Shown here: one piece after another, positions 1-64,000 of the stretch | How the letters are laid out: the number at the start of each line of letters is the position of its first letter | Position numbering within the stretch: the stretch's first letter is position 1 | Source of the DNA: Devriesea agamarum | GTDB lineage: Bacteria > Actinomycetota > Actinomycetes > Actinomycetales > Dermabacteraceae | Length of the DNA: 64,000 nt | NCBI RefSeq assembly: GCF_900070355.1 | Contig: NZ_LN849456.1 | Coordinates: 2,356,001 to 2,420,000, forward strand | Direction of reading: 5' to 3' | Position numbers and translations under genes: made by a program | The notes under the pieces: model-generated | What the model was told of the DNA's origin: nothing | What the model saw: the letters and a program-made list of their open reading frames with translations, nothing else | Databases searched by the model: none

Positions 1-189
1 GAGGCACAGGGTCGTCCGCTCAAAGGGGTTGGGGTGATCTACCGGGCACGGGTGGTTGGCGGGCAGCTCGTGTCTGAAATCGGCGGAAGCACCGACTGCG
101 CCGCGTGGATACCGCTGCGCGAGGTGGTGAACCTTCCCCGCGTGGAACTGGTGGATCAGGCTTTCTGTATGGCGGGACTGTCCGTCTAG
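1..189 (+). CDS. Nudix hydrolase, C-terminal fragment
   Basis: The reading frame is open from the first base of the window and ends with TAG at 187-189, so only the last 62 residues of a longer protein are present. The visible part has the pattern seen at the end of Nudix domains: a beta strand with GVIYRARV, a loop with EIGGSTD, then AAWIPLREV and LPRVELVDQA. Nudix enzymes hydrolyse nucleoside diphosphates linked to another moiety. The catalytic Nudix box lies outside the window, so the substrate cannot be inferred. The assignment rests on this C-terminal pattern alone. Confidence 0.6.
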   Translation, partial: EAQGRPLKGVGVIYRARVVGGQLVSEIGGSTDCAAWIPLREVVNLPRVELVDQAFCMAGLSV

Positions 190-339
190 AGCACCTTCGG
201 ATTATTGAGTATCATAGGTAACCGGATGAACGTGGGTATCTTGGGCATCTAGATCGGCAGATCCGCTGACCCGACTAGCCCTATGTTGCCCGGAACACGT
301 AATGTGGGTGTTCCAAGACCGCCACAGAAAGGAACAATT

Positions 340-537
340 ATGAGCCTCGGCGATAAGATCCAGAACAAGGCCCAGGAGCTCGCAGGCAAGGCCAAGGAAG
401 TCATTGGCGATCTCACGGATGACAAGAGCAAGGAAGCTGAAGGTAAGGGCGACCAGGCTGAAGCCGGCGTGCGCCAGGCAGGCGAGAACGTCAAGGATGC
501 TGCCAAGAACATTAAAGATGGTCTGACCGGCAACTGA
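340..537 (+). CDS. CsbD-family stress protein
   Basis: A 65-residue, highly charged, Lys/Ala/Glu-rich helical protein starting MSLGDKIQNKAQELAGKAKE. This is the typical CsbD layout: N-terminal K-x-x-G-x-x-K helices and a C-terminal AAKNIKDGLTG. CsbD-like proteins are small general-stress proteins of unknown biochemical activity, often controlled by alternative sigma factors. An in-frame ATG lies 57 bases upstream, but the start at 340 has an AAAGGA ribosome site at 328-333 and gives the usual family length. A strong hairpin follows the gene, so it is probably monocistronic. Confidence 0.85.
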   Translation: MSLGDKIQNKAQELAGKAKEVIGDLTDDKSKEAEGKGDQAEAGVRQAGENVKDAAKNIKDGLTGN

Positions 538-556
538 TCGGCGTTGTAAGCGATAT

Positions 557-595
557 ATCCCCGGTCCGTTTCCCATATGGGAAGGGATCGGGGAT
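557..595 (+). terminator. Terminator hairpin after csbD-like gene
   Basis: A long inverted repeat: ATCCCCGGTCC with GTTTCCC on the left, an ATAT loop, and GGGAAGGGATCGGGGAT on the right, with a single mismatch. It starts 19 bases after the CsbD stop codon. The trailing bases are only modestly T-rich (TATCTTT), and they run directly into the start of the next gene. Confidence 0.7.
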
Positions 596-605
596 TATCT
601 TTGCT

Positions 606-1715
606 ATGGCTGCTGAAGAGATTGACTCGCGGCTTTTGGACATAGCCGATCACCTCGCCCAATCCTCCCCTCAGTACACTCAGCGCACCGTCGGACACTG
701 GAGTCTTGACGACGGCGGCGCCCTGGCGGGGAGCGTTGTGGCGATCGTCCACGGTGGTGATCATTGGGATGTATTCAGCGTGGACGTGGACGAGCATCTT
801 ATCCGCAGCGTGCACAGTTTTCTCGCCCAGAGCGAGTATCACTGGCTGCGACTGGTTGTATCCAGGGATCAGCCGTTGCAGTGGCAGGTCGGCGGGCTCA
901 GAGCTGATGAGGCGCCAGTTGGGGGCGCGCGTGGAGGCGCCGGCGCGCTCGTTGATGGCGGTCATCGACGCCAGATTGCGGCCGATGAACTCGCACGTTT
1001 CCGTCGCGAATACGGCGATGTTCCCCTGGGTGCGTTATCGGGTGCTCCGCCAGGGCAGCAAGATCTCGACGCCGAATTTCCGCTCTTGCTGGCTGAGCAG
1101 ACTCCGCTTCCTCATTCTCGCGAGATGCTGTGGGAGGGTTCACCACGCGCATTAGACAGGATTGCGGATCTCATCATCGACCAGGCACCTGCGAGATGGC
1201 TGCGCATTGTGATGGTGGATTTGCGGGTGAGTCCGGTTGCCGGAGGCGACGACGGGTACGGACCGAGTATCGTCATGGACGGCGACTCGCTGGGTGCAGG
1301 GGATGAGAGAGATAGTTTCGTAAAGCGCAGGCGCGTGTGTGTCGGCGGCGCGATTATCGACCATGCAGGCAACCTTGTTCCGCTTGCGCTGAGGCCTTTT
1401 GCGCGTCGGGATGGTGCTTTTTTGGGCAGGCTGGGTGATGACTTCCGTGAGATTCGGACCGACATCGCTGTGGCAGGTTTTCCAGAACCCGATGCACTGG
1501 AAATTGCGGTGGATCGAACCGGTCAACGGGTTATCTGCGCCAGTTTTGATCTGGGCCTCACCTCGCGTGATATCCCGGGCCATCCGGCAGTCCATGACGC
1601 GTATTACCACTTGAGATTGCGCGCCCCGGAGATAGAAAAAATCCGCGAGCAATTGGAACCGCAAACCTGGTGGGACCGGGTCCGCAGCAGGCTTCGTTTA
1701 TCCCGAGGGTGGTAG
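606..1715 (+). CDS. Hypothetical protein, 369 aa
   Basis: A 369-residue soluble protein with no signal peptide or membrane segment and no family I recognise. The sequence looks bipartite. Residues about 10-110 and 170-330 each combine acidic segments with aromatic beta-strand patterns such as HWDVFSVDVDE and HWLRLVVSRD, which suggests two related alpha/beta modules. The C-terminus ends in a basic, Trp-rich stretch (TWWDRVRSRLRLSRGW). The ATG follows the csbD terminator with almost no leader and no clear ribosome site, so leaderless translation is possible. Several overlapping antisense ORFs here are shadows. Confidence 0.6.
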   Translation: MAAEEIDSRLLDIADHLAQSSPQYTQRTVGHWSLDDGGALAGSVVAIVHGGDHWDVFSVDVDEHLIRSVHSFLAQSEYHWLRLVVSRDQPLQWQVGGLRADEAPVGGARGGAGALVDGGHRRQIAADELARFRREYGDVPLGALSGAPPGQQDLDAEFPLLLAEQTPLPHSREMLWEGSPRALDRIADLIIDQAPARWLRIVMVDLRVSPVAGGDDGYGPSIVMDGDSLGAGDERDSFVKRRRVCVGGAIIDHAGNLVPLALRPFARRDGAFLGRLGDDFREIRTDIAVAGFPEPDALEIAVDRTGQRVICASFDLGLTSRDIPGHPAVHDAYYHLRLRAPEIEKIREQLEPQTWWDRVRSRLRLSRGW

Positions 1716-1761
1716 AGGGCCTCCGGATATGAGGGCCTGACGCCCGGATATCAGTTTCTGA

Positions 1762-2759
<998 letters not shown>

Positions 2760-2763
<4 letters not shown>

Positions 2764-3743
2764 GGGCAGAACGTCGCTGTCTGCGGGTCTCCCTGATTGA
2801 GCGCGGAGTTCCGGTTGTCGAGATCTGAGGGCGTAACCGTGGGATGGTTGATGACGTGTTCCATCGTGAGGCGCTGAACCCGTTGGTCAGTGGGGTTGTC
2901 GGCAAGGGCGGGAATCACCATGCCCTGGTGAGCTTTGGAGGCGCAGACGTCCAGACCGCTCACCGCTGCCTGCATTGTCTTCGTGGAGCTACCGATTGCA
3001 GATTCACTGGTCGGCAGTGATGCCCCGACGCGGACCGCGTAAATCCCGGCCCGCGTCCGGGCTGGGTTCAGCACGGTGTAGGCGATCACGCCCCCGAAAA
3101 TGAGCCGGTTTGCAGCGGGATTGGTGGACTCGACGTACCACGAGGCGCACATTCGGGGTGAACCCACTATGGCGTAGGCGTCGGCAAACGCGGTGCGGAA
3201 AAAGTAGCCGTTGTCCTGTGTCCAAGCGGATTGAAGCTCCTGAGCCCAAGTCGTCGGGGCGTAGGCAATCAGAAGCTTTCGCTGATCTTCCCAGGACTTG
3301 TGCATGTATTGGGCAGGGGAGAGGAACGCGGCGCTGAGAAAACGGGTGAGAGCGTCGCGGGCTGAGACCAGTGCTGGATCTTCTAGCCCGGGGTGTTGCG
3401 GATCGGTGGGGCTCGGTGTGCCTGGTGCGGGAATTGGGGTGGGGTGAGGGGTCACGGGCAGCTTGCGCATGTTATCTGCCGTTCCCTCGACCCAGAGTGC
3501 GGGGTCGAGGTGAGCGAGGGGATCCTGAGGAATAGCGGTGGCGGACCCAGAGCGCGAGGGTGCAGAACTTAATGAGGGGTCGGCAGTGGGAGACGGATCG
3601 ACCGACATATCCGCGGCACCCGGCATCGACTGGTTGCGGGCACATCCAGAGATCGCGCAGGCCAGGCTGACGCTGCCTGAGGCGAGAAGCCTGCGCCGGG
3701 TCAAGGTCCCGTGTTTTGCTTTGGGTATGGATCCCTCATCCAT
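2760..3743 (-). CDS. Putative lipoprotein with twin-Arg signal
   Basis: A 327-residue exported protein. The N-terminus has basic residues with a TRRRLLASG twin-arginine-like motif, a short hydrophobic core and a lipobox-like AISGC. This predicts membrane anchoring through a lipidated cysteine near residue 34, possibly after Tat export. A Ser/Pro/Thr-rich linker follows to about residue 125, then a globular domain (DALTRFLSAAFLSPAQYMHK, FFRTAFADAYAIVGSP, LIFGGVIAYTVL) that I cannot assign. It is the first gene of an operon: its stop overlaps the start of the His-Asp repeat protein. Function unknown. Confidence 0.65.
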
Positions 3744-3821
3744 GTCATCACTGTAGCGATAGCATCCGACATCTAAGGTATGTCTAGACTTTTTTCGGTT
3801 TGAGTTTGGGGTTGGGTTTGT

Positions 3822-3971
3822 AAAAGGGTCGTCTGGCCCGATTGCCCGGTCTGGTGTCGAGCCTGATTGTTCGGTCTGGTGTCCAGTCTGATTGTCCGGT
3901 CTGGCGTTCAGCTTGACTGTCCGGTCTAGCGGCCAGCTTGACTGTCCGGTCTGGCGGCCAGACCGACTGCG
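3822..3971. repeat. Intergenic 25-bp tandem repeat array
   Basis: Five clear 25-bp units start at 3847, 3872, 3897, 3922 and 3947, preceded by a partial unit from about 3822. Each unit begins CGGTCT and carries an imperfect dyad of the form CTGG-N3-CCAG (for example CTGGTGTCCAG and CTGGCGGCCAG). The array occupies much of the 340-bp gap between the divergently transcribed lipoprotein operon and the kinase gene. There are no unique spacers, so it is not CRISPR. It may be an operator array or a decaying minisatellite. Confidence 0.8.
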
Positions 3972-4082
3972 TGCCTAAGTGTCGGTTTTGCCTTATGTGG
4001 GGTTCTGATTGTCAGGTATTGACGAGGCGTTTTCATTGTTTGTACCCAATAGGAAGTATGGCGTGTTTACGATAGGCGCGTT

Positions 4083-5498
4083 ATGGCTGATGTGCTTGCG
4101 GGTCGCTTTATCCTCATCGATCTGATCGCGAAGGGTGGATCGGGGTGGGTCTGGCGAGCCTGGGATGCAAAACGTGGGCAGGTCTGCGCGGCGAAGGTTT
4201 TACGCCAGCGCGATTCAGCTGACTTATTGCGGTTTGTGCGAGAAAAGAGCGCTACATTCGAGCATCCGCATGTGCTAACGCCTTACGGGTGGGGCGCTGA
4301 GGATGCTCACGTTGTGCTAGCGATGCCGCTGGTGAGCGGCGGAAACCTTGAGATGTTGCTGCGACGGTACGGCAGACTCCAAGAAAGCGCCGTCGCGGTC
4401 ATCCTCTCTCAGCTACTCGACGGGCTGAGTGTGGTGCATGCCCACGACTGGGTGCATCGGGACGTCAAACCCGCCAATATCCTGTTCGAGCCGAGTGGGA
4501 CTGGGCCTCTGCGCAGTCGTCTGACGGATTTTGGAATCGCGATGCACCGCGCCGACATCCGGTTTACCGGGGTTGGCATGATCAACGGAACTCCGGGTTA
4601 CATTGCTCCCGAACTGTTCCACCTGGCTGAGCCCGAACCGTCGCACGATCTTTACGCGGCAGGCATGGTTGCCCTGGTGGCCTTGAATTGGCCCGTTGAG
4701 CTGCACGACGGGCCGCTCACCTCGGAGGAAACGGATCAATACCTCGCCTCTGCGTCACCGGCTCTGTCCGAGGTGATTCGAGGTCTGGTGGCGGACAATC
4801 TTGAGCAACGCTATCGCGCAGCCGAGGTCGCGCGTTATGAGTTTCAACCTGCTGCGGACCTACTGCCTGTGACGTTTGCGGATGGCACGCCCATCGACAT
4901 TGTGGATGTTTTGCCGCCGCTTGACTCTTCGCTGATCCCCGAGATGTCGGCGTCGAGTGTGGCATCGGGTGTGGCGTCGAGTGTGGCATCGGGTGTGGCG
5001 TCGAGTGTGGCATCGGGTGTGGCGTCGCCCGCGCTTGGCGCCTCGTCTACCGCTCTGAGCTCGGACGATGAGTCGCCACCGGATGATGAGTCGCCACCGA
5101 GAAAGCTTCGCTTACCCCGAGCTGCTATCCGGTGGATTGCCGACAGACCACAGCGCATAATCGCGACCGCGGTCACCGGGGCAGCCGTGCTCGCCCTGAG
5201 CGGGATCTCACTGAGTGGCTATCTGATCCCCGACGCTGGACGGTCCGCGGCTACGTCGCCCGAGCCGACTAAAACTAGGCAGACATCATCCGGAGCTGCG
5301 CCCTCGGATACAGGGCTACAGGCCGACGCGCCGCAGGCCGACACGACGCGGACGGCCCCTCCGACAGCGGCCCGGATGCCCGAGGTTACCGAGCATCAGG
5401 GCTGCCCACCTGCCCAGGTAGGAAGCATCGGCAGACTACCGGACGGGCGCTATGTATCCTGCTCCCGGGTCATGGGCGGTACGTATGCTTACCGCTGA
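4083..5498 (+). CDS. Membrane-anchored Ser/Thr protein kinase
   Basis: A 471-residue PknB-type Hanks kinase that phosphorylates proteins on Ser/Thr. All key motifs are present: glycine loop GGSGWVW (18-24), ATP-binding K38, E54 as likely helix-C glutamate, HRDVKPAN with catalytic D127, DFG at 149-151 and an APE-like motif near 176-178. Residues about 290-345 are a low-complexity juxtamembrane linker built from SSVASGVA and DDESPP repeats. One hydrophobic segment near 360-385 is followed by a roughly 85-residue extracellular tail with two Cys and no PASTA repeats. The receptor ligand is therefore unclear. It is transcribed away from the lipoprotein operon across the 25-bp repeat array, and its 3' end overlaps the convergent DUF488 gene by 10 bases. 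Confidence 0.9.
   Translation: MADVLAGRFILIDLIAKGGSGWVWRAWDAKRGQVCAAKVLRQRDSADLLRFVREKSATFEHPHVLTPYGWGAEDAHVVLAMPLVSGGNLEMLLRRYGRLQESAVAVILSQLLDGLSVVHAHDWVHRDVKPANILFEPSGTGPLRSRLTDFGIAMHRADIRFTGVGMINGTPGYIAPELFHLAEPEPSHDLYAAGMVALVALNWPVELHDGPLTSEETDQYLASASPALSEVIRGLVADNLEQRYRAAEVARYEFQPAADLLPVTFADGTPIDIVDVLPPLDSSLIPEMSASSVASGVASSVASGVASSVASGVASPALGASSTALSSDDESPPDDESPPRKLRLPRAAIRWIADRPQRIIATAVTGAAVLALSGISLSGYLIPDAGRSAATSPEPTKTRQTSSGAAPSDTGLQADAPQADTTRTAPPTAARMPEVTEHQGCPPAQVGSIGRLPDGRYVSCSRVMGGTYAYR
4950..5021. repeat. 24-bp coding tandem repeat in kinase
   Basis: Three identical 24-bp units plus the start of a fourth encode Ser-Ser-Val-Ala-Ser-Gly-Val-Ala repeats in the juxtamembrane linker. 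They are followed at about 5065-5100 by two copies of an 18-bp unit encoding DDESPP. Identity between copies indicates a recent expansion. Confidence 0.9.
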
Positions 5499-6055
5499 GC
5501 CGTCGCAAACGCAGAACGCAACACGTCGGCAAGGATCACCGCGTGGTTGATTCTCGGATCTCGTGCCGCATACAGCATGACGATCCGCCCTACCGACCGA
5601 TGAGAGTTCACGAATTCAATCAGGGCTGGTGCGGCCTCGAGCTCAGCTCGGTAGCGTCGGGAGAACTCGTCAAAACGTTCGGGCTCATGGTCAAACCACC
5701 TACGCAGCTCTGGCGACGGCGCGAGCTCTTGAGCCCACTCGACGCCCTGGAGGTCGGTCTTGCTCACACCGCGCGGCCACAGCCGATCGACCAGGACAAA
5801 GGCGGTGGCAGGTTCCGCCGGTGACCTGAGCTCAGGCGTCGATGCCCGCGGGGTAAGCGTCGATGACTTTGTGTCAGGTGCCGATGACCTTGCGTCAGGC
5901 GTCGTTGATCTCGGGTGCGACGCCTGCTCAGCGCGGTGAACCAGCTGGCCGTGACGTTCGGACCGGAAGACGTACACCCGTTCACACGCAATCACAGGCC
6001 CCGTGCCGTTGAGATGCGGCACGGGGACGTCATGATCGTGAACGCGGCCTGTCAT
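5489..6055 (-). CDS. DUF488 (YeaO-like) protein
   Basis: A 188-residue DUF488 protein. The conserved core is VLVDRLWPRGVSKTDLQGVEWAQELAPSPELRRWFDHEPERFDEF in its usual order (cited as landmarks: VDRLWPRG, ELAPSPELR, WFDHEPERF), with the C-terminal VMLYAARDPRINHAVIL. Members are small cytoplasmic proteins of uncertain function. Between the first strand (VYVFRSER) and VLVDRLWPRG lies an insert of about 40 residues made of a 21-bp repeat, absent from typical family members of about 120 residues. It is the distal gene of a pair: its ATG overlaps the stop of the serine hydrolase gene in an ATGA junction. Its 3' end overlaps the kinase gene. Confidence 0.8.
   Translation of the reverse strand: MTGRVHDHDVPVPHLNGTGPVIACERVYVFRSERHGQLVHRAEQASHPRSTTPDARSSAPDTKSSTLTPRASTPELRSPAEPATAFVLVDRLWPRGVSKTDLQGVEWAQELAPSPELRRWFDHEPERFDEFSRRYRAELEAAPALIEFVNSHRSVGRIVMLYAARDPRINHAVILADVLRSAFATAQR
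5836..5919. repeat. 21-bp coding tandem repeat in DUF488 gene
   Basis: Four 21-bp units start at 5836, 5857, 5878 and 5899, each beginning G(C/T)G(T/C)CG(A/T)TGA-like. They encode the low-complexity insert of the DUF488 protein. The length is a multiple of three and the repeats interrupt an otherwise compact domain. Confidence 0.75.
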
Positions 6056-7707
6056 GAGGCAGACGAGCTCCCCGCTTTATCGCTGTCTGCATTGGCGCTA
6101 CTGGCGCTCTTGATACCGCTGAGGGATTCATCTTTAGGAGGTGCGACGGCAACCGTATCGAGCGCCTGAATCAGAGCCTGAGCCCGCGGATCCATCAACA
6201 GGTCAATGCGCAGGTTCTTCGGCTCTCCATCGGGGTTTGATACCTTCCCCGGGAACGTCCACCGAACCTGCGCGGGGCTGAGCACCACCGGCTCAGGCCA
6301 GTCATCACCCAGGTCAATACCGGTATCCGCGATGGCTTTATCGAGGCGACGGCGCCGTTCGGCCCGAGGGATGTCGAGATCCATATTGTCGGCAAACCAC
6401 TGATCAGCCAGCGCCGAATCATCGGTTCGCAGCCAGTCCATAGCGGCGCGCATAGCGTCACGGGTGCGGTCAGCTAGCGGCAAGTTTGATTCGTTGGCCT
6501 GTCCTTTGCGTTCCAGCTGCGCCAGGTCCACAGGATCCTGGGACGGCTCACCGTCACGAAGCTTTGGACGAGTCAGCAGCTGAGGCTCTATGCGCAGCAC
6601 GGTGCGCATCGCCTCCATCGACAACGCGATCCCTGGCGCATATTTCGAGTTAGCCAGCACAATCATGCCCAGGCCGCTACTGCGATGCCAGCACATAAAC
6701 GACCCGTAGCCGGGATAACCGCCGGAATGAGAGATGATCTCTCCAAGGTCTGGGAATCGCTCGACCACCAGGCCAAATCCGTAACCAGCGAGGCGATCAA
6801 AGCCACGACCATCTGGGAGCACCGGTGGCGTCAGTGACCGGTACGCCTGCTGCATTTCCCGACGGGATGCCGTGCTGAGAAGCGACTGGTCCTGATCCGC
6901 GGCATCCGCACTGTTTGCCGCGGCAAGGAACCGGACCCAGCGGGCGACATCCTCCACCGTGGAGTACAAACCCGCCATGGCGCCGTACACTCCGGGGCTG
7001 TCGAAGGGAACCGGCTCGAACCTAGTGGCATCCTCACGGTCTGCCAGGCGGTGACCAGCGGCGATTCGCTGCGGGTCCAGACCTTCGCGATCAAACGCGG
7101 TATCCCGCATGCCGAGGGGTTTGATAAAACGCTGAATGATCTCGTCGGCATACGAGTGCCCGGTGATCCGGGTGATGATCTCGCCGAGGATCACGTAGCC
7201 GGTGTTGGAATACTCGAAACCGGTCCCGGGCCGATGCACGAATCCGAGCCCTGCCCGCAACATAGTGGAGAAATTCTCCCGCGTCATTGCTTCTTGCCGG
7301 TCGCCCCACGGATTGTCGGTGACCAACCCGGCGCTCATGGTCAAGAGATTCCGCACTGTAATCGCGGGGCAGTCTGCGGTCGGCAGCAATACCTCGGACA
7401 GTTCGGGAACGTAGTTGGCGGCGGCATCGTCCAGGCGAAGACGGCCTTCATCGCGCAGCGCAAGAATCGTTGCGGCAGTAAACGACTTGGTCATCGAGGC
7501 AATCCGCGAGATCGTGCGCGGTCCAGGCACCTGACTGTTGGCATCGGGCTGACCATCGCGGATCAACGTCGTTCCCGCGCCGCCACTGGCCAGTAACTCA
7601 TGATCGGTACCGAATCCTCCGACTAACCCCCAGGCCAGTCCGCAAGTTCGATGGTCTGCAACGGCTTTGTCGGCGAGGCTCTGCAAGGCAGCGGTCATAT
7701 CGTGCAT
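6052..7707 (-). CDS. Serine hydrolase, beta-lactamase class C family
   Basis: A serine beta-lactamase/penicillin-binding-protein-like hydrolase (551 aa from this start). It has the SMTK nucleophile motif (SxxK), YSNTGY as the YxN motif and HSGGYPGYGS in place of KTG. A further domain of about 150 residues follows (from about position 6550 down to 6052), as in esterase-like members. It probably cleaves an amide or ester; the substrate is not deducible. An upstream GTG would extend the frame to 7905, but that extension consists of a 25-bp tandem repeat. I therefore prefer ATG 7707, or ATG 7698, both near GGGGACC. No signal peptide is obvious from this start, suggesting a cytoplasmic enzyme. It overlaps the DUF488 gene by ATGA. 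Confidence 0.85.
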   Translation of the reverse strand: MHDMTAALQSLADKAVADHRTCGLAWGLVGGFGTDHELLASGGAGTTLIRDGQPDANSQVPGPRTISRIASMTKSFTAATILALRDEGRLRLDDAAANYVPELSEVLLPTADCPAITVRNLLTMSAGLVTDNPWGDRQEAMTRENFSTMLRAGLGFVHRPGTGFEYSNTGYVILGEIITRITGHSYADEIIQRFIKPLGMRDTAFDREGLDPQRIAAGHRLADREDATRFEPVPFDSPGVYGAMAGLYSTVEDVARWVRFLAAANSADAADQDQSLLSTASRREMQQAYRSLTPPVLPDGRGFDRLAGYGFGLVVERFPDLGEIISHSGGYPGYGSFMCWHRSSGLGMIVLANSKYAPGIALSMEAMRTVLRIEPQLLTRPKLRDGEPSQDPVDLAQLERKGQANESNLPLADRTRDAMRAAMDWLRTDDSALADQWFADNMDLDIPRAERRRRLDKAIADTGIDLGDDWPEPVVLSPAQVRWTFPGKVSNPDGEPKNLRIDLLMDPRAQALIQALDTVAVAPPKDESLSGIKSASSANADSDKAGSSSAS

Positions 7708-7780
7708 GGTCCCCAGCGTATCGCTGGCCGAACCGATGAGCTGGGGATACGGCGGGGATCGGTGGTCGTGGCGGTGGCGC

Positions 7781-7905
7781 GGCAGGGCATTGGAATGCGT
7801 GGCACGGTAGAGCCTTGCAATATGTGCCACGGAAGGGTCTTGAAATCTGTGGCAAGGGAGGGCATTGGAGTCTGGGACGTGACGGGCTCTTGGCGCGAAA
7901 GACAA
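7781..7905. repeat. 25-bp tandem repeats upstream of serine hydrolase
   Basis: Five degenerate 25-bp units start at 7781, 7806, 7831, 7856 and 7881. Each begins with G-rich sequence followed by a (C/T)TTG or CATTGG core; the first carries a GCATTGGAATGC dyad. The array sits about 75 bases upstream of the chosen hydrolase start, in its likely promoter region. The unit length matches the array at 3822-3971, but the sequence differs. Confidence 0.7.
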
Positions 7906-8127
7906 GGCATAATATGTGATGTGGCCTGCAATGACGCATGCGTGGCGTGTATGGCATCACCACAGCCCCGACGAGGTGAGGAGTCTTATGAGGTGTGACG
8001 TGTGTGCGCTGTCAGAGCGTCCGGTGACGGCAGGGACTGGGAAATCGAGTGCGAACCGTGGCGCGAATGCAGGTTCGGACTCGGGCGTGAGCTTGAGTGC
8101 GGATTTGGATGTGTGGAGTGTGCTCGC

Positions 8128-8409
8128 ATGAAAACGCAAAGCCGAGAGATTGTTTTTAAGAAGATATCACTTTCTATGCTTATTGCAAACGTCGTATTTA
8201 TTGGCGTTATACTAGGCATCGATGTGTTCGAGTTTAGGATTGCAATATATTCAACTGTCATCGCATTCACTATTTCGGGAATAATCCTGTCGGCTCTCAG
8301 CAGATCGGTGTGGCTGGTTATCTTGCATGTGGTGGTTGGATGGCTTTCTCTTCCTCTCATTTTTGGTCTGGCGTATTTCGCTCAAATGATGGTCGATGGA
8401 ACTCCCTGA
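8128..8409 (+). CDS. Small membrane protein, hypothetical
   Basis: A 93-residue protein with three hydrophobic segments (LIANVVFIGVILGI, YSTVIAFTISGIILSAL, WLVILHVVVGWLSLPLIFGL) and a basic N-terminus, predicted to sit in the cytoplasmic membrane. The chosen ATG begins MKTQSREIVFKK. The frame stays open another 42 codons upstream, but that stretch is Cys/Gly-rich and not membrane-like. The gene is visibly more AT-rich than its neighbours, which suggests acquisition from elsewhere. No family recognised. Confidence 0.5.
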   Translation: MKTQSREIVFKKISLSMLIANVVFIGVILGIDVFEFRIAIYSTVIAFTISGIILSALSRSVWLVILHVVVGWLSLPLIFGLAYFAQMMVDGTP

Positions 8410-8717
8410 GGTTCTTATCTGGAAGGCTTTTTGGACTCCCATAAGTTGGAGCTGATGAGATCGTTACTATGTCCGGGGTCTGGGTGGAGGTGATGTTATG
8501 GCTGAGGTGCTTCCACTGGTAATTGCTAGGTCGCCGATATTTGAGGCTGGCTAGTTGGGTGGTGTGCCTCGTTTCCAGCTCGTTCTGGCGCGGGCGCCTG
8601 GTGGGGCCTTGGGTATGCCACTGGCTTCGTGGACATCTTGCCGGGCGGCGGAGGTATGCGGGGCTGCGCATGTTTCCCTGAGCTGCAAACGTTTCCCCGT
8701 GATGTCCGCGCTAATCT
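8410..8717. other. Intergenic region, no gene recognised
   Basis: This 308-bp gap holds no convincing ORF. A very short frame starting ATG at 8498 ends after 18 codons. The stretch includes an inexact direct repeat around GTTTCCC (about 8668-8698) just upstream of the permease gene. No clear promoter or terminator is seen. Confidence 0.4.
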
Positions 8718-9500
8718 TTGGTGGTGTTTGACGTACCTGTGGCCTCTGCGACTGCCTGGATTCTGCTCGCGGTGGCTGCGCTCATCGTTGGACTGTCTAA
8801 AACCGCAATTCCTGGCGCCACAACGGTGGCGGTGGCGATGTTCGCGAGTGTCCTGCCTGCTCGCGAATCCACCGGTGCGCTGTTAGTTTTGCTGCTAATC
8901 GGGGATCTGCTGGCGATCTGGTCCTACCGGCGTGATGTGGACTGGCGGACCCTGTTTCGTTTGATCCCGACGGTGCTGGTAGGCGTTGTTGCGGGTGCGA
9001 TATTTCTCGACTATGCATCGGATTCCACGGTGCGCAGGGTCATCGGGATCGTCTTACTGGCGCTGCTCGCGCTCACCCTCGTGCGTCGCGCGCTTGCATC
9101 TCGCAGGGCACGTCCGCAGTCTAGGGGGCTTGAACGGCGCCCGGTGCACCCGGTTGAGGCCGGTGGATACGGCGCGCTTGGCGGGTTCACCACGATGGTG
9201 GCTAACGCTGGCGGACCGGTGATGAGCCTATATTTTTTGGCGATGCGATTACCGGTCACTCGTTTTCTTGGGACGACCGCGTATTTCTTCTTCGCGGTGA
9301 ACCTAGTGAAGTTGCCATTTCAAATTGGAATCGGGTTGCTGAGTCCGCACATTCTGCTGCTTGATCTGGTGCTCGCCCCGCTGGTGATCGTTGCTGCGTG
9401 GGGTGGGCGGGCGCTTGCTCGCCGAATTGATCAACGGCTATTCGATGCGTTGATGCTCATTCTGACTGGCATTGGTGCACTGAATTTGATGTTTGGGTGA
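8718..9500 (+). CDS. TauE/SafE-family membrane permease
   Basis: A 260-residue integral membrane protein with seven to eight hydrophobic segments arranged as two repeats, as in TauE/SafE (sulfite exporter-like) transporters. The first half has the typical GLSKTAIPGA motif, and the second half the equivalent GGFTTMVANAGGPVMSLYFL. Family members export sulfite, sulfoacetate or other small anions; the substrate here is unknown. The start is a TTG at 8718 or the adjacent GTG at 8721, with no strong ribosome site. It stands alone, between AT-rich small genes. Confidence 0.85.
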   Translation: MVVFDVPVASATAWILLAVAALIVGLSKTAIPGATTVAVAMFASVLPARESTGALLVLLLIGDLLAIWSYRRDVDWRTLFRLIPTVLVGVVAGAIFLDYASDSTVRRVIGIVLLALLALTLVRRALASRRARPQSRGLERRPVHPVEAGGYGALGGFTTMVANAGGPVMSLYFLAMRLPVTRFLGTTAYFFFAVNLVKLPFQIGIGLLSPHILLLDLVLAPLVIVAAWGGRALARRIDQRLFDALMLILTGIGALNLMFG

Positions 9501-9539
9501 AGGTGCTCTATTCGGTGCGGTGTTGATGTTGTCTGATGC

Positions 9540-9701
9540 ATGTATGCAGCTCTATTGGATATTGCTGAGAAACTACTGTTAGTTGAGTTGGGGATAGACG
9601 TTGCCGATCGTTCTTTAGCTCTGCTTGCAATGCGTAAGGGTGAGACCTCTTGTGCATGCCTGGATGATTTGTTAGAATATCGTGAAAATAACTCTATATA
9701 A
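9540..9701 (+). CDS. Possible small protein, 53 aa
   Basis: A short frame encoding an acidic, Leu-rich, probably helical 53-residue protein (MYAALLDIAEKLLLVELGID at the start, LDDLLEYRENN at the end). The region is AT-rich compared with the chromosome. There is no clear ribosome site, and the assignment rests only on the amphipathic composition and on its place before another small AT-rich gene. It could be a chance frame. Confidence 0.3.
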   Translation: MYAALLDIAEKLLLVELGIDVADRSLALLAMRKGETSCACLDDLLEYRENNSI

Positions 9702-9737
9702 CTCAACTGTTAAAATACGACGAAGTTTAATGCTGGG

Positions 9738-9932
9738 GTGACTAGTGTGGAGTTTAACATTTTAAAACTCGCCGCCGTGATTGTGGGCTATGTGTTGCTG
9801 ATCATCGTCGCAGTTTCATACCCGGGATTCGTGGTGTTTTGCGCTGCGCTAGCGGGATCTCTCGCCCCACTCCTCATCTCTCTCATATTGAAAATAAGGA
9901 GGGAGAGTAAACCGCATAGCTACCCCGCGTAG
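9738..9932 (+). CDS. Small two-helix membrane protein
   Basis: A 64-residue protein starting at GTG 9738 (or GTG 9747), with two hydrophobic segments (LAAVIVGYVLLIIVAVSY and FVVFCAALAGSLAPLLISLIL) and a short basic tail. Predicted membrane hairpin of unknown function. It lies in an AT-rich island with the preceding small frame, just before the CTTCAGGG repeat. Confidence 0.45.
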   Translation: MTSVEFNILKLAAVIVGYVLLIIVAVSYPGFVVFCAALAGSLAPLLISLILKIRRESKPHSYPA

Positions 9933-9937
9933 GTTGG

Positions 9938-9985
9938 CTTCAGGGCTTCAGGGCTTCAGGGCTTCAGGGCTTCAGGGCTTCAGGG
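9938..9985. repeat. CTTCAGGG octamer repeat, 6 copies
   Basis: Six exact tandem copies of CTTCAGGG lie between the small membrane gene and the convergent SWIM-protein gene. An 8-bp unit would not preserve a reading frame, which fits its intergenic position. Exact copies indicate recent slippage. Confidence 0.95.
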
Positions 9986-10007
9986 GCTCGCGGGCGCGGC
10001 ATCGGCC

Positions 10008-11210
10008 TTATTGGTCAGCCGGGGACGTTTCCTTGCCCTCCGTGCCGTAGAACGCTGCAAAGAACGCCAACTCATCTGGGTTGAGCACATCGGCGAGAAG
10101 CGAGATCTGAGCCCGTGCGGGTGAAAATTCGCGTCTCGCATCGGAGTGTGTAGTCAACCTGTCTCCGTCGAGGGAGGACGGGTCACCCGGGGGCGGCGGG
10201 CTACTTGGGGATAACAGCTGGTCTGGATGACCTGTGCGACCCTGCGCCTGACTACCACCAGAACACCGCCCCTGCCCAGATGTAGAGTCCCCCGCCGCGT
10301 AACTGCCTGAGCAAGCTGGACCGCGCGAAGCCATCGAATTGGTCTCGATGCCCAAAGACGACGGTGCCGCCTCGCTATGGGTTGAGTGCCCGGCTATATC
10401 GGGATCATTCCGAGACGTGACCCCAGGGCTGTCGGGCGGAGATGCCCAGGTCGTACGCGTATCCGCCACAAGCGCATCACGGTGAGGGGGACCGGGCGGC
10501 GACGCATTGCCGTGAGGGGCGCCAGGTGATGGCCCATTGACTGAGGTCTCACCAGATGTGCGGATTAGGTCCTCAATGCTGAGGCCGCGCCAGGTCAAAA
10601 GATGAGCCGGAGCAGCATCGAGTTCTTCAACCACCGCGAAAACCAAGGCACACACATGGATGCACGGGCCAGGCCACTCAGGGCATGAACAATCGAAGGT
10701 GAGCGCCGCAGGACCAGCCGGTAGGAGCGAAACGTCATCGCTTTGAAGACGCGCCTCGATCTCCACGGGATAATGACCACCAGCCAGCTGAGCAGCCAAC
10801 CCCGGTGCGGCCCGCAGATAGTGCAGAGCCACAACACGATCATCTGGGGACAAGGGCGCTAGACACAGGTGCGCTATAGCGTGTACCGACTCCCCGCTGT
10901 CGCCGGTACCAGACCCTCTGATGACATCGCCCTTACTGGCGGTATCGTTCTTGGTGCCGACATCGGACCCGCTGACGGTATTGGACCCGTTAAAGAGGGC
11001 GTTATCGGCCACACCAGGAGCCGTATCTGTGACGGCTCCAGCAATGCGGCCAGGCTGTACATCGATCCATTGCACCCGACCTGCCCGGGCGGCTCGACGC
11101 CCCCGCGTTGCCCGAGGACGCCCCAATAGTTCTTCGACGGTGTCGCACAGGGCGCGCCCCCACCAGTTATTGCCGATAGGGCCGCGTTGTGATCGCAAAA
11201 CAATGCTCAT
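10008..11210 (-). CDS. SWIM zinc-finger protein
   Basis: A 400-residue protein with a SWIM zinc finger near residues 174-190: CSCPEWPGPCIHVCA, matching C-x-C-xn-C-x-H, which binds zinc and is thought to mediate DNA or protein contacts. The N-terminal part (NNWWGRALCDTVEELLGRPRATRGRRAARAG) is the basic segment typical of SWIM proteins encoded next to SNF2 helicases. The middle and C-terminal third are long Ser/Pro/Gly-rich linkers, ending in a short helical module (LADVLNPDELAFFAAFYG). Its ATG overlaps the SNF2 stop codon (ATGA at 11207-11210), so the two are co-translated and probably act together on nucleic acid. Confidence 0.88.
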   Translation of the reverse strand: MSIVLRSQRGPIGNNWWGRALCDTVEELLGRPRATRGRRAARAGRVQWIDVQPGRIAGAVTDTAPGVADNALFNGSNTVSGSDVGTKNDTASKGDVIRGSGTGDSGESVHAIAHLCLAPLSPDDRVVALHYLRAAPGLAAQLAGGHYPVEIEARLQSDDVSLLPAGPAALTFDCSCPEWPGPCIHVCALVFAVVEELDAAPAHLLTWRGLSIEDLIRTSGETSVNGPSPGAPHGNASPPGPPHRDALVADTRTTWASPPDSPGVTSRNDPDIAGHSTHSEAAPSSLGIETNSMASRGPACSGSYAAGDSTSGQGRCSGGSQAQGRTGHPDQLLSPSSPPPPGDPSSLDGDRLTTHSDARREFSPARAQISLLADVLNPDELAFFAAFYGTEGKETSPADQ

Positions 11211-14200
11211 CCGATACCACCTGCCGTATCGAGGGCGAAGAGGTCGAGCAGACGTGACGGGTCGAGGTTAGCGATCCAGCTTTCGCCGCTGCCCACGCTG
11301 AGCTCAGCGAGAGCAGCTTTATCCGCGAGCACGCTGTCAATGCGCTCCTCAATTGTGCCTGCACACACGAGGCGGCGCACTTGAACCGTTCGCGTTTGTC
11401 CGATGCGGTAGGCACGGTCGGTTGCTTGATTCTCGACGGCTGGATTCCACCAGCGGTCGATATGCACCACCTGGCTCGCTGCCGTCAGGGTGAGGCCGGT
11501 GCCACCGGCTCGAAGGGACAGCAGCATTGCGCCGGGCCCGGGCGAGCGCTGGAACTCCTCCACCATGGCGTCTCGATCCGGTTTTGATAGGCCGCCATGT
11601 AAAAAGGGGATGGTCATTGCGAAGCGTTCTTGCCAGTACGGCACGAGGAGGTCGCCGAAGCGTCGGAACTGGGTGAACAGAAGCATTTTCTCGCCATCGG
11701 CAAATGCGGTGTCCATCAGGTCATCGAGGAGGTCGAGCTTGCCGGAGCGATGTTCACCGTTGCGCAGGAGCGCGCTGCCATCGTCCAGATAGTGCGCAGG
11801 GTGGTTACACACCTGTTTGAGTTTGGTGAGGGTGGAGACGACCACGGCGCGTCGGCGTTTATCGTCGGCTTCGGCGACATTGCGCATCATGTCGGCCACG
11901 AGCGCTTCGTACAGGCCGGCCTGCTCGGGGGTCAGTGTGGCGGTGGCGGTCATCTCCTGTTTTTCAGGCAGGTCCGTGATGATGGAGCGGTCAGATTTTT
12001 CGCGGCGCAAAATAAACGGTGCGGTTAGCGCTTTGAGACGGGTCAACGCAGATTCGTCGTTGTCGTGCTCGATGGGCCGGGCGATGCGTTCCTCGAATGC
12101 CGTTGCGGAACCGAGCAGTCCCGGGTTGACCACATCCAGAATCGTTCGTAGGTCGGCGAGTCGATTCTCGACCGGTGTTCCCGTCAGTGCAATGCGCCGA
12201 CCCTGCGGCAGGCTGCGTGCGGCGCGGGAGACTGCGGTGGTGTGGTTTTTGAGGTGCTGAGCCTCATCGAACACCACTCGATGCCAGCTGACTGAGGTGA
12301 GGTCGCTCAGGTCACGGGCCAGCAGACTATACGTGGTGACGGTGATGTCGTGCTGGGATGCTTCGCGGGTGAATTCCTCGCGGTGGTAGCGGGCGGCTCC
12401 ATGATGAAGATGCACCGTGAGGTGGGGAGCGAAACGCGCCAGCTCACGCTGCCAAGATCCAGTGACCGACATGGGGCACACCAGCAAGGTGGGACCCGGT
12501 GGGGTCTGTGCGTGTTCTCGTTCGCGGCATAGCAGGGCGATTAGCTGGATTGTTTTTCCAAGCCCCATATCGTCGGCGAGGATGGCTCCGAGACCGAGGT
12601 CATCGAGCATGCTGAGCCAGTCCAGGCCGCGCTTCTGATACGGGCGAAGCTGAGCCTGTAAGGTCTGAGGTTGATCGCGGGGACCGGTCGATGTGTTGTG
12701 TGCGCTGACCCGAGAAAACAGTGCCTCAAGGTGGCCGCGCGCTGTGATGGGGGCGATCGCCACCCCGTCGGCCTCAGGCGATGCGAGCAGCGCAAAATAC
12801 TGCTGAAGCGTGAGTTCGCCCTCGAGTGAGCTGCCCAGTGAACTGCTGCCTGAGCCCTCGGCTGAACCATCAATCAGGCTGCCGAACATGCCGGTATCTG
12901 TGCTGGTGGCTGACGCGCTTGCATCGGCTGAGGCTGCCTTGATGCCGCCGGTTTTGGACGGCCAGGCCGCATAGGCGGGACGTCGCCGCCCGGACCGGAA
13001 GGCTTCCATGAACCGTTCTGCGGCCCGCACGGTGGACCGGTCTAGTCGAACCCATTGCCCTCGCAGATAGACCAGGTCAGCCTGAGACTGGCGAATCTGT
13101 TCGAGTTCTTCGTCGGTCAGCTCTACATCCCCGATAGCGGTCTTAAAGGAGAACCGCACCATGGAGGCCAAGCCGAATGCTGCTTCCCGTTGTTCATCGG
13201 ATGCGGCAGCGTCCTCGACCTGAGGCCGGATCGTGGCTTTGACGGTTGTCCACTCGCGCGGCAGCAACACTGTCACACCGCGGGCCTCTAAGTGCGGACC
13301 GTCGTCGGTGAGGAATCTAGATGCCTGGTTGGTGCTGAGCAGCCAGGTAAACCCGGTGGCATCGGTGGTGGCATCGGCGAGATGTGGCACCAGGCGGAGG
13401 ATGTTACCGGCGGCTTGGGAGGCGGCTGAGGCTGTGAGGTCATGGGTGGCGAGCAGGTCCGCTACCGGATGGACGGTGCCGTCTTCCTCCCGCACGCAGG
13501 TTTGGAGTGGCCAGACGGTGGCGGCGGGGTTGATATGGGACCGATGCGCTGATCCCGGAGGTTGTCCCGCCCCCGCAGATGGCCGTGTGCCCGAGGGTGG
13601 CGAGGAGACATACGAGCTGGCGCCATCAAAGCCGTCAAAACCGTCGCCCGCACCGCCGCCACCGGCAGTACGCGGCTCACAGAGTCGGACCAGAAGGTCT
13701 CGGCGGCTATCGAGGAGCTGGATTGAACTGCGCCCGGAAGCAATGAAGCGATCGAGCGCCGTTTGGATCGCTCGCCTGCGCGGCAGATCGATGGTGAACT
13801 CTGGATCGGGCCCGGTCAGAGCCCGCACCAGAACAGATTCCGTCGTCTGCTTGGCTGTGGGGTGGGTGAGGGGTTCGGCAGATGGGGAGTCGCGCACAGG
13901 AGATTCAGGACGCGCGGGGGATGGCACCTGGGATGAGCGTACGGCGCGACGCGCATGTGCATCCACGAGATGATCCACCAGCACTTGCGCCGGGCCCTGC
14001 CCGAGCCGCGCAGTGAGGGCGTCAGGAGGAACTAGATCAGTGGCGTGCCAGCGTGCTCGGGCGCGGTTTGCCGAGGAGTCGGCGGTCCAGACATCCTCCA
14101 CCACGGGGCGAACTAGGCGCTTGTGAACAGCAGCAGCTGCCTGGTGACTAGCTAGGGCAGCGGCGATTAGATCGGGCGGGGCCAGCAACTCATCATCCAG

Positions 14201-14761
14201 GCGTGCCGCCGTGTTCGCAGTGGCAAGGTCAGCGAGGAGGGCGGTGGGCGTCGTTTTATCCAGGGTGTTCGTGCCGTGTGAGCTGAGGCTGTGCAGATGC
14301 GTGCTGAGCACGGTGAGAAGCGCGACGGCATCGTCGGGGTGAATTGGCCGACAGGGGACTGTGCGCATGGAGCCGCCGGGCTTTGCCAGAACTTCGCATC
14401 GGTGCCGCAGCCGACCGTCGCCAAAGATTCGATGCAGGGCGGGCGCGAGGTTAGCCGCGCCCGCGGTGAGTGTCGCCAGAAGCTCTTCAGCGGAGTCGAC
14501 GGCGCGGGAACGACCGGGAGAAGTCGCCTCACGCACCCATGCCACAGGCCCCAGTTGGGGGTCTGCGGTGAGGTGCAGGCGGCGATCTGGCATGTCCTCG
14601 ATCGTAGGGGAGGGCACTGACATACGAGGATTGCCGCCCATCGGTCGTAGATGCTGCTCGCACGTACGAGGTGGTATCTCTAACCCGACTGAATGCCGTA
14701 ATAGCGGCATATGGGAAAGGTTTGTGGGCGCGATGGTGCACGCCGAGGAGTAATCAGACAA
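11207..14761 (-). CDS. SNF2-family DNA helicase/translocase
   Basis: A large Swi2/Snf2 ATPase (1184 aa from the longest start). The N-terminal half is the helicase-associated region of bacterial SNF2 proteins. The ATPase core has DDMGLGKT as Walker A (about residue 728), DEAQ as Walker B (about 832), LTGTPVENR, and a C-terminal RecA lobe with LLSLRAGGTGLTLTAA and ATDRAYRIGQ near residue 1100. Such proteins translocate on double-stranded DNA and may remodel RNA polymerase or repair complexes. ATG 14623 or ATG 14593 (preceded by GAGGAC) are plausible shorter starts, because the first 46 residues look non-conserved. First gene of the operon with the SWIM protein. Confidence 0.93.
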   Translation of the reverse strand: MSDYSSACTIAPTNLSHMPLLRHSVGLEIPPRTCEQHLRPMGGNPRMSVPSPTIEDMPDRRLHLTADPQLGPVAWVREATSPGRSRAVDSAEELLATLTAGAANLAPALHRIFGDGRLRHRCEVLAKPGGSMRTVPCRPIHPDDAVALLTVLSTHLHSLSSHGTNTLDKTTPTALLADLATANTAARLDDELLAPPDLIAAALASHQAAAAVHKRLVRPVVEDVWTADSSANRARARWHATDLVPPDALTARLGQGPAQVLVDHLVDAHARRAVRSSQVPSPARPESPVRDSPSAEPLTHPTAKQTTESVLVRALTGPDPEFTIDLPRRRAIQTALDRFIASGRSSIQLLDSRRDLLVRLCEPRTAGGGGAGDGFDGFDGASSYVSSPPSGTRPSAGAGQPPGSAHRSHINPAATVWPLQTCVREEDGTVHPVADLLATHDLTASAASQAAGNILRLVPHLADATTDATGFTWLLSTNQASRFLTDDGPHLEARGVTVLLPREWTTVKATIRPQVEDAAASDEQREAAFGLASMVRFSFKTAIGDVELTDEELEQIRQSQADLVYLRGQWVRLDRSTVRAAERFMEAFRSGRRRPAYAAWPSKTGGIKAASADASASATSTDTGMFGSLIDGSAEGSGSSSLGSSLEGELTLQQYFALLASPEADGVAIAPITARGHLEALFSRVSAHNTSTGPRDQPQTLQAQLRPYQKRGLDWLSMLDDLGLGAILADDMGLGKTIQLIALLCREREHAQTPPGPTLLVCPMSVTGSWQRELARFAPHLTVHLHHGAARYHREEFTREASQHDITVTTYSLLARDLSDLTSVSWHRVVFDEAQHLKNHTTAVSRAARSLPQGRRIALTGTPVENRLADLRTILDVVNPGLLGSATAFEERIARPIEHDNDESALTRLKALTAPFILRREKSDRSIITDLPEKQEMTATATLTPEQAGLYEALVADMMRNVAEADDKRRRAVVVSTLTKLKQVCNHPAHYLDDGSALLRNGEHRSGKLDLLDDLMDTAFADGEKMLLFTQFRRFGDLLVPYWQERFAMTIPFLHGGLSKPDRDAMVEEFQRSPGPGAMLLSLRAGGTGLTLTAASQVVHIDRWWNPAVENQATDRAYRIGQTRTVQVRRLVCAGTIEERIDSVLADKAALAELSVGSGESWIANLDPSRLLDLFALDTAGGIG

Positions 14762-14872
14762 ATATTTAACGTGACGAACCGCACATTAAGGTGGGGAAAT
14801 GGGGTAGAGAGACGGGTGTAAACAGTGTTTGACCTGGGAAAACCTATCCCTATCTCGGGTTCACGCGGCATG

Positions 14873-14902
14873 TTTACACAGGTGCTGAAGCCCTCGTAGA
14901 CT
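14873..14902 (+). promoter_or_regulatory. Promoter of the 6C small RNA
   Basis: TTTACA at 14873-14878 and TAGACT at 14897-14902 are separated by 18 bases. The expected transcription start (about 14909) lies at the foot of the first hairpin of the small RNA. Assigned by consensus and by position. Confidence 0.65.
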
Positions 14903-14908
14903 CGCATT

Positions 14909-15088
14909 GCGGACGCCGAGCGACCCCCCTCGCTGGCGGCGTCCTGGGCAGGCCCATTTTCCAGGTTCCCCCACCTCGGCGGGTCTGCCTCCTCGGAAAC
15001 CCGGTCCTAACCCCGCCGGGAACGAGGAAGGCGAGCGGTCCGTGAGCCCCCGGTATCGGGCGCGCGCTCCGGACCGCTCGCCATTTTT
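14909..15088 (+). ncRNA. 6C-type small RNA
   Basis: A stand-alone structured RNA of about 180 nt with its own promoter and terminator. Hairpin 1 pairs GGACGCC (14911-14917) with GGCGTCC (14938-14944), and AGCGA with TCGCT inside it, leaving a loop of six C. Hairpin 2 pairs GGCAGGCCC (14947-14955) with GGGTCTGCC (14981-14989), containing AGGT/ACCT around a C-rich loop (TTCCCCC). A third hairpin pairs CCTCG/CGAGG and CCCGG/CCGGG (14991-15027), followed by a 12-bp terminator stem. Two hairpins with C-rich loops define the actinobacterial 6C RNA motif. Known 6C RNAs act through C-rich loops on G-rich mRNA sites. The family call is from pattern memory, not a covariance search. Confidence 0.75.
15030..15088 (+). 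terminator. Terminator of the 6C small RNA
   Basis: A perfect 12-bp stem GGCGAGCGGTCC (15030-15041) with GGACCGCTCGCC (15071-15082) is followed by ATTTTTAT. The 29-base loop holds a further CCCG/CGGG mini-hairpin. It separates the small RNA from the convergent regulator gene. Confidence 0.88.
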
Positions 15089-15111
15089 ATCGTTCCGAGC
15101 TAGTCAGATAA

Positions 15112-15804
15112 TCAGCCGAAAATGTGGACGTCACTGCCTGGATCCAGACGGTAGCCACTGCCTCGGGCCGTGCTAATCAGCCGACGGTAGCGACCGAGCT
15201 TATTGCGTACCCGCCGCACATGAACATCCACGGTTCGCTCGCCGGTCTCCCCCTGATTCTGGGCCCACACCGTATTCATGAGTTCGGTGCGCTCCACGAC
15301 CCTCCGTGCATTGCGCGCAAGGTAGGCCAACAGCTCGAATTCCTTATACGTGAAATCGATATCGTTGCCATCCAGACGTACGCGACGTCCGTGCAGGTCG
15401 ATGCTCAGCCCGGGAGCAAGGTCAGAGCCGGTGAAGGAGGGGCTCACCGCCGTGGCGCTCTGGGTGCGGGCCCGCAGTATTGCCAAATCGCGGCGTGCCG
15501 GGGCATTCGGCGAGACCACGCCGGTCCGACGGGGCTGCGTTGCGCTGGAGGGGGCAAGAGCCGTGACCCGACGATTAGTGGTCGGTGATGCTGCCAGGTG
15601 TGCGTCACGACGTCGAATGGGATCCACCGCACGTACGGCGCGAGCGGTGGATGCCGCGCCGAGGGCGTGAGCGTGGGCCCGCAGCGTTTCGGTGAATCGG
15701 GCAGCATCGTGAGGAGTGCTGCCAGGGGGAAGGGTCAGCGTCAAAATGACAGTGATATCTTCGCGCTGAGCAGAGGGGACAGGGGCCAAGGGTGCGATGC
15801 TCAT
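15112..15804 (-). CDS. Winged-helix regulator (OmpR/PhoB-type DNA-binding domain)
   Basis: A 230-residue transcription factor. The C-terminal 95 residues form an OmpR-type winged helix: GLSIDLHGRRVRL, then FTYKEFELLAYLA, RTELMNTVW, RTVDVHVRRVRNKLG and STARGSGYRLD. The N-terminal 130 residues are not a receiver domain: the early part has a short alpha/beta pattern (ITVILTLTLPPG, FTETLRAHAHALG) and the rest is linker. It therefore probably does not answer to a histidine kinase phosphotransfer. ATG 15804 has a GGAG seven bases upstream; longer frames start inside the leader. A leaderless Met/Cys-rich micro-ORF lies 136 bases upstream on the same strand. Confidence 0.85.
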   Translation of the reverse strand: MSIAPLAPVPSAQREDITVILTLTLPPGSTPHDAARFTETLRAHAHALGAASTARAVRAVDPIRRRDAHLAASPTTNRRVTALAPSSATQPRRTGVVSPNAPARRDLAILRARTQSATAVSPSFTGSDLAPGLSIDLHGRRVRLDGNDIDFTYKEFELLAYLARNARRVVERTELMNTVWAQNQGETGERTVDVHVRRVRNKLGRYRRLISTARGSGYRLDPGSDVHIFG

Positions 15805-15940
15805 GGGATGACTCCGATGCATGAAAGCCTGATGTGAAACCGGGATCCCGTCAGAAGTCGGGCCGTGCTCCCGGGGCACCTGGAGCCCACGCCGGTGGCT
15901 GGCTCCTGTCAGCCGGCCACCTATTGGTCGTATCGAACGC

Positions 15941-16048
15941 TTAGAGGCTCGGCTGACGTCGCATCATCGACATGCACATGCCGCACATCGCCGGCATCAT
16001 GACAGGCGCGCAGGGCGCGGTCACGAGGGGGCGGTAAGCGGTAGACAT
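15941..16048 (-). CDS. Leaderless Met/Cys-rich micro-ORF, 35 aa
   Basis: A 35-codon frame on the minus strand, ATG 16048 to TAA 15941. Its product has eight Met and three Cys; residues 17-29 read MMPAMCGMCMSMM, and C13 lies just upstream. A candidate promoter places transcription start on the ATG itself, so translation would be leaderless. Such a composition suggests soft-metal binding (copper, zinc, mercury) or a sulfur-amino-acid-sensing leader peptide for the winged-helix gene downstream. The 136-base gap contains GGTGGC/GCCACC and GTGC/GCAC dyads that could form alternative hairpins. I know no family match. It could be non-functional. Confidence 0.5.
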   Translation of the reverse strand: MSTAYRPLVTAPCAPVMMPAMCGMCMSMMRRQPSL

Positions 16049-16055
16049 AGAAAAG

Positions 16056-16085
16056 ATTGTGGTGCGATGCGTTCACACTGCGCAA
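16056..16085 (-). promoter_or_regulatory. Candidate leaderless promoter of micro-ORF
   Basis: On the minus strand TTGCGC (16085-16080), 18 bases, then CACAAT (16061-16056). Seven bases separate the -10 from the ATG at 16048, placing the transcription start at the start codon. Inferred from consensus only. Confidence 0.45.
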
Positions 16086-16299
16086 CGCTTTGTTCGCAAT
16101 TCGAGACAGTGCACGTCAGCGCCATCACCGGACCGCCGTCTCGGGCACGCGGCTTATGCCGGTGCTGCCTAAGGGCGCCGCCAAAGAGGGCTATCTGAGG
16201 GGTCAGCCTGCGAAGACAGCTCCCGGGTACGCGGCGCTGACATCGGCCCTGCCGCCGCAACTACCTATCGCACTGTTGCGGCGGCGACATCAGCGGGTT

Positions 16300-16938
16300 C
16301 TAGTCGACGACACCAAACAGGCGGTCGCCCGCGTCACCAAGACCCGGAACGATGTAGCCCTTCTCATCTAGACGCTCGTCAATTGCAGCGGTCACCACGG
16401 TGACATGTGCCTCGGGGTCAACAGCCTGACGCATCGTCTCCAGACCTTCCGGAGCTGACAACAAGGTCACGCAGGTAATGTCGTGAGCGCCGCGAGCCAC
16501 CAGATACTCAACCGTGGCAATGAGTGTGTGCCCCGTTGCAAGCATCGGATCCAGCACGAAGCACTGCCGACCGGTGAGATCATCCGGCAGCCGGTTCGCA
16601 TAAGTGGTCACGTCGAGAGTTTCCTCGTTGCGAACCATCCCGAGGAATCCAACCTCAGCGGTAGGCAGCAACCGGGTCATCCCATCGAGCATTCCCAACC
16701 CTGCCCGCAACACCGGAACCACCATGGGTTTCGGATTCGTCAACCGGGTTCCCACCATAGGAGCGACCGGAGTTTCAATGTTCACATCGGCCACCGCAAC
16801 ATTGCGGGTCGCCTCATACGCCAGGAGTGTCACCAGCTCATCAGCCAGCTGCCGAAAGACAGAAGAGTGAGTCTCTTTGTTCCGCAACACGGTGAGCTTA
16901 TGGGCGACAAGCGGGTGATTGATCTCCAGAACGCGCAT
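16300..16938 (-). CDS. upp: Uracil phosphoribosyltransferase
   Basis: Upp converts uracil and PRPP to UMP in pyrimidine salvage. The 212-residue protein matches the family end to end: [20 protein letters not shown] at the start, [13 protein letters not shown], the PRPP-binding loop [12 protein letters not shown], and the C-terminal [12 protein letters not shown], where the uracil-binding residues lie. Length is typical (about 210 aa). It is transcribed divergently from tadA with 27 bases between the start codons, so the promoters overlap. Confidence 0.97.
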
Positions 16939-16965
16939 GAGCTGAATCTACAGGACAATGGAAGC

Positions 16966-17691
16966 ATGACGGAGGGATCAGCGGACTTCACGCGGCCAGA
17001 TGCGGGCCATACCACGCGCGAACTTACCGATGAGACAGCCGCTAGCCCCCGGGGCGAGACAGCTAGTCGCGTCACCCCTCGAATCTCCGCGCAGAGCAAC
17101 GAGCATCTGGAATCGGACAACCTGGGAAATTGGCACCCCGGTGATGATGAGTTGATGCGCCGCGCTTTAGAGGTGGCCCGGCAGGCTGCGCAGAGTGGGG
17201 ATGATGGTGCCAGTGCTGGACATGTCGCAGGTAATGGCGGGAATGACCTCACAGCGCGCGCAGATATTCCCATCGGTGCGGTGGTTGCCGACGAAAACGG
17301 TCACATCATCGCGGTGGCGGGAAATCGGCGGGAGGCCGACCAAGACCCCACGGCGCACGCCGAAATTCTTGCGTTGCGGGAAGCTGCCCGGATACGTGGC
17401 CGGTGGAACCTCACCGGATGCACCCTGGCCGTCACCCTGGAGCCGTGCACCATGTGCGCCGGGGCGATTGTGCTCTCCCGCATCGATCGTCTGATTATCG
17501 GAGCGATGGACCCCAAAGCAGGCGCCGCCGGATCGCTGTACGACCTGGTACGTGAGCCTCGGTTAAATCACCGGGTACAGCTAGTGACGGGAGTGCGCGG
17601 TGACGAGTGTTCCCATCTGCTTAAAGAGTTCTTTCGTTCCCTGCGTGCACGCGGCAAGCGACGAGATCTATCGGGGCGAGACGAAAGCTGA
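16966..17691 (+). CDS. tadA: tRNA adenosine deaminase TadA
   Basis: Zinc-dependent deaminase that makes inosine at the wobble base of tRNA-Arg(ACG). The 241-residue protein has the TAHAEILAL zinc/active-site motif (near residue 130) and PCTMCAGAI (PCxxC, near 160), plus ALEVARQAAQ and GAAGSLYDLV. Typical TadA is about 150-160 residues. Here there is an extra, mostly disordered N-terminal stretch of about 65 residues, and an insert rich in Gly/Ala/Asp between the first helix and the first strand (IPIGAVVAD). A much longer frame beginning at 16483 runs antisense through upp and is rejected. ATG 16966 has a GGAAG just upstream. Confidence 0.92.
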   Translation: MTEGSADFTRPDAGHTTRELTDETAASPRGETASRVTPRISAQSNEHLESDNLGNWHPGDDELMRRALEVARQAAQSGDDGASAGHVAGNGGNDLTARADIPIGAVVADENGHIIAVAGNRREADQDPTAHAEILALREAARIRGRWNLTGCTLAVTLEPCTMCAGAIVLSRIDRLIIGAMDPKAGAAGSLYDLVREPRLNHRVQLVTGVRGDECSHLLKEFFRSLRARGKRRDLSGRDES

Positions 17692-17815
17692 CCGAGCGTG
17701 TGAAAAATGCGGGATTGGTGAAGCGTCCGTGTGCTGAGTAGACGGACCGGGCTATTCATTGGAAGACTCAAGGCATGTCGTACGGGCCGAGTGGCTCGGC
17801 GGAAAGGGACGAGCT

Positions 17816-19696
17816 GTGTGCGGAATTGCGGGATATCACGGGCTAACCAATGCCGGTGAAGCGTTGCTGGAGAACATGAACTGTTGCCAGCAGCATCGAG
17901 GTCCGGATGGAACCGGGACTTTTGTGGATGACGGTGTGGGCCTCGCTCATCAGCGGCTCGCCATTATTGACGTGGACCACGGCCAACAGCCGATGCGTTC
18001 CGAGGATGGACGCTTCACCCTTGCCTACAACGGTGAGGTCTACAACTATCTGGAATTGCGCGCTGAGCTAGAGGACTTGGGTCGGACCTTCCGCACCGAC
18101 TCCGACACTGAAGTTGTTCTTCAGGCGTATGCCGAATGGGGAACACAAGCGTTCGACCGCTTTAACGGCATGTGGGGACTGGCGATATGGGACAGCCAGG
18201 AACGCACTCTGGTGCTGTCACGAGATCACTTTGGGATCAAACCGATTTATGTCGCCGAGGTGTCGCAGGACGATGGCCGACCGGGGATTCTTTTCGCCTC
18301 GGAGATCAAAGGCATTCTCGCGTACGACGGAATAACCGCGCGGCCCAATGAACGCGCGATCTACCGCTACATCATGCACCGCATCCACGAGCAGGGCCGG
18401 GAAACCTTCTTCCACGGGATTGAACGTCTCCAGCCCGGCGAAATGATGATCCTGACCGATCAGGGGGTTCGCCGCGAGCCCTACACCAGGCTGCGCCAGG
18501 AACTGCTCGAGAATTCCCATATCGAACGGACGTATGACGCCGCTGCGGTCGCGGAATACCGACGCCGATTCGTGGAATCGGTGCGGTTGCGCTTGCAGTC
18601 AGAGGTTCCGGTGGGAACCTCATTGTCTGGCGGACTCGATTCGTCTGCGGTCGCGGTGGTGATTAATAAACTGCTTGCCGACGGGGAACAAACATCGACC
18701 GCATCGGTCGGGTCGCAGCAAAATACGTTCTCGGCGGTGTTCCCGAACTCGATCAACGATGAAGAAAAGTACGTTGACGATGTGCTTGAGCTCTGCGCGG
18801 GTAAGGTCAACGCCCACAAAATCAAGCCCTCGCCGTCCGGATTTTTAGAGGACCTGCGCGACTTCGTGCGCACCCAGGAAGAACCGATCATCTCCACCGG
18901 CCCTTACGCCCAGTACTGCGTGATGCGCGAAGCGACCAAGCACGTCACGGTGTTGCTGGACGGACAGGGCGCCGACGAGATGATGGCCGGATACATCCCG
19001 TATTACTTCGTGTACTTCCGTCAGCTGCGCGACCGCCGTCGCTACCTGAAACTTGCGTTGGAATTCGTGCGTTCCCTCGACATTTTGTGGCGCCTGGGCC
19101 GCTTTAGGGTACTGGGTAAATTGAAACGGGCCAAGAACGTCGATAACCGGTCGTTCCTGCGTCAGGGATTCGTGCAAGCCTATCGAGGCGAATCTTTCCC
19201 CGTGGAGCAACGCAATCTGAAAAAGCGCCTAGTGCAGGACCTTTTTGAGAACTCACTTCCGTCTCTTCTGCGGTACGAAGACAAGAACACCATGCGGTTT
19301 TCCTTGGAGGGGCGCGTGCCGTTCCTCGACAAGGAGGTCGTAAAGTTTCTATTCAGCCTTTCCGACGACGCCATTATTCACGCGGGCTGGAATAAGCGGG
19401 CCCTACGCGACGCCACCCGGGGGCTATTGCCCGGCAGCATTTCCGGGCGCCGCAACAAGATCGGCTTCACGACGCCTCAGGACGAGTGGTTCCGCTCCAT
19501 GCACTCAGAAATCCGTTCCATTTTGGCCTCGGAATCATTTGGTTCGCGCCCGTGGTTCGACCAGAAAGCTATTCTCGCGGCCTTTGATGACTACATCGCT
19601 GGTCGGATCGGTAATGCAAATGCGCCTCTGTGGCGCCTGGTCAACGTCGAGCTGTGGATGCGGGAGTTCATCGACCAGAGCCCGACCGCGCACTGA
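17816..19696 (+). CDS. asnB: Asparagine synthase (glutamine-hydrolysing)
   Basis: AsnB makes asparagine from aspartate, glutamine and ATP. The start is a GTG at 17816, chosen because Cys2 (after processing, the N-terminal nucleophile CGIAGYHG) must follow the initiator; a GGAAAGGGA ribosome site precedes it. The N-terminal glutaminase domain (1 to about 230) has QQHRGPDG and LAHQRLAIID. The synthetase domain has the PPi loop SGGLDSS near residue 270, LDGQGADEMMAGY and EGRVPFLDKEVV. Length 626 aa fits the actinobacterial AsnB type used in amino-acid biosynthesis or cell-wall amidation. It is followed by a hairpin and a convergent gene. Confidence 0.95.
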   Translation: MCGIAGYHGLTNAGEALLENMNCCQQHRGPDGTGTFVDDGVGLAHQRLAIIDVDHGQQPMRSEDGRFTLAYNGEVYNYLELRAELEDLGRTFRTDSDTEVVLQAYAEWGTQAFDRFNGMWGLAIWDSQERTLVLSRDHFGIKPIYVAEVSQDDGRPGILFASEIKGILAYDGITARPNERAIYRYIMHRIHEQGRETFFHGIERLQPGEMMILTDQGVRREPYTRLRQELLENSHIERTYDAAAVAEYRRRFVESVRLRLQSEVPVGTSLSGGLDSSAVAVVINKLLADGEQTSTASVGSQQNTFSAVFPNSINDEEKYVDDVLELCAGKVNAHKIKPSPSGFLEDLRDFVRTQEEPIISTGPYAQYCVMREATKHVTVLLDGQGADEMMAGYIPYYFVYFRQLRDRRRYLKLALEFVRSLDILWRLGRFRVLGKLKRAKNVDNRSFLRQGFVQAYRGESFPVEQRNLKKRLVQDLFENSLPSLLRYEDKNTMRFSLEGRVPFLDKEVVKFLFSLSDDAIIHAGWNKRALRDATRGLLPGSISGRRNKIGFTTPQDEWFRSMHSEIRSILASESFGSRPWFDQKAILAAFDDYIAGRIGNANAPLWRLVNVELWMREFIDQSPTAH

Positions 19697-19760
19697 GGGT
19701 GCGATCGGGGCCGCGGTACGAACTGAACCTCGGCTGACTGGCGCGACTTCGTCTGACTGT

Positions 19761-19794
19761 GGTGACCTGGACGGACATGACTGTCCAGGTCACC
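19761..19794. terminator. 12-bp perfect hairpin between asnB and rlmC
   Basis: GGTGACCTGGAC (19761-19772) pairs perfectly with GTCCAGGTCACC (19783-19794) around a 10-base loop. It lies between convergent genes, so it probably ends transcription in both directions, although no T-run follows on either side. Confidence 0.6.
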
Positions 19795-19818
19795 TCGGCG
19801 GGCCGCTCGTATGGGTGC

Positions 19819-21258
19819 TTAGCTGCCAGCGGGGCGCACCAGACGCACGATGACCTCACCGTGCGTGGTGTGCGGGAACATGTCGAGCAGTCGCGCCTCC
19901 TCGGCCCGCCACGACGGCATTGCCGCAAGATCCCGCGCTAGCGACTCGGGGTTGCAGCTGGAATAGATGACGTGCCGGGCTGTGCTGGATTCCAGCAGAT
20001 GCGCAAGCTCACCCAAACCGCGCCGCGGCGGATTCACGATCACGAGATCGGGATGGGTGAGCTGTGCGCGTGCCCAGGCCAGGGCGTCGGCGGCGATGAA
20101 CTGCGCGTGCAGGCTTTCGGCTGTCTTGTCAGCGCTCACGTCCATTTCCGCACTCGAGTTCAGCTCAGCACTCGTATGTGCGCCCGCGGTTGTCTGCATA
20201 CTCGCGTTCATCTCGGCGTGAGCGTCTCTCAGCGCCGCAAAGCTGCGCCGGGCGCTGTCGATCGCTTGGTCTGACAGCTCCACCCCGGTGACGTAACGGC
20301 CCGGTGCCACCGCGTGCACGGCGAATCCACCGACTCCGCAGAAAAGATCCCACACCGTCGCAGGCTGGAGGGCGTTAATCCAGGTGCGAGCTTGGTCGTA
20401 TAGGGCGGCGGCCACGGCGGTATTCGTCTGGAAGAAACTCTGCGGGCGCAAATGCAGCGTAATTGCGGTGGTGGGGTGCTCGGGCTGGGTCTGTGCGGAC
20501 ACCTGCGTGCCCACCAACACCGGTGAGTGCGCCGCCGCTAGGGTGTGTGCTGCCGCGAGTGATTGCGCTGTAGACGGTTGCACCGTAGCCGGGGTGTGTG
20601 CTGCCGCCGATGCGCTCACGAGGGGCATGGGCAGGGTGCTGTGCTCGGTCAGCACTATCTCTTGTGGGCCTTCCAGCACCGCTTTATGTTCGGGCTGAAT
20701 ATTGATCGACACTACCCGGATCGCAGGCGCGGCCTGCAGCAAGGCCGGCAGGTGCTCGCGCAGACGCGGGACGGGTTTAGGGCTGCGCAGCACGATCCGC
20801 ACCATCACCTGATCATTTGGCGAGCACGTGACGAGTGCGAATTTCGCGTCGCCCCGGCGGAGCCTCACATCGTAGGGAGGCACTTGGGCACGCCGCAGCC
20901 ACGAGGCCACCAGCGGAAGAACAGCGTGGATAATCGGCGGGTACAGCGGACAATCAGTGAGGTCGACGGGCCGTCCCTCGGGATCCACGAGTCCGAGCAC
21001 AGGGGCGTTGGTGGAACCGCCCACCACCATTTTTGCTTTATTGCGGAAACCTGTGACAGCGCTCGAAACTGGCGGCAGCCAGCGCAACCTAGGCGCGACG
21101 GGTGCGAGCATGGTCTCGACTCGTTGCTGGGCACTATGAATCTGACGCGCATACGGAATATCGAGCAGGGTGCATGAGCGACAGCGGTGCGCATCGAAAT
21201 GGCTGCACAGCGTGCGGGGTGAGGCAACTGCGTTGCGAGAAAGCGAGGTGGAAGGCAT
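19819..21258 (-). CDS. rlmC: 23S rRNA (uracil-5-)-methyltransferase, RlmC type
   Basis: A TrmA/RlmC/RlmD-family enzyme that methylates C5 of a uridine in 23S rRNA with S-adenosylmethionine. It has the iron-sulfur cysteine pattern CSHFDAHRCRSC near the start and DCPLYP further on, SAM-binding DLFCGVGGFAVHAV, NPPRRGLG, and the nucleophile/base region YSSCNPESLARDL. The family core is interrupted by two Ala/Thr/Ser-rich repetitive inserts (about 20480-20620 and 20105-20220), making it longer than usual (479 aa). Start at ATG 21258: longer frames would overlap the upstream MATE gene. It is likely the distal gene of a MATE-rlmC operon. Confidence 0.9.
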   Translation of the reverse strand: MPSTSLSRNAVASPRTLCSHFDAHRCRSCTLLDIPYARQIHSAQQRVETMLAPVAPRLRWLPPVSSAVTGFRNKAKMVVGGSTNAPVLGLVDPEGRPVDLTDCPLYPPIIHAVLPLVASWLRRAQVPPYDVRLRRGDAKFALVTCSPNDQVMVRIVLRSPKPVPRLREHLPALLQAAPAIRVVSINIQPEHKAVLEGPQEIVLTEHSTLPMPLVSASAAAHTPATVQPSTAQSLAAAHTLAAAHSPVLVGTQVSAQTQPEHPTTAITLHLRPQSFFQTNTAVAAALYDQARTWINALQPATVWDLFCGVGGFAVHAVAPGRYVTGVELSDQAIDSARRSFAALRDAHAEMNASMQTTAGAHTSAELNSSAEMDVSADKTAESLHAQFIAADALAWARAQLTHPDLVIVNPPRRGLGELAHLLESSTARHVIYSSCNPESLARDLAAMPSWRAEEARLLDMFPHTTHGEVIVRLVRPAGS

Positions 21259-21293
21259 GGCAGAACCAGTGTAAAAGCGCACAGGCTCGCTGT

Positions 21294-22628
21294 TCACCCG
21301 GCACCTGTGCCCTGCCGCAGAACATACTCTCTGACCTGGACGTGACTGATCGTGCATCGAAGAATCCAGTAGGCGGCGAGCCCAATAAAGGGGAAAATGC
21401 CGCCGACGATAAGGCTAAGGATCAGAGCCACGGGGATTTGCGCGACCCATACTCCCATCGCATTACCCGCGAACTCCCGGTTGGTCAGACCATATAGACG
21501 TAACAGCGTGACATTGCCGTAGGTTAAACCGGCGATAGGGCACAGTACCGACACAATAACGATCGATAATCGAAAAGCATCGCCCACGGTGTGATCCGGG
21601 GAAAGAATCGGCGAGACCGCTAAACCGGTCAGAAGAATAGTCGCGCCCACAATAAAACCGATCACGCAAAACATTTGACGCACCTGTGGGGCTCCGCGTC
21701 GTATATGATCAGGGTTTTCCGCGTACGTTTGGCCCAGAATGTATAACGCTCCTGAGGATGCGCTGGATATCGCAATGAATGCCAGAAGGTGCAATTGAAC
21801 TCCGAACCGCATTCCGGCCAGCGTCGCCGCTCCCGCCGACGATAGAAGCAGGGTGAACACAATGTTCCCGCCGTAGTCCACCACGGCAGACCCCACCGCT
21901 GGCCAGGCCAGTTTTGGCCATCCTGCATACGTGCTGAGCACCGTGTGGTCAGTGCGTTGTCGAGTGCGATACTTTGCGATGAGTGCCAGGAGAATGGGAA
22001 CAGGTAACACGGTGCTGAGAGTGCTCCCGATTCCCGCGCCCAGAGCGCCGAGTTCAGGTGCCAAAGCGATGCCGTACACAAAAAAGAAGTCAAAAATCAG
22101 ATTTGCAGGCGCAGAAATTGCAAACACGAGAAGTGGTATTCGGGTCCGCCCCCACACCACCAATGTGACAGCCATCGCCGAACTAGCAATCTCGAAAACG
22201 AGGCTGGGAGATCGCGCCGCGCTATACGTTAAAGCGTCGGACCACATGGCATTATCTGTGCTGAAATATCCGATCACGGAACATGCTGCTATGACAGCTG
22301 CAAGAAAAGCGGCGATCGGTAAAAGCCGTCCGAGCATAATGCGCAAGCCCGCGGTTTCACGGTAGCCAGCATTATTGCTGCGAAGTCTCGGCGCCAGAAT
22401 CCGGTAGGCCATGAGCCCACTGAGTAAGGCGTTGATAGGAAGCTCGTACAGCGCTGCGCCCAAAGAAACCCCGGCGAGCGCCGGGGTGGAATAGTGAGCG
22501 ACGAGCAGTGAATCCGTGAGCCCGACCGCGATACTGCCGACCGAGGCGAGCAGCGGTGGCCAGGTGTATCGAAGTAGCTCACCGGGATGCAGGAGACGAC
22601 GCGATGTCGCTGATTGCTTGCTCATCAC
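21294..22628 (-). CDS. MATE-family efflux transporter
   Basis: A 444-residue integral membrane protein with about twelve hydrophobic segments in the MATE layout: an opening WPPLLASVGSIAVGLTDSLLVAHYS, PINALLSGLMAYRILAPRL, then a second half with internal similarity (LAWPAVGSAVVDYGGNIVF). MATE proteins export drugs or metabolites in exchange for sodium or protons. The substrate is not evident. It precedes rlmC by 35 bases on the same strand. Confidence 0.82.
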   Translation of the reverse strand: MMSKQSATSRRLLHPGELLRYTWPPLLASVGSIAVGLTDSLLVAHYSTPALAGVSLGAALYELPINALLSGLMAYRILAPRLRSNNAGYRETAGLRIMLGRLLPIAAFLAAVIAACSVIGYFSTDNAMWSDALTYSAARSPSLVFEIASSAMAVTLVVWGRTRIPLLVFAISAPANLIFDFFFVYGIALAPELGALGAGIGSTLSTVLPVPILLALIAKYRTRQRTDHTVLSTYAGWPKLAWPAVGSAVVDYGGNIVFTLLLSSAGAATLAGMRFGVQLHLLAFIAISSASSGALYILGQTYAENPDHIRRGAPQVRQMFCVIGFIVGATILLTGLAVSPILSPDHTVGDAFRLSIVIVSVLCPIAGLTYGNVTLLRLYGLTNREFAGNAMGVWVAQIPVALILSLIVGGIFPFIGLAAYWILRCTISHVQVREYVLRQGTGAG

Positions 22629-22758
22629 TCAGTTGGAACTCCTGCTCGCTGCGCAGAACACGCCATATCGGGCCGGCAGAGCCCGCAGATATGCGCCGCG
22701 CCGTTGCCTATGCTTTCCCTCAGCGCTATAGAGCAGCTTCATAACCGTTCCAGTCGCC

Positions 22759-25656
22759 CTAAGCGTCGCGTAGCCTGCGCGTGGTGAGAGCAGTTGCCTC
22801 ATGCGTCCAAGGATCTTCGGGCCACGGATGCTTCGGATACCGTCCCCTCATCTCCTTGCGAACCTCCTGATACGGGCCTGACCAAAAAGACGCGAGATCG
22901 TCGGTCACTGCGACCGGTCGGCGCGCCGGGGAGAGCAGATTGAAGAGGAGTCGGACCCGACCGTGAAGAAGAGACGGAGTGCGTTCAAGCCCAAAGCACT
23001 CCTGAAGTTTCACGGCGACGACGGGCCGAGGCAAGGTGCTCGCGCTCGCATCACCACCGGGTGCGGGTGTCGGCAGCACGTTCGAGGACTTGCTGCTATC
23101 GGATACGGGCTCTGACGTGGGGCGGGGATAGTCCTCAGGAGCCGGATACGTCAGCCGAACCCGGGACCCGGACGGAACGTTCAGATGCGTTGGGGCTAGC
23201 TCATCGAGCTGGGAAGCTTCCGGCCAGGGCAGTAGAGTGCGCAGCACCTCGAGCAGAGAGGGAACTCGCGTCGGGGACGAGGAGGATGACATTACCGTGG
23301 CGAGAACATCCTCATGCTGGGTCAGCACGGTCACCAGACCCGCGTCACTGACATCCGGCCATGGCGCACCTACATGAGCATGCACAAACATCAGTCGGCG
23401 GCGCAGGTCGTCGGCCTTTGGGCAGTTGCGAAGGCGCCCTATGCCTTCGCGGATCAGATGCTCGGCGACAGCGTGAATGGCCTGCTCAGCGGGCGGGCTC
23501 ATAGGAGTGGACGATAATTCGATGGCACCGAGCCTGGCTACCCGGCGCGCTGAGATGGCGCCGTCCCGGGTGATGTCAGTGAGCACCGTGTGTCGGTGTG
23601 ACCCAGGTGCGGCCAATAGCGCAACGTCGAGATTGATCGGTGCTGCCGCCCGGATCACCGCACCGGCCTCATGGGCTTTGGCCCCGGGGGTTCGGGTCAC
23701 ATCCGCAACGGCAAGAAATTCGTGGTGTGCGAGCGCGGATCCGTGCGGCACTGTGGCGCGAGTTCCTGACGCGAGGAGATATTGGGTGCGGTCGGAGGAG
23801 GTCACTCTGGGTGAGACCCGCCGGGCGATACGCTCGGGTGCAGCCAGGGCGAGGATCAGGCCGTCAGCCAGCTGGTTTGGAATTCCATCACGGCGAACGT
23901 TATCGGCGATGTCTGGTCGGGTGATGTCTGTTTGGGCGACGGCTGGATGGGTAGCGTCTGGCTGGGTGACGCCTGGAGGGCCGGGTTCCGATTGGCGATC
24001 AGCACCTGGGAGACGGTTGGCCACCGGCAGCCCGGCTGAGCTTGCCTCGGGTGTCCCGAGTAGCCGGAGCAGCCGATCTCGTTCGTGCCGCCAGGATGCC
24101 GCCAAAGCGGAGTCGTCACCTCGTCGGAGCCGCCCTAAAACGGCCGTCACATCCGCGTCCGGATAGCGAACATCTGAGGTGAGCAGAGCGATGACTTCAG
24201 CCGCCCGTCGGGCACCTGGGCGCGATGATCTGCCGTCCGCATCCAGCACCGCAGCTCCCCGGATCAAGGCGTGGGCGTGCCTCGGGTCGGCAGGAATACG
24301 GGCTAACCTTTTGCCATAGGCACTGGCGGATCCATCCGGGTGCACGGCGCCCAAATTCTTGAGTGTCTGCTCAGCGTCGTCGGCGGCCTTGTCCGGTAAC
24401 GGCTCGGGCAGACGCAGTCCTCGTCCGCGAGGTGTGCCCCAACACGCGAGGGTCAACACGGCATCAACCAAATCAGCCGTGCGGACCTCCGGGGTGGGAA
24501 AGGCCGGAGCGCGGGCGGCATCGTATTCGCTGTAACAGCGCACCACAGTGCCCGGTCCCAGCCGGGCTGCGCGACCGGCACGCTGCGCGCATGAAGCCGA
24601 TGCTGCGGAGACGGTGACTAGGCCGTGCATGCCCCGCACGGAATCGCGCCGTGGCTCACGAGCAAGCCCGGTGTCGATGACGAGGCGGACACCGGGCACT
24701 GTCAGGGAGGACTCGGCGACAGCCGTCGACACGATGAGGCGCGCACGGTCTGAGGCACTGCGCCCCGCAATCACCCGATCCTGGTCGCGCGCGGTGAGCC
24801 CACCGTGCAGGGAGAGGACGTCCATATCGTCGTTGGCTAGGCAGCGGGCGCGTTGGACGATGTGTTCAACTTCCCGCACACCGGGAGCAAAAACCAGCGC
24901 GTTGCTCAGCGGCTCATCGCTGAGTGCTTCGCGCAAACTGGTTACCGCCACCCGGGCGACATGGTCGAGGAAATCCCGTTCCACCCCGCGCGGGCCGAGT
25001 CTAGTACCGGACGGCGGTGCCCAACGCACGCTCAGCGGGTGCTGGGTCGCCGGACAGCTGAGGATCGGAGCCGGCGAGGTGTCGGTGCCAAGCACCTGGG
25101 CGAAGCGGTCCGCATCTACCGTGGCGGACATTGCGACCAGGCTCAGATCATCGCGCAGTTCTCTTAGATCGCGGAGCATACCGATCAGTAGGTCGGTGTC
25201 GAGAGCGCGCTCGTGCACTTCGTCCAGGACGACGGCGCCGATCTCGGCGAGTTCAGGGTCGGTGAGCACACGACGCAGTAACACACCCGGGGTGCAGAAC
25301 TCGATCACTGTCTCGGGTCCGATGCGATGCTCGCCGCGGACACTGAATCCAACTATGTCGCCGACGGATGTGCTGGTCAGCTGGGCTAAACGTCGGGCTG
25401 CTGCACGGGCGGCGATCCGACGGGGCTGGGTGACAATCACGCGTTGGGCTGAGGTGAGGTTCGCGATCGCAGGAGGTATGAGCGTGGTTTTCCCCGACCC
25501 TGGCGGTGCCTGGATGACGGCCACCCCGTTGCCGTGGGCGAGTGTGGATGGGAGCGCAGCCAGCAGATCGACCGCCGCGAGACCGCGCCCTATGCGCTCA
25601 AGGTTGAACGGACGTGTCGATGAGGGCGCGGCATGGGGGTGAGATGGTCTGGGCAC
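22759..25656 (-). CDS. hrpB: ATP-dependent helicase HrpB
   Basis: A 965-residue DEAH-box helicase of the HrpB family. Motifs in order: QAPPGSGKTT Walker A (about residue 53), TQPRRIAARAAARRL, FCTPGVLLRR, DEVHERALDTDL (about 145), SATVDADRFA, STAVAESSLTVPGV and the QRAGRAARLGPG motif VI, then the HrpB-specific C-terminal domain ending near PKHPWPEDP. The precise role of HrpB in bacteria is unsettled. Between the helicase core and the C-terminal domain a 15-bp repeat encodes a low-complexity insert around residue 565. The gene ends 130 bases before the MATE gene. Confidence 0.93.
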   Translation of the reverse strand: MPRPSHPHAAPSSTRPFNLERIGRGLAAVDLLAALPSTLAHGNGVAVIQAPPGSGKTTLIPPAIANLTSAQRVIVTQPRRIAARAAARRLAQLTSTSVGDIVGFSVRGEHRIGPETVIEFCTPGVLLRRVLTDPELAEIGAVVLDEVHERALDTDLLIGMLRDLRELRDDLSLVAMSATVDADRFAQVLGTDTSPAPILSCPATQHPLSVRWAPPSGTRLGPRGVERDFLDHVARVAVTSLREALSDEPLSNALVFAPGVREVEHIVQRARCLANDDMDVLSLHGGLTARDQDRVIAGRSASDRARLIVSTAVAESSLTVPGVRLVIDTGLAREPRRDSVRGMHGLVTVSAASASCAQRAGRAARLGPGTVVRCYSEYDAARAPAFPTPEVRTADLVDAVLTLACWGTPRGRGLRLPEPLPDKAADDAEQTLKNLGAVHPDGSASAYGKRLARIPADPRHAHALIRGAAVLDADGRSSRPGARRAAEVIALLTSDVRYPDADVTAVLGRLRRGDDSALAASWRHERDRLLRLLGTPEASSAGLPVANRLPGADRQSEPGPPGVTQPDATHPAVAQTDITRPDIADNVRRDGIPNQLADGLILALAAPERIARRVSPRVTSSDRTQYLLASGTRATVPHGSALAHHEFLAVADVTRTPGAKAHEAGAVIRAAAPINLDVALLAAPGSHRHTVLTDITRDGAISARRVARLGAIELSSTPMSPPAEQAIHAVAEHLIREGIGRLRNCPKADDLRRRLMFVHAHVGAPWPDVSDAGLVTVLTQHEDVLATVMSSSSSPTRVPSLLEVLRTLLPWPEASQLDELAPTHLNVPSGSRVRLTYPAPEDYPRPTSEPVSDSSKSSNVLPTPAPGGDASASTLPRPVVAVKLQECFGLERTPSLLHGRVRLLFNLLSPARRPVAVTDDLASFWSGPYQEVRKEMRGRYPKHPWPEDPWTHEATALTTRRLRDA
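23906..23980. repeat. 15-bp coding tandem repeat in hrpB
   Basis: Five 15-bp units start at 23906, 23921, 23936, 23951 and 23966, each ending in (C/T)GG or GGG. They encode pentapeptides with a conserved Thr/Ala-x-Pro/Thr-Asp pattern (TQPDA, THPAV, AQTDI, TRPDI) in the HrpB linker. Confidence 0.8.
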
Positions 25657-25683
25657 GACGCCATTGTCGCAACTAGGAGATAA

Positions 25684-26175
25684 CTAGTTGGTCAGGTCCA
25701 CTTCGATCCGGTTCTCGCAGATACTGCTGACCGAGAATGTCCATGGGCCCTGGGAGAAGGTATCGCCGAGACTTAGGTTCGTATGAGCTGTGGTTTGGCC
25801 ATTCATGATGGTCACAATATCGACCTGAGCGGAATGGTTTGCTTTAGCGTGCACACTGCCAAACCTCAGGGTGAGCTCACTGCCTTGACGCGGTGACACA
25901 GCCGGATCTGATGCCTCCGCTCCCTTCACCAGGAGGTGCGTCCCCTCATATGTGCACGTCGAGGCAATGGCTGAGGGGTCGAGAGGCTGGTATGCGCCGT
26001 CCGGGGCACTAGGTGTGGTTGTGGCGGTGCTTTTCTCCGTGACCACCACCTTGCCTGAGGGGGTGGATGAGGAGGCCGTGGATGGCGACGGGGTGGTTTG
26101 TTCATTGCCTCCGGAGCAGCCGGCTAAGGCTGTGACGACCATGAGGAGGGACGCGGGCACAAGAACTCGGCGCAT
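25684..26175 (-). CDS. Putative secreted lipoprotein
   Basis: A 163-residue lipoprotein: signal peptide MRRVLVPASLLMVVTALAGC with lipobox LAGC, then a Ser/Thr/Pro linker of about 40 residues. A beta-rich domain follows (LTLRFGSVHAK, AQVDIVTIMNG, WTFSVSSICENRIEVDL) with two Cys that could pair. It is probably an immunoglobulin-like extracellular domain; function unknown. ATG 26175 is preceded by TTAGGAG, which decides against the longer frame to 26334. It lies directly after the hrpB start on the same strand as hrpB and is probably independently transcribed. Confidence 0.75.
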   Translation of the reverse strand: MRRVLVPASLLMVVTALAGCSGGNEQTTPSPSTASSSTPSGKVVVTEKSTATTTPSAPDGAYQPLDPSAIASTCTYEGTHLLVKGAEASDPAVSPRQGSELTLRFGSVHAKANHSAQVDIVTIMNGQTTAHTNLSLGDTFSQGPWTFSVSSICENRIEVDLTN

Positions 26176-26512
26176 GAGGCTCCTAACGTGATGGTCACGG
26201 CTCACAGTGGGGTTGTCGCGCACGGGTGGCGATGACAGGGCACGCGGGGCCCAATGTAGCCGACCGCTGGCTGGGGCGGAAGGTTTCACAGTGAACCGCG
26301 CGGGACTGCGGGTGTGACGATGGCGTGAGCGCATGACTATATCTGTTCAACACGGTAACCTCGCTGACACGGTCGTCCTATACCAACCTGCTCGCGTAGA
26401 TATGCGTGCAGGTACAGCGTTTCTTGAGCCGGGTGCAGGCCATGTGTGTGACGAAAACTGGGTACGCACCGTCACGCGTGGCGACTTTTAGACACTTAAG
26501 AGGTGAAGGCAG
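26176..26512. other. Divergent intergenic region, no gene recognised
   Basis: A 337-bp gap between the lipoprotein gene (minus) and the next plus-strand gene. It has the lipoprotein ribosome site at its left edge and GAGGTGAAGG just before the plus-strand ATG at its right edge. Short frames on both strands have no coding features. No clear promoter hexamer pair stands out. Confidence 0.4.
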
Positions 26513-27394
26513 ATGCGGGAGGCTCGCAAGCCGAACCCGGGCGTTTTGCGCGGGAGTATTGACCCTGCCCGCCGGGTGCGCCCCGTGGACTGGACCAGTC
26601 ACCTTCGCGATCGACCGCGTCAGGATGTTGACACGTTGAGTTCGTCTTCTCGGGAGGGCTCCCAGGCTCCCGCCCCTGGTGACTGCCAATCCTTTGGCCT
26701 GGGAAACCCGACCCAACCATCGGCCCAACCCACACCAGGCCGATTAGAGGCTCAACGCAGCCCCCGTCGGCGGCCTACCGCCATATCCATCGTGCCGGTG
26801 CCGTCCCCGCCTCCCGCAGATGCTCTGGTGACGTTGGATGACGACCGTTCGATGAAGCCGCTGACTATTCCCGGCGAAGAACAGCTGCGGCTCGTAGGAA
26901 TCGACTCCCTTGACCGCGACGCGATTGTGTTGACGGTTGCCGACCCGCACGAGGCGTGGACTAGTGATGCGGGGCGCAGCGACCATTTTCTACGCGGCCA
27001 GCTATGCGTCCAGGTGGAGCGGGCACACAACACGGTGGTCGGGGTGTTTACGCGGGGGTATTCACTCGCCGTGCGGCCTGAGATCACCGAGTATGTTCGC
27101 GGCGCCGCATTTAGACACGGTCAGCCCGGTGAGGGGGAGGTCGCCGATGTGTCGGCTCGGCCTCGATCGGGTGGGCTAGGGACGCGGCACCCCACGACGA
27201 GCCGTGAACTCCTCGCCCGGCTGCGGGAGGCGGGTTTTGAGGTGCGTACCTCTGGGAAGACACACGGTCGAATTACGCATCCGGACTACCCGGGGCTTTT
27301 TGTTCCGTGGTCGAGTTCCCCTTCCGATGTGCGCTATTCGCGTCACGTGGTGGCGCAGGTGCGGCGTGTATTCGGGATCGACCTGCGAACCTGA
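26513..27394 (+). CDS. Hypothetical protein with HicA-like C-terminus
   Basis: A 293-residue protein. Residues 1-90 are Pro/Arg/Ser-rich and probably disordered. Residues about 110-200 form an alpha/beta segment (EEQLRLVGIDSLDRDAIVLTVAD). The last 65 residues (TSRELLARLREAGFEVRTSGK, then HGRITHPDYPGLFVPWSSSPSD and RHVVAQVRRVFGIDL, read as separate landmarks) resemble the small HicA/YcfA double-stranded-RNA-binding-like fold: a helix, a short Lys-containing turn, and strands ending in a DNA/RNA-facing His. HicA toxins cleave mRNA; here the fold is fused to a larger protein and no HicB partner is adjacent. The start has GAGGTGAAGG upstream. Confidence 0.5.
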   Translation: MREARKPNPGVLRGSIDPARRVRPVDWTSHLRDRPRQDVDTLSSSSREGSQAPAPGDCQSFGLGNPTQPSAQPTPGRLEAQRSPRRRPTAISIVPVPSPPPADALVTLDDDRSMKPLTIPGEEQLRLVGIDSLDRDAIVLTVADPHEAWTSDAGRSDHFLRGQLCVQVERAHNTVVGVFTRGYSLAVRPEITEYVRGAAFRHGQPGEGEVADVSARPRSGGLGTRHPTTSRELLARLREAGFEVRTSGKTHGRITHPDYPGLFVPWSSSPSDVRYSRHVVAQVRRVFGIDLRT

Positions 27395-27510
27395 ACTGTG
27401 AACGTGAACTGCGAACCTGAACTGTGCCCGCTGAGGTGGTTGGCGCAGCGCGTGATGGGAGGCTGTCGCCCCTGGTCAGAACTCCGTGCGGCGGAATAGC
27501 GCTGGCGGGA

Positions 27511-28314
27511 TCAGGTCAGCAGCTTATCCACGCAAGCCTGGCACCACGCCGGATCGTCTGCGGTGAGGGTGCTGACTCCGCAGGCAAGGGCCCGCCGAAC
27601 CTGGTCATAGGTGTGCACAGTCCAGATTCCGACGGTGCGACCGGCCGCATGTTCGGTTGCAAACGCCTTAGGGTCGATTCCTGCCACGCTAAAGGCAACT
27701 TGATCAATCCCCAATGCGTTTGCGGCCTCGGTTACTTCCGGGGAGGGAACGTCGGCCAGAAGTGTGCAGGGAAGCTCGGGTGCAAGCTGGCGGACCCGTT
27801 CAAGAGCTGTCACAGAAAACGAAATGATCCGCACGCGGACGGCGGCGTCAGTGTCGCGGACACGTCGTGCTACCGGTTCGGCGGCCGCATCAGCCTTTAT
27901 CTCGATCAGCAGCTGAGGAGCCGACCCGTCAGCCAGGGGTGCGGATCCCATCAGTGCCAGGGTTTCATCCAGCGTTGGCACCGGCTCACCATCGGCGAGA
28001 AGGCACTCCCGCACCTCAGCAAGCGTGAGATCGGCGATAGCGCCTGTGGTCCTGCCCGCGGTTGCGGTCCGGTCCAAGGTGGCGTCGTGGTGGACGACGA
28101 CCGCGCCGTCGCGAGTGGCGTGGACATCCACTTCAACCGCGCGGGCTCCGTCATTCAGAGCATGCCGCACAGATGAGAGGGTGTTTTCGGGTGCGAAGCT
28201 GGCGGCTCCGCGATGACCGATGACCAGTGGTGAACGTGGGGTACCCGGTGTTTGCGACCGTTCTTCCTGGGGTGAGAAGTGTAGATGGGCGGCGGACGAT
28301 GGCCGGTGTTCCAT
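27511..28314 (-). CDS. Glycerophosphodiester phosphodiesterase
   Basis: A GDPD/UgpQ-type enzyme that hydrolyses glycerophosphodiesters to glycerol-3-phosphate and an alcohol. The metal-binding and catalytic motifs are clear: IGHRGAASFAPENT, AVEVDVHATRDG, VVHHDATLDRT, then LLIEIKAD and a C-terminal VGIWTVHTYDQVRRAL with DDP. No signal peptide is seen, so it is likely cytoplasmic. The first 28 residues are non-conserved. It is divergent from the EEP phosphatase gene, with 28 bases between starts. Confidence 0.93.
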   Translation of the reverse strand: MEHRPSSAAHLHFSPQEERSQTPGTPRSPLVIGHRGAASFAPENTLSSVRHALNDGARAVEVDVHATRDGAVVVHHDATLDRTATAGRTTGAIADLTLAEVRECLLADGEPVPTLDETLALMGSAPLADGSAPQLLIEIKADAAAEPVARRVRDTDAAVRVRIISFSVTALERVRQLAPELPCTLLADVPSPEVTEAANALGIDQVAFSVAGIDPKAFATEHAAGRTVGIWTVHTYDQVRRALACGVSTLTADDPAWCQACVDKLLT

Positions 28315-28342
28315 AAGGACATCCTAGGGTTAGCTTGGTGCC

Positions 28343-29149
28343 ATGGGATTGCACCGTAGTGATGGCCTGCGAATTATGACCTACAACATTCGGATGGACA
28401 CCGGGGAGACTCTGCCGGGAGATCCTGACCATTGGCCATCGAGGGGTCCGGGCGCCTTGGCTCTGATGGCTTTGCACGAGCCGGACCTGATGGGATTGCA
28501 GGAAGTTTTGCCTCATCAGCGGGCTGATTTAATGCCAGCGCTGATAGGTCAGTACGAGGTGCTCGGCTACGGGCGCGACGGCGGCAGCCATGGCGAAGCG
28601 AACCTCATTCTGGTGCGGCGGGATCGTTTTGAGGTGCTGGAGTGGGATCAGCGTTGGCTCTCCACCACCCCGGATGTCATCGGGTCGCGGGATTGGGACA
28701 CTGGGTGCACCCGCATTGTGGTGTCTGCACGGCTTCGGGATCGACGCGATGGCTCGGTCCTCACCCACCTCAATACTCATCTCGATAATGCCTCCGAGCA
28801 GGCGCGGCGGGAAGGGGCCAAAATCCTGCTCGCGACGGCGAAGGCTGCTGCGGACCGCGGTGATCGAGTGGTGCTGACCGGGGACTTTAACTGTGGGTCG
28901 GCAAGTCCTGCTCATCGGATTCTGACGGAGACGGGCGACCTGCTCGATGCGTGGGATAGTGCCCAGGCGCCGGCGGGGCCTGAGGTTGGCAGTTTTATTG
29001 ACTACGGAGAGCCTCAGCCCGGTGGGGTGCGGATCGACTGGATTATGGTAAGTCCCGAGTGGCAGGTTCTCACCTGTTCGCTGGTGACAGAGCGGCCCGG
29101 TGGCCGGTGGCCGAGTGATCACGCGCCGGTGGTGGCGGATCTCCTGTAG
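28343..29149 (+). CDS. Endonuclease/exonuclease/phosphatase family protein
   Basis: A 268-residue EEP-fold metal-dependent hydrolase: LRIMTYNIRMDTG at the start, LMGLQEVLPHQ (catalytic Glu), LNTHLDN, VVLTGDFNCGSASP and a terminal WPSDHAPVVADL. The family cleaves phosphodiesters or phosphate esters in nucleic acids, lipids or sugars; members of this length are often annotated as sphingomyelinase-like or nocturnin-like. No signal peptide. It is divergent from the GDPD gene, which hints at a shared phospholipid-turnover role. Confidence 0.9.
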   Translation: MGLHRSDGLRIMTYNIRMDTGETLPGDPDHWPSRGPGALALMALHEPDLMGLQEVLPHQRADLMPALIGQYEVLGYGRDGGSHGEANLILVRRDRFEVLEWDQRWLSTTPDVIGSRDWDTGCTRIVVSARLRDRRDGSVLTHLNTHLDNASEQARREGAKILLATAKAAADRGDRVVLTGDFNCGSASPAHRILTETGDLLDAWDSAQAPAGPEVGSFIDYGEPQPGGVRIDWIMVSPEWQVLTCSLVTERPGGRWPSDHAPVVADLL

Positions 29150-29457
29150 TTTTCCGGGTGTAGCGCCTCGGTGTGTTTATTGCATCGTGGCCGCGTTTCA
29201 TAAAAAGTGGACCCCGGCCTGTCCCCACAGGCCGGGGTCATCCCTTTCCCCAGCACTACCGGTTGTGCTGCGGACACCCCCTCCTCAGTGGGTGGCCGCT
29301 CCGGCGGTGCGTAAGACTTATATAACTACTCTAAGCAGGGTTTTCACTGTGGTGGACCTTCGGCTTTCCTGGGAATTAATACCCGGACCTGTGTTTAGCT
29401 GTGAAAGCTAACGGCTATAGACGGTGGAACACCGTAAAACACCTGGTGAATCCAATG
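29150..29457. other. Intergenic region with one terminator
   Basis: Between the EEP gene and the convergent TetR gene. It contains the strong hairpin at 29210-29239 and then about 215 bases without a coding frame of note. I see a few AT-rich stretches (around 29315-29390) but no defined element. Confidence 0.5.
29210..29239. terminator. Bidirectional terminator
   Basis: A perfect 13-bp stem GACCCCGGCCTGT/ACAGGCCGGGGTC with a CCCC loop. On the minus strand it is followed by CACTTTTTA, giving a U-run for transcripts from the TetR side. On the plus strand the trailer is ATCCCTTTCCCC. Confidence 0.85.
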
Positions 29458-30021
29458 TTATGCAGTTTTCAACAGATGTTTAACCAGGGGAATAGCGTCG
29501 TCATGCACGGCGCGCCCTTCAGAGAGAGCGGACACCGCGGCGCCGTCGATCACGGCCAGCAAAAGCTGCGGTGAGACGGACTCTGCCGACGACCGCGCGA
29601 GGACCCGTTGCAGCGCTGCATCCAAGCGGGCACGCCCCGACGCATAGGCCTGGGCGACCGGTTCAAACTGTCCTGCTGAGAGCAGCTGCAAATAGTGACT
29701 CAGCAGAGTCTCGTCGGAGGGGAGACAGGCTCGCATGATCAGGTCCGTGACCTCGTCCTCACTGAGCGGATCCGCTCGAGCCTCCGCTTCCGTGGCGACT
29801 CGTTCTGCGCGCTGGGCCCAGCGTTCGATGTTGACCTTCCCACCCTCAGCCAACAGCTCCGTCAATCCCGCGAAGTAATAGGTGGTGGCGGAGAGGGAGC
29901 AGCCGACCCGGCGGGCCACACTGCGGTGAGAAACAGCTGCCGGACCGGATTCACGAATGATGTCCGCGCAGGCGAGAATGATTTCTTCTCGACGGCGGGC
30001 TCCTCTAACGGACGCGGTCAT
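29458..30021 (-). CDS. TetR-family transcriptional regulator
   Basis: A 187-residue repressor. The N-terminal helix-turn-helix is typical: RREEIILACADIIRESG, then AAVSHRSVARRVGCSLSATTYYF. The C-terminal ligand domain is divergent. ATG 30021 follows GAGGTGAG, which decides against the longer frame. It is the last gene in the minus-strand run from the arginine locus, 185 bases behind the MFS transporter, and might control that transporter or respond to its substrate. Confidence 0.88.
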   Translation of the reverse strand: MTASVRGARRREEIILACADIIRESGPAAVSHRSVARRVGCSLSATTYYFAGLTELLAEGGKVNIERWAQRAERVATEAEARADPLSEDEVTDLIMRACLPSDETLLSHYLQLLSAGQFEPVAQAYASGRARLDAALQRVLARSSAESVSPQLLLAVIDGAAVSALSEGRAVHDDAIPLVKHLLKTA

Positions 30022-30206
30022 GCTGCTCACCTCGGATGGGTTTGATGGGGTGCAAGGCCCGGGCGGGGGCCTGTGGCATCTTGGCACATGACGGACACGG
30101 CTCCAACGCGAAGTATCAGAACTCGGACAGCTGAGATTGCTGACGGTTGCACGGCCCACCTCATCAAGGGGCCGGGCTCGCGGCGGCGAGATTCTGCGGG
30201 CCTCTC

Positions 30207-31745
30207 CTACCCGGTCGGTGTTGGATGTGCCTCGGGTACCGAGCTTAGAGAGTGCCCGGAGCGGTCACGGGCCGCGAGCATGGCGAAGAAGGCGAACAGT
30301 GAGACTGCGACCAAATACCAAGCTGGCGCGAGGTGGTCACCGGTGATATCGACGAGCCAGGTGGCGACAAACGGAGCGGAGCCTCCGAAGATGGCGTTGG
30401 CGGCGTTGAAACTGATGGCGAATCCCGAGTACCGAACTTCGGTGGGAAAGGTCTCGGTGAGGAACGTGGCCAACGTGCCGTCGTTGGCGGTCAGCATGAT
30501 GCAGAAAATGATTTCCACGCTGATGACCACCAGGAGCGAGGTGTGGTCAAGAAGTATGAAGAGGGGTACAGATCCAACCACGAACGCGATGGCTGCGAAC
30601 AGCAGCATTCGCCGCCGGCCTAACCGGTCAGACAGATGACCCATCATGAAAATGAGCGCAATATAGACCACCAGGGTGATGGTGGTTGCCAGTGAGGAGT
30701 CTTGCTGCGGGAGTCCGATCACCTTATTCAAATACGTCGGCATGTAGTTCAGCACGATGTAAAAAGCGACGGCATTGAGGCAACTGACGCCGAATGCGAT
30801 CATGAGCGGGCGTCGATAATGGGTGATGAGGGTCCGCAGGGGGCGTTTCGGGGTCGCCGATAGGCTGTCATTGGCTATCGACAGATCCGTGTGCTCGATG
30901 GTCCGGCCATCGAGCACAGTCCGGCCGACAAGCTCATCATCGAGCTGATCGTAGGACGGTGTGGATTCATCTGGCTGGATCTGGTTGCTCAGCTTCGCTG
31001 CGGCGTCCGAGTTGCCAGCGGAATCTACATCGGCGCTGGCTGCGGCTGAGCTTGACGATCCGCTCACTCGTTCCACCATGTCGCGGTACACCGGTGAATC
31101 TTCAAGCCGAACACTGACGTAGCGTCCGACCAGTCCGAGTGGCCCAGCAAGCAGGAAGGGAATGCGCCAGCCGATGCTCTCCATCATGTCGGCGGGCATC
31201 AGGGCATACATTAAGGTCACCAGAACTGAGCCGCCGAGCATCCCGGCAGCGGTCGAGGCTGGCACCAGCGAGGTGTACATACCGCGTCGGCGAGTGGGGG
31301 CGTACTCCGCGAGGAAGGTAGCTGCTCCGGCGTATTCACCGGCGGCGGAAAAGCCCTGCACCATGCGCAGCAGCAGCAGAGCCAAGGGCGCGGCGAGTCC
31401 AATCGTGGCGTATCCCGGAAGTAGGCCGATCAAAAACGATGAGGCCGACATCAACAGGATCGCCCAGGATAACGCCCATCGACGCCCGTATCGGTCGCCC
31501 CAGGTACCCCATAGCATCGCGCCAATGGGTCTCAAAATGAAGGACAGCGCAAAAATGCCGAAGGTGGCGAGCAGACCGGACGCTTGGGAGGTCTCCGGAA
31601 AGAAAACGGTGGTGATAGTTGCCGCGAGGTAGCCGTAGGAGGCGTAGTCAAACCATTCGACGAAGTTGCCGAGGAAGCCCGCGGCCGCGGCACGACGCAC
31701 CACATGCTGTGAGGTGTCGTGCCGCGGTCCGTTGGTCGTGGTCAC
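30207..31745 (-). CDS. MFS transporter, metabolite:H+ symporter (MHS) type
   Basis: A 512-residue permease with twelve hydrophobic segments. The N-terminus GNFVEWFDYASYGYLAA, FILRPIGAMLWGTWGDRYGRR and RMVQGFSAAGEYAGAATFLAEYAP are signatures of the MHS family (ProP, KgtP, ShiA relatives), which take up betaine, proline, dicarboxylates and similar solutes with protons. The central cytoplasmic loop is enlarged by about 60 acidic, Ser/Ala-rich residues. It is translationally close to the EamA gene (3 bases between) and follows the amidinotransferase and arc genes. A role in moving arginine-derived compounds is an inference from position. Confidence 0.88.
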   Translation of the reverse strand: MTTTNGPRHDTSQHVVRRAAAAGFLGNFVEWFDYASYGYLAATITTVFFPETSQASGLLATFGIFALSFILRPIGAMLWGTWGDRYGRRWALSWAILLMSASSFLIGLLPGYATIGLAAPLALLLLRMVQGFSAAGEYAGAATFLAEYAPTRRRGMYTSLVPASTAAGMLGGSVLVTLMYALMPADMMESIGWRIPFLLAGPLGLVGRYVSVRLEDSPVYRDMVERVSGSSSSAAASADVDSAGNSDAAAKLSNQIQPDESTPSYDQLDDELVGRTVLDGRTIEHTDLSIANDSLSATPKRPLRTLITHYRRPLMIAFGVSCLNAVAFYIVLNYMPTYLNKVIGLPQQDSSLATTITLVVYIALIFMMGHLSDRLGRRRMLLFAAIAFVVGSVPLFILLDHTSLLVVISVEIIFCIMLTANDGTLATFLTETFPTEVRYSGFAISFNAANAIFGGSAPFVATWLVDITGDHLAPAWYLVAVSLFAFFAMLAARDRSGHSLSSVPEAHPTPTG

Positions 31746-31748
31746 GGG

Positions 31749-32912
31749 TTAGGCCCTTTCATGAGCTGACCCGGTCTGAGAGTCGGATGGTGGTGGGTCG
31801 GCGCTACCGAGCCCAGCGGAGGCGTGCGCCGGTTGACCGGCTTGAGCCTCGCGGCGGCGGCGCGGAGATAAAACGAGTTCGACCAGCATTGGTCCCATAC
31901 CGCCAATTATGATGCACAGACCGCCGATTGCTCCGATCAGGGTCAGGGACTCATGCCAGATGAGCGCTCCGAGAACCAACGCCACCACGCATTCCCAGTA
32001 GGAGACCGTGGACAGTTCAACCGCCATCAGATGCTTGCCGGCCACGACCAGCAGGCCGATGGCAAACAGTCCGCAGAAGATGAACATGCCAACTGCCCAA
32101 GCCCAGTTGGTGCCGGTCATCACGGTCAACGGGTTCGTGGGGTCCAGTAGCGTCAGGCGCAGAGCCATCACGATGAGGGCCCCGGCGGCGCCGAAGATGA
32201 AGTTCCACAGGCCGCGCACCTCGGAGTCGATATCTGCGCGGTACCGGTAGAAGAATAGAGCTAGACCGTAGAACACACCGGATGCCAAGCCGAACAGGTC
32301 ACCGACCAGCTTGTGTGGGTATCCGGGGGCGGACCCTAATTCGAGACCGATTTTGAAGCCTTCATTTTGTGTCCAGCTGATCAGACCGATGGTCATCAGC
32401 ATTCCGATGAATACCAGACACAGGAACGCAGCGTTGCGCAGAGATATCCGCTCTTTGCGGAAGATACGGGCCAGGATCGCTGAGAAGAGCGGTCCAGTGT
32501 AGATCAGGAAGACCGCGTTTGCGATCGTGGTCATCAGTGTCGCCGAAACGTAGAGCGCCAGTGATGCGCCAATGGCCACGCCGCCCGCGACCACCGTGAA
32601 GGAGATGCGGGTGGAACGCAGACGACTCAGTTTGCGCACGGCGATGATGATGAGGAACATCCCGAGGGCGCCCACGGCCATGCGTCCGAGCGCGAGGAAG
32701 TCCCCGGTGATATAGCTCGATCCGGTCGCGGGATCGACAGGTGTGGCCAGGCGACCGAAGGTCCCCACGAATCCCATACCCGTCGCAGACAGAATCATCG
32801 TGAGGAAGCCGAGCTTCTTGTTCATAACCGTTCCGAGCGGAGTGACGGTCATGGGTCCTGGTGTGCTCGCATTGGGCGAGATGGCGGAGCCAGAAGATGA
32901 GGTGGAGGACAT
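31749..32912 (-). CDS. EamA/DMT-superfamily transporter
   Basis: A 387-residue membrane protein with ten hydrophobic segments in two EamA repeats (LTMILSATGMGFVGTFGRL and, in the second half, LFGLASGVFYGLALFFYRYRADI), and the typical LIYTGPLFSAILARIFRKERIS. DMT transporters commonly export amino acids and other metabolites. ATG 32912 has AAAGG upstream, so the frame to 32948 is too long. It lies between the amidinotransferase and MHS genes in the arginine locus. With no ArcD antiporter in the window, it is a candidate for exporting ornithine or a guanidino product (inference). Confidence 0.85.
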   Translation of the reverse strand: MSSTSSSGSAISPNASTPGPMTVTPLGTVMNKKLGFLTMILSATGMGFVGTFGRLATPVDPATGSSYITGDFLALGRMAVGALGMFLIIIAVRKLSRLRSTRISFTVVAGGVAIGASLALYVSATLMTTIANAVFLIYTGPLFSAILARIFRKERISLRNAAFLCLVFIGMLMTIGLISWTQNEGFKIGLELGSAPGYPHKLVGDLFGLASGVFYGLALFFYRYRADIDSEVRGLWNFIFGAAGALIVMALRLTLLDPTNPLTVMTGTNWAWAVGMFIFCGLFAIGLLVVAGKHLMAVELSTVSYWECVVALVLGALIWHESLTLIGAIGGLCIIIGGMGPMLVELVLSPRRRREAQAGQPAHASAGLGSADPPPSDSQTGSAHERA

Positions 32913-32981
32913 TGCGGTGCCTTTCAAGCGGCGCGGTCCGGGCGCCATGATGACGACCGGACCGCGCGCTGTTGGGGACGC

Positions 32982-34109
32982 TCAGACGAGCGTCGGATCC
33001 TCGACCTGGTTCGGGAAGTAATCCTGGCAGGTGCCTTCACGGTAAACGTCCGCGGTGGCGCAGTGCAGGCCGCCGCCGAAGGCGTAGGCATCGCGGAACG
33101 GTACCGGGATCACGTTCATCCCGAGCTTGTCCATCTGCTCCATCTGGTGGACCTCACTGGCTTCCACACAGACCGTCTTGTGGTCAATGACCAGGCAGTT
33201 CATCGACAGCCAGACGGAGGAGTAGCACAGTGCCGGCGGTTCGGTGTGAGCGGGCTGAGCCGCATCCACGATCTGCCAGTCATTTGCCTCGAAGATCTTG
33301 CGCTGTTCTTCGGGCAGCGGGCGGTGCGGGTTGTTGATGATCAGGCCCGGCCGCAGCGGTACGAAGGTCGCGTCGATGTGAATCGGGTAAGGATCGCCCG
33401 GGAAGTTCACCGCGTGCACCCGGAAGTCTGGGTAGTAGCGCTTGAACCATTCCATCGCCTTGCGGTTGGTGGTCAGACCGTGCTGGATAAACAGGTCCTT
33501 GCCCACCCGCATCACGTCAGCGGCATCCCACATCGGCTCGTGCTCGGTGGTGACGAAGTCCTTGTTAGCGGTGCGCACCAGGCGCTCCTCAAGGGAGATC
33601 TTCTCGTCGTAGTAGTTGTGCTTGTAGGACTTGTCCGTCAGGCGCGGGCGGGGTGCCTGAGTCCACTTGAACTCGGGGTCTTCTTCAAAGTACTGGTCCA
33701 TCAGATCCCAGTAGGCCAGGTACTCAAAGTAGCGGCAGCGGAACGAGTTGGCCGAGGCCATGATTTCATTACCGATGGTGAGCAGGATGTCGCGGGGCGG
33801 CATGCAGGTCATCATCGAATCGTTGCGGAAGTCCGGCGTCTGGATGTGCTGGTTCCACTGCAACGGGGTGGGCCGGTCAACCTTGATTCCCAAGCCTTCA
33901 AGAATCTTGACGTAGTTGTTCAGCTGCTCGTTAGCCTTTTCCACTGTTTCCAGCGGACGGGGACCCCACATGCCTCGCATGGCCGAGTCGATCGGCACTT
34001 TCTCCGAGGTGGCGGGCTCTTCCGGTGGGATCACTGAATGATCGGCGACCCCGACAATCACGTGCTTCAGTGGATCGAAGTCGTTCCACGAATTCACGAT
34101 CTTTGCCAT
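32982..34109 (-). CDS. Glycine amidinotransferase-like enzyme
   Basis: A 375-residue member of the amidinotransferase family related to arginine:glycine amidinotransferase (AGAT). Landmarks match AGAT closely: PMWDAADVMRVGKDLF (catalytic Asp), VHAVNF, PIHIDATFVPLRPGL (catalytic His-Asp), YSSVWLSMNCLVID and GGGLHCATADVYREG with nucleophile C350. AGAT moves the amidino group from arginine to an amine, releasing ornithine. The start at ATG 34109 has an excellent GAGGAG site, while the frame upstream to 34514 overlaps arcC and is rejected. Its place after arcC suggests it is a second arginine-consuming route, but acceptor and product are unknown. Confidence 0.85.
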   Translation of the reverse strand: MAKIVNSWNDFDPLKHVIVGVADHSVIPPEEPATSEKVPIDSAMRGMWGPRPLETVEKANEQLNNYVKILEGLGIKVDRPTPLQWNQHIQTPDFRNDSMMTCMPPRDILLTIGNEIMASANSFRCRYFEYLAYWDLMDQYFEEDPEFKWTQAPRPRLTDKSYKHNYYDEKISLEERLVRTANKDFVTTEHEPMWDAADVMRVGKDLFIQHGLTTNRKAMEWFKRYYPDFRVHAVNFPGDPYPIHIDATFVPLRPGLIINNPHRPLPEEQRKIFEANDWQIVDAAQPAHTEPPALCYSSVWLSMNCLVIDHKTVCVEASEVHQMEQMDKLGMNVIPVPFRDAYAFGGGLHCATADVYREGTCQDYFPNQVEDPTLV

Positions 34110-34132
34110 TGTTTTCTCCTCTTCGAGTGGTG

Positions 34133-34183
34133 TGTGTCCTTCTGCGGACACGGTTGGTGATGTGTCCAATCTGGACACGGTTG
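34133..34183. promoter_or_regulatory. Two tandem GTGTCC dyads before amidinotransferase gene
   Basis: TGTGTCC-TTCTGC-GGACACGGTTG (34133-34156) and TGTGTCC-AATCT-GGACACGGTTG (34161-34183) are a direct repeat of the same dyad, about 27 bases apart, in the 187-bp gap between arcC and the amidinotransferase gene. They could be a pair of operators for a dimeric regulator or two small mRNA hairpins. Farther upstream GACGTGCCCG and CGGGCACGTC form another long-range dyad (about 34210-34282). Confidence 0.6.
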
Positions 34184-34296
34184 TGTGGTGGGTTGACGTA
34201 TAAGGGGCTGACGTGCCCGAACGACCGACGGGGCCGGTGCTTGGATTGCTGGATACCCGAGGTTGGCTATCCGGGCACGTCTCATGAGAGCGTCGA

Positions 34297-35280
34297 TTAA
34301 CCTCGGCGCAGGCGGGTATCGCCTCCCGGTTCGGGGAGCGCGGGGATAACTTCCTCTGGTCCGGCGTAATCGCCCCGCGGGGTAATGATGGTGCCGCGAG
34401 TTCCTCGGACAATATTTTGAGCATCAGCCAGGCGTCCGATGGCCGCGTTATCGCCGGTGAGTTCGACGAAGCGGCAAGCCGCGTCGACCTTGGGGCCCAT
34501 GGAACCGGCAGCAAATCCCTTGGACCGCAGCATGGCGGGCGTGGCGCGCGTAATGGGTGCTTGTTCGGGTGTGCCGTACCCGTCCATAACGGCTTCGACG
34601 TCAGTGAGGATCATCAGCAGATCCGCTTCCAGGGCTTCGGCTAGAACGGCTGCCGTGAGGTCTTTGTCGACCACAGCTTCCACGCCACGCAGGCGTCCGC
34701 TTTCGTCACGGACCACGGGAACACCGCCGCCACCTGCGCATACGACCACCGCTCCGGCATCGAGAAGTCGCCGGATGAGGCGGGTTTCGATGACGCGCTG
34801 CGGGCGGGGCGAGCCGACCACACGCCGGAAATATTTCCCATCCGGCTTCATGACCCAGCCGCGTTCTTCGGCGAGTTTATGAGCGGTCTCTTCGTCGTAT
34901 ACCTCGCCGACAAATTTTGTTGGGTTCTCGAAGGCGGGGTCGCCTGCGAGCACGAGGGTCTGGTTAATAATTGCCGCCACATGGCGTCCGGGCAGGTTGG
35001 ACTGCAGGGATTGCAGCAGCCAGTACCCGATCATTCCCTGGGTCATAGCGCCCAGGGTGTCGAAGGGGTAGGGGCGGGTGAGGTTCGGGTCGTTCGCGGA
35101 TTCCAAGGCCAGCACGCCGACCTGGGGGCCATTGCCGTGGGTAATGATGAGCTCGTGCTCATCGGCGAGCGGGGCCAGGGCTTTAACGGCTTCTTCAACG
35201 TGGTTGATCTGGACGGAGGCGTCTGGGGTTTCACCCCGTTCGAGTAGGGCGTTGCCTCCGAGAGCGATGACGATACGCAT
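34297..35280 (-). CDS. arcC: Carbamate kinase
   Basis: Third step of the arginine deiminase pathway: carbamoyl phosphate + ADP to ATP, CO2 and ammonia. The 327-residue protein has the amino-acid-kinase fold with MRIVIALGGNALLERGE, ELIITHGNGPQVG, VVCAGGGGVPVV, VDKDLTAAVLAE and ILTDVEAV, ending FAAGSMGPKVDAAC. Typical length is about 310-315. It starts 12 bases after arcB, so the two are cotranscribed. Confidence 0.96.
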   Translation of the reverse strand: MRIVIALGGNALLERGETPDASVQINHVEEAVKALAPLADEHELIITHGNGPQVGVLALESANDPNLTRPYPFDTLGAMTQGMIGYWLLQSLQSNLPGRHVAAIINQTLVLAGDPAFENPTKFVGEVYDEETAHKLAEERGWVMKPDGKYFRRVVGSPRPQRVIETRLIRRLLDAGAVVVCAGGGGVPVVRDESGRLRGVEAVVDKDLTAAVLAEALEADLLMILTDVEAVMDGYGTPEQAPITRATPAMLRSKGFAAGSMGPKVDAACRFVELTGDNAAIGRLADAQNIVRGTRGTIITPRGDYAGPEEVIPALPEPGGDTRLRRG

Positions 35281-35292
35281 AGTTGGTGTTCC

Positions 35293-36294
35293 TCACTCGC
35301 CCAGGGTTGCGACCATCACGGCCTTGATGGTGTGCATTCGGTTTTCCGCCTGGTCAAAGACGATTGAGGCGTCTGATTCAAAGACTTCGTCGGTGACCTC
35401 GAGGGATGGCATCCCGGTCTTTTCGTAGATGTCCTCGCCCACCGTGGTGTGGCGGTCGTGGAATGCGGGAAGGCAGTGCATGAACTTCACGTCCGGGTTA
35501 CCGGTGGCTTCCATCAAAGCGGTGTTGACCTGGTAACGCTTGAGCAGTTCGATGCGCTCGTCCCAGACCTCCTTGGGTTCGCCCATGGAGACCCACACGT
35601 CGGTGTAGAGGAAGTCGCAGCCGCGCACGCCTTCGATTTCGTCTTCGGTGTGGGTGATGCGTCCGCCGGTACGCTCAGCGATGCGCTGGGCTTCGTCGAT
35701 CCAGTGCTGGTCATTCCATAGGGAGCGCGGGCCGACGATCCTCACGTCCATACCCACCATGACACCGGCGATCATCAGGGAGTTCGCAACGTTATTCCGG
35801 CCGTCTCCGAGGTAGGCGAAGGTGATGTCGGAGTAGTCCTTGCCGCTGGCTTCCTTCATGGTGAACAGGTCGCACAGCATCTGGGTGGGGTGCCAGTCGT
35901 CGGTGAGACCGTTCCATACCGGCACTCCGGACAGCTCGGCCAGGGTCTCGACGTGGCTCTGCTTAGAGCCACGGAATTCGATGCCGTCGTAGTAGCGTCC
36001 GAGCACGCGGGCGGTGTCGGCGACGGACTCTTTGTGCCCCATCTGGGAGCCACTGGGATCGAGGTAGGTAACGTTGGCGCCTTGGTCGTAGGCAGCCACT
36101 TCAAACGAGCAGCGGGTGCGGGTGGATGTCTTTTCAAAGATCAGGGCGATGTTCTTGCCGACGAGGCGCTTTTCCTCGGTTCCGTTCTTCTTCGCGGTCT
36201 TGAGCTCGCCGGATAGTTCGAGCAGGGATAGCCATTCCTCAGTGGTGAAATCGAGTTCGCGGAGGAAGGATCGGCCGTGGAGTGGGTGGCGCAT
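35293..36294 (-). CDS. arcB: Ornithine carbamoyltransferase, catabolic
   Basis: Converts citrulline and phosphate to ornithine and carbamoyl phosphate in the arginine deiminase pathway. The 333-residue protein has the carbamoyl-phosphate-binding [24 protein letters not shown], the ornithine-loop region DVWVSMGEP and HCLPAFHD. Its place between arcA and arcC makes it the catabolic rather than the biosynthetic enzyme. A hairpin lies between arcA and this gene. Confidence 0.96.
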
Positions 36295-36360
36295 CGAGGG
36301 TCCTTTCGGTGGTGGTAATAGTTGCTTTGTTGTCGTGCTGATATAGGGGTCTTAGAGGGT

Positions 36361-36392
36361 CAACGGTAGGCGTCAAAGTGGACCTACCGTTG
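36361..36392. terminator. Intercistronic hairpin between arcA and arcB
   Basis: CAACGGTAGG (36361-36370) pairs perfectly with CCTACCGTTG (36383-36392) over a 12-base loop in the 130-bp arcA-arcB gap. No T-run follows in the minus-strand direction, so it is more likely an mRNA-stabilising or partial-termination hairpin than a strong terminator. Confidence 0.6.
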
Positions 36393-36424
36393 CCCTGGTT
36401 TGCTATGCGGTGAGCCTGGGACGA

Positions 36425-37663
36425 TCAGGAGTTCTTCTGATCCAGCGGCACCCGGGTGACCGGGCAGCTCATGCAGCGGGGGCCGCCGCGGCCGCGTCCC
36501 AGTTCGGAACCGGGTACTTCGATGACCTCAATGCCCTGCGAGCGGAGATAGCTGTTGGTGGCGGTGTTGCGTTCGTAAGCCATGACCACGCCGGGGCGGA
36601 TAGTGAGCAGATTGCAGCCGTCGTCCCACTGTTCCCGTTCGGCGGCGATGGAATCCTGCGGGGTGGTGAGCAGTCGGATGTCTTTGAGACCGAGTGCCTG
36701 GGCGATGACCTCGCGCATCCGTTCTGGCGGTTCGTGGCGGACGTCAATCTTGCCGCTGCTCGCACCGGGGCGAATGACGGAGGTCGGAACGGAACCGAGA
36801 TTCTGGTACGAGGTGAAGGACTCTTCGTCGACCATGGTCATGACGGTGTCCAGGTGCATCATGGCCCGGGTTGCGGGCATGTGGACGGCGACGACTTGGT
36901 CGGCGCGTCCGGCGTCGAACAGGGTGCGCGAGAGGCGCTCAATGCCCTGTGGGGTAGTGCGTTCGCCTATGCCGATCAGGACGCTGCGGTTGCCGATCAC
37001 CAGGATGTCGCCACCTTCGAGGCCTGCGGGGCCTTCGTAGAGCGGGTCGCCCCAGTGGTTGATGTCGGCGTCTCGGAAGGAGGGGTGCCAGCGGTAGATC
37101 GCTTCAAAGGCGATGGCTTCGCGCTGACGGGCTGGTTTGCGCATCGAGTTGACGCTGACGCCGTCGAAAATCCACGCGGAAGTATCGCGGGTGAACAGGT
37201 GGTTGGGCAGGGGTGCGAGGATGAGGTCGTCGGGGCGCATACCGTCAAAGACGACGGAGTGGGGATCGCCAGTGTGCTGGAAGAGCTCACCTTTGCTGAT
37301 GCCTGCGATCAGCAGTTCGGTTAGTTCGGGGGCGGTCAGGTTTTCGGCGTAGCTGCGCAGGGCGTCGGTTCCGCCGAGACCGTAAAGCCGTTCGTCGATG
37401 ACGTGATCGAGGATGAACGCGCGAGCTTCGGGAACCTCAAGGGTACCGGTGAGGAGGTCGGTGAGATAGATGACCTCGACTCCCTCGTTGCGCAGCAGGT
37501 TGGCGAAGGCATCATGTTCGACTTTGGCTTCGTCGAGCCACAGCACATCGTCGAAGAGTAGTTCGTCTTTATTGGTGGGAGTGAGTCTGGTCATCTCAGG
37601 CCCCGGGCGGTGCAGGATCACCTGCCGGAGGGTTCCGACCTCGGAGTCAACTCGGTACGTCAT
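36425..37663 (-). CDS. arcA: Arginine deiminase
   Basis: First enzyme of the pathway: arginine to citrulline and ammonia. The 412-residue protein has [53 protein letters not shown] and the C-terminal [15 protein letters not shown], in which C397 is the expected nucleophile. ATG 37663 gives the family's usual N-terminus; the longer frame to 37696 adds a non-conserved stretch. First gene of the minus-strand arc operon. Confidence 0.97.
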
Positions 37664-38070
37664 CGTGTGTCGCTTTCCAGGTTCGGGAGTCGGCACTGCT
37701 GTGTGCGGTCTCGGCTCCGAATGAATGGGTATCGATTAGTGCTTAGCTTGCCATGAAGTGGTACATGCGTACCAAGGACCATAGTCCCCGCAGGTAAATC
37801 CCTATTTTTGGTGTGTGAAGCAAATGTGACGCTGCACACCTATGCAACTTTTTCAGCGACGTCGGTCGCACTGAGTGCATAGTTATACAGAAATGGAGAT
37901 GTGATGTCTAGCACATCATGGTGTGCATGGCGGTATCCACACATATGCGCTCAGGGTTTATATATGGCTCTGGGTTCGTTTGTCATATCTGGCTACCGTG
38001 TGGCGCGTCTGTCGGCCGTATGTCGTATCTGACTGCCACACTGTGGGCACCGACCGAAAGGAGTGGGGCA
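37664..38070. other. Divergent regulatory region arcA / recQ-like
   Basis: A 407-bp region between divergent genes. It contains the palindrome at 37759-37774 and a direct repeat of TGTGA (TGTGAAGCAAATGTGA near 37815-37830) that looks half like a CRP-type site but is not inverted. At the right edge GAAAGGAG precedes the GTG start of the helicase. The frame starting at 37918 through this region has no conserved residues and is treated as non-coding. Confidence 0.5.
37759..37774. promoter_or_regulatory. TGGTAC-N4-GTACCA palindrome upstream of arcA
   Basis: A 16-bp dyad with perfect 6-bp arms centred about 105 bases upstream of the arcA start. Position and symmetry suggest an operator for the arc operon. 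The regulator is not identifiable from the sequence; it does not clearly match an ArgR box. Confidence 0.5.
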
Positions 38071-40461
38071 GTGGACCGCAATTCCTTGCGACACGAAGCG
38101 CTGGACATCCTTCGCCAACTGACGGGCAACCCGGAAGCCGTTTTCCACGATGGTCAGTACGAAGCGATCGCAGCCCTGGTGGCTGAGCGTCGACGCGCGC
38201 TCGTGGTGCAGCGCACAGGGTGGGGTAAGTCGGCTGTGTACTTCATCGCGGCCCTGCTGCAGCGGCGTCGTGGCTATGGCCCCGCGCTCATCATCTCTCC
38301 ATTGTTGGCTCTTATGCGCGACCAACTGAGCGCCGCCCACCGCGCAGGTGTTCATGCCCTCACCATCAACTCGTCGAACGCGGCTGAATGGAATGACATC
38401 GCCGATCAACTCGACGCCGACGCGGTTGATGCCCTGCTCATCTCCCCGGAGAGACTGGTCAACCCATCTTTTCGAGAACGCCACGCCCCTCGTTTGATCG
38501 AACGCTGCGGACTGCTCGTGATTGACGAAGCGCATTGCGTCTCCGACTGGGGGCACGATTTCCGTCCCGACTATCGCCGATTGCGCGACCTGGTCGCCGA
38601 ACTCGGGACCGGTATCCCCATCCTCGCCACCACGGCCACTGCCAATGCGCGGGTCGTGGCCGATATCAAGGAACAACTCGGGGGACGCCCCGGGCATTCT
38701 CCGATCAAGCATGTTCCAACTGACCATTTTCCAACTGAGCATTCTCCGACTGACCATGCGTCACCTGGCCATATTCCAACTGACCACTGTCTGGCCGATT
38801 ATTCTTCAGCCGGGCAGGGCGCCATAGATCCGTCGCCATCACAAAACCGGGCCTCAGGTGCGGTGCTGACCTTGCGCGGACCGCTGGCACGCACCTCTTT
38901 GCAACTAGGTGTGCTGGCCCTGCCTACCGACCGCGACCGACTGGCCTACCTATCCGCTCACCTCGATGCCTTCCCGGGCTCAGGCATCATCTACACGTTG
39001 ACCGTCTCCGCCGCGGAAGATGTCGCTCGTCTGCTGGATGCACCGCATCGCCCCGTGCGGGCCTACACCGGTCGAACAGACGCTGATGAGCGCCTACACC
39101 TCGAACACGCCCTGCGCACCAACCAGGTCAAAGCATTAGTGGCAACCAGTGCGCTCGGGATGGGATTCGACAAACCCGACCTGGGGTTCGTCATCCACCT
39201 CGGTGCCCCGAGCTCGCCCGTCGCCTACTACCAGCAGGTCGGGCGCGCCGGGCGCGGGGTGAGCAACGCCTGCGTCTTACTTCTGCCCGGAGCCGAAGAC
39301 CGGCGCATCTGGGAGTACTTCGCGTCCGCCACCATGCCCTCGCAGCAGGCCGCAGACCAGGTGCTCGATGCGTTGAATCGCGCAGCCTCCCCGCTGTCCA
39401 CGATTGTTCTGGAATCTAGGATTAACCTGCGCCGCAGCTCATTAGAGCTGCTGCTAAAAGTGCTCGCAGTGGACGGAGCTGTGCGCAGCGTCCATGGTGG
39501 GTGGATCGCCACCGGTCAGAGCTGGACGTACGACGCCGAGCGTTACGCACGCATCGCTGCCAGCCGCCACGCCGAACAAAACGCGATGATCGAGTACGAA
39601 AACGGCGTGATATGCCGGATGGAATTCCTCACCCGGCAACTGGACGACATCGCCCCCGCCACCTGCGGGCGCTGCGATGTCTGTGCCGGCCCTTGGTATC
39701 CGCTGCCCGGTCAGGAACTTATCGATGCCTCAGCCAAAGTTGAGGCCATCACCTCTGCCGTAGGCATTCCAATTGAACCCCGCAAGCTTTGGCCCAAAGG
39801 GCTCGACCAACTCGCCAAATTCAGGAGCTCACACTCCCAGGGGACTGGCGCACCGACGGCACAGCAAGGCAACGCATCGGGCAGCACATCGCGCGGATCG
39901 TCCTGGGCGGCACCCACAGGCCGCATCAGTACAGCCGAACGCCCCGAAACAGGTCGAGCGCTCGCCCGGCGCAGCGACCTCGGATGGGCCGCGCGACTAT
40001 CGCAAGTATTTCGGCGCGATGACAACGGACACCCCGTGGATGCCCCCATCCCAAACGACCTCGGACGCGGCGTGGTGCGGACACTGGCGGATTGGGACTG
40101 GGAAGTTCGCCCCGTTGCCGTCGTGGCAATGCCATCGCTCTCACGCCCCCAGCTCATCGACTCCCTGGCACGAGGCATCGCCCAGACCGGGAACCTGCCC
40201 TACCTTGGCGCTCTCGATTTCGCCCCCACCGCTAAGCAGCCGCACGGCGCAGTCAATAGCGTTTTCCGAATCGCCGAACTCTGGGGGCGCTGGGTCATCG
40301 GCCCAGACCTTCGTGACCGCCTGCACCAACTCGGTGGGCAGCCGATTCTGCTGGTCGACGACATTGTCAACACCCGGTGGAGCATCAACCTCGCTGCCCG
40401 GGAACTGCGCCGAGCCGGATCTGGGCCGGTGCTGCCGTTCGCCCTGGCCATTGAGGGGTAG
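38071..40461 (+). CDS. RecQ-family helicase with phosphoribosyltransferase-like tail
   Basis: A 796-residue DNA helicase that starts with GTG 38071 behind GAAAGGAG. RecA lobes: FHDGQYEAIAAL, Walker A TGWGKSAVYF (49-58), DEAHCVSDWGHDFRPDY (152 onward), TTATANARV; second lobe GIIYTLTV, ALGMGFDKPD and QQVGRAGRG. A zinc-like CGRCDVC follows near residue 532. The last about 140 residues (LDFAPTAKQPHGAVNS, then LLVDDIVNTRWSINLAARELR) have the PRPP-loop pattern of phosphoribosyltransferases, a known fusion type in actinobacterial RecQ-like helicases. A 15-bp repeat inserts about 35 residues between the first and second RecA lobe. Confidence 0.9.
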   Translation: MDRNSLRHEALDILRQLTGNPEAVFHDGQYEAIAALVAERRRALVVQRTGWGKSAVYFIAALLQRRRGYGPALIISPLLALMRDQLSAAHRAGVHALTINSSNAAEWNDIADQLDADAVDALLISPERLVNPSFRERHAPRLIERCGLLVIDEAHCVSDWGHDFRPDYRRLRDLVAELGTGIPILATTATANARVVADIKEQLGGRPGHSPIKHVPTDHFPTEHSPTDHASPGHIPTDHCLADYSSAGQGAIDPSPSQNRASGAVLTLRGPLARTSLQLGVLALPTDRDRLAYLSAHLDAFPGSGIIYTLTVSAAEDVARLLDAPHRPVRAYTGRTDADERLHLEHALRTNQVKALVATSALGMGFDKPDLGFVIHLGAPSSPVAYYQQVGRAGRGVSNACVLLLPGAEDRRIWEYFASATMPSQQAADQVLDALNRAASPLSTIVLESRINLRRSSLELLLKVLAVDGAVRSVHGGWIATGQSWTYDAERYARIAASRHAEQNAMIEYENGVICRMEFLTRQLDDIAPATCGRCDVCAGPWYPLPGQELIDASAKVEAITSAVGIPIEPRKLWPKGLDQLAKFRSSHSQGTGAPTAQQGNASGSTSRGSSWAAPTGRISTAERPETGRALARRSDLGWAARLSQVFRRDDNGHPVDAPIPNDLGRGVVRTLADWDWEVRPVAVVAMPSLSRPQLIDSLARGIAQTGNLPYLGALDFAPTAKQPHGAVNSVFRIAELWGRWVIGPDLRDRLHQLGGQPILLVDDIVNTRWSINLAARELRRAGSGPVLPFALAIEG
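38710..38814. repeat. 15-bp coding tandem repeat in recQ-like gene
   Basis: Seven 15-bp units start every 15 bases from 38710, most beginning CAT and ending in CTGAC or CTGAG. They encode His-x-Pro-Thr-Asp/Glu pentapeptides (HVPTD, HFPTE, HSPTD, HASPG, HIPTD, HCLAD, YSSAG). The array is purer at its 5' end and decays toward the 3' end. Confidence 0.92.
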
Positions 40462-40493
40462 TGAATGAGCTGTATGTCCCCTCCACCTCGCAC

Positions 40494-40499
40494 TACACT
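40494..40499 (+). promoter_or_regulatory. -10 element for leaderless nucleotidyltransferase
   Basis: TACACT ends seven bases before the GTG at 40507, so transcription would begin at the start codon. There is no ribosome site. The -35 region is weak, which is common at actinobacterial leaderless promoters. Confidence 0.5.
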
Positions 40500-40506
40500 C
40501 ACCAGG

Positions 40507-41325
40507 GTGACGCATGCACTTGCACCCACAAAAGCAGTGATCATGGCCCGCGGGCTAGGAACTCGAATGCGCGCGCCCGACGCCGCCGCGCAGCTCACCG
40601 AGGATCAAGCCAAGGTAGCCGCATCCGGTGTAAAAGCAATGATCGATGTCGGCCGCCCCTTCATGGACTACCTGCTCAGCTCCCTTGCCGACGCCGGATT
40701 CACTGAGGTGTGCCTCGTGATTGGCCCGGAGCACGATGCCGTCCGCGAGTATGTCTGCTCGCTTCCCGCCAGCCGGTTGAAGGTCACCACCGCCATCCAG
40801 GCCGAACCCAAAGGGACAGCGGACGCCGTCGCCGCCGCGGAAAGCTTCGCCGCCGGGGACCGAATCCTGGTGCTGAACTCCGACAACTACTATCCCGCCG
40901 AAGTACTGGCAGCACTGCGAGAAGCCCCCGGAAGCGCCACCGTGGGGTTTGACCGCCAGGCACTGATCGCCGGATCAAACATCCCCGCCGAGCGAATCAG
41001 TGCCTTCGCCCTCATGCGAACCGACAGCAACCGACTGACTCACATCATTGAAAAACCAGCCCCCCATGACCTCGCGAGATACGGCGCCACCGCTGCAGTC
41101 AGCATGAACTGCTGGCTATTCACCCCGGCGATCTTCGACGCTTGCCGGCGCGTTCAGCCATCACCTCGTGGAGAATTGGAAATCGTCGACGCTGTGCGAC
41201 TCGCCCTCGCCGGTGGTGAGGTCTTCACCGTGGTACCGGCAGCTGCAGGCATTTTGGATATAGGGAGCCGAGGAGACATCGCCGCTGTGGCTGCGGCACT
41301 TGCGAACGTGGAGGTATCGCTATGA
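40507..41325 (+). CDS. Sugar-phosphate nucleotidyltransferase
   Basis: A GT-A fold nucleotidyltransferase (272 aa from GTG 40507). It has the activating loop MARGLGTRMR, the EPKGTADAV signature, LNSDNYYP (metal-binding Asp) and an IIEKP motif, followed by a C-terminal segment with a strand-turn repeat. Such enzymes join a sugar-1-phosphate to a nucleotide. Its stop overlaps the start of the GHMP kinase gene (ATGA at 41322-41325), so the two probably act in sequence: sugar to sugar-1-phosphate to NDP-sugar. The G-rich loop begins MARG rather than the usual LAAG, a mild oddity. Confidence 0.82.
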   Translation: MTHALAPTKAVIMARGLGTRMRAPDAAAQLTEDQAKVAASGVKAMIDVGRPFMDYLLSSLADAGFTEVCLVIGPEHDAVREYVCSLPASRLKVTTAIQAEPKGTADAVAAAESFAAGDRILVLNSDNYYPAEVLAALREAPGSATVGFDRQALIAGSNIPAERISAFALMRTDSNRLTHIIEKPAPHDLARYGATAAVSMNCWLFTPAIFDACRRVQPSPRGELEIVDAVRLALAGGEVFTVVPAAAGILDIGSRGDIAAVAAALANVEVSL

Positions 41326-42608
41326 CCGCAACCACACGGGTGAGCTGGTTCGTGCCGGGCCGCATCGAAATACTCGGTAAGCACACCGACTACGCAGGTG
41401 GGCGCTCGCTGCTCGCAGCGGTTGATTGCGGACACACCGTCACAGCTACCACAGTGAGCGAGGGCGATGAGGCCGCGCCCTCCGCTCAGCCAAATGCCAC
41501 AACGTTAGCCCCTAGCCCGCGCATCATCACAGCGACGTCCGCAAGTGCCCCCGACGTGGTGACGGTGGACCTCGACCACCCTGACAAGAACGCCGAATCG
41601 ACACCGGGCCAAGGTCTATGGTCTGGGTATGTGCAGGCTGTTGTTAAGCGTCTGGACGCCAATTTCCCCGGTATGATCAGCAGCGCGCAGCTGCACGTGC
41701 AATCCGACCTTCCACTCGCGGCAGGAATGTCCAGCTCCTCAGCGCTCATCGTTGGACTCGCGCTCAGTCTGATCGACCTGTTCGGTCTGCGAGAGCATCC
41801 CGCCTTCCAACAGGCCATCACCGGCCTGGAAAGCCTCGCTGAATACTGCGGATGCATTGAAAACGGTCAGAGCTACGGCGCTTTAGCCGGGCATCGGGGA
41901 GTGGGCACCTTCGGCGGCAGTGAAGACCACACCGCGATGCTGTGCGGCCAAAACGCTGCGCTCGTGCAGTATTCCTTCTGCCCGATCAAACACGAAGCCA
42001 CCATTCCTTTCCCCAATGATCTGGCACTCGTGGTCGGGGTATCCGGGGTGAGCGCCGAAAAAACAGGCGCGGCCATGGGGCTGTACAACCAGGCGAGCCT
42101 TGCCACACAAGACCTCCTCGACCACTGGCAGCGAGCTACCGGGCGGGCAGATGCCACCTTGGCCGCCGCGGTGCGCGCAGACGATCAGGCTGCTGATCGA
42201 CTGGCTGCGCTCGTGTCAGATCGTGATGACCTCACCCGTCGTATGCGCCAGTTCGTCAGCGAGAGTGAACATCTGGTTCCCGCCGCGGCGCAGGCACTTC
42301 GGGCCGGCGATCTAGACGAGTTCGGCCGGCTGGTCGATCAGTCTCAGCGATACGCCGAGGATGATCTTGGCAACCAGGTTCCGCAGACGATCCGAATGCA
42401 GCGCCTCGCCCGCGACCTCGGAGCCATTGCCGCCAGCGCTTTCGGGGCAGGCTTTGGTGGAAGCGTGTGGGCGATGGTCCCATCCTCTGACGCCGAGGAC
42501 TTCGCCCAGCGATGGATGTCAGCCTATGCAACGGAGTTTCCCACCGAGGCCAAGGCCAGCTCAGTGCTGGTGACCAGGCCCGGGCCTCCTGCGCACCGGG
42601 TGCTATAG
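41322..42608 (+). CDS. GHMP-family sugar kinase, galactokinase-like
   Basis: A 428-residue kinase. The galactokinase signature is present as PGRIEILGKHTDYAGG (residues 12-27), where the canonical form is GR-x-N-L-I-G-E-H-T-D-Y. The ATP loop LPLAAGMSSSSAL is near 130, and a C-terminal GAGFGGSVWAMV matches GHMP motif 3. The changes N to E and E to K in the signature suggest a sugar other than galactose. An insert of about 35 Ala/Ser/Thr residues lies near 45-80. It is coupled to the nucleotidyltransferase gene, with no galT or galE nearby. Confidence 0.85.
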   Translation: MTATTRVSWFVPGRIEILGKHTDYAGGRSLLAAVDCGHTVTATTVSEGDEAAPSAQPNATTLAPSPRIITATSASAPDVVTVDLDHPDKNAESTPGQGLWSGYVQAVVKRLDANFPGMISSAQLHVQSDLPLAAGMSSSSALIVGLALSLIDLFGLREHPAFQQAITGLESLAEYCGCIENGQSYGALAGHRGVGTFGGSEDHTAMLCGQNAALVQYSFCPIKHEATIPFPNDLALVVGVSGVSAEKTGAAMGLYNQASLATQDLLDHWQRATGRADATLAAAVRADDQAADRLAALVSDRDDLTRRMRQFVSESEHLVPAAAQALRAGDLDEFGRLVDQSQRYAEDDLGNQVPQTIRMQRLARDLGAIAASAFGAGFGGSVWAMVPSSDAEDFAQRWMSAYATEFPTEAKASSVLVTRPGPPAHRVL

Positions 42609-42690
42609 GGCGCGTATCGCCGGTATTGGGGTGAGTGCAGCTCGCCCTTGGCGCCCTAGGTTGCGCGTTGAGTGTCGCTACAACTTCACA

Positions 42691-42731
42691 TAGTTGCGCC
42701 CCGTCGGCAGATAGCCAACGGGGCACAACTA
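42691..42731. terminator. Terminator between GHMP kinase and amaP-like genes
   Basis: TAGTTG-C-GCCCCGT (42691-42704) pairs with ACGGGGC-A-CAACTA (to 42731) with one internal mismatch; the loop is about 11 bases. It stands between convergent genes and can serve both. The flanking T/A content is low. Confidence 0.7.
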
Positions 42732-42888
42732 TTGTCCGGCTACATCAGAGCCGGAATCGTACGAGGTTAGGCCGGACACAGAGCCAACGCCTTACCCGAG
42801 CCGAGCTGGACATAAAGACCGTGCCACAGCCGGGGCCAGGTCAAGAACGCGTTGGGCCCGACGACGATATCGCGACGACGTAGGAGCT

Positions 42889-43506
42889 CTAAGCCAGAAC
42901 TACACTGCGACGCGACGGAGCCGAACCGCCAGCTCGGATGCGCACACCCACCTCGGTGAACTCAACACCCAGCGCACGCTGAGCATCGGGGATCACCTGC
43001 GATTCAAGGTCGTTGAGAACCTGGCGGGCATCTGCTCGATCCTCCACCCGAATCTCCATCATCAGGCCTGGGTTGTGAGAACTTCCCACAAGACGGGCCC
43101 TCGCTCCGCTGACGCCGCTGAGATCCTGCACGTCATCGGCAATAGCATCGCTGATGGCGCTCGTGACCACCTCTGTGCGGCTGGGTTCTCCGTCCGAGGA
43201 GTAGGAGAACTGTGAGGGGCTGGGGCTACGGGGGATCTGTCGCAGGGCGAAGAAAAGGCCGATAATCACCAAGATCACGCCGACTGCTATACCGATTGAC
43301 CAGCCGGTGGTCGAAGCGATAGCTGACACCGCTGACTCCGGCACAAGGTGATCGCCGGGAGCGGGAAGCTTCGCCGAGGTTCCCGGCCAGGTTGCGCCTT
43401 TACCCACGCCTGCGGCGAGCAGGATCCAGCCGGTGCCCACGGCGAGCACCAGCAAGCCGACGATAATCAGGATGACGCGATTGGAGGCATGAGGTCTGCT
43501 GCTCAT
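42889..43506 (-). CDS. AmaP-like membrane protein (Asp23 anchor family)
   Basis: A 205-residue protein with two hydrophobic segments (VILIIVGLLVLAVGTGWILL and IGIAVGVILVIIGLFFAL), then a cytoplasmic Asp23-like alpha/beta domain (VVTSAISDAIADDVQDL, MMEIRVEDRADARQVL, VEFTEVGVRIRAG). This is the layout of AmaP, which anchors Asp23 to the membrane in firmicutes. ATG 43506 has GAAAGGGG upstream. Last gene of the five-gene minus-strand Asp23 cluster, 13 bases after the related gene. Confidence 0.78.
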   Translation of the reverse strand: MSSRPHASNRVILIIVGLLVLAVGTGWILLAAGVGKGATWPGTSAKLPAPGDHLVPESAVSAIASTTGWSIGIAVGVILVIIGLFFALRQIPRSPSPSQFSYSSDGEPSRTEVVTSAISDAIADDVQDLSGVSGARARLVGSSHNPGLMMEIRVEDRADARQVLNDLESQVIPDAQRALGVEFTEVGVRIRAGGSAPSRRSVVLA

Positions 43507-43519
43507 CGTGTATCCCCTT

Positions 43520-44071
43520 TCAGGAGGTGCGAATACGCACGCGAACGCGCGGAGTAGAGACCAATCCGAGCCCGTCCAAGCGAGTTTGCACCCGCTTTTG
43601 GATTCGGTCACCTAAATCACCGGACTCGTGCAGCGGTGTCTGCACGCGAATCTCCATCCGACGCCCACGACAGGTGGCCCGGGCAGAGGTAACTCCGTCG
43701 AGGCTCTGGGCACTAGCGGACGCAAACTGCTCAAGATCCCGCGGCGGAATCACAATTTCCCGTTGCTGACCGGGTGCATGATCCGGAGCTGACAGCTCCA
43801 AAGCAGAGCGGGCGCCAGGGATGATGCCCGCCAGTAAGCAGATCAGGCCAAGGCACACCAACACAATGGCGATGGTCCACCCGGCAGGTGAATCGATCAC
43901 CAGCGCGCGGATCTGGTCACCGAGAGAGGTGATCCACGACGGGATCTCGGTTTTGCTGAGCATACTGATCGAGACAGCACACACGAGGATTCCGATCAGA
44001 AGCAGAATAATCCCGAGAATGATCATGGGAATGCTTCGGTACGGACGATGAAGCAGGCTGGGAGCTTTCAC
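43520..44071 (-). CDS. DUF6286/AmaP-like membrane protein
   Basis: A 183-residue paralogue of the preceding gene's product in layout: two membrane segments (MIILGIILLLIGILVCAVSI and TIAIVLVCLGLICLLAGII) followed by an alpha/beta domain ending VSTPRVRVRIRT. Its start overlaps the stop of the upstream Asp23-type gene (ATGA at 44068-44071). It probably forms part of the membrane-attached Asp23 complex. Confidence 0.75.
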   Translation of the reverse strand: MKAPSLLHRPYRSIPMIILGIILLLIGILVCAVSISMLSKTEIPSWITSLGDQIRALVIDSPAGWTIAIVLVCLGLICLLAGIIPGARSALELSAPDHAPGQQREIVIPPRDLEQFASASAQSLDGVTSARATCRGRRMEIRVQTPLHESGDLGDRIQKRVQTRLDGLGLVSTPRVRVRIRTS

Positions 44072-44496
44072 AAGACCCTCCTGGTGCCTAAGTCGTGGCT
44101 GGCCCTGACGAGACGACGCACCACAATGTCAACTTGCCCGACCCGCACCCCGGCGAGGCGTTCAACCTCGCGAGAAATGCGTTCACGCAAGATGGTGCAT
44201 GTTTCCTCAATATTGCGCGGATACTCCACGGCGATTGTGCAGGTTAAAAAAGCCATCCGGCCGTCGAGCCGGACATCGACCTTAGGGGCGCGATCCAGAT
44301 CGGCACGGTCGCCAAGTCCGAACGGCGTGCTCTGAGGGGCCCCCACACCGGGGACCTGAGAAGCAATGGTCGCAGCCGTCTTGCGAACTACCTTGTCGGC
44401 AATCTCAAGACGCCCCCGCGAGCTGAGGCCCGGGTTAGACCCGGACCTCACCTGCGGGGAGTGCGACGGGGCGGTGGTGGTGCCAGGCGCACTCAT
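44068..44496 (-). CDS. Asp23/Gls24-family protein
   Basis: A 142-residue protein with the Asp23 domain: SSRGRLEIADKVVRKTAATIASQVPGV, then strands VDVRLDGRMAFLTCTIAVEYP and a C-terminal VRVGQVDIVVRRLV. Family members are abundant cytoplasmic envelope-stress proteins. It is translationally coupled to the DUF6286-like gene. Confidence 0.85.
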   Translation of the reverse strand: MSAPGTTTAPSHSPQVRSGSNPGLSSRGRLEIADKVVRKTAATIASQVPGVGAPQSTPFGLGDRADLDRAPKVDVRLDGRMAFLTCTIAVEYPRNIEETCTILRERISREVERLAGVRVGQVDIVVRRLVRASHDLGTRRVL

Positions 44497-44500
44497 GGGA

Positions 44501-44683
44501 TCACCACCGGTCGGATGAGGATCCGAAGAGATCCTTCACATCCAGCTTTCCCTCAACGATGCGCCCAATCACCAGTCCGATGACGCCGCATACGACGACC
44601 ACGATGGCTTCCCAGACGCCGCCGAAGGCGAGGGCGAAACCGATGATGAGTCCGAAGATCAGTCCGATGCGCGATGCGCTCAT
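44501..44683 (-). CDS. Small DUF2273-like membrane protein
   Basis: A 60-residue protein with two hydrophobic segments (IGLIFGLIIGFALAFGG and AIVVVVCGVIGLVIGRIVEG) and a short acidic tail, matching the small DUF2273-type proteins found in Asp23 operons. It probably helps place the Asp23 complex at the membrane. It lies between two Asp23 genes, 4 bases before the second. Confidence 0.8.
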   Translation of the reverse strand: MSASRIGLIFGLIIGFALAFGGVWEAIVVVVCGVIGLVIGRIVEGKLDVKDLFGSSSDRW

Positions 44684-44711
44684 GACTCAGTCCTTCCGGT
44701 GGGTTCGAGAA

Positions 44712-45212
44712 TCAGGCGAGAGAATCGGAGCGCGAAGACTTCTTGTCGTGGTCTTCGCCGTCGTCATCGGGCAGATGAACGTCAGAGATGCTGATGTTGA
44801 CCTCGACTACCTCGAGTCCGGTTGCGTATTCCACAGCGTCGATGACCGAGGAGCGCACCTGGTCAGCGATTTCTACAGCGGAGTAGCCGAACTCGATAAT
44901 GATGGTGAGGTCGATGGCGGCCTGAACCTCACCGGTCTCCACACTCACGCCACCTGAGACGTTGGTGCGGGAGCCGGGGATACGCTCGGTTACCGCATTG
45001 AGGGCGCGACGGGCGGTGCTGCCCATTGCGTGCACGCCGGGGACCTGGCGGGCGGCCATGCCGGCGACCTTCTGAACCACGCCGTCGGCGATGGTCGTGG
45101 TGCCTTCGTTGGTCTTCAGGGGGGACTCAATCTCGCCACTGGTTTTGGTGGCTTCGACCTCGTTCTCCTTGACGTCCTTGGTGAGGTCCTTTGAAACGTT
45201 GTTAGCAGCCAT
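44712..45212 (-). CDS. Asp23/Gls24-family envelope stress protein
   Basis: A 166-residue Asp23 protein, the first gene of the minus-strand cluster. It has the full domain: TTIADGVVQKVAGMAARQVPGVHAMG, AIDLTIIIEFGYSAVEIADQVR and LEVVEVNISISDVHLPDD, with a charged N-terminal extension of about 35 residues. The start at ATG 45212 follows AGAAGGA. The longer frame to 45293 is not conserved. It is divergent from the sigma factor gene. Confidence 0.9.
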   Translation of the reverse strand: MAANNVSKDLTKDVKENEVEATKTSGEIESPLKTNEGTTTIADGVVQKVAGMAARQVPGVHAMGSTARRALNAVTERIPGSRTNVSGGVSVETGEVQAAIDLTIIIEFGYSAVEIADQVRSSVIDAVEYATGLEVVEVNISISDVHLPDDDGEDHDKKSSRSDSLA

Positions 45213-45401
45213 GTCGAGATCCTTCTCTTGAGCTGGGAGCACCCGCTGATGACGGGCTTTAGCTGCAAAGCCGACAAACGGCCTTGCTCTCATAGGACGT
45301 TATATAGAGATAGAACGTCACGCAAGTCGTCTGACTATCTCAGGATGCGAGACATTTTGATGAAATGTGCAGGTCATTCTAGGAAGAGTAGTCTGGAGGT
45401 A

Positions 45402-46118
45402 ATGGTCGAGCACACGGTAATTTCGCGGGAACTGGGGTCCTATGTTGCCCAATCTGCGACTGGTACCGCCACCCTGGCTGAGGCCGCAAAGATCGACGAT
45501 GCAAAAAATGGTGCCGCACCTATTGATGTGGTGACGACTGGCACCGCCGTTGCGGCGGATCCCGCCACTTTGGTGGCCCGGGCGAAAGATGGTGACTCAG
45601 AGGCTTTTGCGTGCCTGATTGCGCGGCTGGAACCGGGCATGGTCCGCTACGCCTGCCGCTTCGCCGGAGGCGCACTGGATGCAGAAGACCTGGTGCAGGA
45701 CACCTTGGTTGATGCCTGGCGTAGCCTCGGTGATTTAGATCGACCGGAGGCCATGACTGCTTGGGTGTACCGCTCGCTTCAACGCCGGTGTGCATCTGCC
45801 GTCCGGACCGCGGCCCGTCGCGCAACCCGAAGCTGGGAGCCGGATTGTTTGCCGGAGGGTTTGCGGCCCTGGCAAAGCGGTGGCGTCTCAGATCAAGATC
45901 CAGCCGACGTGGTCGAACAGCGTCAGCTAGTTCGCAGTTTGGGGCTTGCTCTGGATTCCCTCGACGCTGAATTGCGTGTGTGTTGGTTGCGTCGCGAGGT
46001 CGATCAGATGAGCTATGAGGACATTGCCAGAGTGTCTGGGGTGCAATCATCCACTGTGCGAGGTCGACTTGCCCGCGCGCGAACAAAGCTCGCGGCCTCA
46101 ATGGGAGAGTGGCGATAA
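45402..46118 (+). CDS. ECF-type RNA polymerase sigma factor
   Basis: A 238-residue sigma-70-family factor. Region 2 is FACLIARLEPGMVRYACRFAG with DAEDLVQDTLVDAWRSL; region 4 is LDSLDAELRVCWLRREV, QMSYEDIARVSGVQSSTVRGRLARAR. About 65 residues of low-complexity sequence precede region 2. ATG 45402 has GGAGG. No anti-sigma factor is next to it; instead an Asp23-like gene follows 119 bases on. Divergence from the Asp23 operon makes it the natural candidate regulator of that operon. Dyads GACGTT/AACGTC and ACATTT/AAATGT lie in the 189-bp divergent gap. Confidence 0.9.
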   Translation: MVEHTVISRELGSYVAQSATGTATLAEAAKIDDAKNGAAPIDVVTTGTAVAADPATLVARAKDGDSEAFACLIARLEPGMVRYACRFAGGALDAEDLVQDTLVDAWRSLGDLDRPEAMTAWVYRSLQRRCASAVRTAARRATRSWEPDCLPEGLRPWQSGGVSDQDPADVVEQRQLVRSLGLALDSLDAELRVCWLRREVDQMSYEDIARVSGVQSSTVRGRLARARTKLAASMGEWR

Positions 46119-46237
46119 ATAGATGCATAACCGATATCGGAGACCTAGCCAATATTGATTGATGTGGTCAGTGTCGGCTACACGCTTTATATCGGCATGA
46201 TCGACGGGGATTGCATTAGTCGGAGTGGAGGACGAAT

Positions 46238-46828
46238 ATGACGCCGAACCAGGCAACGGAGAACACGAAGTCGACCGGAGACCGCACGCACACCACAGGA
46301 CCGGCTAGCAACCCGGTCTTGGAAGGGGTTGTGCTGGGTCCCGACGAGTCCGCGCGAAGGGCAGGGCGTCCACCGGCACAGACGGCTGATACCCACAAAA
46401 CCCGTGCGGGCAGCGGAACGACCCCAGAAACCGTTGGCCCCTTGACCGATCCGGAGGCGACCTCCGACAGCGGGCCTATGCACGTTCTCGATGCCATTGC
46501 CGGCGTGGTGCTCGCAACGCCGGGTGTGATCCGCTTTGAACCGTCCGTGCGGGGCAGTGTGGTTCACGCTCTTCGACGCGGTGTGGTGGCTGCGGCCTCC
46601 TTGCGCCCGGAACACTCCGGTGAGCGAGTCGCGGGGCGTAGCGGCCTGTATCCGGAGCTCAATGGACAGGAACTATCGGTCCGGATCGAAATCGCTGCTG
46701 ATCTGCGCTATCCGGCGACCGCCACCGCGGACGCCGTCCGGGCCCGGGTGCGGGAGCAAATACGCCGCGCAAATCTACGGCCCGGCAAAGTCGATGTCGC
46801 GGTGCTCGCGATGGATACCTCGGACTAG
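46238..46828 (+). CDS. Asp23-like protein with disordered N-terminus
   Basis: A 196-residue protein. The first 75 residues are Thr/Pro/Arg-rich and probably disordered. The rest (VLDAIAGVVLATPGVIRFEP, ELSVRIEIAADLRYPATATADAVRARVREQI, KVDVAVLAM) follows the alpha/beta pattern of Asp23 domains but is divergent. ATG has GGAGGACGA upstream. It lies after the sigma factor on the same strand and probably belongs to the same stress system. Confidence 0.7.
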   Translation: MTPNQATENTKSTGDRTHTTGPASNPVLEGVVLGPDESARRAGRPPAQTADTHKTRAGSGTTPETVGPLTDPEATSDSGPMHVLDAIAGVVLATPGVIRFEPSVRGSVVHALRRGVVAAASLRPEHSGERVAGRSGLYPELNGQELSVRIEIAADLRYPATATADAVRARVREQIRRANLRPGKVDVAVLAMDTSD

Positions 46829-46919
46829 GTCAGCTTCCGCCCCGGGCTAGGCTGGGCAAGGTGCGTGACGGGGACAGCCTGGTTCTGCCGTTCGTCGCGC
46901 GCTTGGCGAACTCGGCACG

Positions 46920-47443
46920 GTGGCCTACCCCGTCGAGCCGAACGGCTTCATCATCGCGTGCCGGGTCATCCCCATCGCCGACATCACGGCTGAATGTGCT
47001 GATGGGCTGCTTATGGACTCCGCACGGGAGAAGTCGGTGACGACCGCGAACAAGGTTCGGAACATGGTGTCGCTCATGTTCGACTGGGCGATCCAGCAGG
47101 GGTATTTCTCGGCTGCCGGGTCGATTCACAACACACGGTACGGAGCGGTCGTTGTGGCGAGCCACGTTCTCAACCCCGAATGCAATCCATGCGACGTGCT
47201 GTTCACAGCAGAGCGGGGCCGTCCGCGCGACCCCAGCGTGGTCGGCGAGTTGCTCAGGAGGTTCCGCTGCGAGTTCGAGCCGGAACTGGTGGCTATTGGG
47301 GATGACGCCGAGAATCTCACCTCGGCAGCCTCCGCAAGGCGGTCGCTGTCGCAGTATCAGACACGGCTGGCGTCGAGGTCGCACGCTACCTGCTCGGGCG
47401 CAGCAGTACCAACATTAAGGCTCAAGAAGGGGATAACTTATGA
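46920..47443 (+). pseudogene. Tyrosine recombinase (integrase) remnant
   Basis: Decayed phage/element integrase. The first frame has a core-binding domain (IPIADITAECADGLL, then TTANKVRNMVSLMFDWAIQQGYF) followed by DVLFTAERGRPRDPSVVGEL, which matches the catalytic-domain stretch before the HxxR box. The reading then shifts to the third frame near 47305-47320, where HLGSLRKAVAVAVSD and YLLGRSST correspond to the H-x-x-R and GH-S-S regions, ending in TGA 47441-47443. The catalytic domain between the core-binding part and DVLF is shortened, and no active enzyme is possible. It marks the left end of the accessory region. Confidence 0.68.
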
Positions 47444-47487
47444 ACACTTGTATTGTTCAGAGTGTGCAGATAGAGGTAGGGTGGGGC

Positions 47488-47844
47488 ATGACCATGACGA
47501 CCTTGACAATCAACCCGGAGGACGTGCGCTCCAGCGCCGGGGCGAACCCGGCTTGGCTGGAGCAGGTCGCCGCGTACGTGCAACAGGCGGCAGCCGATGG
47601 CGAGACGGTAACGCTGACGGCAAAGCGCCGCATGATGACCCCTGAGCAGGTCGCCGACGCGATGGGCGTGTCTCGTCCCACCATCTCGCGGAAGATCAAA
47701 GCGGGGGAGATTCGCGCGGTCAAGGTCGGCAATCGCAATCGCATCCCCTACGAGGAGTTCGAGCGGTACTGGCGCAAGACGATGGGCGACCTTGTGGAGC
47801 TGACACGCGATGAACTCCGTGGCGACCTCTTCGGTGATCAGTGA
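47488..47844 (+). CDS. Excisionase-type HTH antitoxin
   Basis: A 118-residue DNA-binding protein, probable antitoxin of the PIN toxin behind it. The central helix-turn-helix is of the excisionase/MerR-like type: MMTPEQVADAMGVSRPTISRKI, KAGEIRAVKVGNRNRIPYEEFERY. The C-terminal segment (LVELTRDELRGDLFGD) probably contacts the toxin. ATG 47488 sits after GGTGGGG; the frame is open 16 codons upstream. It overlaps the PIN gene by 35 bases (or 11 if a later GTG is used), the usual antitoxin-first layout. Confidence 0.85.
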   Translation: MTMTTLTINPEDVRSSAGANPAWLEQVAAYVQQAAADGETVTLTAKRRMMTPEQVADAMGVSRPTISRKIKAGEIRAVKVGNRNRIPYEEFERYWRKTMGDLVELTRDELRGDLFGDQ

Positions 47845-48490
47845 GCTGACGCGCGTTCTCCTTGACGCGAACATCATCGCTAAGCCCATCACTCGGACTC
47901 TGCTGATCGTCGGCGGGGTGCCGAGCGGCTTCCGCGCCTTCTGGAGCCGGGCAGCTGAGCGGGAGGCCCAGGTGCACATGCGCCCGAGGGCGTTGTCGCC
48001 ATCGAGTGTCCGGGAACGATTCGATCTCCTGCTCGGGCCGACCGGCGCGGGTGCGGAACGCTTCGGAGGCACGAAGGGCGCGGATCGGCAGATCCTTGCC
48101 GATGCTGCGGCAGCGGGCGCGCGCTTCCTGGTCACCGAGGATGTGGACGATTACGGACTGGACGATCTTGCTAGCGTTGGCATCTCGGCGGCGAACCCCG
48201 ATCTGTTCCTCGCCTCGCGGCTCACCCGCGATGCCTACTCGACGGTGATCGACCTGTTTGTCGAGCGTCAGCTCAACCCGCCGACCACGTCCGCGCAATT
48301 CCACGCCGCCATCGCCAAGAACCACCCGCGCCTGTTCACCGCACACGCGGACCTCTACGAGGTCGAACCCGAACGCAGCATCCACGGCGAACCGGAGGTG
48401 ATCTTTCGCGGCGCGCGCTGCCTGCGCTGCGAGCAGATCATCGCCAACCCCACCACGATCGTCGACGGGCTCGGCCCGGAGTGCCGCTGA
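47810..48490 (+). CDS. PIN-domain toxin with C-terminal zinc-ribbon-like module
   Basis: A 226-residue PIN nuclease, expected to cleave RNA when free. VLLDANIIAKPI supplies the first acidic residue, and GADRQILADAAAAGARFLVTEDVDDY the later acidic cluster, with DLFLASRL after it. The last about 26 residues (ARCLRCEQIIANP, then GLGPECR) form a C-x2-C ... C pattern like DUF6011 zinc-binding domains, an unusual addition to a PIN toxin. Start 47810 gives full length; GTG 47834 is possible. Intact, although most neighbours to the right are broken. Confidence 0.83.
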   Translation: MNSVATSSVISELTRVLLDANIIAKPITRTLLIVGGVPSGFRAFWSRAAEREAQVHMRPRALSPSSVRERFDLLLGPTGAGAERFGGTKGADRQILADAAAAGARFLVTEDVDDYGLDDLASVGISAANPDLFLASRLTRDAYSTVIDLFVERQLNPPTTSAQFHAAIAKNHPRLFTAHADLYEVEPERSIHGEPEVIFRGARCLRCEQIIANPTTIVDGLGPECR

Positions 48491-48501
48491 GCTACAGCAT
48501 C

Positions 48502-48533
48502 GGGGTGTTGCCCAGCGGAGCGGGCAACACCCC
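48502..48533. terminator. Terminator after PIN toxin gene
   Basis: GGGGTGTTGCCC (48502-48513) pairs perfectly with GGGCAACACCCC (48522-48533) around an 8-base loop, 11 bases after the toxin stop. No T-run follows. Confidence 0.75.
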
Positions 48534-48578
48534 AGCGAGCGCCTTAACGTTAATCCGGAACTCCGGGTCGTCCTCAGC

Positions 48579-49000
48579 ATGGCGCTGTGCCGCTTCGAGT
48601 TTGGCCCTCACGTCACCCGTCGTCCTCGTGCCGTGGGTCTCGTGGGGGTTGGAGGGCAGTTTGCTGCGACCTTGCTCCTCCTTGCGACGACCGTCTTCAT
48701 GGACTTCTCGCTGGCGCTGCTGTACATCCTGATATTTGCTCAGTCGGCGTTCGGTGCATTCACCTCCCCTACCCGGCGCCCTACATCAGATTCCTCCTAC
48801 CGGCTTCGTCTGTCCCAGCTGCGATGAGCCTCTACATGCTGAGCATGAACATGGGCCAAATCATTGGGCCGCTTCTGGGTGGACTGTTGCTTGACCGGAA
48901 CACTATCGGAGTAATCTTTGGCATCCACTCGATAATGCTCGCACCCTACTTTTTATCTGTTGCAACGCTCCCAGACATTGAGCCTGCGTCTCAGGAGAGG
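48579..49000 (+). pseudogene. MFS transporter fragment, frameshifted
   Basis: Internal piece of an EntS-like (MFS_3) exporter. The first part (VGLVGVGGQFAATLLLLATTVFM, LYILIFAQSAFGAFTSPTRR) is in one frame. The second (FLLPASSVPAAMSLYMLSMN, GQIIGPLLGGLLLD, GIHSIMLAPYFLSVATLPDIEP) is in another, so a frameshift lies near 48775-48785. Both ends of the gene are missing. Non-functional. Confidence 0.72.
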
Positions 49001-49088
49001 CTAGGCGTTGGGGCGGGTCATGGGTTCTCCATACGCAGTGGTCGGCCCCAGGATGGGTCGTCCACTGCGTTGGTGGTGGAATGCCAGG

Positions 49089-49849
49089 TCACAAGGCGGG
49101 GAGGAGTGTGTCGTGGATCCAGCCAGCGAGCTGCGTGGGGGTCGTGCTGGTTGCTGTGCGCGGTTGTTCCGGGTGGAAGTCGTCGCGCAGTCCGGTCTGG
49201 TCTGTGAGGAGCTTGGCCACGTCATTCCAGGACAGATCCAGGGGCCCGTGGACCGCCTGAACCCGGCGGCCGTGCCATGACGTGTTCAACAGCGTTAGCG
49301 CAGCCACTTCAGCGATATCGCGTGGCGCGACCCAGCTGAGCCGCTGCCTCAGGGGCAGGACTGTGCGCAGCCGCCCCTGGCGCACGTCCTCCAGGCTCAG
49401 CAGCAGGTTGGTGAAGAAGTAGCCGCAACGTAGGTGGGTCACATCGGAGGCCAGGGCATCGAGGGCGACCTCGGTGGCGGCCAGGCCGTCGATCTCCCCG
49501 ACGCCGTGGCGCTTCTCCGCACCGACGCTGCTTTGGAACACGATCCGGCCGATGGTATTGGCCTCGGCTGCGGTGACGATCGCCTGGGTGACTCGAGCGT
49601 AGTCGCCCAGCGGATCGGCTGACGCGGTGCTGGGATCAACCCAGTAGATGGCATCGACTCCGCGGGTGGCCTCGGTGACCTGCCGGGGTCGGTGGAGTCG
49701 GCCTCCACGATATCGGCGTAAGGGAGGACCTCGTGGGGGATCTTGGACGGGGTGCGGGCCAGCAGGAGGGGTCGCACCCCGGCACGGATCAGCATTCGGG
49801 TCAGGTGGGCGCCGACGTTTCCTGTCAGGGTGGTGACAGCGATACGCAT
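49089..49849 (-). pseudogene. NmrA-like NAD(P)-binding protein, frameshifted
   Basis: An atypical short-chain reductase/NmrA-like protein. The N-terminal 54 residues (MRIAVTTLTGNVGAHLTRML, PLLLARTPSKIP) with a Rossmann G-x-x-G-x-x pattern start at ATG 49849 behind GAGGAG. The rest (QVTEATRGVDAIYWVDP, GRIVFQSSVGAEKRHG, HLRCGYFFTNLLLSLEDV, WVAPRDIAEVAAL) continues in another frame from about 49685. A one-base change would restore it, so either it is a young pseudogene or there is a base-call error. It is divergent from a broken YafY-type regulator. Confidence 0.75.
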
Positions 49850-49936
49850 GGGAGTCTCCTCTCGGGGCTGCTCTTGCTATGACACTAACGACAGATGAGG
49901 CCTGTTCCTGGCCTCCTCTTGATCGAGAATCAGTGC

Positions 49937-50400
49937 ATGGACAGTCCCTAATCACGATCACTACGCCTGCTGGCACTGCTCCAAACGGGCCGCCGATGGA
50001 CCGTGGCTGACCTCGCGGGCCGGCTGAACGTGGCACCTCGGACGGTGCGCCGTGATGTTGCCTGGCTGCGAACGCTGGGCTACGACGTGCAGTCCCACCC
50101 AGGCCTCGGCGGGGCCTACGTCTTGCGGGTATCAAGATCCCGCCGCTACTTTTGGACGCCGACGAGGTCTGCACGCTCATCACGGGGCTCCTGCTCCTTG
50201 AAGCAGGCCTTGAGGACGTCACCGCGACCACCGTGATAACCAAGCTGGGACGGTTCCTGCCACCCAGCCTGCGCCAACGGGCCGTCGCCACCGCCACTAC
50301 CACCCAGGTCCTCACAACCACCCATGCGGTCGACTGGCCCGTGATTGGGATGATCGCGGACACCAGCGCAGGGATACGAGGCCCGTCACTTCCCACACGA
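49937..50400 (+). pseudogene. YafY-type HTH/WYL regulator, broken
   Basis: Remnant of a YafY-family repressor. Translation from ATG 49937 meets TAA after four codons (49949-49951), yet the frame continues with RSLRLLALLQTGRRWTVADL and the HTH (LNVAPRTVRRDVAWLRTLGYDVQ). A second break near 50140 moves the continuation (LLLDADEVCTLITGLLLLEAGL, FLPPSLRQRAVA) to another frame; the effector domain is then lost. It is divergent from the NmrA-like gene, which YafY-type regulators often control. Confidence 0.72.
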
Positions 50401-50754
50401 GTCCGTCCAGCACTGGCTCCTCACCGATTTCGGCCGCCCCACACAACACGACAACTAACCATGAGCACCACTCGGATCGATCTCTAACCGCATTGACACG
50501 CAGCGGGGATACCGACCCCGACCAGGGGCCGGTCTGGGCAGATCGACACGGCGTCAGTGCGATTGACGGAACCATGACCGCAGGATCACGAATAAGGGCA
50601 GCTTGGGCACGACGAGGTTCATACCCTCGTCCGCCAGCCCCGGTAGCGGGCGACACTGGGCGGCCCTTCACAACCCGGTATGCACTGCGGGCTTAAACCC
50701 TCACGCGAAATCCACAATAAACCTCAAGGTGTCTCGGTAGCTGGGGCTAGCTGT

Positions 50755-51270
50755 TTATTCCCCAGAAGTATCTAATCTAAAGCTCTTGCGTTTTATTGTA
50801 AAAAATCTATAAAACACCGACCATGCCATTGCGGCATACAGCAGCATGTTCCCGCTATTGAATAAGTGAACCACAGGAATCGCTGCTGTCATAAAAATAT
50901 GTGCTACCACCGTCAATCCTGCTACCCTCAGAGCGCCCCGCTTGTAACTCTGAGCAGCAGTCAACCAGATCAGCGAAAAAAAGAATATTAAAAATAATAT
51001 CCTACTAAGCCCCTCCACTAGGGTTACGCTAGTGACCAGAACAACTGGTGGTAGGGAGAGCCAGATAATTTGGATCTCCCTACCACCAGAATCTAGGCAG
51101 GACGCAGAGGCACTTCGTACCTTCTCGGTATAGGCCCTATCGCTGTAGATAATGATCCTCCCATAGAATCTTAAATGTTCTAGTGAGCCGGCTTGACTCC
51201 ACCTAGAGCACCTCCAAGAATACCCGGCCCCGGAGAGCGACGTCGGGGAACGAAGCGCGAACCTCCTCAA
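50755..51270 (-). CDS. Putative membrane protein, AT-rich
   Basis: A frame of 171 codons whose last 110 residues contain hydrophobic segments (LSLPPVVLVTSVTLVEGL, ILFLIFFFSLIWL, VAGLTVVAHIFMTAAIPVVHLF, MLLYAAMAWSVFYRFF) and a basic tail. The coding region is much more AT-rich than the chromosome, suggesting foreign origin. The first 40 residues overlap another decayed frame and are unlikely to be genuine, so the gene may be a 5'-truncated copy. Family unknown. Confidence 0.42.
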   Translation of the reverse strand: MRRFALRSPTSLSGAGYSWRCSRWSQAGSLEHLRFYGRIIIYSDRAYTEKVRSASASCLDSGGREIQIIWLSLPPVVLVTSVTLVEGLSRILFLIFFFSLIWLTAAQSYKRGALRVAGLTVVAHIFMTAAIPVVHLFNSGNMLLYAAMAWSVFYRFFTIKRKSFRLDTSGE

Positions 51271-51392
51271 GCAGCCGACGATGGAGACGGTCCCGCTGAC
51301 GTGGCGGTCGGTGTATTGACGCCAAGCTCCTGCCCCGGCTTCGAGAGCTGTCGGACCGTCTCGATATGTCGGGCGATCTCCTCAGAGTCCAT
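51203..51392 (-). pseudogene. Remnant of gene downstream of the HTH gene
   Basis: ATG 51392 overlaps the end of the HTH gene by 11 bases and begins MDSEEIARHIETVRQLSKPG, but the frame stops after 41 codons. In the next frame a plausible continuation (RLHRRLLEEVRASFPDVALRG) runs to TAG 51203-51205. The pair looks like a frameshifted second gene of a two-gene unit with the HTH protein, perhaps a toxin or effector. Low certainty. Confidence 0.35.
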
Positions 51393-51831
51393 GACGACGA
51401 TTAAACACGACCTGGTAGATATCATCGTCGATAAGCCCGCAACGCACGGCCGCCGATACCTCGGCCCACGTTCCCGGCGGATCCACAGCTAGGCCGTCGT
51501 ACCCATCACTCGTCCCCCGCTCCGCATAGGGGAAACGCGCGAGTTCATCCTCAAGCTGACTGCGGTCAATGATGCCTGCCGCGAACCGCTCGCAGATCTC
51601 CATCGGCGTTGCTCCAGAAAACCCCTCCACGGGCATGGTCACACGCTCGGCAGCCTTCAACGCTGCCGACACGGAAGGCTGTGCAATACCCAGCCACGCC
51701 GCGATCTGCCGCTGCGTGTATCGCCCGCCCAGCTGTCGCAGCTGGCGATGGTAGTCCAGATCGTCGATCTCGCGACGGTGGCGCAGCTGCACCGCTGCGC
51801 GTACCTCCGCCGGAACCTGAGTAGTCGTCAT
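51382..51831 (-). CDS. HTH DNA-binding protein, antitoxin-like
   Basis: A 149-residue protein with an N-terminal helix-turn-helix (QLGGRYTQRQIAAWLGIAQPSVSAALKAA) and an acidic C-terminal half (QLEDELARFPYAERG, DDDIYQVVFNRR). Such proteins, about 150 aa with a C-terminal partner-binding part, are common as antitoxins or small repressors. ATG 51831 follows GGAGGTGG. Three CTATCA/TGATAG half-sites lie 25-50 bases upstream, suggesting autorepression. The gene behind it appears broken. Confidence 0.65.
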   Translation of the reverse strand: MTTTQVPAEVRAAVQLRHRREIDDLDYHRQLRQLGGRYTQRQIAAWLGIAQPSVSAALKAAERVTMPVEGFSGATPMEICERFAAGIIDRSQLEDELARFPYAERGTSDGYDGLAVDPPGTWAEVSAAVRCGLIDDDIYQVVFNRRHGL

Positions 51832-51855
51832 CTCGACCACCTCCTATAGGAAACC

Positions 51856-51883
51856 CTATCAATAGTGATAGACACATCTATCA
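51856..51883. promoter_or_regulatory. CTATCA operator upstream of the HTH gene
   Basis: CTATCA (51856-51861), ATAG, TGATAG (51866-51871), ACACAT, CTATCA (51878-51883): three half-sites making two overlapping inverted repeats with 4- and 6-base spacers. It sits directly upstream of the HTH gene and is its most likely binding site. Confidence 0.65.
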
Positions 51884-52069
51884 CTCTGTGCGCTCAAATG
51901 CCCGCCGAACGCTCGAGGCGCCCACGCGGAGCGCGCGGGCGGTGTCGGCGACGGACCCGCCGGCGGCGCGCAACTCGGCCTCCTGCGCCTGCAGGTCCTC
52001 CTCCCTAGTGCTCACCGGGGCCTGCGGCACCGGATACTGCGGCTTCCGGAATCGACCGTTTTGGGCGCG
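51881..52069 (-). pseudogene. C-terminal HTH fragment of a broken gene
   Basis: A frame open from just after TGA (52070-52072) to TGA 51881-51883 encodes KPQYPVPQAP, then TREEDLQAQEAELRAAGGS and VADTARALRVGASSVRRAFE. This is a helix-turn-helix tail like those of resolvases or plasmid replication proteins. No start codon or N-terminal domain remains. It is probably a remnant of a mobile-element gene. Confidence 0.4.
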
Positions 52070-52299
52070 TCAACCGACACCTAACAGATCAACTACAACT
52101 CGAGGTCAACATCGACCGCATGGTCATTCAGTTGTGACCGACTTTGATCGGCAGGGTGTGGGTAGTGTCAGGGGAAATTTTCCACTGCGCGGTGTCGGGC
52201 CCGTCTAAGGGTTTGATTTAGGTGACCAGCCCGTCTGTAGCCAGGTGGATCAGCGTGGTCCACGCAGTTTCACGTCCGATACCGGGTCAGCACAACAGG

Positions 52300-53706
52300 T
52301 CATTCCCGACCCGGTCCGGAAGAGCTTGCCGCATTCGGCCCTGAAGAACCCGAGTTCGCGCTGGAGTCCGAATTGGAGGCTGAGTCCGAGATGGACTCCG
52401 CATCGGTGTCGATCTTCGCTTTACCGTCAGATGTCGTGAGATCGGGGCTGACCCCCGCGCCCTTTCCCCGCCGCCGGGCTCCGGCCCATGCCACCACCTG
52501 AGCGGCGAAGTTCGCGACCTGATTGGTTTCCAACGGGCCCGGATCGCGACCAACTAGGTAGACCACCATGCGGTTGATGGTCGCAATGGCAGGCACCGCG
52601 AGCAGCGCTCCCGAGATCCCCATCAGCGCGGTTCCGGCAGCGACGCCGAGCACTACCGCCAGCGGATGCACCGCTACGGCGCGGCCCATGATGAACGGCT
52701 GCAACCCGTGGGCCTCGACCTGATGAACGACGATCACAATGCCGAGCATGACGAGCGCAGCGACCCAGCCCTGGGTGACCAAGGCGAGGATGCATACCAG
52801 AAGCCCGGACAGCACGGCGCCAACCAGCGGCACAAACGACACCAAGAACACCAGCACGAACACCGGGAGCAACAGAGGCGCGGGAATTTGCAGGATCGCC
52901 GCGCCAATGGTGATCCCCACTGCGTCAATGGCCGCAACCAGGATCTGCACCCGGGTGTAGTGGGCGAGAGTGTCCCAGCCGCACACCAGGGCGCCCGCGG
53001 TGCGCGCCCGCGCCGGTTCGGGCAGCAGGCGCATTATCCAGCTGGTGATGAGTTTGCCGTCCAGCAGGAAGAACACCGTGGTGAACAGGGCGACGATGAC
53101 GCCGATCAGGAATTCGCTGGCACCGGTTGCTGCCCCAACTGCGCCTCCCACGATGTCGGAGGAATGCTCATTCAACGCCTTTTGCAGTTGCTCTAGCCCC
53201 TTGGCGAGCATGTCGGATGCCTGGGACGAGCTGAGCCCGAAGGGCCCCGCTTTGATGAAGCTGTCGATGTTGTCCAGACCGTGCGAGACCTGGTCGCGCA
53301 TCTGCTGAAAACCTTCGGCGAGCTGCTGACCGACGATGGTGAGCAGACCCAGAATCAGCAGAATGAAACCAATAACGGTGGTGATCACGGCAATCCCGCG
53401 CGGCAGATGCATGCGCACGAGCCAGTTCACCACCGGGGCGAGCAGTGCCGCTAACAGCAGGGCGATTAGAGCGGGCAGGATCACGGTGGCGTACACCGAG
53501 GAGGCGGCCCAGATGATGATGCCAAGCCCCAGAATGACCAGGATCAGTCGCCACGAATACGCAGCTGCCACCTGTAACGGCATCGGGACGTACGAGCTGG
53601 CGGGGCGCCCGTTGCCGTTGAGGCCTGCGAGGTCGGTGGAACCGATGGACTGTGTTGAGGTCGAGGTGCTGTCAGTGCCTGGAGGGGAGGAGGTCTGATC
53701 GGGCAT
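52300..53706 (-). CDS. AI-2E family permease
   Basis: A 468-residue membrane protein of the AI-2E (PerM/YdiK-type) family with eight hydrophobic segments: WRLILVILGLGIIIWAASSV, IALLLAALLAPVVNWLV, GVIVALFTTVFFLLDG, the family's GAAILQIPAPLLLPVFVLVF with SFVPLVGAVLSG, and AVHPLAVVLGVAAGTALMGISGALLAVP. Transport function is uncertain for most members. Ser/Asn/Asp-rich tails flank the core. ATG 53706 has no ribosome site but a -10 TACTAT six bases before it, implying a leaderless mRNA; the frame to 53811 is rejected. Confidence 0.88.
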   Translation of the reverse strand: MPDQTSSPPGTDSTSTSTQSIGSTDLAGLNGNGRPASSYVPMPLQVAAAYSWRLILVILGLGIIIWAASSVYATVILPALIALLLAALLAPVVNWLVRMHLPRGIAVITTVIGFILLILGLLTIVGQQLAEGFQQMRDQVSHGLDNIDSFIKAGPFGLSSSQASDMLAKGLEQLQKALNEHSSDIVGGAVGAATGASEFLIGVIVALFTTVFFLLDGKLITSWIMRLLPEPARARTAGALVCGWDTLAHYTRVQILVAAIDAVGITIGAAILQIPAPLLLPVFVLVFLVSFVPLVGAVLSGLLVCILALVTQGWVAALVMLGIVIVVHQVEAHGLQPFIMGRAVAVHPLAVVLGVAAGTALMGISGALLAVPAIATINRMVVYLVGRDPGPLETNQVANFAAQVVAWAGARRRGKGAGVSPDLTTSDGKAKIDTDAESISDSASNSDSSANSGSSGPNAASSSGPGRE

Positions 53707-53712
53707 GGGCGC

Positions 53713-53718
53713 ATAGTA
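53713..53718 (-). promoter_or_regulatory. -10 element for leaderless AI-2E permease gene
   Basis: On the minus strand TACTAT followed by six bases and the ATG. This places the transcription start at the start codon. Based on consensus only. Confidence 0.5.
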
Positions 53719-53831
53719 GACCGTGTGGCCGAGAATTTCGCGGCCTCGGTGCAGGGGTGGACGGCTAGAGCATTCAGATGGGGCATAGGGTCTGCGACGC
53801 GCGGCAGGCAAGGTATGCCAAAGTTGGTGTC

Positions 53832-54620
53832 ATGAGACCTCATATTCGCTGGCCCGAACCACCGCATCCGCTCGATGTGCGCTTACTGCGCCCGAATATT
53901 GAGCGCCTCACGTCATTGGTGGAGCGATCATCTGGTCGTCTCGCGCAGGTGCCATCGCTGATGGATGACGCGGACACGGCTGCTGACATTCCTCCTGTGC
54001 TGGTTCCTTTGGCCGAAGAATTTGCCGGGGTCCGGGTCGGGGATGGGCTCGCTGTGTCTCTGCTTGCGGATGAGCGCAGCGATCTCGGTCCGTACACGCT
54101 GCTGGGAGCGGCGACGACGTTCTACCCCCTGATGGAATCAGGTGAGAGCGCCGTGATTCTCACGATTGACGCGGACGGAAATCCTGGGAGCGTGCTCGGA
54201 ATTGGGGAAGACCTGTCGGTCAGTTACCTGGCGTCGGACCTTGCCGGATTCCTGTGCCTGACAGCGGATGTACTGGAGTTCGCCCTCGATCATTCGGAGT
54301 CCGCGCTGGACGTCGAACAGATCGCGATGATGCTGATCAACGGTGGTGTTGATCAGCGTGCCGATGATGACGGTGAAAACCGAGCCCACGGTGAGGCGCC
54401 CATCGTGCAATGGCAGGGCATCGACGCTGTGGGCGCCGCTGATCTTCAGCTTCCCAATCACGCCGTGGCCTGGGCTGATCTGCGCGAGGCGGCTAGCGGT
54501 TCGGTGGTTGACCCGCTGGCCTTCGACACCGGCGATGACCCCCTGGAAACCCGTCTCGGCTGGACCTGCGGCGGTTTGATCCTGTGGATAGCAGGCTCTG
54601 AACCGGGCGGCGTAGCATGA
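53832..54620 (+). CDS. Hypothetical protein, 262 aa
   Basis: A soluble, acidic protein beginning MRPHIRWPEPPHPLDVRLLR. It has alternating strands and helices (FAGVRVGDGLAVSLLADE, SAVILTIDADGNPGSVLGI, FALDHSESALDVEQIAMMLI) and a C-terminal TRLGWTCGGLILWIAG. I do not recognise the family. It is the first of three genes that overlap by 4 bases each, followed by a class IV aminotransferase and a methyltransferase, so a linked role in cofactor metabolism is possible. Confidence 0.65.
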   Translation: MRPHIRWPEPPHPLDVRLLRPNIERLTSLVERSSGRLAQVPSLMDDADTAADIPPVLVPLAEEFAGVRVGDGLAVSLLADERSDLGPYTLLGAATTFYPLMESGESAVILTIDADGNPGSVLGIGEDLSVSYLASDLAGFLCLTADVLEFALDHSESALDVEQIAMMLINGGVDQRADDDGENRAHGEAPIVQWQGIDAVGAADLQLPNHAVAWADLREAASGSVVDPLAFDTGDDPLETRLGWTCGGLILWIAGSEPGGVA

Positions 54621-55654
54621 GCGTTATGTCGACTGATGCTGCCGCAACGCCGCCCTCTGATCCGTCTGCTGCCCCCTCTGACTCCTCCGCCGTGTCCTCC
54701 GGCTCGTCCATCAAGGCCCCCGGTAGCACTCTGGGTGTCGATCAGCCGAAACCTGAACGCGCCGTTTTAGTGATGATCCACCGGGTGCTCGATGAAGGAC
54801 CCGGTGCATCGGATACCGAGCTGACCAAGCTCCCACGGTTCACAGTGGTCCCCGAAGATCACCCGCAACTGCGGGCCACTGACCTGGGCCTGACCCGCGG
54901 CGATGGGGTTTTCGAGACCATCGGTGTATTCGATGGTGTTCCGATGAACCTGGGGCCGCATCTGAAGCGGCTCGCACACAGTGCGCAGATGCTGGATCTT
55001 GGCCATATCGATCAGGGCCTGATTGCTGAAGCAGCGACCGCTGGCATTGACGCCCATGACCCGGTGGCTGAACTGACCGTCCGAGTGGTGCTGACGCGCG
55101 GCGTCGAAGGCGACGGACACCCCACCGGCTGGGTGCACGCCCGCACCGCAGCTGACTACGGCCCTGAACGCGAAGGTATCGACGTAGTGTGCCTGGACCG
55201 GGGACTGTCCTCCACCGTGGCGAGCACCAGCCCGTGGTTGCTCGCGGGAGCCAAAACCATTTCGTATGCCGTGAACATGGCAGTGTTGCGCGAGGCTGCC
55301 CGCCGTGGGGCGCAGGACGTGCTGTTTGTATCCTCCGATGGATACGCACTCGAAGGTCCCACCTCGACGCTGCTGGTCAAAGAGGGAGATCACCTGGTGA
55401 CCACTCCGGCTGACGCGGGAATTCTCGCCGGGACCTGCATCCGGTCTGTCTTTGATGCTCTCAACGGACAGTACACGTGCACCGAGGAACTGATGAGCCT
55501 GGAGCGGGTGAAGTCTGCTGACGCTGCCTGGCTGCTGTCCAGCAGTCGCCTGGTGGCACCGATTAACCACCTGGATGAGACCGCGCTCGGGCGCGATCAT
55601 GGCCTTGACACTCGCATCTTTGCCATTCTCAGCGGCCGAGGGGAGAACGCGTGA
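54617..55654 (+). CDS. Class IV aminotransferase (PabC/IlvE fold)
   Basis: A PLP enzyme of the branched-chain aminotransferase/aminodeoxychorismate-lyase fold. Motifs: ATDLGLTRGDGVFETIGVFDG, the PLP-lysine region LAGAKTISYAVNM, VLFVSSDGYALEGPTSTLL (phosphate-binding) and GILAGTCIRSVFD. The order and the GDGVFET element favour the PabC type, which makes 4-aminobenzoate for folate. About 60 residues of Ser/Pro-rich sequence precede the domain. ATGA overlap with the preceding gene and GTGA overlap with the next. Confidence 0.82.
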   Translation: MSVMSTDAAATPPSDPSAAPSDSSAVSSGSSIKAPGSTLGVDQPKPERAVLVMIHRVLDEGPGASDTELTKLPRFTVVPEDHPQLRATDLGLTRGDGVFETIGVFDGVPMNLGPHLKRLAHSAQMLDLGHIDQGLIAEAATAGIDAHDPVAELTVRVVLTRGVEGDGHPTGWVHARTAADYGPEREGIDVVCLDRGLSSTVASTSPWLLAGAKTISYAVNMAVLREAARRGAQDVLFVSSDGYALEGPTSTLLVKEGDHLVTTPADAGILAGTCIRSVFDALNGQYTCTEELMSLERVKSADAAWLLSSSRLVAPINHLDETALGRDHGLDTRIFAILSGRGENA

Positions 55655-56280
55655 GCGCCACCCGACCCGAATCCCACTGGGAGCGCATGACGCGTCAGAA
55701 TCCCGCACATTCCACCTGGTACATTCAGCGTTTCCGCGATATGCGGGAACGGGGCGATGATCTCGACGGTGAAGCCCGGTGCGCGGATGCGATGGTTCCT
55801 CGCGGTTCGAGGATCTTGGATGCCGGATGTGGGCCGGGTCGGGTCTCCATCGCATTGGCCGACCGAGGCCACACGGTGACCGGGATCGACATCGACCCGG
55901 TGCTGATTCAAGAGGCCCAGCGAGATGCTGCATCCCGGTGTCTAGGACAGCCGGAGTTCATTGTCGGCGATATTTGCACGATGAGCCCGCAAACGGTTCC
56001 GGGTTATCCCTTCGACCTGATCGTGTGCGCCGGTAACGTGATGACGTTCCTAGCGGAGGGGACTCAGCGCGATGCGCTCGCGGCAATGTGCGCGGTTCTC
56101 GCCCCCGACGGCAGGGCTGTGGTCGGTTTTGGTACGGGTCGTGGCTATCCAGCCGACGCGTTTTTCGTCGATATCGAGGATGCTGGGTTACGGGTTGAGA
56201 ACTGTTTTTCGACCTGGGATCTGCGACCGTGGCACGACGGCGGGAACTTCATCGTGGCGGTGCTCGGAAAGGCATCGTAA
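55651..56280 (+). CDS. Class I SAM-dependent methyltransferase
   Basis: A 209-residue methyltransferase: GSRILDAGCGPGRVSIALADRGH (SAM loop, motif I), VTGIDIDPVLIQEAQR, FDLIVCAGNVMTFL and a C-terminal HDGGNFIVAVLGK. The substrate is unknown. Start is GTG 55651, inside the stop of the aminotransferase gene. Last gene of the three-gene unit. Confidence 0.88.
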   Translation: MSATRPESHWERMTRQNPAHSTWYIQRFRDMRERGDDLDGEARCADAMVPRGSRILDAGCGPGRVSIALADRGHTVTGIDIDPVLIQEAQRDAASRCLGQPEFIVGDICTMSPQTVPGYPFDLIVCAGNVMTFLAEGTQRDALAAMCAVLAPDGRAVVGFGTGRGYPADAFFVDIEDAGLRVENCFSTWDLRPWHDGGNFIVAVLGKAS

Positions 56281-56361
56281 TCGGGGTTGTTATGCCTGGC
56301 CTGCGCCAGCGGGCACCATAGATCGTGTCCGCGGATGCGGCGGTGCTATGCCCTGGGGACG

Positions 56362-57321
56362 TTAGCTCCGGGCGAGCACCGCCTCGGCGAGGGACGTATC
56401 GACGACCAGCATGTTGATAATTCCCGACCTGAGGGCTCCGATCACTCCGCCCGCTTTCTCAAGCCCAGCGGCCACTCCGATCACCTGTTTAATGCTTTTC
56501 AACTGGTCGAGAGTCACCCCGACAATCCGCTGTGAGGTGGGTGGACCCAGTGGTTTGCCCAGCGCGTCGAAAAACTGTCCGCACATATCGCCGACGGGTT
56601 TTTGAGCCAGAAACTTGGCGTACTCGTCCTGGGACAGGTTCATTCCTTGCAATAGATGAGGCGATGAATGCATGCCGTGGGATCCAATACCGACCATGGC
56701 CAGGTCAACTGCTGCTGCCTGCCTCAATACGGTGCGGATGGATCGCTCCTGCAAAAACGTTTCGCAGGCTCTGGCCGATTCCACCACTGCGGGGGCGTAC
56801 ACGCGTTCTGCTCGAGTGCCGAGCCGGTCTGCGAGCCGTTGCGCTACGGAATCGCCGCCTTCCAGCGTGTCTAATGCGCTCAGGCCCCCGACCAGCGGGA
56901 TCACTACGGGGGCTGATGGGCGGCGCAGCGGGCGTAGATGGGAGACGACATCCTGCAGTGTGTGCCCCCAGCTGATTCCAATGGAGCGGACTTTGCGGGC
57001 GCGTTCATACAGGAGGTCGGCGCTGGTGCGGGCGACTACGTCCAGCGGTTTTTCTCGTGGGCCTGGGGCGACGACGACTGGTTCTCGCAGGTTAAATCGG
57101 GACCGCAGAGCCCGCTCTAGGGCGCCGTCGCGGACTGCCGGAGCGTCGGGGTCATGGATGGTGATCTCGACGATGCCCCGCTCACGCGCCTGTGAAAGTA
57201 TCCGGGACACGTTTGAGCGAGAGACATCGAGTTCGCGCGCTATTTCGGCTTGGGAGCGTCCCTGGTCGTAATACAGGCGGGCGGCCTGCACGAGCATGTC
57301 CGTGTCGCGGTGCGCGGGCAA
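56362..57321 (-). CDS. SorC-family sugar-binding transcriptional regulator
   Basis: A 319-residue regulator. N-terminal HTH: AARLYYDQGRSQAEIARELDVSRSNVSRILSQARERGIV. The remainder is the SorC/DeoR sugar-phosphate-binding domain (SIGISWGHTLQDVVSHLRPL, PLVGGLSALD, DLAMVGIGSHGMHSSPHLLQ). The TTG at 57321 is chosen because AAAGGAG lies six bases upstream; a GTG at 57360 would add 13 residues. Effector not evident, and no sugar-metabolism gene is adjacent. A second SorC gene is at the window's right end. Confidence 0.9.
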   Translation of the reverse strand: MPAHRDTDMLVQAARLYYDQGRSQAEIARELDVSRSNVSRILSQARERGIVEITIHDPDAPAVRDGALERALRSRFNLREPVVVAPGPREKPLDVVARTSADLLYERARKVRSIGISWGHTLQDVVSHLRPLRRPSAPVVIPLVGGLSALDTLEGGDSVAQRLADRLGTRAERVYAPAVVESARACETFLQERSIRTVLRQAAAVDLAMVGIGSHGMHSSPHLLQGMNLSQDEYAKFLAQKPVGDMCGQFFDALGKPLGPPTSQRIVGVTLDQLKSIKQVIGVAAGLEKAGGVIGALRSGIINMLVVDTSLAEAVLARS

Positions 57322-57374
57322 GGAGACTCCTTTACTAGTGGTGACCCTGCCATTGTGCACCTTTGTGAGGATTA

Positions 57375-57551
57375 ATGGCTGTGAGGGGCTGTGTCTCGTC
57401 GGGCCGTGCTGCGCAGGAGTTTGAGCCTGGCAGAGGAGCTGCTGCTCGTAGGGTCGGTCAGAACAAAGACCAGCTGGAGAAGATCAACGCGTTTAAGGGC
57501 TTCCCTAATGCCCCACACAACGCACCGCTTAAAGCGATATATAGCGCATAG
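57375..57551 (+). CDS. Possible small protein, 58 aa
   Basis: An open frame ATG 57375 to TAG 57549-57551 with GAGG five bases upstream. The product is basic with a Lys/Asp/Glu helix (GQNKDQLEKINAFKGF) and ends NAPLKAIYSA. It starts 15 bases beyond the SorC GTG on the opposite strand. No family recognised; it may be chance. Confidence 0.3.
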   Translation: MAVRGCVSSGRAAQEFEPGRGAAARRVGQNKDQLEKINAFKGFPNAPHNAPLKAIYSA

Positions 57552-57620
57552 GCCGCTGTTTGGGTGGTAGATGAGGATCTATCCATCGACGTGTGATACC
57601 GGGATATGTAACGGGTGTAT

Positions 57621-57722
57621 CGGAACGGTGGTCAACCGGCGTGCTGGAAGGATGGCCAGCTGACCTCACGAAACGATGGACAACTGGGCTGCCGAAACGG
57701 TAGGTAATCGATCTGCCGAAAC
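57621..57722. repeat. 24-25-bp tandem repeats upstream of SorC/after ArsR gene
   Basis: Four degenerate units (starts 57621, 57646, 57669, 57693) of the form (C)GAAACGGTGG-x-CAACTGG-x-CTGC, followed by CGAAACC. They fill the gap between the small frame and the ArsR gene end. The GGTGG-CA core is weakly like the array at 3822-3971. Confidence 0.65.
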
Positions 57723-57723
57723 C

Positions 57724-58509
57724 TCACCCCTGAAGATACTGATCGAGTTCAGCATGCCCGGCATCGGTCAGGACCAGTTCGCGCGGCTTAGAGCGACGCT
57801 TGACTAAACCGCGCTCCAAAAGACTGGTCAGCAAGGCGGCGCCGAGCCCGCCGGCAAGATGATGAGCCTGCTCCGTCCAATCCACGCACACTTTTAGGGC
57901 AGGTCGCCGCGCCGCGAGAACAGATGGAAGATCCACTCCGAATCGGGTAAAGACCTGCTCGGCCCGGTCGCCGAACTCGTACGGTGCATGTTTGAGAGTG
58001 GCCGACACGGGTTCATTGGGTCCCCGCCGGGTTCCGGGGTCGCCGTCGGTCCGAACCAGGCCCTTCTCGGCGACAATACCGCGAAATAGGCCGGTGCCGA
58101 GTTCCCCAGCCGCGTGATCGTAGCAGGTGCGGGCGGTTTTTAACCGGGCGAGGCGGGTTGAGCCCGATAGCGAATGGGCCAGTCCCGCTGGGGGACCGGG
58201 CACAATCGCCGCGAGGGTTTCCAGCGCTTCGCCGATGCGTTCATTGGTGAGCCGGTAATAGCGGTGTCGTCCTGAGGTCCAGGATTCGACGAAACCGGCG
58301 TTCTGTAGCCGCTTCAGATGCCCACTCATGGTGGAGGGTGTCACACCGGCCTCGGCGGCGAGATATGAGGCGGGCAGGGAACGGCCATCACACAGGGCGA
58401 TGATCAGCCGGGCGCGGGATAGATCGGCCAGGCACGCGGCGGCCTCGGCAACCCGATATTCCTCACCGGTGGATGACAGCGGAGTGGGCATAGCGTCAGT
58501 GTCCTTCAT
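57724..58509 (-). CDS. ArsR-family transcriptional regulator
   Basis: A 261-residue repressor. N-terminal winged helix: AACLADLSRARLIIALCDGRSL, SYLAAEAGVTPSTMSGHLKRLQNAGFVE and GRHRYYRLTNERIGEALETL. A C-terminal extension of about 120 residues includes a second winged-helix-like element (LLTSLLERGLVKRRSKPRELVLTDAG). No metal-binding Cys pair is obvious, so an organic effector is likely. It overlaps the MFS stop by 14 bases if the first ATG is used; ATG 58491 with GAAGGA is an alternative. Cotranscribed with the MFS exporter gene. Confidence 0.85.
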   Translation of the reverse strand: MKDTDAMPTPLSSTGEEYRVAEAAACLADLSRARLIIALCDGRSLPASYLAAEAGVTPSTMSGHLKRLQNAGFVESWTSGRHRYYRLTNERIGEALETLAAIVPGPPAGLAHSLSGSTRLARLKTARTCYDHAAGELGTGLFRGIVAEKGLVRTDGDPGTRRGPNEPVSATLKHAPYEFGDRAEQVFTRFGVDLPSVLAARRPALKVCVDWTEQAHHLAGGLGAALLTSLLERGLVKRRSKPRELVLTDAGHAELDQYLQG

Positions 58510-59977
58510 GCACAGTGTTCACACCAGTATCGGGGGATTGCGTGTTCTCCGGGGCTGTGTGCGATGGCCGCGAGAGTACCCTGCGCTGGACTCCGATGCA
58601 GGCCAGCGCGGCGATCACGAAGAGCACAGCACTTGTAATCAGCAGAAGGTCGGTGTGGGAGAGAAACGTCGATGGGGATGCGGTGCTACCTGCGAGAGCG
58701 GCGCAGATCGCCACCCCCACCGCTCCGCCAACCTGACGTGCGGTGTTCGAGAGCCCGGATGCGGTCCCTGATCGGTCAGGAAGCGCGGCCATCGCGGCAT
58801 CCACAACCCCCACCACCAAAATCCCGATACCGAGCCCCCAGAGCACCAGGCCGATGGCAAGGACGGGTCCGAACGAGAGATCGGTAATCGCCAGGACGAT
58901 AAAACCGATGGCCCCGATGACCGCACCAATCGCTGCGGTGGGCAGCGCTCCGATCCACCGAACCATTCGGGACGCCAGCGGCGCCGCGAGCGGGGTGGGA
59001 ATGAACAGGAACAGCACCGCGCCCCCGGATGCCAAGGCGGATAGCCCATGAATGCTTTGAAGTGCCTGGGTGAGCACAAACAGAATTCCGAGCGTGCACA
59101 GATTCATGACCCCTGCGACGAGCACCGGCACCATGAGTCGTCCTCGGCGGATCACCGCAGAGGACAGCATCGGATCGGGATGTCGGCGTTCATGGACCCA
59201 AAACAACACCAGCGATACCAGTGCCACCAGTAGCAATCCTGCGCTCAGAAGCGATGAACGCTCCCATTCGATCACGGCGGCGATGAACGCCCCGAGGGCG
59301 GCTGCCGACAGGACGGCTCCCCACAGGTCCACCGCTTGCCCCCGGTTTGGCGCGGTTCTCGGCGCGGTGCGCATCACCCCGAGCAGCGCAAGTAGTCCGA
59401 GTGGAACCGATAACCAGAACACGGACCTCACCCCAAATAGGTTCACAAGAATGCCTCCGAGCAAAGGTCCTGCCGGAAGGGCGGCTCCACCGATAGCAGC
59501 CCAGATTGCGACGGCCCGGGACCGTGCTGTCGGGTCGGGGAACGCATTGGTGAGCAGGGCGAGGGTTCCGGGGAGCATCAGGCCGGCGGCTATCCCCTGA
59601 ACGAGTCGCGCCACAACCAGAACTGCGAAGGTAGGGGCGAGTGCGCAGGCAACGGAGGCGAGGGTCACCCCGAGCAGTCCGACGCACACGATCTGGCGGT
59701 GTCCGAGTCGGTCGCCGATTGACCCTGCCGCAAGCAAAAGTGCTCCGAGCGGGATCGCGTAGGCGTCGACAGTCCAGGCGAGGGGAGGGCCAGTTACCGC
59801 AAATGTCGACGAAATTGCGGGTAGGGCGACGTTAACAACTGTGACGTCGAGCAGGATCAGGAAGTATCCAAGGCACATCGCGGTGACAAATCCTCGACGG
59901 GGCCCGGTGTTCAGTGGTGCATTCGCGTGCGACTTCGGCATACCTCCACCGTGCACCCGAAATGCTTCGGTGCTCAC
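58496..59977 (-). CDS. MFS drug-efflux transporter, DHA2 type
   Basis: A 493-residue exporter with about fourteen hydrophobic segments. Signatures: FLILLDVTVVNVALPAI (motif D1), WTVDAYAIPLGALLLAAGSIGDRLGHRQ (motif A), RLVQGIAAGLMLPGTLAL (motif B/C) and a C-terminal TASGLSNTARQVGGAVGVAI. It probably confers resistance to a lipophilic compound. Start is GTG 59977, or ATG 59941, which lies right behind GGAGGT. The palindrome at 59965-59982 is immediately upstream of the later start. Followed by the ArsR gene. Confidence 0.9.
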   Translation of the reverse strand: MSTEAFRVHGGGMPKSHANAPLNTGPRRGFVTAMCLGYFLILLDVTVVNVALPAISSTFAVTGPPLAWTVDAYAIPLGALLLAAGSIGDRLGHRQIVCVGLLGVTLASVACALAPTFAVLVVARLVQGIAAGLMLPGTLALLTNAFPDPTARSRAVAIWAAIGGAALPAGPLLGGILVNLFGVRSVFWLSVPLGLLALLGVMRTAPRTAPNRGQAVDLWGAVLSAAALGAFIAAVIEWERSSLLSAGLLLVALVSLVLFWVHERRHPDPMLSSAVIRRGRLMVPVLVAGVMNLCTLGILFVLTQALQSIHGLSALASGGAVLFLFIPTPLAAPLASRMVRWIGALPTAAIGAVIGAIGFIVLAITDLSFGPVLAIGLVLWGLGIGILVVGVVDAAMAALPDRSGTASGLSNTARQVGGAVGVAICAALAGSTASPSTFLSHTDLLLITSAVLFVIAALACIGVQRRVLSRPSHTAPENTQSPDTGVNTVHEGH

Positions 59978-59982
59978 CGAAG
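59965..59982. promoter_or_regulatory. CTTCGGTG-N2-CACCGAAG palindrome
   Basis: A perfect 8-bp-arm dyad at the 5' end of the MFS-ArsR operon. Its symmetry and position make it the likely ArsR operator. If the MFS start is 59941, it lies about 25 bases upstream of the coding region. Confidence 0.6.
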
Positions 59983-60017
59983 TGTGTGCGCAGGTGTGTG
60001 CGGGTGGATGGCGTTAA

Positions 60018-60791
60018 TTAAGCCAGGCTAGACCACGAAAACCGTAAGCGATCCGTTGCTTCAACTGTGCCGTTGACCTGGAAATGCTGTCGGACGAGCT
60101 CATCGGTGAGAATTTCTTGAACCGGTCCGGCGGCGACCACGTGCCCGGCATTCATGACCAGGAGGTAGTCAGCGAATGCAGCGGCTAAATCGAGGTCATG
60201 GATCACTGCGACGGTGGTCAGCCCCACCTCGCGGACCTGACTCAGCAAATCGATTTGATGCCGAAGATCGAGATGATTCGTCGGCTCATCCAGCAGCAAA
60301 GCCTGCGGTTCTTGGGCAAGGGCGCGTGCCAGTTGAACCCGTTGTTTTTCGCCACCGGACAGATGCGACCAGCGACGGGATGCCAGATCCGCAATCCCGG
60401 TCATGCGCATGGAGCGGTCAACCGCCCCATCTTCGCGAATATGCCCCCAGCGGCCCCGATGAGGGATACGGCCCAATGCAACCACATCGCGCACCTCTAA
60501 ATCCACGGTAGCCCGAGGAACTTGCTCTAAGAGCGCCATGATTCGGGCCCGTTGTCGACGGGGAATCTGAGCGAGCTTCTTATCGTGCACCCAGACGGTG
60601 CCGGTAGTGGGGGTACGCAGTCCGGCGAGTAGGTGAAGCAGAGTGGTTTTCCCTGAACCGTTGAGCCCAATGATCATCGTCATCTGATCTCGCGGAATCT
60701 GGATGGTGATGCCGTCGACAATGGTTTTCCCGTCGACGCACCAGCTCAAATCCTCGGTCCGAAACATCACTTGACCTGCGGACTCAGTCAT
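60018..60791 (-). CDS. ABC transporter ATPase, iron-siderophore type
   Basis: A 257-residue FecE/FepC-like ATPase. Walker A GLNGSGKTTLLHLL, signature LSGGEKQRVQLARAL, Walker B LLLDEPTNHLDLRHQ, and the switch His in VAVIHDLDLAAAF. It energises import by the permease encoded just upstream (3 bases). Last gene of the iron-uptake operon. Confidence 0.94.
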   Translation of the reverse strand: MTESAGQVMFRTEDLSWCVDGKTIVDGITIQIPRDQMTMIIGLNGSGKTTLLHLLAGLRTPTTGTVWVHDKKLAQIPRRQRARIMALLEQVPRATVDLEVRDVVALGRIPHRGRWGHIREDGAVDRSMRMTGIADLASRRWSHLSGGEKQRVQLARALAQEPQALLLDEPTNHLDLRHQIDLLSQVREVGLTTVAVIHDLDLAAAFADYLLVMNAGHVVAAGPVQEILTDELVRQHFQVNGTVEATDRLRFSWSSLA

Positions 60792-60794
60792 AGC

Positions 60795-61832
60795 TTAGGA
60801 CCTCCTGGCCTGTCGGCGCAGCAAGATGACCAGAACTGGAGCACCAACCGCGGCGGTGACCACCCCAACAGGTATTTCTTCCCCTGGTGCCAGAGAGCGT
60901 GCGGCGGTATCAGACCAAACCATCAGCAGGGCCCCCGCGAATGCGCTGGTGGGTAAAAGGAAATGATGGCGCGGTCCCACCATTAAACGGACGATATGTG
61001 GCACTGTGAGCCCAACAAACCCGATCGGACCGACATAGGACACGCACAGGGCGGTTGCAAGCGCCGTACCGACCATAAAGCTCCAGCGCACGAAGGTCAC
61101 CGGAATGCCCAGGGACATCGCGGATACATCCCCAAAGGCGAAGGCGTCGAGGATCCGAGCGAAAATCATCGCCACAAATGTGCACAGCGCAGCGGCAGCA
61201 AGGAGCACAATCGCCTGTGACCAGCGAACCCCCGTAAAAGCACCGAGGGTCCAAGCCATTGCTGAACGGGCTGCGTCGCGGGTTCCGACCACCATGATGA
61301 GCAGGGAGGTGGCTGCTCCACATAACTGACCGACGGCAACGCCTGCCAAAATGGTCCGTCCCGGTGGTAGCTGCCCCGACCGGCCGGTTGCCATCGCCAG
61401 GACCAACACCAATGCTCCGATAGCACCGATAAATGATGCCAATGCCATCAGGGTGGTTTGGGTAAAGGCGCTGGAAATGCCAAGCACGAGAACGGCGACC
61501 GCCCCAACGGATGCGCCATTGGAGATGCCCAGCAAATACGGGTCGGCCAGTTCATTACCGGTGAGGGTCTGTAACACGGCACCGCACAGAGCCAATATCA
61601 CCCCGACAGTGACGGCTCCGAGAACCCTTGGCGCCCGCATGTCCCAGACGATCTGGTCCGTGAGCGGGGTGACGTTTCGCCCTTCACTCAGCCGCATCCG
61701 ACGTGCTACTACGTCAATAACTTCGGTAAGTGACAGGTGCACCGACCCAATGGAGAGAACAATTAAGCAGCTGAGAGCTAGAGCGAACGCCAGGACGGCG
61801 AGCCAGATTCCAGTGCGAGTGCCGGCCTTCAC
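60795..61832 (-). CDS. FecCD-family siderophore permease
   Basis: A 345-residue integral membrane protein with about ten hydrophobic segments and family motifs: DMRAPRVLGAVTVGVILALCGAVLQ, NELADPYLLGISNGASVGA and CVSYVGPIGFVGLTVPHIVRL. It probably works as a homodimer taking ferric-siderophore (or haem/cobalamin-like) cargo from the binding protein. It overlaps the binding-protein gene by ATGA (61829-61832). Confidence 0.94.
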   Translation of the reverse strand: MKAGTRTGIWLAVLAFALALSCLIVLSIGSVHLSLTEVIDVVARRMRLSEGRNVTPLTDQIVWDMRAPRVLGAVTVGVILALCGAVLQTLTGNELADPYLLGISNGASVGAVAVLVLGISSAFTQTTLMALASFIGAIGALVLVLAMATGRSGQLPPGRTILAGVAVGQLCGAATSLLIMVVGTRDAARSAMAWTLGAFTGVRWSQAIVLLAAAALCTFVAMIFARILDAFAFGDVSAMSLGIPVTFVRWSFMVGTALATALCVSYVGPIGFVGLTVPHIVRLMVGPRHHFLLPTSAFAGALLMVWSDTAARSLAPGEEIPVGVVTAAVGAPVLVILLRRQARRS

Positions 61833-62869
61833 CGGGCGGAAAGGGTGTGGAGGCCATCGCTGACAGCTTTGGCTCCGTCGACTAGGCGTGCTCCTGGGGT
61901 GGATTCGGCAAAGGGGATAACAATGAATGCCTTGGATTTCACCGCGGGTAGATTTTTCAGCACGGGGTCATTGGCAAGATAGTCCTGTTTTTTCTGTGCG
62001 CTATCCCAATCAGCGTCAGCGAAAACGATCACATCAGGGTTGGCTTTCACCACGTTTTCCCAGGACACGCTGGCCCATCCCTTATCGATATCGCCGAAAA
62101 TATTCGTGGCACCCACCGCCGACATAATGAGCTGCGGGCCGCCGGCACCTGCCCCTGCGAACGGTGTTTTATCGCCGGAGTCGTACCAGAAAATCTTCTT
62201 CCCCTTACCGGCAGCGGTTTTTTCCACCGTAGCGAGGGTCTTTTTCTGTTCAGCAATCAAGTTTTTGGCGGCGTCCGGTTGGCCGAAGATCGCGCCGACG
62301 TCATTCAGCTCTCCCCAGACATTGTCGAAGGTTGCGTCGGCCTTTTTCCCGTCGGGGCAGGAGAACGGGCTGAGATAGGTTTTTATCCCTTTTTTAGCGA
62401 GATCTTCGCGGGTGCCGACTCCTTCTTTGTCGGTGAATGCGCTCGCATAGGATGCCAGGACCACATCGGGTGTCGCGGAGATCAGTTTCTCTTTGCTGGG
62501 ATAGTTTTTGGCGAGCACGGGGACCGACTCGTACGCTGCCTTCCATTTTTCCGGCACGGGGCTGTCTAGATAGGCGGTTCCCACAAGGTGCTTGTGGAGG
62601 CCGAGGCTCAAAACCTCTTCCGTGGCGCCCTGGTTCACGGTGATTCCCCGTGTGGCCGGGCGATCAAAGTGCAAGGTCTGGCCACAATTTGTGAGGGTAA
62701 AGGCCTGAGCGTTTGCGGTGGTTGAGGTTGAAGATGAGGATGCGGATGGGGTTGAGGATTGTGGTGCTCCCGCGCACGCGGCGAGGCCAGTCATAGCGCT
62801 TAATGTGGCGACGAAGCAGAGAAGTCTCGTCGTGGGTCGTGGCTTAGCGAAAAAGTGCGACGGTGCCAT
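61829..62869 (-). CDS. Siderophore-binding lipoprotein (FecB/BtuF fold)
   Basis: A 346-residue substrate-binding lipoprotein. Signal peptide with LAAC lipobox near residue 32, a Ser/Thr linker, then a two-lobe binding protein: RGITVNQGATEEVLSLGLHKHLVGTAY, ISATPDVVLASYASAFTDKEG, SWENVVKANPDVIVFADADWD. First gene of the operon with the permease and ATPase. A hairpin GTTCTC/GAGAAC lies 20 bases before the start. Confidence 0.92.
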   Translation of the reverse strand: MAPSHFFAKPRPTTRLLCFVATLSAMTGLAACAGAPQSSTPSASSSSTSTTANAQAFTLTNCGQTLHFDRPATRGITVNQGATEEVLSLGLHKHLVGTAYLDSPVPEKWKAAYESVPVLAKNYPSKEKLISATPDVVLASYASAFTDKEGVGTREDLAKKGIKTYLSPFSCPDGKKADATFDNVWGELNDVGAIFGQPDAAKNLIAEQKKTLATVEKTAAGKGKKIFWYDSGDKTPFAGAGAGGPQLIMSAVGATNIFGDIDKGWASVSWENVVKANPDVIVFADADWDSAQKKQDYLANDPVLKNLPAVKSKAFIVIPFAESTPGARLVDGAKAVSDGLHTLSAR

Positions 62870-62926
62870 GGGACGCTTTCTGTCACGAGTTCTCGGGGGG
62901 AGAACGAGAAGGCCTGGATACGGCAG

Positions 62927-62935
62927 TAGGTTAGG
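62927..62935. promoter_or_regulatory. Possible DtxR/IdeR half-site
   Basis: TAGGTTAGG matches the left half of the IdeR/DtxR iron box (TTAGGTTAGGCTAACCTAA), but the right half is poorly conserved. It lies about 60 bases before the siderophore-binding lipoprotein gene, a sensible place for iron repression. Weak evidence. Confidence 0.3.
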
Positions 62936-63110
62936 TGTGGCTTCTTGGGATTTTCCGAGAATTACTACCTGGCCATGACTGAAGTCCTAGGGGTGAGCAT
63001 TGAGGCAGTGTGGCCGGTGGTGTGGTCGGCGGCTCACAGGCGGGTTGTTTGTGAACGTTTTAACTTGGATGTACACCTTGTCTACAGGGCGGTCTGATCA
63101 GGGTGTGGTT

Positions 63111-64000
63111 TTACCGCTGGGTGTCATCAACCAGCAGTTCAACCGCGGTCTCGCGGTCGGTAACCAGCGCGGACACGAATCCGCCTGCGATAGCCGCCCG
63201 GATCGCCTCCACTTTCTCACGCCCCCACGCGACGCCGATCACCAGTGGGATCGAGCGCATGCGAGAGGGATCCACGGAGATGGTTCTCGCGCATAGCGGG
63301 GTGTCTACATGGGAACCGTCGGCAGCGAAATGGTGCCCGCAAATATGGCCCACAGCTTGGGAATGTGTCAGGTGGGCCGACATTTCCACGTTCTCGTGCC
63401 CGTCGAAAATATGTCCGGAGCGGCCTCGCAGCACGGCACCGATTCCGACCAGGGCAACGTCAGCCCGGGCGGCCAGCTCGAGGGTGGTCGCCACCTGGTC
63501 CTCTTGCCTAAGGGCGATAGCTAAGGCCGATGAGGCGACCACCAGCGGAACCGGCAGGGCGTGGTAGCGGCCGCCAAGCTTAGCCGCCATGCGACGGCAG
63601 GCTTCGGGAGAGTCCAACAAGGTGTCGGAGCGCCCCACGCTGCCGATCATCTGCACCACCCGGGATTGGGTGCGTTCAAGTTTCGGCATTGCATCGACCG
63701 TGGCCGCGACCGCCATCCCGTTTGAAATGGCGAGCACGACGTCGTCCTGGGTGCTTTCGATGACCAGGTCGGCGGCGCAGCGGGCAACAGCGGTCGGGGT
63801 GGACATGGCGCCGCCGGATTCTGCGACTCGGACGGCTTTGAGGCCGAATTGGCGCGTCAGTGCTTCTTCGACGGTGAGCACTCGTTCTAACGGGTGGGAG
63901 ATGTGGACGGTGACGATCCCGCGGCGCCGGGCCTCGGCAAGGAGCCGGGAGACAGTCGGACGCGAGTAACCGATTCTCTGGGCGATAGCGCCCTGGCTGA
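63111..64000 (-). CDS. SorC-family regulator, N-terminus beyond window
   Basis: Minus-strand gene running off the right edge. The part nearest the edge contains an HTH (SQGAIAQRIGYSRPTVSRLLAEARRRGIV), followed by VHISHPLERVLTVEEALTRQF and the SorC sugar-binding domain (DDVVLAISNGMAVAATVDAM, MIGSVGRSDTLLDSPEACRR, DVALVGIGAVLRG, VGHICGHHFAADG). The visible 296 codons lack only the first few residues. An internal ATG at 63881 would drop the HTH and is rejected. Confidence 0.9.
   Translation of the reverse strand, partial: SQGAIAQRIGYSRPTVSRLLAEARRRGIVTVHISHPLERVLTVEEALTRQFGLKAVRVAESGGAMSTPTAVARCAADLVIESTQDDVVLAISNGMAVAATVDAMPKLERTQSRVVQMIGSVGRSDTLLDSPEACRRMAAKLGGRYHALPVPLVVASSALAIALRQEDQVATTLELAARADVALVGIGAVLRGRSGHIFDGHENVEMSAHLTHSQAVGHICGHHFAADGSHVDTPLCARTISVDPSRMRSIPLVIGVAWGREKVEAIRAAIAGGFVSALVTDRETAVELLVDDTQR

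Follow-up and report, generated by a model that had tools for sequence, protein, structure and literature searches.

A conserved Met/Cys-rich leader peptide as a probable attenuator of an orphan GlnR-like winged-helix regulator in Dermabacteraceae

Introduction

Leaderless poly-cysteine uORFs that function as attenuators have been described in mycobacteria (Canestrari et al. 2020, PMC8764745), and Cys-rich leaders of these organisms are also cited in PMC13236596 and PMC9094748, as far as the accessible text of these sources goes. Trp, ilv, and cys leader-peptide attenuators are known from actinobacteria (Seliverstov et al. 2005, PMC1262725). In the accessible part of that study, the cys leaders have no obvious terminators, no conserved structures are reported for other amino acids, and a methionine leader is not named. 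According to an excerpt of PMC13236596, ribosome stalling in the uORF of whiB7 turns on a transcription factor associated with antibiotic stress. PMC4833913, in its accessible section, cites a 2014 paper about sulfur-metabolism genes linked to leaders, which may overlap with the subject treated here.

Here, we analyze a Met/Cys-rich micro-ORF (uORF) upstream of a winged-helix regulator gene in a member of the Dermabacteraceae (group f1 in our analysis), a family placed in the Micrococcales. The stretch of DNA examined, called the window, comprises 64,000 nt (G000:C1:2356001-2420000) of a 2.96-Mb genome. We are not aware of any published leader peptide that relies on Met runs, and to our knowledge no sulfur regulator is known in the families studied. 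A literature search by title and start of the abstract, in a collection outside which most subscription papers lie, returned neither a Met-run leader nor this regulator.

As far as the available descriptions permit comparison, the locus shares with the mycobacterial poly-Cys uORFs a short, presumably leaderless ORF that is rich in sulfur-containing amino acids and appears tied to sulfur metabolism, and its counterparts in three other families (f19, f6, and f9) even have adjacent Cys codons (CC or CCC). In the mycobacterial type, the adjacent Cys codons form a run near the stop codon. The uORF of the window, in contrast, has no adjacent Cys codons, and Met predominates in Dermabacteraceae. Moreover, a transcription regulator instead of an enzyme operon is located downstream, the gap between the two is long, and the end of the uORF is embedded in RNA with alternative pairings. 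Regulatory codons in a short ORF and mutually exclusive hairpins, the latter described for trp, are also features of the actinobacterial attenuators in the part of PMC1262725 at hand, but here the target would be an orphan winged-helix regulator, and no U-tailed terminator is present. Stalling in a uORF that turns on a transcription factor would be common to this locus and whiB7 as excerpted in PMC13236596, whereas the Met/Cys codons suggest a link to amino-acid supply rather than antibiotic stress. Judged from its sequence, the system would work like the actinobacterial leader-peptide attenuators, without the features that define the classical terminator type or the poly-Cys type.

Results

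The micro-ORF and its surroundings

The features of the locus are summarized in Table 1. The uORF encodes the peptide MSTAYRPLVTAPCAPVMMPAMCGMCMSMMRRQPSL-stop with eight Met and three Cys residues, no two of the Cys being adjacent. A preliminary description, made from the letters of the window, had proposed a 35-codon frame of this composition 136 bases away from the regulator gene. Both statements were borne out, the distance between the uORF stop and the regulator ATG at 15804 being exactly 136 nt. The best short ORF of the window has a higher Met+Cys score than all 200 dinucleotide shuffles (p=0.005, the floor of the test).

Table 1. Coordinates of sequence features at the uORF/regulator locus (positions within the window).
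Feature	Position	Strand	Remarks
upp (uracil phosphoribosyltransferase)	16300..16938	-	upstream neighbour; outside the proposed mechanism
Operator-like element GTCTCGAATTGCGAACA	16091..16107	-	directly upstream of the -35 element; candidate, with a putative binding protein
-35 element TTGCGC	16080..16085	-	from sequence; same position as TTG-type -35 elements in relatives
-10 element CACAAT	16056..16061	-	7 nt before the uORF ATG; predicted leaderless transcript
Met/Cys-rich leader peptide ORF (uORF)	15941..16048	-	35 codons; from sequence and relatives
RNA segment A GTCAGCCG	15950..15957	-	within the last uORF codons (GTCAGCCGA); pairs with B
RNA segment B CGGCTGAC	15908..15915	-	pairs with A or C
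RNA segment C GGAGCC	15901..15906	-	alternative partner of B and D
RNA segment D GGGCTCC	15882..15888	-	alternative partner of C and E
RNA segment E GGGAGC	15867..15872	-	partner of D
RNA segment F GGGATCCCGG	15840..15849	-	possible partner of E
Shine-Dalgarno-like GGAG of the regulator gene	15812..15815	-	from sequence
Orphan winged-helix regulator, 230 aa	15112..15804	-	C-terminal Trans_reg_C; no receiver found

Three other loci (L077, L079, and L087) likewise have upp upstream of the uORF, as seen by eye. A SNF2 helicase gene is located downstream of the regulator. In the gap between these two genes, visual inspection revealed a perfect inverted repeat (GGCGAGCGGTCCG...CGGACCGCTCGCC, 15030-15082), followed by a T run on the plus strand.

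The gap between uORF and regulator bears on the idea that translation of the uORF only boosts or couples initiation downstream, without any sensing. Reinitiation has indeed been proposed for actinobacterial leader ORFs in PMC4833913, but for short distances, as far as the accessible text of that paper goes, and in relatives the gap extends to as much as 363 nt, measured up to where the regulator match begins. This explanation, which also leaves the Met/Cys enrichment unexplained, seems very unlikely to us.

Conservation of the micro-ORF in Dermabacteraceae

Regulator matches were obtained in all 58 genomes searched, including 29 orthologs from Dermabacteraceae, which define the loci L003-L031; the same ortholog is carried by Brachybacterium, Helcobacillus, and Dermabacter loci. 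A Met-run ORF is found upstream of the regulator in each of the 29 loci. Most of the encoded peptides share the C-terminal end MM[HRQ]RQPSL-stop, with deviations to MMQSQPRF (L022), MMMHRQPRS (L029), and RRQPSI (L030). The diverged genus g3 has the peptide MFACHQHHTMSAYAGMWFGMPMHMMQRQLSL, with RQLSL in place of RQPSL. The peptide of G003, (GTG)IIQRASVEVMSMPEMRSGMHRCLCRA, is Met/Cys-rich without a Met run and has lost RQPSL. The order of residues within the Met region is free: Met and Cys interchange and other residues vary (e.g., MMFMMMMPMM vs MMMCMCMM). We compared the best Met+Cys ORF in a region of constant length (540 bases) preceding the DNA-binding motif with those of 200 dinucleotide shuffles. 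In all 36 f1 loci tested, the window among them, the floor of p=0.005 was reached. Based on these comparisons, the micro-ORF is real and conserved.

A soft-metal-binding or redox miniprotein, one of the two readings offered initially, would agree with the density of Met and Cys. Pfam and NCBIfam searches revealed no family match for the uORF peptide, and the NCBIfam models returned no family for seven peptides at E values up to 10, with filters that may lose short peptides. Ligand spacing is not conserved across loci, and the 3′ end of the ORF doubles as a strand of an RNA helix in Dermabacteraceae (see below). What is kept is the codon content and the RNA pairing, not a fixed ligand motif, and we find this reading hardly credible. 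The other initial reading, a Met/Cys-sensing leader peptide, is upheld by the conservation and placement of the uORF and by the RNA switch described below.

Counterparts in other families

With the G055 ortholog as query, 297 genomes of the order yielded 73 matches at E<=1e-25, distributed over f1, f6, f7, f9, and f19. Families f19, f6, and f7 may be Microbacteriaceae, Micrococcaceae, and Brevibacteriaceae, respectively. Among 296 genomes of the class, the same query gave 23 matches at E<=1e-22, five of which come from genomes of other orders. Of these five, two cover the DNA-binding half only, and in the other three (G515, G586, and G480) the match extends into the N-terminal half with 39-41% identity. 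Upstream of one regulator-like gene outside the order (L149), looked at without statistics, we noticed the short ORF MPRLLLTQRRAVDLMRVASQLCR, which presumably resembles a leader peptide commonly found with sulfur genes in actinobacteria.

Examples of the upstream ORFs are MTDNARTLSAREANGTAGIMMPRVAMCCRMCH in f19, MTNNEAMTSATHLMRMPAAAMCMRCVRGR in f7, (GTG)NKNSTAPAAAEHWTSTPAAANMRCCRMHA in f6, and an ORF with the end MSSCVCCPA in f9. Short C-termini are conserved in f19 (MCCRMCR) and f6 (CCRM). The shuffle test gave p<0.05 for 21/21 loci in f19 (L094 was dropped because the region is too short at a contig edge), 8/11 in f7, 9/22 in f6, and 2/3 in f9. Family f6 is the weakest because the top-scoring ORF is often in a frame other than that of the CCRM ORF. 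Using peptide signatures drawn up after the peptides had been inspected, a recognised ending is present in 40/40 f1, 21/22 f19, 13/22 f6, 9/11 f7, and 2/3 f9 loci, and missing from nine f6, two f7, and one f9 locus. A regulator kept without the frame had been named beforehand as the observation that would speak against the ORF; the opposite was found in f1 (36/36) and f19 (21/21). Outside these two families, conservation of the frame holds mostly in f7 (8/11) and less so in f6, where 9/22 loci are without a recognised ending.

The mean numbers of Met/Cys residues in the last 20 codons are 8.4/0.5 in f1, 4.4/3.0 in f19, 2.3/2.3 in f7, 1.4/2.1 in f6, and 1.0/3.0 in f9. Based on these numbers, the sensed residue seems to shift between Cys and Met. 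As an additional observation, two codons of low GC content, TGT for Cys and CGA for Arg, recur in the conserved TGTTGTCGAATG core of f6 and f19 (L089-L110), and their repetition possibly tunes ribosome speed.

Promoter placement and predicted leaderless start

The putative promoter of the window is arranged as TTGCGC-18 nt-CACAAT-7 nt-ATG. The preliminary description had placed the transcript start of this promoter on the ATG. Its elements are present and their placement is kept in relatives, but the sigma-70 consensus search gave no match at this position, and the comparison with random positions gave a p value of about 0.05. The promoter of the window is therefore weak when taken alone, and its support comes from the conserved placement in relatives.

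For each locus, we determined the best promoter among those whose –10 region ends 5-9 nt upstream of a uORF start. In 36/36 f1 loci, the –10 region of this promoter is located 6 or 7 nt upstream of the start. Values of p<0.05 relative to random positions were obtained for 19/36 f1, 14/21 f19, and 6/9 f7 loci. The strong form of the promoter in f19 is TTGACA-18-CATAAT. Seven f19 loci scored zero because the filter demanded an A at the second position of the –10 region; by eye, TTTACT, TTGACT, or TTAACT follows TTGACA in these loci. Based on promoter placement, leaderless initiation of the uORF is predicted. Directly upstream of the –35 region, the operator-like GTCTCGAATTGCGAACA lines up by eye with GTYYCRNNATGTGAACA in relatives, a pattern that it matches with two mismatches.

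Alternative RNA pairings downstream of the uORF

A nearly invariant stretch downstream of the uORF is common to the f1 loci and contains a chain of complementarity (A:B, B:C, C:D, and D:E). The alternative hairpins suggested earlier for the region between uORF and regulator are present in the window as mutually exclusive pairings of segments A to E. Visual inspection of g3 did not reveal segment F.

To compare ribosome positions, we folded 30 f1 loci, scoring base-pair probabilities >0.5 and placing the A site of the stalled ribosome 36 bases upstream of the stop codon. Without a ribosome, A:B was favoured in 19 loci, B:C in 9, C:D in 15, and D:E in 9. With the ribosome stalled on the Met run, these numbers changed to 30, 0, 25, and 3, and with the ribosome on the stop codon to 0 (A being masked by construction), 19, 8, and 15. 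Contrary loci are thus the eight that still favour C:D at the stop and the three that favour D:E on stalling. The predicted switch of the window is clean, with A:B at 1.00 and C:D at 0.93 on stalling, and B:C at 1.00 and D:E at 0.93 on the stop codon. In this model, the pairing parity fits stalling at the Met/Cys codons.

We searched the 90 bases that follow the uORF for the longest stretch complementary to its end and compared it with shuffles; p<0.05 was reached in 27/36 f1, 6/9 f7, and 2/13 f6 loci, but in none of the f19 (0/21) or f9 (0/2) loci. The pairing sequence of f7 differs from that of f1 and is itself variable, with CGTTCGCGACC in L136/L137 versus CGTCCGCGGCC in L138. RNAalifold predicted 28 pairs for 18 f1 loci, five of them changed on both sides, with a small covariation term (-0.39). 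An RNA model derived from the same 18 sequences and run with strict filters gave matches in 46/47 family genomes at E<=0.1. Two of these genomes match weakly (E about 1e-3 and 3e-4), and the matches occur once per genome except for a weak second one in G013 (E 0.083). It matched 33/396 genomes of the order, all 33 in Dermabacteraceae, and found no match in G003. As judged by these searches, the A-E chain is not general across the uORF-bearing families.

The uORF end could also be conserved for the sake of the peptide, if the Met-rich nascent chain together with the RQPSL end stalled the ribosome on a small molecule (e.g., SAM or an antibiotic) and not on uncharged tRNA. Retention of RQPSL-stop in most f1 loci and the short conserved C-termini of f19 (MCCRMCR) and f6 (CCRM) would agree with such an arrest peptide. 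However, the pairing of GTCAGCCGA with segment B can account for RQPSL, the Met/Cys codons stay where this end has changed to RQLSL (g3) or has been lost (G003), and the order of residues in the Met region is free. We therefore regard an arrest peptide as unlikely.

Alternatively, segments B to E could be a ligand- or protein-binding element, such as a riboswitch, to which the uORF is secondary. CGGCTGACAGG and CAGGTGC are invariant in 18 aligned loci even where some structures leave parts unpaired, yet segments with two partners each also predict such invariance. No Rfam model matched the window at gathering score, and the leader gave only one weak and unrelated match at E<=10 (E 1.7), so that a known Rfam riboswitch or leader was rejected. 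Furthermore, the element found no match in G003 and the other families searched, though Met/Cys uORFs are kept there. This makes a binding element quite improbable.

On the regulator strand, no U-tailed terminator was found between 15000 and 16200, and the other strand gave one chance-level match. A classical attenuator with an intrinsic terminator was rejected, as the leader contains no hairpin followed by a U tract.

A different RNA solution was seen by eye in f19 (L089-L110). Many loci have a predicted hairpin in the final 66 bases of the uORF, with the ATGATGATG Met triplet inside its loop or close to it; the stems vary from locus to locus (CCGGC/GCCGG or CCGAC/GTCGG).

An orphan GlnR-like regulator

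The initial statement that the N-terminal half of the winged-helix protein is not a receiver domain agrees with the searches: the C-terminal Trans_reg_C domain (E 6.4e-23) is the sole Pfam hit, and Pfam found no receiver in the regulator of the window or in three relatives. The structure model is of moderate confidence (pLDDT 76.7, pTM 0.49) and shows two helices and low-confidence stretches in the N-terminal half. In a fold search, the hits were winged-helix DNA-binding domains together with response regulators, the latter aligning through this domain. GlnR is the nearest solved structure and also ranks first by sequence, with 46-50% identity to Saccharopolyspora GlnR over the aligned domain. 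The protein thus shares its winged-helix DNA-binding domain with GlnR and PhoB/OmpR-type response regulators (8hml, 8hig, and 1gxq) and differs from them by the lack of a detectable receiver and by its gene neighbourhood.

Repeats upstream of sulfur genes

Upstream of the f7 uORF promoters, we identified direct repeats of the kind GTCAYA-N4-GTCAYA-N3-GTCTCA. A two-repeat pattern derived from these promoters, which it matches by construction, gave 22 matches in nine f7 genomes compared with three for the control. Nine are located at the regulator's own promoter (in 8/9 genomes); of the other 13, five belong to metY, two, which overlap each other, to sfnG, one is beside a flavin reductase gene, and five are without assignment. 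The triple repeat was found 36 times in the same genomes, many of these matches overlapping within one array, and never in the control. Sixteen are upstream of metY (NF005872) and cover 9/9 genomes. Further triple repeats are associated with ssuE-like (three), ssuB-like (one), dszC/sfnB-like (two), and sfnG (one) genes and with the regulator itself (one), while no sulfur gene was assigned at L239 and L175; in total, 26/36 sites were inspected. The genes preceded by repeats include those for an SsuE-type FMN reductase (TIGR03567), a sulfonate/taurine-type ABC ATPase, SfnG (TIGR04021), and a DszC/SfnB-like oxidoreductase, the last divergent from an ABC gene. Of the assignments made here and below, metY, sfnG, SsuE (barely), and mmuM exceed the curated NCBIfam cut-off, whereas the ssuB-, dszC/sfnB-, SAM-hydrolase-, and MetN-like proteins scored below it, as pieces.

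In 15 genomes of f1, f19, and f6, the triple repeat occurs 17 times (control: three), including four own uORF promoters in f19. Six of the other 13 sites were inspected: one precedes mmuM (L256, f6), one a SAM-hydrolase-like gene (L248, f1), and four (L249, L251, L255, and L267) have no clear sulfur link. The window's own genome contains no triple repeat. A four-fold GTCAC repeat was noticed in an f19 genome (L254; G163:C9:683876-683910).

The counterpart site of Dermabacteraceae resembles GTCYCR-N4-GTGAAC, with a ten-base period as in f7. Allowing two mismatches to GTYYCRNNATGTGAACA, we obtained 126 matches in ten f1 genomes against 29 in the control (27 against 9 in the window's genome), with the regulator's own site among them in 8/10 genomes. 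Seven other sites of the 126 were inspected by eye: one lies before metN, one before an amino-acid ABC transporter gene, two before MarR-like genes, and three are without a sulfur link. In four of five named f1 loci (L033-L036), a metN-like gene (TIGR02314, a piece below cut-off) lies about 2-5 kb upstream of the regulator; none was found near the regulator in L032 or in the window, the genome of which carries metN elsewhere (G000:C1:1937847-1938854). Upstream of metN, TGTGAAC occurs in L034, L036, and L183 and ATGAAC in L035, neither being present in L033; the window's own genome has AATGTGACA at this place. No repeat arrays were seen by eye before the closest homologs of metY in f1 and f19, with two exceptions: GTCACATGCCGTCAC lies upstream of the nearest homolog in the window's genome (L226, which scores best with TIGR01326 but below cut-off), and a paralogue in f19 (L238) is preceded by GTGACGGCCGGTGAC. 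In two of three f6 loci, SAM-IV riboswitches (RF00634) precede metY (L214:1295-1411 and L215:1170-1284).

The occurrence of the repeats both before sulfur genes and at the regulator's own promoter ties the regulator, by inference, to sulfur acquisition, and the regulator would then bind the GTCAY repeats. These could instead belong to another regulator. GlnR sites are GTNAC direct repeats, and GlnR itself could be a rival binder of the f7 repeats.

Discussion

Taken together, the pairing parity, the Met/Cys codons directly preceding segment A, and the connection to sulfur genes favour Met/Cys attenuation over the other explanations of this locus. The leaderless leader peptide probably acts as a ribosome-mediated Met/Cys attenuator that controls the orphan GlnR-like winged-helix sulfur regulator. 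Directly visible in the sequence are the conserved uORF, its placement at the predicted promoter, the A-E chain of Dermabacteraceae, and the conserved regulator.

For the stalling, its ON/OFF sense, the effector step, and binding by the regulator, we infer the following course. If charged Met- and Cys-tRNA were ample, the ribosome would reach the stop codon and cover segment A; B:C and D:E would then form, and expression of the regulator would stay low. If Met-tRNA (or, in relatives, Cys-tRNA) became short, the ribosome would stall on the Met/Cys codons and leave A free, allowing A:B and C:D to form, so that D:E would be blocked and the regulator made. The regulator would act on sulfur acquisition and methionine genes via tandem GTCAY-like repeats and also on its own promoter. 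As no U-tailed terminator was found on the regulator strand of the leader, D:E may either stop transcription, through Rho or as a terminator lacking a U tract, or limit translation.

In a broader view, which we favour with some reserve, the protein is an undescribed master regulator of sulfur acquisition in several families of the order, switched by a leader that reads the charging of tRNA with sulfur amino acids and in which the sensed residue has drifted among lineages, with Cys-heavy (f6 and f9), mixed (f7 and f19), and Met-heavy (Dermabacteraceae) forms. The version with a Met run would be a dedicated methionine-tRNA attenuator. Methionine is an awkward residue for ribosome-based sensing because initiation also needs it. 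If the reading is true, the locus would provide a testable example of Met-tRNA sensing, name a candidate sulfur regulator for these families, and represent a leader peptide that switches the sensed amino acid while keeping its position before the same gene.
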